Source of the DNA: a virus
DNA length: 33,402 nt
Reading direction: 5' to 3' (one strand)
Virus record (IMG/VR): IMGVR_UViG_3300012931_000055
Location: 1-33,402 of that record
How positions within the stretch are numbered: the first letter of the stretch is position 1; each line of letters opens with the position of its first letter. The translations under genes were made by a program, and so were the position numbers. Shown here one piece after another: positions 1 through 33,402 of the stretch. The notes below the pieces were generated by a model that was given only the letters and a program-made list of their open reading frames with translations, was not told the origin of the DNA and did no database searches.

Positions 1-60
1 ACTCCGCGCGAATTTTCGGGAAATTTGACTCAAAATTCTGAAAATGAGGCTTAAATAAAT

Positions 61-321
61 ATGCAAAATAAAATTTGGATAAGCACGGCAACCCCAAATA
101 TAAAAAATGATTGGATTGAAGAATTATATAGATGTTTCCTTAAACAAAAAATTTTTAGTAATCAATATTTGTGTTTTTGGCAATTTGATGAGGATGATGA
201 AAAATGCCGAGATTTGGAAAAAGAAATAAAACCAGCGAAAAAACAGGAGCTAACCAGACAAGGCAGCCTAGGAAGTCAAACGCCGGTCGAAAACCAAAGC
301 CGACAAGTTTGCATCTTTTAA
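61..321 (+). CDS. Doubtful small ORF upstream of the terminase
   Basis: An 86-codon frame opens with ATG after a weak purine stretch (GAGG, 11 bases upstream) and runs 118 bases into the small terminase gene in another frame. The first 47 residues lie in otherwise empty DNA and look plausible (aromatic and acidic). The remainder is probably just a shadow of the terminase start. No family is recognised. The first 60 bases hold no gene I can support. The position just upstream of the terminase genes is where cos or pac sites often lie, but nothing in the sequence proves one here. Confidence 0.2.
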   Translation: MQNKIWISTATPNIKNDWIEELYRCFLKQKIFSNQYLCFWQFDEDDEKCRDLEKEIKPAKKQELTRQGSLGSQTPVENQSRQVCIF

Positions 322-782
322 ATGGCAACCCGAGCAAAATTGATCTTGAAGCCAGGGCGAAAAATGAACCACAATTTGAAAAAATTTCGCCCGATTGTCC
401 AGAATATTTAGATGAATTTGCAAAAAGGGAATGGAATAGATTATCGCCGGAGCTTGAAAGATTAGGACTTCTTTCTCAGGTAGATATGGCGGCTTTTGAA
501 GCATATTGTAAAAACTATTCTACACAATGTCAAGCTGATGAAATTATCAAAAGCGAAGGATTGATTATAAGAACATATGGAATAAATAAAGATGGGGAAG
601 AATTTTTAATCAAAATTCAAAAACATCCTGCCGTCGCAATCAGATCAGACGCCTTCGAAAAAATGAAGGCGTTTTTAATTGAGTTTGGCTTCACTCCAGC
701 TAGCCGATCTCGAGTAAATGCAATTGATCCAGATAAAGAAAAGCCTAAGAAAAAAAGTGTAGGTGGTTTATTAAGTAGGTGA
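204..782 (+). CDS. terS: Phage terminase small subunit, P27 family
   Basis: Recognises phage DNA and loads the large terminase for packaging into the prohead. The basic N-terminus is followed by the GRKPKPT segment (residues 28-34) and HLLNGNPSK (37-45), which are typical of P27-type small terminases. A helical core with the conserved W-x-R-L pattern follows, and the C-terminus is lysine-rich. At 192 residues it is slightly longer than the usual 130-180. The ATG has a GAGGATGATG purine stretch just upstream. The gene lies 6 bases before the large subunit, the normal partner arrangement. Family assignment is from remembered motifs and is firm because of the neighbour. Confidence 0.93.
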   Translation: MPRFGKRNKTSEKTGANQTRQPRKSNAGRKPKPTSLHLLNGNPSKIDLEARAKNEPQFEKISPDCPEYLDEFAKREWNRLSPELERLGLLSQVDMAAFEAYCKNYSTQCQADEIIKSEGLIIRTYGINKDGEEFLIKIQKHPAVAIRSDAFEKMKAFLIEFGFTPASRSRVNAIDPDKEKPKKKSVGGLLSR

Positions 783-788
783 ACAATC

Positions 789-2462
789 ATGGAAAGCAAG
801 ATATTATATAAACCGCAAGAATTAAAATTACTTGGAAAAACGAAGGCCCAAGATGCCATAAAATTTATGACCGGGTTAAAACTAACTGAAAACTTTCATG
901 GCCAATATTTTAATCCAATTTGGTGGCAAGAAAAAGTTATTAGGGATGTATATGGTACTTTAAAACCCACAGGATATAGACAATTTACTCAAGTATATCT
1001 AGAGATTCCAAAAAAGCAAGGAAAATCCGGATTAATATCTGGAATCGGGTTAAAAGGGCTTTGCGCCGATAAAGAATATAATGCCGAAATATATACCTGC
1101 GCCGCCGATAAGAACCAAGCAAGCATTATTTATGATACATCCGTGGCAATGCTCGATCAGCTATTTGAAGACGAACCAGAACTTAAAAAAGACTTCAATA
1201 TTGTCTTATCTAAAAAACGTATTGTTTATTATCCGACTAGTAGTTTTTATCAAGTATTATCATCTGAAGCATATTCAAAGCATGGATATAAACCTTATTA
1301 CGTTTTGTTTGACGAAATACATGCTCAACCGAATCGAGACTTATTCGATGTTATGACTTTTGGAAGTGGCGATGCCAGAAAGCAGCCGCTTTTTTGGTTT
1401 ATTACAACTGCAGGAGATGACCCGGATCGACAATCAATTGGATGGGAATTACATCAAACGGCTACTGATATTTTGCTTGGCCGCCGAAAGAATCCTAATC
1501 TTTATCCAGTTATATTTGGGTTTGACCCAGAAGAATTGAGAGTTTGGAAGGGCTGGGAATATGAACAAATAGCTGATGGAGAATATGGGGAAAAAGGGGA
1601 GGAATGGAAAGATCGGCGAATTTGGGCGGCAGTTAATCCTTCTCTCGGGCATACTGTAGATCCGGAAAAATTAGAGGAAGCTTATAATGATGTAGTAGGT
1701 GCTCCTGCCAAAGAAAGGCTTTTTCAATGGCTTAGATTAAATATTTGGGTTCGTTATAAACTTACAAAATGGTTTCCACAATCAAAATGGGATGCTTCGG
1801 CAGGAATGGTAATACCCGAAAAGTTAAAAGGCCGTGTTTGCTATGGAGGGTTAGATTTATCGTCAAAAATAGATATATCTGCATTTAAATTGCTTTTTCC
1901 GCCAACTAAGGATGATCCTAAATGGCGGTCATTATCTTATTTCTGGATACCACTTGAAAATTTAAAAGAAAGAGTTAAATCCGATGGTGTTCTTTATGAT
2001 GAGTGGATGCATCAAGGATTTATAAAAGCTACCGAAGGTAATGCAATTGATTACGCTTGCATCGAGCAAGACATACTTAGGGCTATTGATAATTTTGATT
2101 TAAAAGGGATTGGGTTTGATCCTTGGAATGCCTATCAATTGGCTCAAGATTTAACGGAAAAAGGTATTTTAATGGTTGAAATTCGGCAAGGGTATAAATC
2201 GTTGTCCGAGCCAATGAAACTTCTTGAAGGATTAATCATAGATAAAAAATATAATCATGGCGGGAACCCGGTTGATCGCTGGATGTTTGGTAATGTTGAT
2301 GTGAGACGGGATGAAAACGACAACGTGAGGCCAATTAAAGATAAAAAAGGCAAAAATAGAATTGATGGTATTGTAGCCTTGATTATTGCAATGGCGGTTA
2401 GTGTATTCGCTGAACCTGTTAAAAAATCCGTCTATGAAACCCGAGCGTCATTTAGATTATAA
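789..2462 (+). CDS. terL: Phage terminase large subunit (ATPase-nuclease)
   Basis: Motor that translocates DNA into the prohead and cuts the concatemer. The ATPase domain shows a Walker A variant IPKKQGKS (residues 73-80) and Walker B YYVLFDE with the catalytic Glu at 176, followed by HAQP. A coupling motif ITTAG lies at 205-209. The C-terminal RNase H-like nuclease shows acidic residues in GLDLS (D355), GFDPW (D444) and RIDGIVAL (D526). The length of 557 residues is normal for the HK97/P27-linked Terminase_1 group. All key residues are present, so the gene appears intact. It follows the small subunit directly and belongs to the late packaging module. Confidence 0.97.
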   Translation: MESKILYKPQELKLLGKTKAQDAIKFMTGLKLTENFHGQYFNPIWWQEKVIRDVYGTLKPTGYRQFTQVYLEIPKKQGKSGLISGIGLKGLCADKEYNAEIYTCAADKNQASIIYDTSVAMLDQLFEDEPELKKDFNIVLSKKRIVYYPTSSFYQVLSSEAYSKHGYKPYYVLFDEIHAQPNRDLFDVMTFGSGDARKQPLFWFITTAGDDPDRQSIGWELHQTATDILLGRRKNPNLYPVIFGFDPEELRVWKGWEYEQIADGEYGEKGEEWKDRRIWAAVNPSLGHTVDPEKLEEAYNDVVGAPAKERLFQWLRLNIWVRYKLTKWFPQSKWDASAGMVIPEKLKGRVCYGGLDLSSKIDISAFKLLFPPTKDDPKWRSLSYFWIPLENLKERVKSDGVLYDEWMHQGFIKATEGNAIDYACIEQDILRAIDNFDLKGIGFDPWNAYQLAQDLTEKGILMVEIRQGYKSLSEPMKLLEGLIIDKKYNHGGNPVDRWMFGNVDVRRDENDNVRPIKDKKGKNRIDGIVALIIAMAVSVFAEPVKKSVYETRASFRL

Positions 2463-2465
2463 CTT

Positions 2466-2526
2466 TTGCCCCGCATTTTATGAGCTATGGACACAACACC
2501 ATGGCCCTCCTTTATTTGCGGGGCAA
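2466..2526. other. Long imperfect hairpin after terL
   Basis: A perfect 9-base inverted repeat TTGCCCCGC / GCGGGGCAA (2466-2474 and 2518-2526) encloses 43 bases. An inner imperfect stem lies around 2482-2490 and 2499-2509. No U-tract follows, so it is not a standard intrinsic terminator. It sits between terL and the small zinc-ribbon gene and could be an RNA processing or stability element, or a boundary of the inserted island. Confidence 0.55.
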
Positions 2527-2547
2527 TTAATTTAAAAGAGGTGTTAA

Positions 2548-2745
2548 ATGTCAGCTAAACAACTTTTGATATGCCCTTTCTGTGGCGCGGGTCAGGGTGA
2601 AATCGGTAGCCGAATAACCTACCGGCGCAAACGTGGAGCAGTCCATTTTGAGCCTCAGGGAGAGTTCCAGCTCGATTGCTATGGATGCGGAAAAAGTAGT
2701 ATATTTAAAAGGTCGCCAAATGGCGATCTTATTTTTGTTCGGTAG
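2548..2745 (+). CDS. Small zinc-ribbon protein
   Basis: A 65-residue protein with two Cys pairs, CPFCG (C9, C12) and CYGCG (C44, C47), spaced as in a zinc ribbon. The intervening stretch is basic (TYRRKRG), which suggests nucleic-acid contact. The RBS AGAGGTG lies 8 bases before ATG. Its 3' end overlaps the end of the reverse-strand RHH gene by 17 bases. The function is unknown. Small zinc-ribbon proteins are common near phage terminases, but no role can be read from sequence alone. Confidence 0.75.
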   Translation: MSAKQLLICPFCGAGQGEIGSRITYRRKRGAVHFEPQGEFQLDCYGCGKSSIFKRSPNGDLIFVR

Positions 2746-2881
2746 AATGTTTTTCCATATATTCTTTTAAAGCTTTTTCAATTAATGCCGTAACACTCAA
2801 ATCATATTGAACGGCAAAAAGTTTTACTTGTTTATGAAACTCCGGATCAACAAGAATATGAATTTTCCCAGATGGTGACAT
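2729..2881 (-). CDS. Ribbon-helix-helix (CopG/Arc-like) regulator
   Basis: A 50-residue protein starting MSPSGKIHILVDPEF. It has a short basic beta-strand (KIHILV), helix A (EFHKQVKLFAVQYD), a turn with S-V-T, and helix B (ALIEKALKEYMEK), the RHH_1 fold pattern. The chosen ATG at 2881 has AAGGAG 9 bases upstream. An upstream in-frame ATG would place the RBS inside the gene. It is transcribed away from the plus-strand gene at 3003, and both promoters lie in the 110 bases between. RHH proteins usually bind repeats in their own promoter, so autoregulation and control of the divergent genes is likely (inference). Confidence 0.8.
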   Translation of the reverse strand: MSPSGKIHILVDPEFHKQVKLFAVQYDLSVTALIEKALKEYMEKHSTEQK

Positions 2882-2901
2882 ATGCAACACTCCTTTATTA
2901 A

Positions 2902-2930
2902 AATATAACATATGGTAATACAAATGTCAA
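2902..2930 (-). promoter_or_regulatory. Sigma-70 type promoter for the RHH gene
   Basis: Read on the minus strand: -35 TTGACA (2930-2925), 17-base spacer, -10 TATATT (2907-2902), then AAGGAG and the start at 2881. The consensus -35 and ideal spacing support it. Confidence 0.75.
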
Positions 2931-2936
2931 TTTGTA
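2919..2936. promoter_or_regulatory. Putative operator, inverted repeat TACAAAT-4-ATTTGTA
   Basis: Seven-base arms at 2919-2925 and 2930-2936 flank GTCA and overlap the -35 box of the reverse-strand promoter. The position fits a repressor site for the adjacent RHH protein; binding is inferred. Confidence 0.5.
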
Positions 2937-2938
2937 CA

Positions 2939-2967
2939 TTGACCCATTTATATAAATGTGGTATAAT
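2939..2967 (+). promoter_or_regulatory. Sigma-70 type promoter for the 3003 gene
   Basis: -35 TTGACC (2939-2944), 17-base spacer, -10 TATAAT (2962-2967) preceded by TGG (extended -10). It lies 36 bases before the TTG start at 3003. Confidence 0.8.
2945..2958. promoter_or_regulatory. 14-base palindrome in the promoter spacer (operator candidate)
   Basis: CATTTATATAAATG is a perfect palindrome that fills most of the spacer between -35 and -10 of the plus-strand promoter. A protein bound here would block RNA polymerase. The RHH protein encoded next door is the obvious candidate, but a winged-helix protein (3635 gene) is also possible. Confidence 0.55.
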
Positions 2968-3002
2968 ATATTATATAATAAATTTACGAAGGAGTGGTTA
3001 CG

Positions 3003-3632
3003 TTGACCCGAAAAGTAGAAGCGGTTATTGACGTTGAAAATTTAATTATTTCTAAACCAAAAAAATATTTGGTTACAATTCAAAGCTCAGGAGGAATTTT
3101 ATTCAATCGAATGTTGGCCGCGGGGGTACAAGAAACTGAGGAAACAGATCAGGCCAAGATTAGCCGGGCAGATAAAGAAAAATTAATATGGCGAGATAAG
3201 CTTTATTTTGACGGAGAAGATAACGTTTTTATTCCGGGCGAAAATATCCATGAATGCCTCAAAGATGGGTCAAAATATTGGGGGCAAAAAATACCGGGCG
3301 AAGGCAACAAAACATATACCGACATAATTAGTTCGGCGGTGGTGGTTGAAAATATTGATTTGGGGATGAAGAAAGACGATGATAGGATTATTCCTTTTGG
3401 GAAAATGGTTAACGGTAATCCTTCGAAAGGGAAAAAGTCCGGATGTAAAGTATATAAAATTCGTCCTCTGCTGATGCCGTGGGGTGGAAGTTTTATCTTG
3501 CATTCTTTTGACGCACGGATGAGCATTTCGATTTTAAAAACGGTCATTTCATACGCCGGAACGTTCAGAGGGTTAGGCGATTGGCGTCCAACATATGGAA
3601 GGTTTGAATTGATTAATATTAAGGAGGTTTAA
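3003..3632 (+). CDS. Unnamed phage protein with IPGENI and GLGDWRP motifs
   Basis: A 209-residue protein. The start is the TTG at 3003, which has AAGGAG 8 bases upstream; a GTG at 2994 would overlap that RBS. Visible marks are LYFDGEDNVFIPGENIHECL near residue 70-90 and a C-terminal glycine-aromatic motif GLGDWRPTYGRFEL at about 190-203. From memory, proteins with the same IPGENI and GLGDWRP-x-YGRF signatures recur in many phages without an assigned function. The glycine-rich loop near the C-terminus superficially recalls RAMP-fold proteins, which is only a suggestion. It is the first gene behind a strong promoter and is followed 2 bases later by the winged-helix-like gene, so the two probably act together. 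Confidence 0.75.
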   Translation: MTRKVEAVIDVENLIISKPKKYLVTIQSSGGILFNRMLAAGVQETEETDQAKISRADKEKLIWRDKLYFDGEDNVFIPGENIHECLKDGSKYWGQKIPGEGNKTYTDIISSAVVVENIDLGMKKDDDRIIPFGKMVNGNPSKGKKSGCKVYKIRPLLMPWGGSFILHSFDARMSISILKTVISYAGTFRGLGDWRPTYGRFELINIKEV

Positions 3633-3634
3633 TA

Positions 3635-4114
3635 ATGGTGAAAGTAAAAGAAGTCATTGAACAAGCTGCTGAAAATATATCACACATGAAACCCGGAACA
3701 ATTGTATTGCGCGATGCGTTGGAAGCCCTTCTGGGAATAACGAATATAGATTGGGAAGAAGACAAATATAGATCGAGAGTGCAAAGGCTGATTGAATGCT
3801 TAGAAAAAGAATATCATATTTTTTTAAAATGTGATAACGGTAATGGGTATAAAATTTTGCAGCCTGGTGATGAAATTGAACTTATAAGCGACAAATTTAA
3901 TAAAGCAACTAAAAGAGTCGTAAAAGTACAGCAAAAAATTCCAATGATTAACATCGGGGCAATAAAAGATCCGGTTAAACGTGACCGGACGATACACGAG
4001 GCACAAAGAATTATGATGACTCAATTGCTGTATCCTAAAGGCGTATATTTGACGAAAGAAAATTTAATTTCTGAAAATGCAAGCCGGGATAATAAACAAC
4101 AAAAAGCAATATAA
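3635..4114 (+). CDS. Winged-helix-like DNA-binding protein, hypothetical
   Basis: A 159-residue soluble protein. Residues about 20-75 look like a winged helix: an N-terminal helix, KYRSRVQRLIECLEKEY as the recognition-helix region, then a beta-wing ending GNGYKILQPGD, similar to phage and OmpR-type C-terminal wHTH domains. The C-terminal half is basic and helical (PVKRDRTIHEAQRIMMTQLL). An AGGAGG RBS precedes ATG. It is coupled to the 3003 gene and directly precedes the pentamer array, so it could bind the array or the island promoter; both ideas are inference. Confidence 0.65.
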   Translation: MVKVKEVIEQAAENISHMKPGTIVLRDALEALLGITNIDWEEDKYRSRVQRLIECLEKEYHIFLKCDNGNGYKILQPGDEIELISDKFNKATKRVVKVQQKIPMINIGAIKDPVKRDRTIHEAQRIMMTQLLYPKGVYLTKENLISENASRDNKQQKAI

Positions 4115-4116
4115 AA

Positions 4117-4460
4117 CATGGTTCATGGCCAGGCGGGGCTTGGCAAGGCTTGGCAAGGCCGGGCCGGGCTTGGCAAGGCAGGGTTCAAGGCATGACCAGG
4201 CGGGGCGAGGCGAGGCAAGGCATGGTTCATGGCATGGCGCGGCGAGGCCTGGCGAGGCATGGCAAGGCTTGGTATGGTTCAAGGCAAGGCCGGGCCGGGC
4301 GAGGCATGGCTTGGCATGGCATGGCATGGTTCGAGGCAGGGCCAGGCAGGGCGAGGCATGGCTTGGCATGGCTTGGCATGGCTTGGCGTGGCAGGGTTCA
4401 CGGCTGGGCAAGGCAGGGCAAGGTTGGGCATGGCTTGGCAAGGCTTGGCATGGCATGGTA
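4117..4460. repeat. G-rich CNNGG pentanucleotide array with TTCNNGG interruptions
   Basis: About 60 consecutive units of form CNNGG (mostly CATGG, CTTGG, CAAGG, CGAGG, CCGGG) fill the gap between the winged-helix gene and a terminator. At six places a 7-base unit TTCNNGG replaces a pentamer (TTC at 4122, 4184, 4226, 4278, 4330, 4397). The intervals of 62, 42, 52, 52 and 67 are all 5n+2. The plus strand has GG every five bases, so two-tier G-quadruplex potential is continuous. GC content is far above the flanks. Frames through it stay open only because the unit lacks stop triplets; I do not consider them genes. Confidence 0.95.
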
Positions 4461-4499
4461 AGTAATAAATTAAAAATTTAATATTTGTGTGGCTTTGTT

Positions 4500-4544
4500 G
4501 GCCCTATCTCTTAACTTAACGGTTGAGAGGTAGGGCCTTTTTTT
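4500..4544 (+). terminator. Strong intrinsic terminator after the pentamer array
   Basis: A 16-bp stem (4500-4515 with 4522-4537, two G-U pairs) with a 6-base loop is followed by seven T. It ends the island transcript before the portal module. Confidence 0.9.
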
Positions 4545-4566
4545 ATTGTCTAAAAGGAGGTTATCA

Positions 4567-4842
4567 ATGGAATATACTTTGTTAATTCCTGGTTTAATTA
4601 TCGGTCTTTTACTTTTTATCATGCTAAACAATCGCTTCAAATTGATAAAAAAGCCCAAAATTAAGCTTCCAAAATGGCGGTTTAATGTTGATAAATTCGA
4701 CAATTTTATCCTTAATGCCGGTTTTATCGGTTTTTTTTGTATGCTGTTTGTCGGGATTAAGGGTTTCGATTGGCGATTAGCTTGTATAATCTGCGGCGGG
4801 GCCGGCTTGTGGTTCTGTTTCCCGCGGGGGGAGGCGAAATAA
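4567..4842 (+). CDS. Small membrane protein upstream of portal
   Basis: A 91-residue protein with three hydrophobic segments at about residues 4-21, 48-64 and 69-85, separated by a lysine-rich stretch (KLIKKPKIKLPK). The ATG at 4567 has AAGGAGG 6 bases upstream; a TTG at 4546 lies before the RBS and is rejected. The family is not recognised. It starts the portal operon just after the terminator, an unusual place for a membrane protein, and may act in superinfection exclusion or DNA entry (speculative). Confidence 0.75.
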   Translation: MEYTLLIPGLIIGLLLFIMLNNRFKLIKKPKIKLPKWRFNVDKFDNFILNAGFIGFFCMLFVGIKGFDWRLACIICGGAGLWFCFPRGEAK

Positions 4843-4845
4843 TGA

Positions 4846-6147
4846 ATGAGTTTTATAAATCGACAAGCTAAAATGATTAGAAATTCTTGGCAGCCCGAAA
4901 CGCTACAAGAATTGGACAATCGAATAATGGGTAGAGGAGGAATGCCAACCACTACAGGGCTTTATGTTGGAGAACAGACTTCTCTAAATCTAATCGAAGT
5001 CCAAAAGTGTGTAAATGTTTTGGCCAGAACGGAGGGATGTCTTGAGACCAAAATTTTCAAATGGTCGGATACGGCACGGCGAAAAAAAGAAGAAGCCTGG
5101 GCACATCCACTTTATGAACTATTGGTTATAGCTCCAAACAACGAAACCGACGCTCAAAGTTATACCGAAACTGAATCTTTGTTTTTGTCGCTGTGGGGTA
5201 ATCATGCATCTATTATAACCAGAAATACTAGTCGTAATAGAAATATCACTGAGCTTTATCAATGGAAATGGTGGGAAGTCCGGGTGAAACGGGACAAAGA
5301 AACCAATGAGTTATTTTATGAACATTGGGAGCGAGGCAAATGGGAACCATATCCTGCTGAAAAAATATTTCATATTAATTGCATGGGGTACGATGGAGTT
5401 GTTGGGCTGTCAGTAATTGGCATGGCATGCGAACATGTAGCCCAAGGATTGGCAATGTCGGAATTCTCTAATCGGTTTTTCGGGAATGGAATGCATACCA
5501 ATCTGGTTTTGGAAAGCCCCAATGCTCTTAGCGATATCGTTCGCAAAAATTTGGGTACAGCATTAAAAGAAATGCATACAGGATTAAGCCATTCTTGGGA
5601 ACCGTTTATTTTGGAAGAAGGGACCAAATGGGCAACCGTCCCGATGTCGTTTGTTGATGCTCAATTTGTCGACATGATGAAGCTTAACAAAATTGATATT
5701 GATGGAATGTTTGGAGTTCCGCCGCCATTGGTCGGGAGTAGTTACGATGGATTAACGTACAGCAATGTTGAGCAGCTAAGTTTGACCTATGTCCTATATA
5801 CGCTTTTGCCGATTGTAACCCGGCGCGAACGGATGATGAACTGGAAACTTTTAACCCGCCAAGAGAGAGAAGCGGGTTATTTTGTTCAAACCAATATCAA
5901 TACGCTTCTTCGCGCTGATGCTAAGGCCAGGGGCGAATATTTCAAAAATAAAATTCAGAATGGCGGTATGTCGCCAAATGATTGGCGCAAGGAAGATAAT
6001 GAAAATCCAATTCCAGGGGCTGCCGGGGATGCTTATTTCGCCAACGGCAATTTTAGAACTCTTGATCAGATTTTGGCGAATGACATAGGCAACAAAAGCA
6101 GCAATTCAAATAATCAAAACGGAGGTGAAAACAATGCAACAGAGTAA
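4846..6147 (+). CDS. Phage portal protein, HK97 type
   Basis: Forms the dodecameric ring at one vertex through which DNA enters and leaves and on which the head assembles. The 433-residue sequence carries the family pattern: N-terminal VQKCVNVLARTEGCLETKIF, HPLYELLVIAPNN, a clip region around IITRNTSRN, FHINCMGYDGVVGLSVIG, FFGNGMHTNLVLE and the segment DGMFGVPPPLVG. The C-terminus is low-complexity Asn-rich. The length is normal (400-450). It sits before the protease, the standard head-module order. The end overlaps the protease start. Confidence 0.95.
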   Translation: MSFINRQAKMIRNSWQPETLQELDNRIMGRGGMPTTTGLYVGEQTSLNLIEVQKCVNVLARTEGCLETKIFKWSDTARRKKEEAWAHPLYELLVIAPNNETDAQSYTETESLFLSLWGNHASIITRNTSRNRNITELYQWKWWEVRVKRDKETNELFYEHWERGKWEPYPAEKIFHINCMGYDGVVGLSVIGMACEHVAQGLAMSEFSNRFFGNGMHTNLVLESPNALSDIVRKNLGTALKEMHTGLSHSWEPFILEEGTKWATVPMSFVDAQFVDMMKLNKIDIDGMFGVPPPLVGSSYDGLTYSNVEQLSLTYVLYTLLPIVTRRERMMNWKLLTRQEREAGYFVQTNINTLLRADAKARGEYFKNKIQNGGMSPNDWRKEDNENPIPGAAGDAYFANGNFRTLDQILANDIGNKSSNSNNQNGGENNATE

Positions 6148-6964
6148 AGTCGTCTGGAATTTTAAAAATAAAACAAAAGATGATGCGGATCTCTATTTAT
6201 ATGAAGAGATAGGAGAAAATTGGTGGAGCAACAGCAAAAGCGCCAAACAATTTAAGGAAGACCTTGACTCACTAGGCGATATTAAAAATTTGAACATTTA
6301 TATTAACAGCCCTGGTGGTGATGTTTTTGACGGTATGGCGATTTATAATATTTTAAAGCGACATAAGGCCTATAAAACAGTTCATGTCGATGGGTTGGCC
6401 GCCTCAATTGCTTCTGTAATTGCTTTGGCTGGTGACAAAGTGATAATTCCGAGTAACGCCTATTTTATGGTTCATCGCGCCTGGAGCATAACCTGGGGCA
6501 ATAAAAATGATATGTTCAAAATGGCCGAAGACCTAGAAAAAATTGATGAAGGGATTATCAATGTTTATTTTGCCAAAACCGGGTTAACTCGATTGGAAAT
6601 TGAGCAACTTATGGACAACGAAACATGGATGACCGGGGAAGAAGCCAAGGAATATGGATTCGCCGATGAAGTAGAGCAAGAAAAGAAAGTCGCCGCTTGC
6701 ATAAAAGGCGATTTTGTTATTTTTAATGGCAAAAAATTTAACGTTAAAGATTTTCGATACAAGAATCTTCCTAAATTGGCTGAAGCCGAGCCGGAAGAAA
6801 GACCGGAGGAATTCGAAGAGCCCGAACAACCTAATCCTCCTAAAGAGGACAATAAACCCGAAGAGAACCCCCCTCAACCGAGCGGGGTTTTTGATTTGCA
6901 AAAACATATTGCAAAAATAAATCAATTAACCGAAAGGAGAAAAAACCATGAACGAAAAGCTTAA
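6134..6964 (+). CDS. ClpP-like prohead protease
   Basis: Serine protease expected to cleave the scaffold or N-terminus of the capsid during maturation. ClpP hallmarks are visible: INSPGGDVFDGMAIYN (residues 58-72), the nucleophile Ser91 in GLAASIAS, His114 in FMVHRAW, and an acidic residue near 161 in LMDNETWMT. The segment EEAKEYGFADEV (169-180) closes the domain. The C-terminal third is a Pro/Glu-rich linker and a short helix. The ATG at 6134 has GGAGGTGA immediately upstream; a GTG at 6125 is inside that RBS. It overlaps portal by 14 bases and capsid by 17. Confidence 0.93.
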   Translation: MQQSKVVWNFKNKTKDDADLYLYEEIGENWWSNSKSAKQFKEDLDSLGDIKNLNIYINSPGGDVFDGMAIYNILKRHKAYKTVHVDGLAASIASVIALAGDKVIIPSNAYFMVHRAWSITWGNKNDMFKMAEDLEKIDEGIINVYFAKTGLTRLEIEQLMDNETWMTGEEAKEYGFADEVEQEKKVAACIKGDFVIFNGKKFNVKDFRYKNLPKLAEAEPEERPEEFEEPEQPNPPKEDNKPEENPPQPSGVFDLQKHIAKINQLTERRKNHERKA

Positions 6965-8234
6965 AAAACTGTATGCAAAATCCGATTCTTTGATGGCAAG
7001 AATCGACGAATTACAAGCCAAGGAAACTTTAACCGAGGCCGAAGATTCGGAATTAACTAATGTCATTAACGACTGCGAAAAAGTTGAGAACGAGATTGAC
7101 CGGGAAGTAAAAGCCGAAAAGTTAAAAGAGAAAAAGAGCAAACCCGAGAATAAAGCTTGGAGACCTGGAGCAAACGTAATTCCCGGAGGGATCATCAAAG
7201 ACTTTAAAAACTTTGGTGATTTTTTAATGTCTGTCAAAAGTGCTTCCGTCCAAGGCCCGGCCAGTTCCGAATATGATCGGCTTGTAAAAAATGCAGCTTC
7301 TGGTGCAAATGAGACTGTTGATGCTGATGGCGGATTTTTAGTTCAGCAAGATTTTGTTGAAACTCTTATGGAAGACGTGTATCAAACCGGGGTATTGCCG
7401 AGCCGATGCCAAAGAATTCCGATTTCCTCTTCGTCCAACGGACTTACTATGAATGGAGTAGATGAAACCAGCAGGGCAACCGGCAGCCGTTATGGTGGCG
7501 TGCAAGCTTACTGGGAAAATGAAGCTGACGCCTTACAAGGAACCAAACCAAAGTTTCGCAAAATCGAGTTAAAACTTAAAAAGTTAACCGGTCTTTGCTA
7601 CGCAACTGATGAGGTTTTGGCCGATGCAAGCGCGTTAAATGGAGTAATTCAACGTGCGTTTGCTTCTGAGTTTGGATTCCAATATGACGACGCTATCATC
7701 CGCGGCACTGGTGTTGGTCAACCTTTGGGTATTTTAAATGCTGGTTGTTTGGTTACTGTTGCCAAAGAAACCAGTCAGCCCGCCGATACCATTACCTACG
7801 AAAACATTGTTAAAATGTATGCCCGTTGCAATGGCCGGAATCCCGAATGGTATATTAATCGTCAATTGATTCCTCAACTGGCGTTTATGACTATCCCGGT
7901 GGGTACCGGTGGCGCTCCTGTATTTTTGCCCGCAAATGGTGCCGCCGGTCGCCCATATAACTCTTTGATGGGATTGCCGATCAACATGATCGAGCAATGC
8001 GCAGCTCTTGGAGACCTTGGCGATATTGTTTTGGCAGATTTCAACGATTATCTGTTGGCGGACAAAGGCGGAATTGAAGCCGCGACAAGTATCCATGTAA
8101 GATTTTTATACGGAGAACAGGCTTTTCGCTTCATCATGAGGGTCGATGGTCAGCCGTTACGCGCTTCTGCACTTACGCCGTATAAGGGAAGCGATACGCT
8201 TTCCAGCTTTGTAACTTTAGCAGAACGAGCCTAA
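6948..8234 (+). CDS. Major capsid protein, HK97 fold
   Basis: Builds the icosahedral shell. Residues 1-65 form a highly charged coiled-coil (the delta or scaffold region removed by the protease in this family). A linker with basic residues follows, then the mature domain beginning near ANETVDADGGFLVQQDF (about 120-136). Typical HK97 features are KLKKLTGLCYATDEVLADA, the E-loop and N-arm region before it, and RGTGVGQPLGILNA. The total of 428 residues fits a capsid with fused delta domain. A GGAGA RBS precedes ATG. A hairpin terminator overlaps its stop codon. Confidence 0.96.
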   Translation: MNEKLKKLYAKSDSLMARIDELQAKETLTEAEDSELTNVINDCEKVENEIDREVKAEKLKEKKSKPENKAWRPGANVIPGGIIKDFKNFGDFLMSVKSASVQGPASSEYDRLVKNAASGANETVDADGGFLVQQDFVETLMEDVYQTGVLPSRCQRIPISSSSNGLTMNGVDETSRATGSRYGGVQAYWENEADALQGTKPKFRKIELKLKKLTGLCYATDEVLADASALNGVIQRAFASEFGFQYDDAIIRGTGVGQPLGILNAGCLVTVAKETSQPADTITYENIVKMYARCNGRNPEWYINRQLIPQLAFMTIPVGTGGAPVFLPANGAAGRPYNSLMGLPINMIEQCAALGDLGDIVLADFNDYLLADKGGIEAATSIHVRFLYGEQAFRFIMRVDGQPLRASALTPYKGSDTLSSFVTLAERA

Positions 8235-8250
8235 CCGATAGGCTCTTTTT
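8227..8250 (+). terminator. Terminator overlapping the capsid stop codon
   Basis: GAGCCTA (8227-8233) pairs with TAGGCTC (8239-8245) around a 5-base loop, followed by TTTTTATTTT. It probably reduces readthrough so that capsid mRNA exceeds downstream messages. Confidence 0.75.
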
Positions 8251-8278
8251 ATTTTAAAAATTGAAAGGAGAAAATAAT

Positions 8279-8740
8279 ATGAATATTAATTACCATGTGG
8301 TTAACGCTTTAGCGCCGGTAGCAGACGCCTTTGCCGGTACGGTATATACTGCCCCAATAAACATGGAATCATTCCACCATGTTTCATTCATAATTCAAAC
8401 AGGCGTTGGTGCGACGGGTACTTCGACCATTACCGTTTTAGCAAGCGACGACATTTCAAGAACTCACACTACGGCGATACCGTTTAATTATCAGGAATGC
8501 GTTTCCGGCGATACCTTTGGGGCGACTATCGCCGCAACTACTGCCGGGTTCACCACGACTGCCGGTTCAAACAAAATGTATAAAATCGAAGTTGATAATC
8601 AGGCTTTGGCTTCGACCGGGTACGGATATATAGCACTTAAAGCAGTTGAAGTGGTAAATGATCCTGTGCTTGGTGGAGTTTTGGCTGTTCTGACCGAACC
8701 GCGTTACGGTCAAGATGTCTTTGCTACGGCTATTGTCTGA
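8279..8740 (+). CDS. Head decoration-like structural protein, hypothetical
   Basis: A 153-residue, Ala/Thr/Gly-rich, predicted all-beta protein directly downstream of the major capsid gene, where decoration or head-stabilising proteins usually lie. The ATG at 8279 follows AAAGGAG by 8 bases. The segment from about residue 22 (TAPINMESFHHVSFII, then TGVGATGTSTITVLAS) resembles the domain inserted into the head-tail connector at 10126. No named family is recognised; the decoration role is inferred from position and composition. Confidence 0.8.
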   Translation: MNINYHVVNALAPVADAFAGTVYTAPINMESFHHVSFIIQTGVGATGTSTITVLASDDISRTHTTAIPFNYQECVSGDTFGATIAATTAGFTTTAGSNKMYKIEVDNQALASTGYGYIALKAVEVVNDPVLGGVLAVLTEPRYGQDVFATAIV

Positions 8741-8928
8741 TGAATATTATATTAGCTAACGAATGGGGAGGCGCTGAAATAGGCGCTTCCCTTGTTATCG
8801 ATGAAGTTGTTGGCAAAGATTTAATTAAACGCGGGATAGCCAAAAATTCAGAGGAACAAGTCAAAGAAGAAAAAGTTTCTGCTCGAAAGAGTGCCGTTAA
8901 AAACGGTGGAAAGGATGATTTAAAATGA
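8740..8928 (+). CDS. Small head-module protein, hypothetical
   Basis: A 62-residue protein whose ATG overlaps the previous stop by one base (translational coupling). The first half has the pattern G-A-S-L-V-I-D at 17-23 and LIKRGIA at 29-35, seen in small phage proteins between capsid and connector genes. The C-terminus is Lys-rich and charged. Its function is unknown. Confidence 0.7.
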   Translation: MNIILANEWGGAEIGASLVIDEVVGKDLIKRGIAKNSEEQVKEEKVSARKSAVKNGGKDDLK

Positions 8929-9419
8929 GTATTGCCAATGTTGGAGCTAAATGGTCTAGCGGAGTTTTGAAGTTTTTTTCCAAGACAACCAATAACGATA
9001 TTTTAACAATCGGCAATGATGGTGATGTTGAATTTGGAACTGGGCAATATATAAAAGGCGAACGGTTTACCGTTAATCTTTATAATTTTGCCGCGGCTAC
9101 GGTTGGGCAACCGTTTTTTATTGCACCCACCGCTTGCAAAATTATATCGGCTTATGAGCAGCATATAACTGTTTGCGATGCTGCCGATACGCTCACAATT
9201 GAAAAAATTGAGCCTGGAGAAGCTCCAGGAGCTGGAGATGTTGTTTTGGGTACTGCATTTATCCTTAATAGCACCGCGAATACTCCTGTGAGCAGTGCGG
9301 CGGTAACGACTATCGCAGGAACACTAGCTGCCGGAGATGCTCTTTGCACAAAATTTGTATCCGGCGATGGTACTAATTATGCAGGGGCCAATTTTACGGT
9401 TACAATGGAATGGCTATAA
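8925..9419 (+). CDS. Virion structural protein, head fibre-like, hypothetical
   Basis: A 164-residue protein starting with an ATGA overlap to the previous gene. The sequence is beta-rich, with low charge and many Ala, Thr and Gly. The segment ILTIGNDGDVEFGTGQYIKG resembles a fibre N-terminal repeat. No catalytic motif is seen. The position in the head module and the composition suggest an exposed virion protein; this is inference. Confidence 0.75.
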   Translation: MSIANVGAKWSSGVLKFFSKTTNNDILTIGNDGDVEFGTGQYIKGERFTVNLYNFAAATVGQPFFIAPTACKIISAYEQHITVCDAADTLTIEKIEPGEAPGAGDVVLGTAFILNSTANTPVSSAAVTTIAGTLAAGDALCTKFVSGDGTNYAGANFTVTMEWL

Positions 9420-9424
9420 AAATG

Positions 9425-9446
9425 GGGTGGAAATTATCCACCCTTT
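9425..9446 (+). terminator. Weak hairpin, possible attenuator
   Basis: GGGTGGA (9425-9431) and TCCACCC (9437-9443) form a 7-bp stem with a 5-base loop followed by only three T. It may be an attenuator or RNA stability hairpin. Confidence 0.45.
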
Positions 9447-9473
9447 AAATTTGAATGAAATGAGGGATTAATT

Positions 9474-10097
9474 ATGAGTAATCCTATTAAAGTTATAAAA
9501 TCAGGGTTTGGGGCCGTACAAACGATAGATTCTTTTCGAGCGGCGATCGTCGATGGTAATGCTTTTACCGTTGGGTTTTCTGATGTTACCGGAATCACTG
9601 CCGCGACTTCTTATTATTATATCGTAAAAAATGCGAGTACAACCAAAAATGCCTGGGTAAGATCAATTGATTTTGCTTCATGCAATGCCACCAGCGGAAG
9701 CGTTGGTTCCTATCTTGACGCTTTACAGATTCTTGTTATCAAAGATGGCATTTTCGCTTTAGCAGGCACGCCTATTGATATAAACGATTATACTACATCG
9801 GCTTATGACGCCTATAAAATGCCAGCCTTAAATTTAAACGGAAATTCCGATATTACTTCCGAAATGGGAGTTTGGAGTTTTAGCAGTATCGCCGCGGCTT
9901 TAGGGCAAGCAATTACTTGGACGGATACCGATACTAATAAAATTTTAAAACGTGTTGCATCCGATGCCATCAAACCCTCTGTTTTGCAAGAAAAAATGAG
10001 GATAGTTCCGCCCGGTACTATTCTAATGGCTATTTTAACAAATTTTACCGCTACAAAAGCGGCTTATAAGATTAATGTCGAATGGGCGGAAATTTAA
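9474..10097 (+). CDS. Virion structural protein, hypothetical
   Basis: A 207-residue beta-rich protein, Thr/Ala/Ser-rich, with no signal peptide or membrane segment. The ATG is preceded by GAGGGA. It lies between the head-accessory genes and the connector. The style matches the 8279 and 8925 products (decoration or fibre), although no clear sequence repeat is shared. Its function is not assigned. Confidence 0.75.
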   Translation: MSNPIKVIKSGFGAVQTIDSFRAAIVDGNAFTVGFSDVTGITAATSYYYIVKNASTTKNAWVRSIDFASCNATSGSVGSYLDALQILVIKDGIFALAGTPIDINDYTTSAYDAYKMPALNLNGNSDITSEMGVWSFSSIAAALGQAITWTDTDTNKILKRVASDAIKPSVLQEKMRIVPPGTILMAILTNFTATKAAYKINVEWAEI

Positions 10098-10125
10098 TTT
10101 ATATTAATGTTTTTGAGGTGATCCT

Positions 10126-11043
10126 ATGTATAAACTAATTACCGGACCAGCGTCAGAAGTTTTGTCTCTCTTGGAAGTCAAACGCCATTTGCGATTAATC
10201 GGTTCTGAGGAATTGACTCCAGTTCAATCCATAGCGCCAGGAACATATTCTGCCGGAGAGACTACCGGAACAGCTATTGATCTTTCCGCCTATCAAGGGA
10301 CCATTAATTTAGATGTCGGAACCTGTGCTGGGACATTAACGGTAGCAATCAACCATAGAAACGATGCTACGGAAGATTGGGAATTGTGGGATTCGTTCGA
10401 TGCCGCGACTTCCACCAACGATAATCAATCCTATAGTCTAACATACGATGGCGGCAAACGATATATTCAGCCAGTGGCGACCATCGAAACCGCGAGTTGT
10501 ATTTTCGGAGTTTCGGTAACTGAGATGGCCCCGGCAAGCCCGGAAGATACTTGGATAACTGAGATGATCGAAATCGTCCGGGAAGAAGCGGAAAAATATC
10601 AGGGAAAAGCATTTTTAACTCAGACATGGGAATTAATTTTGGATGATTGGCCTTGCTATCCGAGAGAACCAAAACGCGAAAATTATATCGAAATTAAAAA
10701 AGCCCCAATTCAATCTATAACCTCGATCATTTATACGGATTGTGACGGTGTAGAGCACACTATGGATTCTGATTTATATTATCTCGATGCCGATCAATTT
10801 TGGCCTCGAATAGTATTAAATTACGGTGAGGTTTGGCCTAGTGAAACATTGCAAGATTCTGGAGCAATTCGGATTAGATTTGTTGCTGGGTATGTAACCA
10901 CTGATTTATTTAAAGCAGAAAATAAGTTGACTTTTCAATGGATGCGGACGGCATTAAAATTGCTTTATGGCGACCGGGCGTTAACGGTATCGGAAATCAA
11001 TCATAAGGCGTTGGAATTTGACAGGGTGAGGGGGTATTTTTAA
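10126..11043 (+). CDS. Head-tail connector with an inserted beta-domain
   Basis: Adaptor ring expected to sit under the portal. The N-terminus (SEVLSLLEVKRHLRL, residues 10-24) and residues from about 138 (EDTWITEMIEIVREEAEKYQGKAFLTQTWEL) form the helical gp6-like connector. The conserved RIRFVAGY region lies near 250. In ordinary family members the first helix is followed almost at once by the second; here about 105 residues (31-137) of beta-rich sequence are inserted. The total of 305 residues exceeds the usual 100-200. The stop overlaps the next start by one base. Confidence 0.8.
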   Translation: MYKLITGPASEVLSLLEVKRHLRLIGSEELTPVQSIAPGTYSAGETTGTAIDLSAYQGTINLDVGTCAGTLTVAINHRNDATEDWELWDSFDAATSTNDNQSYSLTYDGGKRYIQPVATIETASCIFGVSVTEMAPASPEDTWITEMIEIVREEAEKYQGKAFLTQTWELILDDWPCYPREPKRENYIEIKKAPIQSITSIIYTDCDGVEHTMDSDLYYLDADQFWPRIVLNYGEVWPSETLQDSGAIRIRFVAGYVTTDLFKAENKLTFQWMRTALKLLYGDRALTVSEINHKALEFDRVRGYF

Positions 11044-11228
11044 TGGCTTTTAAATGCTGTAATAAACAAAATTTGGAACCAGCCTATATTTGGTTTTGGC
11101 CTTTTAAGGCTTTGCATTGTAAAAACTGCAATGATGTTCAATCCGACGTTGGCCCGGTTCTCGAGTTTATTTGGGAATTTTTTCTTTGGCCTTTTTGGGA
11201 TGGCCGGGTAAAAATCATTAGGCGGTGA
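11043..11228 (+). CDS. Small Cys/Trp-rich protein, hypothetical
   Basis: A 61-residue protein starting on the last base of the connector stop codon, with GAGGGGG about 9 bases upstream. It has CC at residues 5-6 and CKNC further on, possibly a metal site, and a Trp/Phe-rich hydrophobic middle (FIWEFFLWPFW). The family is unknown. Tight packing between connector and head-closure genes argues that it is real. Confidence 0.55.
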   Translation: MAFKCCNKQNLEPAYIWFWPFKALHCKNCNDVQSDVGPVLEFIWEFFLWPFWDGRVKIIRR

Positions 11229-11232
11229 TCTC

Positions 11233-11550
11233 ATGTCCACTCAAAACCCTATCGAACTAATCACAATTCAAAAAAATTACCCTTATTCAAACTCTGAAAC
11301 CGACGTTTTAACAAATTGGCAAACTTATGCCACGTCTTACGCTGAACTTCAGATCGGAACTGGTAAAGAATACTATGGGGCCAAGCGGATTAATACCGAA
11401 ATATCCGGTTTAATTAAAACTTTGCAATACATCAAAGGTGTTACTGACGATATGCAGGTAGTCTGCAGCCGAGGAACCTTTGGAATAGTTGCAGTAATTG
11501 ACCAGAGGGAAGATAATCGATTGGAAATTCATTTGAAGAAGGTGTCATAA
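11233..11550 (+). CDS. Head closure / head-tail joining protein
   Basis: A 105-residue protein with the pattern of phage head-tail adaptors (SPP1 gp16-like): a D-x-L-x-x-W-x-T-x-A-x-x-Y-A-E-L core at residues 24-39, GKEYYGAKRINTEISG, and a terminal region V-C-S-R-G-T-F-G-I-V-A-V-I-D typical of the beta-barrel. It occupies the usual place between connector and tail completion protein. The stop overlaps the next start. Confidence 0.8.
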   Translation: MSTQNPIELITIQKNYPYSNSETDVLTNWQTYATSYAELQIGTGKEYYGAKRINTEISGLIKTLQYIKGVTDDMQVVCSRGTFGIVAVIDQREDNRLEIHLKKVS

Positions 11551-11966
11551 TGGCCCGAGTAACAATTAAACTTGAAGGAATCCCGAACTTGAAAAAACTT
11601 CTTAAAGAAAAAAATACTCAGATCATTGATGGCGGCCAAAATGTTATCGAACGGCATAATCAAAGGATTATTAATCTCGCTAAATCTAAAATTAAAAGCA
11701 AGACCGGCGAGATGGCCTCGTTGCTGAAATCTAAGATAGACGGGAAAAGCAAAACATATGTTGTTTCCCATGTCGGGCCTTATGATGCCACAAAAGAACA
11801 AGCGATAGCATGGAATTCTTATGAGTATGGACATGCAGCCCCTGGTAAAGCTGGAGGAACTAAAGTTGTAGCCGGTTCAAAGGTTTTGCGATCATCTATC
11901 AAAGAAGATAAAGCTTCATTCAAGGCTGATATGAAAGCCGAAATAAAAAGTATTATCGAGGGGTGA
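11550..11966 (+). CDS. HK97 gp10-like tail completion protein
   Basis: A 138-residue basic protein. It has an N-terminal beta-strand (VTIKLEGIPNLKKLL), a long helix (IERHNQRIINLAKSKIKSKTGEMASLLKSKI), then YVVSHVGPYDATKEQAIAWNSYEYGHAAP, close to the gp10 family pattern in which a short strand is followed by an E-[FY]-G motif. It completes the tail end before joining. Its ATG overlaps the preceding stop by one base and the following gene begins just after its stop. Confidence 0.82.
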   Translation: MARVTIKLEGIPNLKKLLKEKNTQIIDGGQNVIERHNQRIINLAKSKIKSKTGEMASLLKSKIDGKSKTYVVSHVGPYDATKEQAIAWNSYEYGHAAPGKAGGTKVVAGSKVLRSSIKEDKASFKADMKAEIKSIIEG

Positions 11967-11971
11967 ACCTT

Positions 11972-12367
11972 TTGACTATTGATAAAGCTATATCAAATCA
12001 CATTAAATCATATGTAACTTTAACCGGGATCAGAGTATTCCAAGACGAGATTCCAGAAACCAATAGTGTGTATCCAGCCATGGCATATTCGTTAATATCT
12101 GGTGTTGATGACCATTGCTTTACAGAAGACCCAGATAGTACAGAATCATCATGGCAGTTTACTATAGTCGCGGAAACGGCGGCGTCGCGAACGGCAGTTT
12201 GGCTAGAGTTAAAGGCGGCATTTCAAGACTTTTCTGGGGTTATGGGTGGAACCGGAGGAATAAACGTTTTATCAGCATTGCAGGCAAATAGAAGAGATGA
12301 TCATGATACGGCGACAGGATTATATCTAAGAATGGTAGATTTTGATATAATGCATGAAGAAAATTAG
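11972..12367 (+). CDS. Tail terminator protein, gpU-like
   Basis: A protein of about 131 residues. The start is probably TTG at 11972, 8 bases after GAGGGG; a GTG at 11963 lies inside that RBS and overlaps the previous stop. The pattern (N-terminal helix DKAISNHIKSYVTLTG, VFQDEIPETNSVYPAMAYSL, an SWQFTIVAETA strand, then helix and C-terminal strand VDFDIMHEE) matches the DUF3168/gpU-type fold. Its place before the tube gene is the standard one. Confidence 0.78.
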   Translation: MTIDKAISNHIKSYVTLTGIRVFQDEIPETNSVYPAMAYSLISGVDDHCFTEDPDSTESSWQFTIVAETAASRTAVWLELKAAFQDFSGVMGGTGGINVLSALQANRRDDHDTATGLYLRMVDFDIMHEEN

Positions 12368-12406
12368 CCGCCCAATACGCGGTTTTTATGCCCAAATATT
12401 GAGATT

Positions 12407-12431
12407 AAGCACCTTCACGGGTGCTTTTTTT
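12407..12431 (+). terminator. Terminator before the tail-tube gene
   Basis: AAGCACC (12407-12413) pairs with GGTGCTT (12420-12426) around a 6-base loop; the T-tract runs to 12431. It lies between tail terminator and tail tube, perhaps marking a separate tube transcript. Confidence 0.8.
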
Positions 12432-12458
12432 ATAATTAAATTTAAGGAGTTGATTAAA

Positions 12459-12857
12459 ATGGCATTAGCAGGCAAAAACGCAGGTCTTTATATTGCCAGT
12501 AATAAAATTGCAGAAACCACGGAATGCAATTTAAAAATTGATGGAACTACGATTGACACGACAAATTTTGACTCTAACGAGTGGGGCGAATTTATCAATG
12601 GGACTAAGTCTTGGTCACTGGATGTAACCGCTAACTTTAAACCCACCGACACAGCGCAGGCGGCGGCGATGGCAAACATCATGGAGTCAGATCAAAGCAC
12701 TATTGCAATTACTTTTAGATTTACAAGCGCAACCGCTCCAAATATTGCCGGGAATGTTATTGTTTCGAGTTTTGAAATTGATACTTCGGTTTCTGACAAA
12801 ATCACATTCAAAGCGACTTTGACCGGTAGTGGCGCACCGACGTATACGGCTAGCTAA
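12459..12857 (+). CDS. Major tail tube protein
   Basis: A 132-residue tube subunit. The ATG at 12459 has AAGGAG 9 bases upstream. The motifs KIDGTTIDTTNFDSNEWGEF and INGTKSWSLDVTANF, followed by a small C-terminal beta-domain (VSSFEIDTSVSDKITFKATLTGSG), are those of the TP901-1/lambda V-like tube family. It is expected to polymerise around the tape measure. The same motifs recur in the next gene, indicating duplication. Confidence 0.9.
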   Translation: MALAGKNAGLYIASNKIAETTECNLKIDGTTIDTTNFDSNEWGEFINGTKSWSLDVTANFKPTDTAQAAAMANIMESDQSTIAITFRFTSATAPNIAGNVIVSSFEIDTSVSDKITFKATLTGSGAPTYTAS

Positions 12858-12871
12858 GGAGATGATTTTAA

Positions 12872-14254
12872 ATGGCAACATCGGGTAAATTAGGCCGGGT
12901 ATTAATTCGCACTTTATACCCGGTCATTTCTTTTTTAAACGAAGCGATGACAGCAAATGGAACATATACCGTCTATACGATTACTGATAGCACAAAAAGT
13001 TATTGGTATTCTAAATTTACTCCTATAATTTATGTTGATGGAACAGCAGTAACTACAGGATATACGATTAATTATTTAACCGGGGCGGTTACTTTTACAA
13101 CGGCACTAACATCCAGCAATGTAGTCACGGCATCTGGTAGTTATTATTTAACAACGGCGGATAGTATCGCCTTTACAAATGAGCCAACGGTGGCAAATTC
13201 TACTTATAAGCGGTACACAATTGCAAATCCCAACATGAGATATTGGGATAAAGATGTAACGCCAACGGTTAAAAAAAATGGAACAACAGTTACTACTGGG
13301 TATTCAATTGAAAGTCCGGGCGGCGTTGTTGTGTTTGAGGCGGCTAATTTGGTAAGCGATACCATAACGGTATCCGGGTCGTATGTAACCGTAGAACAAA
13401 TTTCCGGGTTTTATAGTTGGAATCTAAAGGTTGACGGAACTACGATTGACGTAACTGATTTTGAATCCGATGAGTGGGGAGAATTCATCAACGGGACAAA
13501 AAGCTGGACGGTTGACGCTGAAAAATTTTGGATTACTAGCGATGATTTTACCGAACGGTTTAGCGAAGAATTAATAATTGTATTATATTGTGATTTTGGC
13601 ACAACCAAAACAAGGTTTGAAGGATATGCGGTGATTAGTTCAGATGAGATTGATACAGCCGTAAGCGATGCAATTAAAGGGAAAATATCATTTTCCGGCA
13701 GCCAAGGGGTGTATTATAGGGCAGCGGCTAATCCAACTGAATTAAATGCTTACGACTCTTTTAATCGTGTCGATAATGCTTCTAGTTTGGGGACTGCCGA
13801 TACCGGGGAAACGTGGGTAACATTGACCGGGACGCCTAGAATCATTAGCAATCAGGCAAGCGCTACAACCGGCGTTTATCGTGGATATATCGAAACGGGG
13901 ATTACCGATTGCGCGGTTTCCGCTAAATTTCCGGCAATTGTCACCGCCGGGGCCGCTTTGATGTTTAGAATAGTTGATGTTAACAATAGGTATTATGTCG
14001 GCGTTTACCCAACATCTTTGATATTTGGAAAATTTGTTTCCGGGACGCAAACGGCTATAACTACAGTTACATTAACATTTGTCGCTGAGGAAATTGTTAA
14101 AGCGATTGTTGATGGTACATCGATCAAAGTTTATGTCAATGGTGTTGAACAAATAAATACAACCGACAGCGATTTGACAACCGGGACAAAATGCGGAATC
14201 GGCATAGGCGATGCTGACAACTATATTGATAATTTCGAAATTGAAACAATTTAA
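12872..14254 (+). CDS. Tail tube paralogue with Ig-like repeats and LamG-like end
   Basis: A 460-residue mosaic. Residues about 22-95 and 100-175 are two copies of a beta-repeat sharing TTGYTI/TTGYSI, V-V-F and TVSGSYV-type ends. Residues about 180-280 repeat the tube core of the previous gene (KVDGTTIDVTDFESDEWGEF, INGTKSWTVD, SSDEIDTAVSDAIKGKISF). Residues about 290-460 form a jelly-roll resembling laminin-G or concanavalin domains (AYDSFNRVD, AALMFRIVDVNNRYYVGV, VKAIVDGTSIKVYVNGV, YIDNFEIETI), a fold often used to bind glycans. It may be a tube variant displaying adhesion domains along the tail. The role is inferred; the domain layout is visible. Confidence 0.82.
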   Translation: MATSGKLGRVLIRTLYPVISFLNEAMTANGTYTVYTITDSTKSYWYSKFTPIIYVDGTAVTTGYTINYLTGAVTFTTALTSSNVVTASGSYYLTTADSIAFTNEPTVANSTYKRYTIANPNMRYWDKDVTPTVKKNGTTVTTGYSIESPGGVVVFEAANLVSDTITVSGSYVTVEQISGFYSWNLKVDGTTIDVTDFESDEWGEFINGTKSWTVDAEKFWITSDDFTERFSEELIIVLYCDFGTTKTRFEGYAVISSDEIDTAVSDAIKGKISFSGSQGVYYRAAANPTELNAYDSFNRVDNASSLGTADTGETWVTLTGTPRIISNQASATTGVYRGYIETGITDCAVSAKFPAIVTAGAALMFRIVDVNNRYYVGVYPTSLIFGKFVSGTQTAITTVTLTFVAEEIVKAIVDGTSIKVYVNGVEQINTTDSDLTTGTKCGIGIGDADNYIDNFEIETI

Positions 14255-14267
14255 GGGAGGTTTTATA

Positions 14268-14615
14268 ATGGCGGTTTTATCAATACCTATTGAACTTGAT
14301 AAACAACGTAATTTAAGATTTGGGTTTAAGGCCATGGCCGCATTGGAAAGTTTATATCCGGAAGAAGGATTTACTCAGATCATTGATAATATGCAAGGTA
14401 ACCCTAAAATGAATGATATTAGAAATATTTTTTGGGCTGGCTTGCAATGGGAAGATTCTGGGTTAACTCTCGACCGAACGGCGGATATTTTGGATGATTG
14501 TGATTTAACTGAAATGCTATCTAAACTAATGGCCGCCGTTAATGCTGCTTTAAATGTAAAAAACTCTCAAGCGGGGGTAACAAAGGCCAAAAAGGAAAAA
14601 GTTACTCCCGCATAA
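14268..14615 (+). CDS. Tail assembly chaperone (gpG-like)
   Basis: A 115-residue helical protein between tube and tape-measure genes, the standard place of lambda G-type chaperones that coat the tape measure during tail assembly. The ATG at 14268 has GGGAGG 9 bases upstream. The C-terminus is Lys-rich (KAKKEKV). Inside its end lies A AAA AAC at 14558-14564 in the zero frame, and the -1 frame is open from 14543 to 14917, so a G-T fusion by -1 frameshifting is likely. Confidence 0.85.
   Translation: MAVLSIPIELDKQRNLRFGFKAMAALESLYPEEGFTQIIDNMQGNPKMNDIRNIFWAGLQWEDSGLTLDRTADILDDCDLTEMLSKLMAAVNAALNVKNSQAGVTKAKKEKVTPA
14558..14564 (+). other. Putative -1 ribosomal frameshift site A AAA AAC
   Basis: The heptamer fits X XXY YYZ in the zero frame of the 14268 gene (codons AAA 14559-14561, AAC 14562-14564). 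It lies within the region where the -1 frame is open (from 14543). Confidence 0.7.
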
Positions 14616-14917
14616 CTGACTTTATCGATGATGCTCTGCCGTATGCTTTAGGAGCAATGGGCATGTCGGCGCAAGAGTTTTTTGATATGACATTCGCAGA
14701 ATATCAATATAAAATTCAAGGTTTTAGAAATCATGAATTGGAAGCGATTTGGCTTGCTGGAATAATGAACGGGAGAGCTTTTGGCGCTTCTAAAGAAAAT
14801 CCATATCCATCATTGGAAGAATTTATGAATCCTAAATCTCCCCAGCCGGAATTAACCGATGAAGAGATTTTTGATTTGGCGAAAGAAAAAGGAATAGAAG
14901 TCCCGGAAGGGTATTAA
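14564..14917 (+). CDS. Tail chaperone T extension, made by -1 frameshift
   Basis: The open -1 frame after the A AAA AAC site would add about 117 residues to the first 99 of the G-like protein, giving a roughly 216-residue fusion. The extension contains TDFIDDALPYALGAMGMSAQEFFDMTFAEY, resembling T-domain sequences in which a helix ends in a D-x-x-T-x-x-E-[FY] pattern. A separate start is also possible: ATG at 14663 has AGGAG 8 bases upstream. No gene-length gap exists between the two frames, which supports the lambda-like G/GT arrangement. Confidence 0.75.
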   Translation, partial: LSSGGNKGQKGKSYSRITDFIDDALPYALGAMGMSAQEFFDMTFAEYQYKIQGFRNHELEAIWLAGIMNGRAFGASKENPYPSLEEFMNPKSPQPELTDEEIFDLAKEKGIEVPEGY

Positions 14918-14947
14918 AAGTTTAAGCAAAAGGCGTCTAGCTAACGC

Positions 14948-14981
14948 GAGCAAGGGTAATCTCCTCCCTTGCTCTTTCTTT
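14948..14981 (+). terminator. Terminator after the tail chaperones
   Basis: GAGCAAGGG (14948-14956) pairs perfectly with CCCTTGCTC (14966-14974) with a 9-base loop, followed by TTTCTTTT. It stands between the chaperones and the HNH gene. Confidence 0.85.
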
Positions 14982-15020
14982 TGCTGTTTTTTAGGAGAAA
15001 AAATATTTTAAGGAGAAAAA

Positions 15021-15677
15021 ATGAATAAAGCAAAAGATTTTACCGGCAAAAGATTTGGGAAATTAGTTGCAATTGAAAATACAAATCAAAAAGATAAAAG
15101 TAGGCAATATATTTGGAAATGTCGATGTGATTGTGGAAATATAATATCTACCTCAAATAGAAATTTAACTAGCGGAGCAAGTAAGAGTTGCGGTAAATGT
15201 CCAACTAATACTTTTTATAAGTTTTGTAATTTTGTAATGGGATTAACCGCTAAAGGGGAGCCTTTCTATTTTGATATTGAAGATTTCGAATTAGTAACTA
15301 AATATAATTGGCATATTACAGATAAAGGAAGGGTTCAAACAAATACTCCAGATGGGCCGGTTAGAATGCATCGATTATTAACAGGTTTTCCGCCAAATGA
15401 CGTTGATCACAGAAATGGGGAACAAAATAATAATCGGCGTTACAATCTTCGGGTTTGCAGCCATGCCAATAACATGAGAAATATGAAAAAACATATTGAT
15501 GGGAGTTCTAAATATAAAGGCGTTTCTTGGGCTAGTCATTGTAGAAAATGGCGGGCTCAAATTTTTATTGATGGCAAAAGAATTCATTTAGGATATTTCG
15601 GTTCCGAAGAATTAGCCCATAAAGAATATTGCAAGGCCAGCTTAAAATATCATGGTGAATTTGGAAGAACGGCTTAA
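15021..15677 (+). CDS. HNH homing endonuclease with AP2 domain
   Basis: A 218-residue mobile endonuclease. Residues 8-60 carry a small domain with Cys pairs (CRCDC at 34-38, CGKC at 57-60) that probably binds zinc, seen in phage HNH proteins beginning FGKL. The HNH core is MHRLLTGFPPNDVDHRNGE (residues 116-134) with H117, D129-H130 and N142, then NNMRN. An AP2 DNA-binding domain follows (YKGVSWASHCRKWRAQI to the end). It makes a site-specific cut that favours its own copying. AAGGAG precedes ATG. It is inserted between chaperone and tape-measure genes and is free-standing. Confidence 0.92.
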   Translation: MNKAKDFTGKRFGKLVAIENTNQKDKSRQYIWKCRCDCGNIISTSNRNLTSGASKSCGKCPTNTFYKFCNFVMGLTAKGEPFYFDIEDFELVTKYNWHITDKGRVQTNTPDGPVRMHRLLTGFPPNDVDHRNGEQNNNRRYNLRVCSHANNMRNMKKHIDGSSKYKGVSWASHCRKWRAQIFIDGKRIHLGYFGSEELAHKEYCKASLKYHGEFGRTA

Positions 15678-15692
15678 ATTGGTGGTGATTAT

Positions 15693-17996
15693 ATGAGTAC
15701 TGCTGCTGCATCATTATTTGTAAAATTGGGATTATCAGATAGCGAATTTGATAAGGGCTTAAAGCAAACCGAGAACAAATTAAATCGTTTGGGAAGCCGG
15801 TTGTCAACTCTCGGATCGAGAATTACAACCGGTGTTTCTTTGCCGTTTTTGGCCGCCGGGACTGCTGCAGTTAAAATGTCTGCCGATATGGAGACCACTA
15901 CAGTTGCGTTTACTACTCTTTTAGGCTCGGCGGAAAAAGCCCAAGCGCAATTAACTTTATTAAAAGATTTTGCCGCAAAAACTCCGTTTCAATTTACCGA
16001 GTTAACCGATGCTTCTCGACGGATGATGGCAATGGGATTTTCGGCAGAACAAGTTATTCCAACGATGCGCGTTTTAGGAAACACTGTCGGGGCTTTAGGT
16101 GTCGGGACGGAAGGGCTTAATAATATTATTTTAGCCTTAGGTCAAATGCAAATGAAAGGCAAAGTATCATCCGAGGAAATGACCAGGCAGTTAGGTCAAT
16201 ATGTTAATGCTTGGCAATATTTAGCTGACTACTTAGATACCGATGTGGCCACTGCTATGGATCAAGCTAAAAAAGGTATGATTAGCGGAGCGACCGGAGT
16301 TAAGGCGGTTTTGCAAGGGTTAGCAAATGATACTAAATTCAAAGATGGCATGGAAAAGCAGATGACCACTATTAATGGATTGTGGTCAAACTTTATTGAT
16401 AATCTTAAATTTGGATTAACGGATTTAGGTGATCAGGTTGTTAAAAGTACAAATTTAAAAGAAGTTTTATCAAGTATTACTCAAGGGATTAAGGATTTTA
16501 CGGCGTGGTTTGCTAGTTTGGACGAAACAACAAGAAATGTAATAGTAAAAATCGCCTTATTTACGGCGGCACTAGGCCCGCTCTTAATTATACTTGGTAA
16601 AGTGACTACTGGGTGGTCGGCGCTGGTCGGCGTTTTGAGAACACTTCATGCCTCGGCTATAGTTTCTGGTATTAAAAGTATTACTTTTGCATTTCAGGCC
16701 ATGGCCGGGGGTGCGGTGACTGCTGGCGAAGCGGTCGGATTTTTAGCGACATCGTTCGCGCCTTTGCTTACTGGTGGTGCAATTGCTGCCGGGTTATATA
16801 TTATTGTAGATTTATTTAAAAATCTAGCCGAAAACGCGCGAATTGCCAAACTAGAGATAGCAAATATCAGCACTATGTCAGATTTAACGAAAAAAGAAGC
16901 AGCGATTAAAAAAGAACTAGCCGAATTGCAGGCACAAGGCACAACAGGTAGTACTCACGGAGGATGGACTGCTGCCGGAATAGGTACTATTTCTTCTGAA
17001 GAACAAAAAAGAATTGAACAATTAAAAAATGATTTAAAAGAAATTGTAATACAAAAAGAAAAGCTTGCCAAGACGGCAGGAACTAAAACAACCAAATTTG
17101 ATACCGAATCGATTAAAAATTTGCTTGCCAGTTTCTCCGATGCGACAACGCCGGAAGTCGATAAGGCCAAGCGAAAAGCCGAAATAGAATCTCAAGCTAG
17201 ACTTGAAGCCATGTCCGATGGTATGGAAAAAGAAATGCTTATTCTTGATGAAAATTATCAACAACAACTTGAAGAAGCTAAGCAATATGGCGCAGATACG
17301 ACCGATATTACAGCAAATTATATGCAAGATCGCGCCAATATTATGCTTGAATATTGGCAAAAAGAACAGGCGGAAGAAGAAAAGCAAAATGAATACCTCC
17401 AGAAGCTTTGGGAAGAAAACTATCCGTGGGCGGCAGGATTGCAAAAAAGTATGGAAGATTGGGAAAATTGGGCACAGCATGTTAAGGATATTGCTACCGC
17501 TACAGCCGAAGGAATGCAAGAATCATTTAGTGATTTTTTTGCCGATGCAATTAAGGGCGAAATAGATGATTTAGGAGATTACTTCGAATCTTTTGCTGAT
17601 TCGGTTATCAGCGCTTGGTCGGACGCTATGGCTAAAATTTTAACAAGTAAAATTATGAGTAGCAGTTTCGGAACAGCATTAAGCAGTTTTTTTGGTCTTG
17701 ATGGATACGCTTCCGGAGGGTCGGTAACGGGCGGGAAAACGGTTCTTGTTGGAGAAAAAGGCCCGGAGTTATTCACGCCAAATTCGAACGGCAGTATAAT
17801 ACCAAACAATCAATTAAGCGGTAGTAGCGGCGGCGGGAATTTAACAATTAAATCCATCAACGTAATAAATAGCACCGGCACTAAAGCAACTTCAAAAGTT
17901 ACAACCCAAACCGATCCCGACGGCTATATTATCAATGTCGTTTTAAATGCTCTTAACACTAACAAAGGTGGCCTGCATGATGCAGTAGTGGGGTGA
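15693..17996 (+). CDS. Tail tape measure protein
   Basis: Sets tail length and probably enters the cell envelope at DNA ejection. Residues 60-180 show the conserved N-terminal tape-measure domain (ADMETTTVAFTTLLGSAEKAQAQL, AAKTPFQFTELTDASRRMMAMGFSAEQ split here, GKVSSEEMTRQL). Hydrophobic segments lie near 285-310 and 335-375, then coiled-coil regions at about 390-460 and 490-590. The end shows ASGGSVTGGKTVLVGEKGPE, usual for this family. With 767 residues the tail would be of the order of 100 nm (general rule of about 0.15 nm per residue). The ATG follows GGTGGTG. Confidence 0.93.
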   Translation: MSTAAASLFVKLGLSDSEFDKGLKQTENKLNRLGSRLSTLGSRITTGVSLPFLAAGTAAVKMSADMETTTVAFTTLLGSAEKAQAQLTLLKDFAAKTPFQFTELTDASRRMMAMGFSAEQVIPTMRVLGNTVGALGVGTEGLNNIILALGQMQMKGKVSSEEMTRQLGQYVNAWQYLADYLDTDVATAMDQAKKGMISGATGVKAVLQGLANDTKFKDGMEKQMTTINGLWSNFIDNLKFGLTDLGDQVVKSTNLKEVLSSITQGIKDFTAWFASLDETTRNVIVKIALFTAALGPLLIILGKVTTGWSALVGVLRTLHASAIVSGIKSITFAFQAMAGGAVTAGEAVGFLATSFAPLLTGGAIAAGLYIIVDLFKNLAENARIAKLEIANISTMSDLTKKEAAIKKELAELQAQGTTGSTHGGWTAAGIGTISSEEQKRIEQLKNDLKEIVIQKEKLAKTAGTKTTKFDTESIKNLLASFSDATTPEVDKAKRKAEIESQARLEAMSDGMEKEMLILDENYQQQLEEAKQYGADTTDITANYMQDRANIMLEYWQKEQAEEEKQNEYLQKLWEENYPWAAGLQKSMEDWENWAQHVKDIATATAEGMQESFSDFFADAIKGEIDDLGDYFESFADSVISAWSDAMAKILTSKIMSSSFGTALSSFFGLDGYASGGSVTGGKTVLVGEKGPELFTPNSNGSIIPNNQLSGSSGGGNLTIKSINVINSTGTKATSKVTTQTDPDGYIINVVLNALNTNKGGLHDAVVG

Positions 17997-18002
17997 TAAA
18001 TT

Positions 18003-18329
18003 ATGGCGTATTCTTCGTTTCCTGACATTCAAAAACCATCTTATCAGTATGACATAACTCTCGAAGATCCGGGGTTGGCCTCAGACATGGATGATGGTTC
18101 AGTTGTTAGTAGAGCGCGGTTCACAAGAACGCGCTCTACGTATGCTTATAAGTGGAATGCTATGTCAAGCGCGGATTGGGCGACATTGCTAACTTTTTAT
18201 AAGGATACAGTTAAAGGGTGCTCTCAAATATGCACCTTTAACAGTGTCGATGGCAGAATTTATGATTTAAAGGCTAGCGCGATTGGCAATTCTCGATTTT
18301 CGGTAAGCATGACTTTTGAGGAGGCGTGA
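18003..18329 (+). CDS. Minor tail protein, lambda gpM-like
   Basis: A 108-residue protein directly after the tape measure. Length and position equal lambda gpM (about 109 residues). The core is RFTRTRSTYAYKWNAMSSADWATLLTFY followed by a C-terminal strand SRFSVSMTFEEA, as in the tail-tip ring proteins of the M/DUF2460-like type. It probably forms the first ring below the tube with the L-, K- and J-like products. Confidence 0.75.
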   Translation: MAYSSFPDIQKPSYQYDITLEDPGLASDMDDGSVVSRARFTRTRSTYAYKWNAMSSADWATLLTFYKDTVKGCSQICTFNSVDGRIYDLKASAIGNSRFSVSMTFEEA

Positions 18330-18331
18330 TT

Positions 18332-18916
18332 ATGACGCTACCATTAGCAGCCAGGCTTGAAAAAAACAAACGGTCAACCGATTCGGCGTGGTTGGTGCTT
18401 TTAGAAATACAGCTAACCACGCCAATTTATTTGGTAAATAACAATGAGGATATAACCTGGAATAGTCAAGAGTGGCTTGCGTTTCCGTTTCAACTCGGCG
18501 AAATTACCGACGATGGTAAAGAAGATCCATCAATTACAATTAAGGTTTCTAATGTTACCCGAACGGTCGGAACGGTGGTTTCTGATGCAGGCGGCGGCGG
18601 TGGAACATCCGTCGTTTTACGGGTTGTCAACTCGGCATTTTTGGAGGAAGACGCAGTAATCGAAGAGACTTTTCAGGTAACAAAGGTCAACATAGATGCC
18701 AACTGGGTTACATTTACTATTAGTATTCCGCTTGACTTACAAAAGCGTTTTCCGGCCCGAACTGTATTAAAAAACTTTTGTCCATATCGATTTAAGGATA
18801 TTGAATGTGCTTACAGCGGCACAGAAACAGCTTGTAATAAAACATTAACCAGGTGTCGCGCGTTGAGCAATTCGGCGCGTTATGGTGGTAAGCCTGGGCT
18901 GGGTTCGAACCTATGA
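18332..18916 (+). CDS. Tail tip protein, lambda gpL-like with Fe-S cysteines
   Basis: A 194-residue protein. The ATG at 18332 has GAGGAGG 6 bases upstream. The N-terminus is a beta-domain (LVLLEIQLTTPIYLVNN). The C-terminus carries four cysteines (C150, C159, C168, C175) in the motif NFCPYRF...ECAYSG...ACNKTLTRC followed by NSARYGGKPGL, the signature of gpL, which binds a 4Fe-4S cluster in lambda. All four ligands are present. The ending overlaps the peptidase start (ATGA). Confidence 0.88.
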   Translation: MTLPLAARLEKNKRSTDSAWLVLLEIQLTTPIYLVNNNEDITWNSQEWLAFPFQLGEITDDGKEDPSITIKVSNVTRTVGTVVSDAGGGGGTSVVLRVVNSAFLEEDAVIEETFQVTKVNIDANWVTFTISIPLDLQKRFPARTVLKNFCPYRFKDIECAYSGTETACNKTLTRCRALSNSARYGGKPGLGSNL

Positions 18917-19302
18917 TTAATATAGCGGATTTAGTTGGGAAACCGTTTAAAAGCGGAGGCCGGGGGCCTGACGAATATGACTGTTATGGACTTGTAATAG
19001 AAATTTACCGTCGCCTTGGAATTGAAATACCTAATTATACTGTTAATGCTCTTGACTTTCGAGCGGTTAACGCTATATATCAAGAGGGCAAAAAGCTTTG
19101 GATTTTGGTTGACAAGCCGGAAATTCTCGATATTTTGGCAATAAAATTTAATTCGCCGGTCATAAATCATGTTGCGGTTTATCTCGGCAATCATCAATTT
19201 ATCCATGCGCGGCAGGGATCGAATAGCTGCATAGAGTCGACTGAAAATATTTATTGGAAACGGGCGATTAAAGGATATTACAGATGGGAAAGCCTTAATT
19301 GA
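18913..19302 (+). CDS. Tail tip NlpC/P60 peptidase, lambda gpK-like
   Basis: A 129-residue cysteine peptidase of the NlpC/P60 type. The nucleophile is C24 in DCYGL, the histidine is H86 in NHVAVYLG, and H98 in FIHA is the likely third residue. In lambda-type tails this protein participates in tip assembly and may open the peptidoglycan on DNA entry. The JAB domain found at the N-terminus of lambda gpK is missing, so only the peptidase half is present. It is translationally coupled to the L-like gene. Confidence 0.88.
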   Translation: MINIADLVGKPFKSGGRGPDEYDCYGLVIEIYRRLGIEIPNYTVNALDFRAVNAIYQEGKKLWILVDKPEILDILAIKFNSPVINHVAVYLGNHQFIHARQGSNSCIESTENIYWKRAIKGYYRWESLN

Positions 19303-19327
19303 AGTTCCCTCCAAGTTATGTTATTAT
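19299..19327 (+). promoter_or_regulatory. Promoter of the zinc-ribbon membrane moron
   Basis: -35 TTGAAG (19299-19304), 17-base spacer, -10 TATTAT (19322-19327) with TG at 19319-19320 (extended -10). It starts within the last codons of the peptidase gene and ends 22 bases before the TTG start. Confidence 0.65.
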
Positions 19328-19349
19328 ATGGGAAAGGGAGGGAGATAAA

Positions 19350-19871
19350 TTGTATTGTTCGGAATGTGGTACAGAATTACCCAAAAATAACAACCATTGT
19401 TCGAGGTGTGATAAGGAAGTTTGGGCGGTTGTACATAAGCCTTATATTAAAGGGCGGCCAAGCGAAGGTTTGAGTCATGCAGTATTATTAATCATTGTTA
19501 TTTTATTTTTAGTCATTTCAGGGGGCTTGTTTTTTGCAATAACCTCAAATAATAACTCTAAGGAAAACATATCACAAACAACAACTGTTGATTTAAATGC
19601 TTCTATAAATTTAGATAATATAAAAATATATGCTGAATTTCAAGATTTTTATAATGAAAAAGGCAAGCAAAAAATAGTTATATGGGTAAGAAATAATTCA
19701 GGTCAGGTTTTTAGTGGAACAATAAAGGCTAAAGTGCTTGATGATTCTGACTTAATGCATGGTTTTGAATTCTTTTATCCCGAAAACATTCAACCCGGAA
19801 TGGGAACTTGGGGAATTATTTGGGCCAGGCCGGGAGGGACTAAAATTAGTTATGAGATTGAAAGAAATTAA
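19350..19871 (+). CDS. Zinc-ribbon, single-membrane-pass protein (moron)
   Basis: A 173-residue protein with TTG start at 19350 after GGGAGGGAG; the in-frame TTG at 19299 lies in the promoter and is rejected. Residues 3-20 form a zinc ribbon (C3, C6, C17, C20: CSECGTEL...HCSRC). A transmembrane helix spans about 44-64. The rest (88-171) is a predicted extracytoplasmic beta-domain with alternating pattern. Bacterial zinc-ribbon membrane proteins of this layout exist but have no fixed function. Own promoter and terminator inside a tail operon are the marks of a moron, so expression in the lysogen and a role in envelope change or superinfection exclusion are plausible. Confidence 0.8.
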   Translation: MYCSECGTELPKNNNHCSRCDKEVWAVVHKPYIKGRPSEGLSHAVLLIIVILFLVISGGLFFAITSNNNSKENISQTTTVDLNASINLDNIKIYAEFQDFYNEKGKQKIVIWVRNNSGQVFSGTIKAKVLDDSDLMHGFEFFYPENIQPGMGTWGIIWARPGGTKISYEIERN

Positions 19872-19898
19872 GATTCCTTTGGATTTTTAATACCTACT

Positions 19899-19923
19899 AA
19901 GCGCCTAACAAGGGCGCTTTTTT
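19899..19923 (+). terminator. Terminator closing the moron
   Basis: AAGCGCC (19899-19905) pairs with GGCGCTT (19913-19919), 7-base loop, T-run to 19923. Confidence 0.85.
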
Positions 19924-19947
19924 AATGCCCTGAAAGGGGTTGATAAT

Positions 19948-22900
19948 TTGATAACATTAAAAGTATTTAAAAAATTTCCATATTATGATGGCGAGATAAA
20001 GCAGGTTTCCTTCGTTCCAGGGCAACCTGTTTTTGATTATACCCGTGGCGCTTTAATGCTGCCCGAAAGGGATACTGTAATAGTCCATAACTTCCGGGCG
20101 GTCGAAGAAAAGGAATTTCATACTTTAATTCCAACGGATGGCGATTTTATAGTTATTATGCCTATGATCGCCGGGAGCAGCAGCGATAGTAAAAGTATAG
20201 TTTCGACGGTTGCGGCTTTAGTTATTTCGATGTATTTAGGACCAGCGGCGGGGGCAGCGGCTTCGACTGCAACGGGCGCAGGTGCGGCAATGACTGCATG
20301 GAATCTTTGGGGCTGGATGGCCTATTTAGGGACAACCGTGGCAGGCGGGCTACTAATTAATAGCTTGACCAAAACAACAACCGACGATGACAGTAGCTCA
20401 TCGACTTACAGTTGGAGCGGTATTTCGCCATTAACCGGCGAAAATAATCCTATCCCTGTAGTTTTTGGTACGGTCCGGGTCGCCGGGCAGGTTATTGCTG
20501 AGCACACAATCACCGACGGAACAGATTCATATTTGCATATGTTGATCGAGGCCGGGGAAGGTCCTTGTGATTATACCGGGGACGGCGAAGATGACAATTG
20601 TACCGGGATTGATAATATCCAAATCAGCGATAACGACCTTGATAATTATACCGGAATTACAGTTTATAAACGCGCCGGGTTAAACGATCAATCATTGATC
20701 CCTAATTTCGAAGATACTCGAGTTGAACAATCTATTGCTGTCGAACTCGAAAACGATAGCGTTTGGCATACTTTTACGACTACCGGCGATACTGGATCGG
20801 GCCTGGAAATAACTTTTACCTTGGCCGGACTTTATGGCATAAGTAGTAGCGGCAATAAATATGCGAATGAAATTCAGTTAGAAATTCAATACAAATTAGC
20901 AACTAATACTGCATGGACTACATATCAAGGTAGAGATCGAATTTCGGCGTTTAGATATAGTGATTATTATTTTTATCACGATGGAACATCAGTTCCTTTT
21001 AATGTCGGAGATACTATATATCTTGTTGTATCCGGATCATTATTAAGCACGACTGTGCAAGACATTTCGTATTCTACCAGATCGAGCGGTTCGTCCGAAG
21101 ACCCCGATATAAATATTGTTGTTGTTAAAGTTGGGCGTACTGTTTCATCAAAAATGAAAGAGGTCGAATACATTGTAGATTATTTATCCATACAGGGGAA
21201 ATATACCTCCCAATTTAGCAAAGCATATCAAATCGATACGGGTGTTATCGGACAGTATGATGTTCATTGCCGGTGTATTTACAAATTGACTGAAGACGAC
21301 ACCGACGCTCATACAATATACTGGTCAACATTAAGCCATATTTTTTATGACGATTTTACTTATCCGGGATGTACGTTACTGTCGGTCCAGGCGTTGGCAA
21401 GCGATCTAATATCCGGATCAACTCCGACTGTAACATATGAATTAACGCGCTCTTATGTTTTGGTTTATAATCCGGATACCGCCGCATATGAGCAAAAAGC
21501 CGCGACTAACCCGGCATGGGCGTTGTATTGGATGTTACATAGGGCGTACTATATCAAAAATATTAATACCGACGAATGGGAATATGTCGTTCGGGGCGTT
21601 CCGGCGGTAAGAATTATTTATAGCGAATTCGAGGCATGGGCGGCATTCTGTGATGAGCGAGAGCTTACAGTTAATATTTATTTCGACACCACTCAAAAAA
21701 TAAGCGAGGCTAAAGATTATATTGAAGAACTTGGACGTGGAAAGGTCATGCACCGAGGGACTAAATACGGTTGTATTTTCGACGAACCCGCCGATAAAGA
21801 CGCAGATGATAATATTATTCCGTCACAAGTTTTCAATATGTCAAATATCGTTCTTGATTCGTTTTCGCAGCAATATGTTGATATTTCGGATCGGGCTACC
21901 GGGATTGAAGTTACTTTTTACGACAAAGATAATGATTATGAAGCGACTAAAATTTTGGTACCTGGCGATGATTATGATGATAGCTCCGCATTAGACAATC
22001 CAACGCAATTAACCTTAACGGGTTGTACGAATTATGAGCAAGCATGGAAGGAAGCAAAATATCGTTTGCGGCTGAATAACTATCTTGTTTGCTCTGCGGC
22101 GTGGCAATCTGGCATTGATGCTATTGTGAGCAGTATGGGGCAGGTTGTAATGGTTCAGCATGATGTTCCGGCTTGGGGTTGGCATGGCAGAGTAGTATCA
22201 GCGACTGAAACTAGTGTAACAATTGATACTCCGATCATAAATGAAGACGAAACTATTTTTACCCTTGAATCAGGCAAAACATATCAAATTTTAATTCAGA
22301 TGGCCGATGATTCGAAAGTTTATAAAACGGTTACCGGATTAGACACAACCGGAACTATTATAACTGTTTCGGTCTCGTTTGCAGCAGACACCGACGAAAA
22401 CGCCGCTTATGTCGATTCAACTCATTTTGAAACCACCGGCGATATGACAACAATTTATACGGCGGATTTGGAAATCCAGCTTATACATGATTATTTTGAT
22501 TATGTCGGAACAGTCGTATCAAGTTCGTATGATTCCGAAACCGGTAAAACGACGGTTGAAGTAACTGACAATCCGATTGTCGATAGTTTAAGTTCTGTTC
22601 GCTATGCCTGGACCAGACCGAGCAAAGATGATTTAATTAATTTTGGCGAAACCCAAACTATGTCTAGGCCGTTTAAAATTAGCGAAATTAAACGCGATGG
22701 GAATATGATGTATACCATTAGCGGGTTGGAATACATTGACGCGGTTTATACCGAAGCTACGGATGTCCCGGACATTGAATATAGTACTATTGACCCAATT
22801 TTCGAAGTTGAAAATTTGACATTAACTGAAGATACATATTTACAACAAGATGGGACGGTTATTAGTCAAATTAATGTTTCATGGACATATCCAACCGGAC

Positions 22901-24210
22901 GGCAAGCCGATCAATGCCGGGTTTATTATTCAGAAGATGATGAGTTAACTTGGAATTACAGCGGTTCTACGGTGTCCACTAATTATACTATTTTATCTGT
23001 AAAAACAGGCGTTACTTATTTAGTCAAGGTACTAGTTGTTAAGACACCTATTACATCCAGTGGGACAATATCCGATGCGATCACTATTGTTGGCAAAGAT
23101 TACCCGCCCGGCGACGTACAGGCTCTTACTATTACCCAGACTGATAATATATTAACTTTTACCATTACACCCCCGGATGACCCAGATCTAAATCATTATG
23201 TCATAAAAATGGGGGCGACCTGGGCAACGGCGGTAGATTTTGCCGAATCGATTACAACTCAATTTACAGAAAACGCCCCGCAAGCCGGAACAACTACATT
23301 TTGGTGCATCGCGGTAGACAACTCGGGCAACGAGTCGGAAACCCCGGCCTCGTATACAATCGCGGTTTTAGAATCAGATGTTTATAACGTCATCGTTAAG
23401 GAAACTGTTGACACTCGGGATTGGACATTTGAAGGAATGTATCGTTGCCCCTATAATCCGAGTTGTCTCAAAATCGATAGTGTTGAAAAACTCGAAGATT
23501 TTACTTATTTTTGCGACGCTTTTGTTAATGGTCATACTCTCCAAGATGACGCTTATGCACTCGCCGAAGCTATCGACTTAGGTCCAAACGTCGTCGAAGA
23601 TGGCAGTTATTTTTATGATTTGTTGGGTAATTGGTATATCAACGATCAATATACCTTAGATGATTATGATGAGTTTTTAGAGGCGATGATTGACGCTTAC
23701 ACTCCAGTTTCGGTAACATACAAGCTTAATACTAGGTTAACGGTAACGCCGGATTATGACCAGGATGCGAATAATAGCGTGTCGGAACAATATAGAACAA
23801 GTCTAAATGGGACGGTGTGGGGAAGCTGGATAGATTTGGTTAACCATCAAATTTTCGGGCGATATGTACAAGTTAAATTTTTACCTTTGTCTACTGACGG
23901 TTTAACAAACGTCTATCTATGTGGCGCGACTATATCAATTGATGTGCCGGATGTTGAGGAAGCCGTTCCGGACTTCGAGATTGCTGCGAGCGGGTGGACG
24001 CAATATGATTTGTCAAAACGTTTTTATAATGCTCCTAGATTAGCGCTTTTTACAAGGGATTCGGACGGAAAGGATTGTCGAAAATGGATTAATGGCGGGG
24101 TCGCAGTGCAAGAGACGGATGGAACGTGGTATTTCGAAATTAAGTGCCTAGATATCGATACCGGGGAACAAATTGCCGGTATTGGGTATGGCAGAGTGGA
24201 GGGATTTTAA
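19948..24210 (+). CDS. Tail tip / host specificity protein, lambda gpJ-like
   Basis: A 1420-residue central tip protein. TTG start with AAAGGGG about 8 bases upstream. Residues 1-85 are an N-terminal domain. Residues about 88-142 contain two Gly/Ala-rich hydrophobic stretches, resembling the end of lambda gpI. Then comes YSWSGISPLTGENNPIPVVFGTVRVAGQVI (about 150-185, split here only for reading), the classical J start with hub domains after it. Two fibronectin type III-like domains lie at about 955-1045 and 1051-1140, and the C-terminal 270 residues may contact the receptor. It follows the moron; no separate I gene is present. Confidence 0.88.
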   Translation: MITLKVFKKFPYYDGEIKQVSFVPGQPVFDYTRGALMLPERDTVIVHNFRAVEEKEFHTLIPTDGDFIVIMPMIAGSSSDSKSIVSTVAALVISMYLGPAAGAAASTATGAGAAMTAWNLWGWMAYLGTTVAGGLLINSLTKTTTDDDSSSSTYSWSGISPLTGENNPIPVVFGTVRVAGQVIAEHTITDGTDSYLHMLIEAGEGPCDYTGDGEDDNCTGIDNIQISDNDLDNYTGITVYKRAGLNDQSLIPNFEDTRVEQSIAVELENDSVWHTFTTTGDTGSGLEITFTLAGLYGISSSGNKYANEIQLEIQYKLATNTAWTTYQGRDRISAFRYSDYYFYHDGTSVPFNVGDTIYLVVSGSLLSTTVQDISYSTRSSGSSEDPDINIVVVKVGRTVSSKMKEVEYIVDYLSIQGKYTSQFSKAYQIDTGVIGQYDVHCRCIYKLTEDDTDAHTIYWSTLSHIFYDDFTYPGCTLLSVQALASDLISGSTPTVTYELTRSYVLVYNPDTAAYEQKAATNPAWALYWMLHRAYYIKNINTDEWEYVVRGVPAVRIIYSEFEAWAAFCDERELTVNIYFDTTQKISEAKDYIEELGRGKVMHRGTKYGCIFDEPADKDADDNIIPSQVFNMSNIVLDSFSQQYVDISDRATGIEVTFYDKDNDYEATKILVPGDDYDDSSALDNPTQLTLTGCTNYEQAWKEAKYRLRLNNYLVCSAAWQSGIDAIVSSMGQVVMVQHDVPAWGWHGRVVSATETSVTIDTPIINEDETIFTLESGKTYQILIQMADDSKVYKTVTGLDTTGTIITVSVSFAADTDENAAYVDSTHFETTGDMTTIYTADLEIQLIHDYFDYVGTVVSSSYDSETGKTTVEVTDNPIVDSLSSVRYAWTRPSKDDLINFGETQTMSRPFKISEIKRDGNMMYTISGLEYIDAVYTEATDVPDIEYSTIDPIFEVENLTLTEDTYLQQDGTVISQINVSWTYPTGRQADQCRVYYSEDDELTWNYSGSTVSTNYTILSVKTGVTYLVKVLVVKTPITSSGTISDAITIVGKDYPPGDVQALTITQTDNILTFTITPPDDPDLNHYVIKMGATWATAVDFAESITTQFTENAPQAGTTTFWCIAVDNSGNESETPASYTIAVLESDVYNVIVKETVDTRDWTFEGMYRCPYNPSCLKIDSVEKLEDFTYFCDAFVNGHTLQDDAYALAEAIDLGPNVVEDGSYFYDLLGNWYINDQYTLDDYDEFLEAMIDAYTPVSVTYKLNTRLTVTPDYDQDANNSVSEQYRTSLNGTVWGSWIDLVNHQIFGRYVQVKFLPLSTDGLTNVYLCGATISIDVPDVEEAVPDFEIAASGWTQYDLSKRFYNAPRLALFTRDSDGKDCRKWINGGVAVQETDGTWYFEIKCLDIDTGEQIAGIGYGRVEGF

Positions 24211-25026
24211 ATGTCAAGTACAGATTTTGAATCTCAGGTTGATTTTGGCAATGATCGGAATTGGTGGAAACAATTTTGGAAAAACCTTTTTAACGCCTCG
24301 GTAGGCCACGATCACGAAGGAACCGGGAATGGCGCGCCGATACAAAATTCGGTGAATGCCCAATATACAACGCTTAATACCGCTACTGACGCTAATAGTT
24401 GCACAACGAACGGAGGAAGATGGTCGATAGCGGCCTCGTCCTCTAACAACTGTCCCGATTCAACGAATGATTATTATATTGACTATGTCGGCAGTACAAC
24501 TAATGGAACACAAACAGCAAGTATTAAGAGTAGCTTAGCGGTATATCGCAGAACGTTAACTAGTAGTACTTGGGGTAGTTGGACACAGATTATTGATTCG
24601 ACGGGAGCGGCGACAAATGCGTCAAGTGCAACATATTGGGATAATACACAAATAATAGCATCGGGATATTTAACCGCTACCAATACTGTCGATACAATAT
24701 CACTAGGAGATATTACAGTTCCGACAGGCAAACAATTAGTTATTGTTGTAAATCAATTATATAGTACACATTTTGAACGATCAGACACTTCAAAAACTTT
24801 AAAAGTGTTGGGCACCGTTGATTCCATATATGATACATTCGGAATAAATTGCTATGGAACTTTTACTGGTTATTCCGCCGGAATTTTAGTGGCGGGGACC
24901 TATACCAGCCAAACGATAAAAATTTATCATTCAATTACAAGCGCATATAATTATACCGACGGAACAAATGATGATATCGTTAGCGCGACTCCTGTTTTTT
25001 ATATAATTTTGGAAGTAGATGCTTAA
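24211..25026 (+). CDS. Tail fibre or receptor-binding protein
   Basis: A 271-residue protein abutting the tip gene. Residues about 32-45 show VGHDHEGTGNGAPI, a motif common near the N-terminal part of fibres. Residues 55-130 resemble pyocin-type fibre repeats (ANSCTTNGGRWSI, RRTLTSSTWGSWTQI). The C-terminal 130 residues are a compact beta-domain rich in Thr and Tyr that may be the binding tip. Receptor binding is inferred from position. The end overlaps the convergent small exported-protein gene by 4 bases. Confidence 0.8.
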   Translation: MSSTDFESQVDFGNDRNWWKQFWKNLFNASVGHDHEGTGNGAPIQNSVNAQYTTLNTATDANSCTTNGGRWSIAASSSNNCPDSTNDYYIDYVGSTTNGTQTASIKSSLAVYRRTLTSSTWGSWTQIIDSTGAATNASSATYWDNTQIIASGYLTATNTVDTISLGDITVPTGKQLVIVVNQLYSTHFERSDTSKTLKVLGTVDSIYDTFGINCYGTFTGYSAGILVAGTYTSQTIKIYHSITSAYNYTDGTNDDIVSATPVFYIILEVDA

Positions 25027-25505
25027 AAATTAATATTTATTCCGGCTTTTAAATTTCTGCCTACACAATAAACCGAAACAATAGTATTAAATTTGATCCA
25101 TTTATCATTAATTTTAGCCCAGCGTTCATCGGATTGCGCTTTGTGATTCAAAAGCCAATCTAGCCCCATCAATAGCACAAAGTATCTATTAACTTCATCT
25201 TCAGAGGGTTGATCGCCTAATATTGGATTGTGCTCTGTGTATTTTGGGACTTGCTTTTCAACCATAACAAAATCACCGGAAGAAGTTCTTTGCGCAATAT
25301 ATTCAGTTTCATACTCGGTGGCAATCGTTCGAGTTTGCCCCCAATCTATGAGGCGAAGTATTAAAAGGGTAGTGTTTTTATAATCCCAGTTATCGGTTTG
25401 AACTGGGTTGTTTTTGGTTTGCCCTATCTGATAATCAAATCCTAATAATTCGGGTTCGGTTGCTATTGTTGGACTAGCTCCAAATAATAAAATGATGGTA
25501 AACAA
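25023..25505 (-). CDS. Small exported protein with a shifted start
   Basis: From the first usable in-frame codon (TTG at 25505) it encodes 160 residues beginning with hydrophobic MFTIILLFGASPTIA. A better start, ATG at 25530-25528 after AAAGGAG, is out of frame by one base: an extra A at 25524 (plus strand) seems to break an original MKTKIKILLF signal peptide, which would match the MKTKLL start of the neighbour. The mature part has DWGQTRTIA and HNPILGDQPSEDEVNRYF, reminiscent of an unnamed family with D-x-x-Q-T and NPILG motifs, and ends in Phe. It is probably exported to the periplasm or outer membrane and is the last gene of the cargo operon. Confidence 0.65.
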   Translation of the reverse strand: MFTIILLFGASPTIATEPELLGFDYQIGQTKNNPVQTDNWDYKNTTLLILRLIDWGQTRTIATEYETEYIAQRTSSGDFVMVEKQVPKYTEHNPILGDQPSEDEVNRYFVLLMGLDWLLNHKAQSDERWAKINDKWIKFNTIVSVYCVGRNLKAGININF

Positions 25506-25538
25506 TAAGATTTTAATTTTCGTATTTCATCAACTCCT

Positions 25539-26435
25539 TTAAAAATTTTGAATAAATGAAACCGAATAGGTGGTGGAATCCCATGTTACCTCATTAAGCT
25601 GTGTTTGAGATATAGAACCATCGGCAAAATATGTTGTATCTATGCCGGAATTAGTTTTCCAGTCTAAATAACTGACTTTAAAGCGGATTGTGGTATAGTC
25701 TTTGCATAAATAATCGATTCCTACGGCTATTGCATAACCATCGCCGTCTGCTGTATGTCTAAAACTGACTGGATGTTGGAAATCAGTTCTTAAATTCCAG
25801 TTAGCTTTAGCTTCATAGTCCATCCAATGGTATTCAACGGTATTATACAGTTTGACTTTAGGACCCAAAGCTTTCTCTAAATTAATTCCAACCCAAGGAC
25901 CGTACCATTCGGTTTCGTATGTGCTATGAAGTCCGGAAAAGGAACCAGTGGCCGGTATTGTCTGGTAACCATTGGTCATAACGAGATTCTGTTGGTTATA
26001 AGAATAACCCAGCATCGGAGAAATAATAAAAGTTGGTTTTTGAACTAAATAGAACCCTAAAGCTCCAGAAAGATCGAGAGTATTATCGCCGTTAGCATCA
26101 TTGTTTGATCTGGAATATTCATCTGCCCGGTTATCGCTGTTATAATCAGAATCTTGATTTTTGCCGTTTACAATAATGCCATATTTAAAATTGCCATAGA
26201 AAAAACAATTATCTTCAAGATCTGTTTTGACAAATCCGTCAAGTTGATAAATCTTTAAATCTGTCCAGGTCAATTCTGACAAAATATTTGGGCTTGTACC
26301 ATAGATATTCCCGGCGATATTCCATTGAAGATTATCAACTCGATAATCAAAGCTTATGCCGCTTTCGGTTTGGGCCATAGCCGGACTAGCCCAAAGTAAC
26401 AAAAGGGCAATAACTATCAATAGTTTAGTTTTCAT
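25539..26435 (-). CDS. Outer-membrane beta-barrel protein (omptin/Pom-like)
   Basis: A 298-residue protein with a clear signal peptide (MKTKLLIVIALLLLWASPAMA, cleavage near 21). The mature part alternates polar and aromatic residues in many strands. Diagnostic-looking segments are NILSELTWTDLKIYQLDG, GYSYNQQNL, WYGPWVGINL, NWNLRTDFQHPVSFRHTADG and the C-terminal FIQNF, whose last Phe is the BAM recognition signature. From memory these resemble an omptin-like or Protochlamydia-outer-membrane-protein-like barrel family; protease residues were not verified. It lies on the reverse strand between two fibre genes and is co-transcribed with an RHH regulator. It may alter the receptor landscape of the lysogen (inference). 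Confidence 0.82.
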   Translation of the reverse strand: MKTKLLIVIALLLLWASPAMAQTESGISFDYRVDNLQWNIAGNIYGTSPNILSELTWTDLKIYQLDGFVKTDLEDNCFFYGNFKYGIIVNGKNQDSDYNSDNRADEYSRSNNDANGDNTLDLSGALGFYLVQKPTFIISPMLGYSYNQQNLVMTNGYQTIPATGSFSGLHSTYETEWYGPWVGINLEKALGPKVKLYNTVEYHWMDYEAKANWNLRTDFQHPVSFRHTADGDGYAIAVGIDYLCKDYTTIRFKVSYLDWKTNSGIDTTYFADGSISQTQLNEVTWDSTTYSVSFIQNF

Positions 26436-26587
26436 TTCAATTCCTCCTTAATCGCCTTTAGGATCACATTTCTTATCCATCCCGAAGGCGATATTTTATT
26501 TTTACAAATTTGCTCTATTTGGGCGAGAGTTCCTTTCGGGACTCGGGCGGGCGGTAATTGTTCGGTTAATATTCTCTGTTTTACCAT
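26432..26587 (-). CDS. RHH-type regulator of the outer-membrane cassette
   Basis: A 51-residue protein. ATG at 26587 has AGGAGG 6 bases upstream; an in-frame ATG 10 codons earlier lies before the RBS. The pattern is a short N-terminal strand (KQRILTEQL), a helix (LAQIEQICKN), a turn SPSG, then WIRNVILKAIKEELK, consistent with the ribbon-helix-helix fold. Its stop overlaps the barrel start by ATGA, so the two are translationally coupled. Direct repeats lie in its promoter, and autoregulation is expected. Confidence 0.7.
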   Translation of the reverse strand: MVKQRILTEQLPPARVPKGTLAQIEQICKNKISPSGWIRNVILKAIKEELK

Positions 26588-26607
26588 GATATTCCTCCTG
26601 TGATTAA

Positions 26608-26636
26608 AGTATAACATGCGTATAACAAAATGTCAA
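26608..26636 (-). promoter_or_regulatory. Promoter of the outer-membrane cassette
   Basis: Minus strand: -35 TTGACA (26636-26631), 17-base spacer, -10 TATACT (26613-26608). The first nine bases and the TGTTATA stretch before the -10 match the 2930-2902 promoter at the same spacing. Confidence 0.8.
26609..26626. promoter_or_regulatory. Direct repeat GTATAAC x2 (operator candidate)
   Basis: GTATAAC at 26609-26615 and 26620-26626, 11 bases apart (one helical turn), covers the -10 and spacer. RHH dimers commonly bind such tandem sites. Confidence 0.55.
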
Positions 26637-26658
26637 ATAAACGGAAGGTGATTAATCT

Positions 26659-27921
26659 ATGATGACAACCAAAATGGGTGCATCTTCGGCAGCCGATTAT
26701 ATCAACGGGGCCGATCAGACCCTATGGATTCCAGGTGAAGAAGAAGACACATCACAATCAACCTATAAAAAAGATATTACAGTCGTATATGTCGCGGCTA
26801 CTCAGTTTTCAATAACTGGATTAGACTGGACGGATCGGATGCAATTATATACCCGAATCCGATTTAAGCAGGGCGGGGATTTTAAATATTTTGAATGTAC
26901 CTCCGCTGAGGTTTCAGGATCTAATACGCTTGTGACCGTTGACGGGCACGATACATATACGGTCGCAGATGCGGATTTTACTAATTTCTATTTTAGCAAT
27001 TCATATAATCCGATTGGATGGCCTGAAACGTGGCTCGCAGAAGCCGATTTAAGCACGTTGGAAACAAGAGTTGACATATTAGAAGCGGTTACTCGGGCAT
27101 GGCAAGCAAGTCATGCTTATTCTGCTGGGGATATTGCTTACCCAACTGCTGGCGGTTATTTGCGGGTGGAATGTGTTATCGCCGGGACATCCGATACAAC
27201 TGAACCAACTTGGACAGCGGCAGGAACATTAGTAGTTGATGGAACTGCAACTTGGAAAGTCCATGATACACGGAATGATTATCCTTCGCTGGGCTTTGAT
27301 AAATTGGTTGTAACAAATACCGCGACTACTATTACGTTGTCAGCGGAGGCAGTTGCTTTGCGTAACTCAGCAGGGACGAGAACTATTACGCTTTATGATC
27401 TATCTGATATTACATTAACTCCAACGCTTGCAGCCTCGACCGAATATTATTTATGGTTGGTGCATACTGAAAGCACTGGAACGACTGAATTAGTATTGAC
27501 TACAGCTTATACCGCGCCATCGTATGACTATTATTGCTATATCGGTGGTAGATTTACTAATAGTAGCAGTCAATTGTATATTATGATACAAAACGGCAAG
27601 GATGTTCATTATGTTATAGATGGGACAATATTGACGGCGTTCCGAGTAATAGCAAGCGGGAGCACCAGCAGCGCCTGGGTTGCCGAATCAATTACTCCAT
27701 TTGTACCAACAACCAGCGCAAGTATTATAACAACCCTTTTTACAAGTGGTGGCATCGGATATGTTGCGGCTAATACATATGGGAACGTCTTGACGGGTAG
27801 CACTTTTGTAAGTTACAACTGGTATTGGATTGTGGAAATTGTGCTGGAAAGTACGAATATTTATTATTATTCTACTGGTGGCAGTAACAATATACGCTGT
27901 GCTGGATGGAAGGAAAAATAA
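26659..27921 (+). CDS. Second tail fibre protein
   Basis: A 420-residue Thr/Ser/Tyr-rich, beta-predicted protein. A GAAGGTGA RBS stands about 7 bases before ATG. The N-terminal 130 residues contain an oligomerisation or attachment-like domain (SSAADYINGADQTLWIPGEEED). A short helix with heptads (LSTLETRVDILEAVTRAWQ, about 130-150) is followed by a carbohydrate-binding-like module (SHAYSAGDIAYPTAGGYLRVE and TEPTWTAAGTLVVDGTATW). A C-terminal domain ends RCAGWKEK. It is separated from the first fibre gene by the reverse-strand cargo cassette. Confidence 0.8.
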   Translation: MMTTKMGASSAADYINGADQTLWIPGEEEDTSQSTYKKDITVVYVAATQFSITGLDWTDRMQLYTRIRFKQGGDFKYFECTSAEVSGSNTLVTVDGHDTYTVADADFTNFYFSNSYNPIGWPETWLAEADLSTLETRVDILEAVTRAWQASHAYSAGDIAYPTAGGYLRVECVIAGTSDTTEPTWTAAGTLVVDGTATWKVHDTRNDYPSLGFDKLVVTNTATTITLSAEAVALRNSAGTRTITLYDLSDITLTPTLAASTEYYLWLVHTESTGTTELVLTTAYTAPSYDYYCYIGGRFTNSSSQLYIMIQNGKDVHYVIDGTILTAFRVIASGSTSSAWVAESITPFVPTTSASIITTLFTSGGIGYVAANTYGNVLTGSTFVSYNWYWIVEIVLESTNIYYYSTGGSNNIRCAGWKEK

Positions 27922-27947
27922 TATTTCAAAAATCAGGAGATGATCAA

Positions 27948-28292
27948 ATGAGTGTTAGATATATCTATTCAAACAATGGTTTATCAATGGCTTCGAAAGC
28001 GGCTGATTATGTTTTAGAGGATGGCGAGGTTGAGTTTGATCATGAAGCAACAGAGGCGGAATTAGCAGCGGCGTTTACTAGCTATGAGACATTAAAAACT
28101 AACAAATCTATCAAACAACAGATAACTGAATTTGAATCACAGATAACTTATCGGATGCTCCGCGAATCAATTTCGGGAAGTACTGCAACAAACGAAAATT
28201 GGGTTAAGGATGATGGAACTTATAGAACAGCAGCAGAACAGGTAGCATACATCGACGAGCAAATCGAGGCGTTAAGAGCGCAGCTAAAATAG
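27948..28292 (+). CDS. Small protein after the fibre, possible fibre chaperone
   Basis: A 114-residue protein. ATG at 27948 has AGGAGATGA upstream; the in-frame extension to 27906 overlaps the fibre end and lacks an RBS. The N-terminal beta-part is followed by long helices (EATEAELAAAFTSYETLKT, AAEQVAYIDEQIEALRAQL). Position and helical C-terminus fit a fibre assembly chaperone or small baseplate protein, but no family is recognised. Confidence 0.65.
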   Translation: MSVRYIYSNNGLSMASKAADYVLEDGEVEFDHEATEAELAAAFTSYETLKTNKSIKQQITEFESQITYRMLRESISGSTATNENWVKDDGTYRTAAEQVAYIDEQIEALRAQLK

Positions 28293-28325
28293 AAGCCGCC
28301 CCCACCTACGGGAGCGGCTTCGTTT
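28292..28325 (+). terminator. Terminator-like hairpin before the lysis genes
   Basis: GAAGCCGC (28292-28299) pairs with GCGGCTTC (28314-28321) and the stem can extend with C/G pairs. Only a short T stretch follows (GTTT). A second inverted repeat CCTCATT / AATGAGG (28327-28333, 28349-28355) is next to it. Confidence 0.5.
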
Positions 28326-28413
28326 ACCTCATTAGCACTGGTGATGGAAATGAGGCATTATAATTATCGGTCTCATCACATAAAAACTTTAATTTTTGAG
28401 AGGCAGTGATGGA

Positions 28414-28665
28414 ATGGAAGAACAAGAGTATCACGATCTATTAATTAGGCTGGATGAACGGACGCAGCGGATATTGGAACAAACGACTAAGACCAATGGT
28501 CGTGTGAATCGGCTTGAGGAAAGAGTTGACAAGCTTGAATCCAAAAACGACACTTCAGCCGGCGCGAAGCAAGTTAAAAAAACATTTTTAGAAAAGAGCT
28601 ACCAAATAGGTGAAAAGGCAGCTCTTTTGATTTTTGGATTATGGATAGGGAAGGTGTGGAAATGA
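28414..28665 (+). CDS. Coiled-coil membrane protein, XhlA-like lysis accessory
   Basis: An 83-residue protein. ATG at 28414 with GAGAGG about 10 bases upstream. A long charged coiled coil (DERTQRILEQTTKTNGRVNRLEERVDKLE) precedes one C-terminal hydrophobic segment (AALLIFGLWIGKVW). This is the layout of XhlA-type hemolysin/holin accessory proteins found beside endolysins. Its end overlaps the endolysin start. Confidence 0.72.
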   Translation: MEEQEYHDLLIRLDERTQRILEQTTKTNGRVNRLEERVDKLESKNDTSAGAKQVKKTFLEKSYQIGEKAALLIFGLWIGKVWK

Positions 28666-29171
28666 ATACTTGGACTAAAATCAAGCGTGACGGGACCCGA
28701 GAAGAGGTTCCTTTTTTATTAAAAGATGGAATCGAATATCTAACCGATCACATCGCCAAACATGAGGTGGAGGATAAATGGACCGGCAAAGCGATCATGT
28801 TTGGTCCGACATTGGCACTCTTTGAAGAGGCCCGGCGACTATTAGGGAAACCCATTGGAATTAATTCCGGCTATCGGTCCGAGGAATATCAAAAGCATCT
28901 TAAAAAAATTGGTTACAAGGCGGCAACTAATTCCCCTCACTGCCGAGGGGCGGCGCTTGATTTGGCGATACCTCAAGGAATGACTTATTTAGCCTTGATT
29001 AACTTGCTCAAACAGGCAGCGCGGAATTTAGGATTGCCTAAACCGAGAATTGGGTTTAAAGAATATGGTTATACATTTGTGCATACAGATCTTGTATTTA
29101 TGCTGTTTAAACCGTATATTGACAAAGAAAATCCTTGCCCCGGAGCGTGGGTAGAGGGGGTTGAATGGTGA
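28662..29171 (+). CDS. Endolysin, M15 peptidase type
   Basis: A 169-residue zinc peptidase expected to cut peptidoglycan cross-links or peptides. Motifs are GINSGYRSEEYQKHLKK (67-82), metal ligands H93 and D100 in SPHCRGAALDLA, and H141 in FVHTDL, as in Peptidase_M15 endolysins. No signal peptide, so it needs a holin. The start at 28662 overlaps the preceding stop (ATGA) after GAAGGTG. An extension to 28641 has no RBS. Confidence 0.9.
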   Translation: MNTWTKIKRDGTREEVPFLLKDGIEYLTDHIAKHEVEDKWTGKAIMFGPTLALFEEARRLLGKPIGINSGYRSEEYQKHLKKIGYKAATNSPHCRGAALDLAIPQGMTYLALINLLKQAARNLGLPKPRIGFKEYGYTFVHTDLVFMLFKPYIDKENPCPGAWVEGVEW

Positions 29172-29272
29172 TGTTGTGGGTAAATAAGATTATTTGGTTT
29201 TTTCTGGCTCCAGTTTGGATTGTAATTCTTGGTTTCTATGCATGGAAGGCGCTTTGGAATGAGATTGACTAA
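29165..29272 (+). CDS. Tiny single-pass membrane protein
   Basis: A 35-residue protein of the form MVMLWVNKIIWFFLAPVW... to NEID, with one hydrophobic helix (about 5-27) and a charged tail. GAGGGGG lies 5 bases before ATG, and a second in-frame ATG at 29171 overlaps the endolysin stop. Position suggests a lysis role such as holin helper or antiholin; it could also be a leader peptide. Confidence 0.6.
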   Translation: MVMLWVNKIIWFFLAPVWIVILGFYAWKALWNEID

Positions 29273-29286
29273 CGGAGGCGGTGTAA

Positions 29287-29505
29287 ATGGTGAATATTTT
29301 TACTTTACACATTCAATTTCAGAAATTATGGATAGCATGGTTGCTGATCCGAGACATAAAAGGAACTCTTAATAATTTATTTAAAATCTTTGATCAAAAA
29401 CTTGTTAATCTTTCGGATTCTAAAACGCTTGATTTTATGGAAGAAACTTTGATAAGTGAAGTTAAATTAACTATAGCAACAATGAAAGATATGATTGGAG
29501 AGTGA
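29287..29505 (+). CDS. Hypothetical small protein in the lysis block
   Basis: A 72-residue protein with GGAGGCGGTG before ATG. The N-terminus is mildly hydrophobic (FQKLWIAWLLI), the rest amphipathic helices. No family recognised. It overlaps the next RBS region and is part of the same unit. Confidence 0.6.
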   Translation: MVNIFTLHIQFQKLWIAWLLIRDIKGTLNNLFKIFDQKLVNLSDSKTLDFMEETLISEVKLTIATMKDMIGE

Positions 29506-29510
29506 TTTAT

Positions 29511-29756
29511 ATGTGGAAAACTCGGACTAGAACTAAAATTTTAATTATAACTTTTCTTTGGATCGGTTTGCTGATTACTTTTTTGGTGGTTGGGTTGCCG
29601 CTTTTAAGCCTCAAATTTCCGCAACTTATCCCCTATCGGGAAAACATATCGGCAATAATTATATCTTTAACGATGGGCGGAGCTGGGATGTTTGTATTTC
29701 ATACCGTGACCGTCTCAAAAGAAAATATTAAAAATCCCCCGCCACCGGGGAAATAA
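29511..29756 (+). CDS. Two-helix membrane protein, holin candidate
   Basis: An 81-residue protein. Start ATG at 29511 with GGAGAGTGA upstream. Two hydrophobic helices at about 9-32 and 46-68, basic N-terminus (WKTRTRTK), polar Pro-rich tail (NPPPPGK). Size and topology are those of class II holins. Another two-helix candidate follows at 29774, so the assignment is not unique. Confidence 0.6.
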   Translation: MWKTRTRTKILIITFLWIGLLITFLVVGLPLLSLKFPQLIPYRENISAIIISLTMGGAGMFVFHTVTVSKENIKNPPPPGK

Positions 29757-29773
29757 GAAGGGAGATGAAATAA

Positions 29774-29947
29774 ATGTTGAAATGTATCGGGAATATTTTG
29801 TTGGTGTCCGGTCTATCTATTTTTATTGCTTTGTCGTATGTTGTGTATCATTTTTGGGGCGATCCGGGATTGACTGTATTCGGCGTTACTAGTTTTATTG
29901 GTCTAATTTTGTTCGGAATAATTGGTGCGATTAAGGAGGCGTTTTAA
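29774..29947 (+). CDS. 57-residue two-helix membrane protein, holin candidate
   Basis: Begins MLKCIGNILLVSG after AAGGGAGATGA. Hydrophobic segments at about 6-26 and 35-52 are separated by FWGDPGLT. The stop overlaps the next start (ATGA). It may be a holin or antiholin partner of the 29511 product. Confidence 0.65.
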   Translation: MLKCIGNILLVSGLSIFIALSYVVYHFWGDPGLTVFGVTSFIGLILFGIIGAIKEAF

Positions 29948-30657
29948 TGAAAAACATTTTAAATGTGATCAATACATTATCGAAAGCCGTTTGGGCTTTA
30001 CTGGTTAAAATTTATAACAAACTAAAGACTGTCAACAAAAAAATCCTTATCGGCGTATTGTGCGTGGCCCTTATTATCGCGGCCATTATTACGTTGGTTG
30101 GTCATTATTTTAGCTTTAATGTCAAGCTCAAAACTGATGCAACCGAAGTTGTTATTCGGAATGAGGCCAAACCAGCATCGGTGGCGACCGATAATGTTAA
30201 AGTGAAACTGATTACCAAGAATACTACCAAAGTCGAAGGTAAAACTCAAATCAGCGGTGAAGCTAATGTAGAGAAAAAATCTCTTGTAAATGGTGATTCA
30301 GTAACCGTCCCTGTGACTGGTAAAACGGAAATAACATATGTAGATAAAACCGGGCAGACGCTTGGTCAAGGAAATCAAGAAGTTAGCGGCGAAACCAAAA
30401 TTACGGTAAAAAATGACCAGATACAAACAAATACTACGCTGACCGGAACATCAAAAGTCCAAGTGGTTACTCAGACCGAACCTAAAAAGCGGCATGAGCT
30501 TGGATATTTATATAATGGCGAAAGCATTATGTATTATAAGTATGATTTTATAAGCTTCAAAGTATGGAAAGTTGAGGCTTCGGCGTTTGTTGGCGGCGAA
30601 ATCAATGTCGATGATAAGGATTCGAAGGGCTATGTTGGAGTTAGGACCAGATTTTAA
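29947..30657 (+). CDS. Membrane-anchored periplasmic protein, possible spanin
   Basis: A 236-residue protein. One membrane helix at about 33-54 (KKILIGVLCVALIIAAIITLV) and an extracytoplasmic Thr/Lys/Val-rich beta-region with repeating short segments (EGKTQISGEANVEKK, VTGKTEITYVDKTG, VSGETKITVKND). The C-terminus is beta-like and ends GVRTRF. In a diderm host the last lysis gene often encodes a spanin; inner-membrane anchor, periplasmic span and C-terminal Phe would allow bridging to the outer membrane. Function inferred. Confidence 0.65.
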   Translation: MKNILNVINTLSKAVWALLVKIYNKLKTVNKKILIGVLCVALIIAAIITLVGHYFSFNVKLKTDATEVVIRNEAKPASVATDNVKVKLITKNTTKVEGKTQISGEANVEKKSLVNGDSVTVPVTGKTEITYVDKTGQTLGQGNQEVSGETKITVKNDQIQTNTTLTGTSKVQVVTQTEPKKRHELGYLYNGESIMYYKYDFISFKVWKVEASAFVGGEINVDDKDSKGYVGVRTRF

Positions 30658-30725
30658 ACTGTTCAAAAATTTTATTGATGACTAGAAGGATTTGATTAAA
30701 AAGAGCATAATATAGTAAGTAAAAT

Positions 30726-30862
30726 CGGTCCTTTATCTGCGAAAGTCGGCCTCACGCCGGCGGATTATATCCTTAGCGATAAAGGGCTAAATTTTTAACC
30801 TGGCGAGTCCGGGCTGCGGGCCTAATCTATCATGGGCACTCGGAACCTAATGGTTAGGCATA
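30726..30862 (+). ncRNA. Candidate structured RNA of unknown class
   Basis: A gene-free stretch between the last lysis gene and the terminator. Stem 1 pairs 30728-30737 with 30778-30787 (10 bp, one G-U) and encloses hairpin 30745-30750/30756-30761 (6 bp, 5-base loop). Further stems are 30804-30808/30838-30842 (CGAGT/ACTCG), 30812-30814/30820-30822, and hairpin 30846-30850/30854-30858 (CCTAA/TTAGG). GC content rises locally. No known riboswitch, ribozyme or tRNA motif was recognised. Strand is uncertain. Confidence 0.4.
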
Positions 30863-30869
30863 TAACTAG

Positions 30870-30912
30870 ATATTTAAAAACCCTCGGTCATTTGGCCGGG
30901 GGTTATTTTATT
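30870..30912. terminator. Bidirectional terminator between convergent units
   Basis: An 11-bp stem (30879-30889 with 30894-30904, two G-U) and 4-base loop. ATTTTATTT follows on plus and TTTTTAAATA on minus. It can end both the late operon and the reverse-strand operon. Confidence 0.85.
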
Positions 30913-31108
30913 TAGGCGGTTCTGGCAGTGGCGCCCAATGAGTGATAGTTAATCCTCCAATACCTGGAATGCACCATCCCCAACAAGAATTTTTATCCGT
31001 TAATCTTGCAACATAAAATCTTTTGGATGTATCCTGTGTTCCGTCACCATATGCCAATACATCTTGATATAGTTCCGGCAGCCTCTCCTTAACGCTTATC
31101 CATTCCAT
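30908..31108 (-). CDS. DUF551 family protein
   Basis: A 66-residue protein beginning MEWISVKERLPE and ending ITHWAPLPEPPK, the opening and closing signature of DUF551, a common small phage and prophage protein of unknown function. ATG at 31108 is 7 bases after AAGGAGG; the ATG two codons earlier is too close. It is the last gene of the reverse-strand operon. Confidence 0.88.
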   Translation of the reverse strand: MEWISVKERLPELYQDVLAYGDGTQDTSKRFYVARLTDKNSCWGWCIPGIGGLTITHWAPLPEPPK

Positions 31109-31175
31109 CCTCATTCCTCCTTATTTATACCAAATTAATTAATTATTATTCCCTTTTCTTTTTCTAACTTACTTT

Positions 31176-31250
31176 TTAAAGCCCCCATAATAATTCAAAT
31201 TCATATTTCAACGGGCAATTTCTACAGCAATCAACCTTAATTTGTTTCAT
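31176..31250 (-). pseudogene. Truncated CxxCPL protein
   Basis: A 24-residue peptide starting MKQIKVDCCRNCPLK after GGGGAGG. The first 15 residues parallel the start of the 33040 gene (MKIIKVENCRKCPLK), but it stops after ELLWGL, before the second Cys region. It looks like a truncated relative of that gene, though a real short peptide cannot be excluded. The start overlaps the end of the upstream gene. Confidence 0.5.
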
Positions 31251-31407
31251 TGGTAGCCTCCCCTGGCTCATATTCCTTACACGAAACCGCTGCCGTTTCT
31301 CCGTTGTATTCACCATCACAACTCTGTTCAAAACCCAGATTAAAAAAATTGCAGTTAGCTTTTAAACACGAGACCCCTTCCAATCGCTCGGCCTGATATT
31401 TTAACAT
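31237..31407 (-). CDS. 56-residue cysteine protein, hypothetical
   Basis: Starts MLKYQAERLEGVSC after AAGGAGG (8-base spacing). Cysteines at 14, 19, 30 and 43, with acidic C-terminus, suggest a small metal-binding protein. No family recognised. It begins 3 bases after the stop of the 31410 gene. Confidence 0.7.
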   Translation of the reverse strand: MLKYQAERLEGVSCLKANCNFFNLGFEQSCDGEYNGETAAVSCKEYEPGEATNETN

Positions 31408-31409
31408 GG

Positions 31410-31577
31410 CTATTCCTCCTTATCAATCTCTTCCATGCATTTTTCCAGTATTTGGAGTAATGGCGAATCCTCGTCGATATTATCCATAACCTGAGTATGG
31501 AGTATATCAATCGCCTCTCTGAGATCGTCTTTGCTTTCGATTATTATAGTCGGGCCTTCATTATAGTATTCAATCAT
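31410..31577 (-). CDS. 55-residue acidic protein, hypothetical
   Basis: Starts MIEYYNEGPTIIIESKDDLREA, with AAGGAGG upstream. It is acidic and helical (LLQILEKCMEEIDKEE). No family recognised; its stop carries the RBS of the next gene. Confidence 0.7.
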   Translation of the reverse strand: MIEYYNEGPTIIIESKDDLREAIDILHTQVMDNIDEDSPLLQILEKCMEEIDKEE

Positions 31578-31595
31578 GTTTATTCCTCCTTCCTT

Positions 31596-31874
31596 TTATA
31601 TCGGATCGGCTCCGGCTACTTCCACCGGAAGAACCGACAATTTAACACCGCAAAGACGACGATACTCAGCAACTTTTATTAAGTAACTTATCATTTTTAT
31701 TTCCGAGTTAAACGGTTGACCATTAAGTAAATATTTATAAAATTCGTACTTCATATTGTAAGGATTCCAACACTTGAAAAGAAGTTCTGGAGATTTATTT
31801 GCCGCATTGATTGTAATATGCATCATTTCGGCGCTTTTTACTATTTCAGGAATTATTGAGTATTGAGTTGCCAT
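31596..31874 (-). CDS. Hypothetical protein of the reverse operon
   Basis: A 92-residue protein starting MATQYSIIPEIVKSAEMMHI, GGGGAG upstream. It has Tyr-rich helices (KYEFYKYLLNGQPF, MISYLIKVAEYRRL). No membrane segment or known motif. Confidence 0.7.
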   Translation of the reverse strand: MATQYSIIPEIVKSAEMMHITINAANKSPELLFKCWNPYNMKYEFYKYLLNGQPFNSEIKMISYLIKVAEYRRLCGVKLSVLPVEVAGADPI

Positions 31875-31944
31875 TTACCGTCTCCCCTTTCCCAACTATT
31901 TTGTGGATGTTAACAAAATAATTATTGGGTGATTAGTGATTAAG

Positions 31945-32037
31945 CTAAAAAATAGTATTACACCAATCACATTTTAAATATGGCCCATTTGGAGATTGTT
32001 TTTGTTTAAGCGAATGACCGCATAAAGGACATTTCAT
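31945..32037 (-). CDS. 30-residue zinc-ribbon peptide
   Basis: Sequence begins MKCPLCGHSLKQK and ends CDWCNTIF: two CxxC knuckles, the minimal zinc-ribbon unit. GGGAGGG precedes ATG. Such mini-ribbons are common in phage early regions; the function is unknown. Confidence 0.7.
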   Translation of the reverse strand: MKCPLCGHSLKQKQSPNGPYLKCDWCNTIF

Positions 32038-32102
32038 CGTATTCCCTCCCGTTTCGTCTTAATTCTCAAAGACTCTTCAAAGCCGGTTACCCGGCGACGG
32101 GG

Positions 32103-32120
32103 ACCCGGTAGGTGCCGGGT
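32103..32120. repeat. Hairpin ACCCGG-6-CCGGGT (with a similar one at 32382-32398)
   Basis: A perfect 6-bp stem with loop TAGGTG overlaps the stop of the 32120 gene. A close relative, ACCCG-7-CGGGT with loop TTAGGCG at 32382-32398, lies at the end of the 32398 gene. An enclosing ACCCGGC/GCCGGGT pair (32089-32095, 32114-32120) is an alternative fold. Confidence 0.55.
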
Positions 32121-32350
32121 TAGTCTGGTAAAGCATCGAGATTTCTTAAACACTTTGCATTTGAATAACCTAACATATAGGATTGAAACAAAGTATTAAC
32201 AAAACCATCGTCGTAAAATACTGAAGCTGGTGGAATTGGCTTATTATCTATTCTGGTTATCCTGTCAAATTTATGTCCGTAAATGATTTTTTTAACATCT
32301 TTTTCGAACTGATCCATAAGATCCAAACATTCCCCATCGTTAACTCTCAT
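32120..32350 (-). CDS. Hypothetical protein of the reverse operon
   Basis: A 76-residue protein starting MRVNDGECLDLMDQFEKDVKKI, purine-rich RBS (GGAGGGG, AAGGAAA) upstream. Mixed helix and loop, SVFYDDGFVNTLFQSYMLGYSNAK. No known family. Confidence 0.68.
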   Translation of the reverse strand: MRVNDGECLDLMDQFEKDVKKIIYGHKFDRITRIDNKPIPPASVFYDDGFVNTLFQSYMLGYSNAKCLRNLDALPD

Positions 32351-32397
32351 TTTCCTTACCCCTCCCTTTGTCCTTTTGATTACCCGTTAGGCGCGGG

Positions 32398-32550
32398 TTA
32401 GGCTATACTGTCAATATGCGGCTCTTCAAGATAAAGACCATTAATTAATTCTTCTTTGGATAACTCTCGAAATTTTTCTTCAGCCTCGATTTCATTTTCG
32501 GCTACTATGGTAATTTGTCCGTCGATAGTATAATTAATGATTGCTTGCAT
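32398..32550 (-). CDS. 50-residue acidic protein, hypothetical
   Basis: Starts MQAIINYTIDGQITIVAENEIEAEEKF, with GGGAGG 6 bases before ATG. A beta-hairpin followed by an acidic helix recalls small phage proteins whose second strand is followed by an A-E-N-E-x-E-A helix. Overlaps the upstream gene end by 17 bases. Confidence 0.7.
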   Translation of the reverse strand: MQAIINYTIDGQITIVAENEIEAEEKFRELSKEELINGLYLEEPHIDSIA

Positions 32551-32728
32551 TTTTGACCTCCCATCCTAGTATTAATTTTAAAAGCGTATCCGATTTTTTT
32601 AAATCACTTATTAAAAAATCAAATTGCAATTTCGAATATTTTCGTTTTACAACTCTGCCGTTTTTAACAAGTTGTTCTTTAAAGTTTAATTCGTATATAT
32701 CGCCATTAGCAGTTTTGTAGGTTTTTAT
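32534..32728 (-). CDS. Small basic protein, first gene of the reverse operon
   Basis: The reading frame is open from 32803, but the promoter -10 lies at 32774-32769, so the first codons of that long form would not be transcribed. The best RBS (GGAAGGAG) stands 8 bases before an ATA at 32728, giving a product of about 64 residues, KTYKTANGDIYELNFKEQL..., basic with a beta-hairpin. ATA starts are rare, so the start is uncertain; an unseen upstream promoter would allow 32803. No family recognised. Confidence 0.55.
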   Translation of the reverse strand: MKTYKTANGDIYELNFKEQLVKNGRVVKRKYSKLQFDFLISDLKKSDTLLKLILGWEVKNASNH

Positions 32729-32768
32729 CTTTCTTACTCCTTCCGGGTTTCCCCGTTTGATTGATTTA

Positions 32769-32797
32769 ATTATACCATTATTTTTCATAAATTGCAA
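32769..32797 (-). promoter_or_regulatory. Promoter of the reverse-strand small-gene operon
   Basis: Minus strand: -35 TTGCAA (32797-32792), 17-base spacer, extended -10 TGGTATAAT (TATAAT at 32774-32769). Confidence 0.75.
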
Positions 32798-32830
32798 TAA
32801 CATTGCATAATTTATTTTAAAGTTATTGCA
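32793..32830. promoter_or_regulatory. Inverted repeat shared by divergent promoters
   Basis: TGCAATAAC (32793-32801) and GTTATTGCA (32822-32830) are exact complements 20 bases apart. Each arm overlaps one -35 box. A further TTGCA lies between. Likely operator for the RHH protein encoded at 32876. Confidence 0.6.
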
Positions 32831-32854
32831 CCAGAAGCAAATTTATGGTATACT
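32826..32854 (+). promoter_or_regulatory. Promoter of the third RHH gene
   Basis: -35 TTGCAC (32826-32831), 17-base spacer, -10 TATACT (32849-32854) with TGG before it. AAAGGAG and the TTG start follow. Confidence 0.75.
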
Positions 32855-32875
32855 ATGGTTAAAGGAGTGATATAT

Positions 32876-33028
32876 TTGACAGGCTTAAGATGGAGAATTA
32901 GAGTAACGACGTCGCTTGATAAGGAATTATGGGATAAATTTAAAAAGTTGTCGGCTGAAACCAGGATTCCAATTAGCAAGCTTTTTGATGAGGCCATCGA
33001 AGATGCTCTTAAAAAATACGGCAAATAA
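32876..33028 (+). CDS. Ribbon-helix-helix regulator
   Basis: A 50-residue protein, TTG start after AAAGGAGTGA. Strand RWRIRVTTSL, helix A DKELWDKFKKLSAETRI, turn PIS, helix B KLFDEAIEDALKKYGK, a convincing RHH_1 pattern. It is flanked by a divergent promoter pair with a shared inverted repeat, and probably controls itself and the reverse-strand operon. The next gene follows after 11 bases. Confidence 0.82.
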   Translation: MTGLRWRIRVTTSLDKELWDKFKKLSAETRIPISKLFDEAIEDALKKYGK

Positions 33029-33039
33029 AAGGAGGAATT

Positions 33040-33315
33040 ATGATGAAGATTATCAAGGTAGAGAATTGCCGGAAGTGTCCATTGAAAGAGAGATTGGGGG
33101 TGTTTGAGAAATACTATTGCACACATCAAGAAGGTGATGGAATGGATTTAGAAAACTTTAATATTGTTCACCCGAACTGTCCGCTTGAAGATGTAAAGGA
33201 AGAATGGGAAGAGATTGCAGAATGGGGAAGTAAGCTGGCCAAACAGCATGGACTTACAAAAGAAGATTCCCAAAAAATCCTTCAACACGTGAGGGCCACG
33301 ATTGGACGTAGATGA
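33040..33315 (+). CDS. Cysteine-rich protein with antitoxin-like tail
   Basis: A 91-residue protein, AAGGAGG upstream; ATG at 33040 or 33043. The N-terminus has CRKCPLK (C10, C13), then YYCTH and NCPLED, probably a metal site. The C-terminal helix (SKLAKQHGLTKEDSQKILQHVR) resembles the tail of small antitoxins in which L-T-x-E-D is followed by a helix. No toxin partner is visible. A truncated relative lies at 31176. Confidence 0.7.
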   Translation: MMKIIKVENCRKCPLKERLGVFEKYYCTHQEGDGMDLENFNIVHPNCPLEDVKEEWEEIAEWGSKLAKQHGLTKEDSQKILQHVRATIGRR

Positions 33316-33351
33316 GAGTTTTCACGAGGATTAAACCTAAACATCTTCCCC

Positions 33352-33377
33352 AACTCCCTAACCGGGAGTTTTATTTT
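33352..33377 (+). terminator. Terminator near the end of the window
   Basis: AACTCCC (33352-33358) pairs with GGGAGTT (33364-33370), 5-base loop, then TTATTTT. Confidence 0.8.
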
Positions 33378-33402
33378 GCCCTCCTCCTTAACCTTATATT
33401 AA

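Follow-up and report, generated by a model that had tools for sequence, protein, structure and literature searches.

The closest described relative of the locus considered here is VIPR, an RNA-guided means of DNA recognition that combines the RAMP protein Vipr, accessory vap genes and guide RNAs termed vrRNAs (PMC13142463, bioRxiv, April/June 2026). It has been portrayed as a CRISPR-like DNA-silencing weapon directed by phage against phage, and as older than CRISPR with a noncontiguous code, a description that comes from this one preprint (PMC13142463). The vrRNAs consist of 9-16 YNNGG repeats in which NN pairs with double-stranded DNA and one target base is skipped (PMC13142463). In phage SUSP1, the vrRNAs, their code and repression have been measured, with NN found to programme targeting, and both SUSP1 and a Pseudomonas fulva prophage have served in tests of reporter repression and phage defence (PMC13142463).

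The DNA analysed in this work, hereafter the window, is a 33,402-nt stretch of a viral record in IMG/VR (IMGVR_UViG_3300012931_000055). Directly 3' of a vap-like gene and on the strand of a vipr gene, it carries an array of five-nucleotide GGYNN units, which is very probably the vrRNA array of a phage-borne VIPR system. A preliminary description of this DNA had held that such an array has no known role, a statement now out of date since the VIPR preprint gives one (PMC13142463). The cassette comprises the following features.

2729-2923, minus strand: divergent ribbon-helix-helix gene, with sub-threshold matches to Antitox_RHH (4e-5) and HicB-type families, and with matches to Arc-like PHROGs
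2939-2967, plus strand: predicted sigma-70 promoter, TTGACC-17-TATAAT with TG before the -10 element, agreeing with 11 of 12 consensus bases (consensus match only)
2994-3632, plus strand: vipr, for a predicted Cas7-like RAMP protein; the listed start is GTG at 2994, and TTG at 3003 better fits the AGGAG at 2990
3635-4114, plus strand: vap-like accessory gene, for a product with a predicted winged helix and helical C-terminus
4459-4493, plus strand: AU-rich hairpin past the last unit (RNA fold), possibly a single 3' tail
4500-4544, plus strand: predicted intrinsic terminator, a 17-pair stem (4500-4537) followed by a T-run, the stem being recovered by RNA folding

Membership of the window locus in VIPR is well supported by sequence comparison. 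The product of 2994-3632 falls into phrog_4652 in common with SUSP1 agp039, which the Vipr family profile (HMM) matches at 1.5e-50, and the product of 3635-4114 falls into phrog_5926 in common with SUSP1 agp038, which the vap profile (HMM) matches at 6.8e-22. Since both proteins share PHROGs with vipr and vap1 of SUSP1 and match them by profile, the locus is taken to be a VIPR system. The two loci are alike in the order vipr then vap, in both PHROG families, in the Cas7-type fold, and in having GGY/NN repeats in flanking intergenic RNA where GGY is conserved and NN hypervariable. The window Vipr is nonetheless strongly diverged from that of SUSP1, as the window protein alone matches agp039 at only 2.9e-12 (phmmer).

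An AlphaFold2 model of Vipr built with 75 aligned homologues has a pLDDT of 91.6. Among the matches listed from a Foldseek comparison of this model with the PDB, the top ones are CRISPR Cas7/Csm3/Cmr-type chains, and a second structural alignment gives Z of about 13 to type VII Cas7 and Csm3; the product is thus confidently predicted from its model to be a Cas7/Csm3-type RAMP. With the Cas7 proteins of type III and type VII CRISPR (Csm3, Cmr-type, type VII Cas7) it would share the RAMP fold and glycine-rich loop, the formation of oligomeric RNA-guided complexes, and pairing that is disrupted periodically. It differs from them in an RNA period of 5 nt rather than 6 nt and in a sequence identity of about 11%, and the locus differs from type III/VII CRISPR in having no CRISPR repeats, Cas1/Cas2 or other cas genes. 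Tandem Repeats Finder returned no CRISPR repeat-spacer array, and vipr and vap are the only genes in the unit. The AF2 model of Vap (pLDDT 88) has an N-terminal winged helix and a helical C-terminus, with weak matches of PhoB/OmpR type (best E 0.08). In Pfam and PADLOC, the Vipr proteins match no defence or RAMP family and Vap has no trustworthy match either.

Because a promoter lies just before vipr and a strong terminator just after the array, vipr, vap and the array appear to form one unit that runs from predicted promoter to predicted terminator. The RNA fold of 4395-4540 has a z of -3.65, contributed mostly by the terminator, and an Rfam search of 3500-5000 returned nothing over threshold. 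The divergent ribbon-helix-helix gene has a promoter-like site of its own, and judging by position its product might be a regulator of the cassette; the gene was not seen beside the VIPR locus of the closest Vipr relative found (L143). The cassette as a whole sits in the packaging region, with the terminase gene (789-2462) on one side and the portal gene (4846-6147) on the other.

The array proper occupies 4120-4461; the preliminary description was right that an array exists and placed it slightly off, at 4117-4460. It forms a chain of 65 GG(C/T)-anchored units, of which 57 stand at 5-nt and six at 7-nt spacing. The motif GGTTCNNGG starts at 4120, 4182, 4224, 4276, 4328 and 4395 and is absent from the rest of the 33,402-nt window. 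The resulting spacings of 62, 42, 52, 52 and 67 are all of the form 5n+2, exactly as first described for the six TTCNNGG inserts. The distance between inserts is an integer number of units and each insert shifts the 5-nt register by 2, so the earlier idea of a phase kept across the inserts holds for the whole units between them and fails for the register itself. Read in this way, the array divides into six guide segments of 8-13 NN each.

4120-4181, plus strand: guide segment 1, a GGTTCAT separator, then 11 GGYNN units
4182-4223, plus strand: guide segment 2, a GGTTCAA separator, then 7 units, one GG being mutated to GA
4224-4275, plus strand: guide segment 3, a GGTTCAT separator, then 9 units
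4276-4327, plus strand: guide segment 4, a GGTTCAA separator, then 9 units
4328-4394, plus strand: guide segment 5, a GGTTCGA separator, then 12 units
4395-4461, plus strand: guide segment 6, a GGTTCAC separator, then the final GGYNN units, ending in GGTAA

Owing to the single GG to GA change that it carries (GGCATGACCAGG), guide 2 may be dead. Within the array up to 13 exact GGYNN units follow one another without interruption, compared with 3 in the remainder of the window and no more than 4 in any of 1000 mononucleotide shuffles of the array sequence; the reversed pattern and the opposite strand gave 0 matches within the window. The variable dinucleotides (n=57) are led by AT (14), TT (10), AA (9) and GA (6), the same four that had been singled out before.

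The guides of 8-13 NN compare with 9-16 repeats in SUSP1, one window segment (8) being slightly below that range. The arrangement of the guides is where the two systems part. In SUSP1 the vrRNAs are separate molecules of about 100 nt that bear a structured 3' tail, three of them lying downstream and one upstream, whereas the window has six contiguous guides with only 7-nt separators between them and at most one tail before the terminator. No structured tail was found between the window guides, and one AU-rich hairpin follows the array. The preprint mentions "staggered arrays with overlapping vrRNAs" for some VIPR systems (PMC13142463, fig. S18), and the contiguous architecture of the window may, as far as that mention goes, be an instance of these.

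The distribution of the repeat was surveyed by scanning IMG/VR for the bare pattern GGC(NNGGC)x7, with no protein used, which returned at least 120 loci. An iterative HMM seeded from 2994-3632 found a homologue of that protein in 85 of the 120 loci listed. Where an array lies within 3 kb of a vipr homologue, the two share a strand in 114 of 117 cases among the loci listed, at a median distance of 38 nt and within 100 bp in 72 of the 117; the array is upstream in 38 and downstream in 79. The phages concerned are very diverse, and isolates are among them, for example Gordonia phage Trine and Felix O1-like coliphages. This close, same-strand linkage identifies the GGYNN repeat as one half of a protein-RNA pair across very diverse phages.

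The survey bears on two other explanations of the array. A DNA-level element, whether a replication origin, a packaging site or a G-quadruplex array, would fit the occurrence of GG every 5 nt on a single strand and the position of the cassette between the terminase and portal genes. It is nevertheless very improbable, for the arrays keep to the vipr strand (114 of 117 among the loci listed) and stay near vipr in unrelated phages, the window array is placed between the vap gene and the terminator, and the vipr cassette of L143 is found outside any terminase-portal context in the stretch examined. The GG periodicity is accounted for by the GGY motif of vrRNAs. The array strand and the linkage to vipr across such diverse phages likewise leave unsupported the earlier suggestions of a replication or packaging site and of a host repeat family. 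That the array is a functionless low-complexity expansion or an assembly artefact, to both of which tandem repeats are prone, is scarcely credible, since the same grammar recurs with different NN in many independent contigs and also in sequenced isolates (Gordonia and Felix O1-like phages). The reading of the array as an RNA that works with a neighbouring protein, put forward in the preliminary description as an RNA element at the 3' end of the mRNA, probably stands in outline, with the difference that the main partner would be Vipr (2994-3632) and the 3635 product the accessory Vap.

Several other features were observed in the surveyed loci. One VIPR array of 1.6 kb (L063, 1933-3546, minus strand) is divided by about 38 separators, most of them GGCA, giving nearly 40 guides. 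Three others (L034, 7605-9177; L072, 4354-5152; L007, 6301-7015) run for about 140-310 GGYNN units almost free of separators. At the ends of some VIPR arrays there are tRNA-like minihelices, with an acceptor-like stem and a T-arm bearing a GGTTCGA-type loop (L130, 3495-3616; L131, 2768; L132, 1666 and 3117; L004, 3799; L019, 6889 and 7182; L093, 1785); they occur in phages of Gordonia and Mycobacterium and at several metagenomic loci. These minihelices are possibly 3' tails or processing signals, and the main text of the VIPR preprint makes no mention of them (PMC13142463). The VIPR region of phage Alf5 is matched by 230 Felix O1-like phage records, 114 of which hold most of the region. Several Felix O1-like records keep mainly its flanks (e.g. 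FO1a, JH2), which suggests that they are natural VIPR-less variants.

When arrays are parsed across loci, the inserts appear as recurrent punctuation in the form of 7-nt GG-NN-Y-NN units. The types observed are GGTTC (window, L101), GGAAC (L115, L116, L055), GGTAC (L024, L036) and GGACC (L109, L052), and a larger group of loci has a 4-nt GGCA separator instead (L022, L053, L060 and L063 among them). The median length of inner segments is 11 NN with the 7-nt type and 9 NN with the 4-nt type, roughly that of a single guide as published. The type of separator is in step with Vipr phylogeny: on the Vipr tree the 4-nt type requires 8 changes compared with 20 when shuffled, and the 7-nt type 4 compared with 8.6, with 0 of 500 shuffles as low as observed for either type. 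In a boundary-shift test with the border left unshifted, the observed value was attained by 7 of 200 shuffles, for which reason the support for separators as guide borders is modest; with a shift of -1/0, picked after viewing the data, 1 of 200 does so.

A search with the single window protein found no close Vipr kin, and L143, the closest relative found at 66% identity, emerged only from an alignment-based search. It has arrays on both sides of its vipr-vap pair, with 7-nt separators GGTTT, GGCTC and GGATT and segments of 9-11 units. Compared with the window, its sequence keeps GGY and the 7-nt separators and differs in NN, so that the 5n+2 phase proposed as a check on homologues does recur in this relative. 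The second-closest relative (L144, 52%) shows no GGY array; its GC-rich upstream stretch (4500-4860) has CGCNN-like 5-nt units, and it may use a different repeat consensus. As a tentative proposal, on balance somewhat doubtful, the two alternative marks (7-nt GGNNYNN and 4-nt GGCA) could be borders that the Vipr filament itself reads and that co-evolve with Vipr, in which case the guides on an RNA with one tail could number anywhere between six and nearly forty.

No convincing natural target emerged when IMG/VR was scanned for exact matches of 9-10 NN, one base being skipped, to window guides 1, 3, 4, 5 and 6. Neither guide 4 nor guide 5 had an exact match there. Guide 1 matched one tape-measure gene, guide 3 six contigs (one at 10/10 NN), and guide 6 nine contigs, six of which represent one portal-like gene; these matches are treated as chance because the flanking unit usually fails and the phages are unrelated. 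As to the host, a search of genomes with the terminase found no close kin, and the closest phage terminases (46-49%) derive mainly from Clostridia, a loose pointer. The window also encodes a beta-barrel outer membrane protein (25539-26435, minus strand; Pfam Pom, Protochlamydia outer membrane protein, E 1.4e-61), which suggests a diderm host. An HNH/AP2 homing endonuclease-like gene is inserted among the tail genes (15021-15677, plus strand).

The pairing code can also be approached through the guides themselves. Over 96 loci, the first and second N of a unit are associated in the way that neighbouring bases of the genome are (z 8.7), and the last base of one NN shows a weak association with the first base of the next (z 2.1). 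When 398 guides from 129 loci are modelled with all units of a guide in one codon phase, as expected from a one-base skip with period 3, the result exceeds that of unit shuffles (z 3.3, 0 of 100), while models in which the phase advances do not rise above shuffles (skip 2, z 0.6; skip 0/3, z 0.9; 129 loci). Codon positions 1-2 are the phase preferred (184 of 286 guides, both strands counted), which fits the published tendency of the skip to fall on the wobble base (PMC13142463). Across 96-129 loci, then, the NN statistics agree with the published one-base-skip code. In the window alone, the codon-phase preference is weak and its NN set shows no preference for codon positions 1-2 in the phage's own genes. 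A codon-position likelihood also favours positions 1-2 (94 loci), much of which is composition; it was dropped as evidence, as all frames gain similarly with composition fixed, and since it is partly composition, reliance is placed only on the phase-coherence and adjacency tests. Comparison of all guides with about 1.1 Mb of surveyed locus sequence did not separate the skip lengths.

These tests also weigh on the possibility that the array RNA is a decoy or autoregulatory site for an RNA-binding protein, with NN free of target information. The trp RNA-binding attenuation protein (TRAP) is an oligomer that binds GAGNN repeats, a fixed triplet followed by about two free bases; its fold is unrelated to that of Vipr, and the free bases in its repeats are not known to carry information. 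A fixed triplet with a free dinucleotide every 5 nt does resemble TRAP sites, and a decoy would be in keeping with the lack of targets found for the window guides. Such a role is nonetheless improbable, given that NN associate like adjacent genomic bases, that guides hold one codon phase, that separators divide the array into guide-sized pieces, and that NN in SUSP1 have been shown to programme targeting (PMC13142463).

Returning to the array as a set of VIPR guides, we infer transcription, processing, binding and targets in this phage from SUSP1 and the survey statistics. One transcript would run from the promoter near 2939 through vipr, vap and the array to the terminator near 4540, and would carry six guides, each beginning with a 7-nt GGTTCNN separator that is followed by a run of GGYNN units. 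By homology with SUSP1, Cas7-like Vipr molecules would assemble along this RNA, presumably with one copy for each GGYNN unit, each gripping GGY and presenting NN. The NN may then pair with double-stranded DNA, one target base being skipped between successive NN, so that the Vipr-RNA complex would repress genes of competing phages or prophages, with the predicted winged-helix protein Vap enhancing repression.

For the family, the window phage contributes a diverged VIPR member whose compact array holds six guides. As the survey shows, VIPR systems can be found in large numbers from bare sequence patterns, the punctuation of the arrays goes with the Vipr protein, and the one-base-skip code can be seen in the statistics of the guides even where no target is known. 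Guide delimitation in contiguous arrays is now directly testable.
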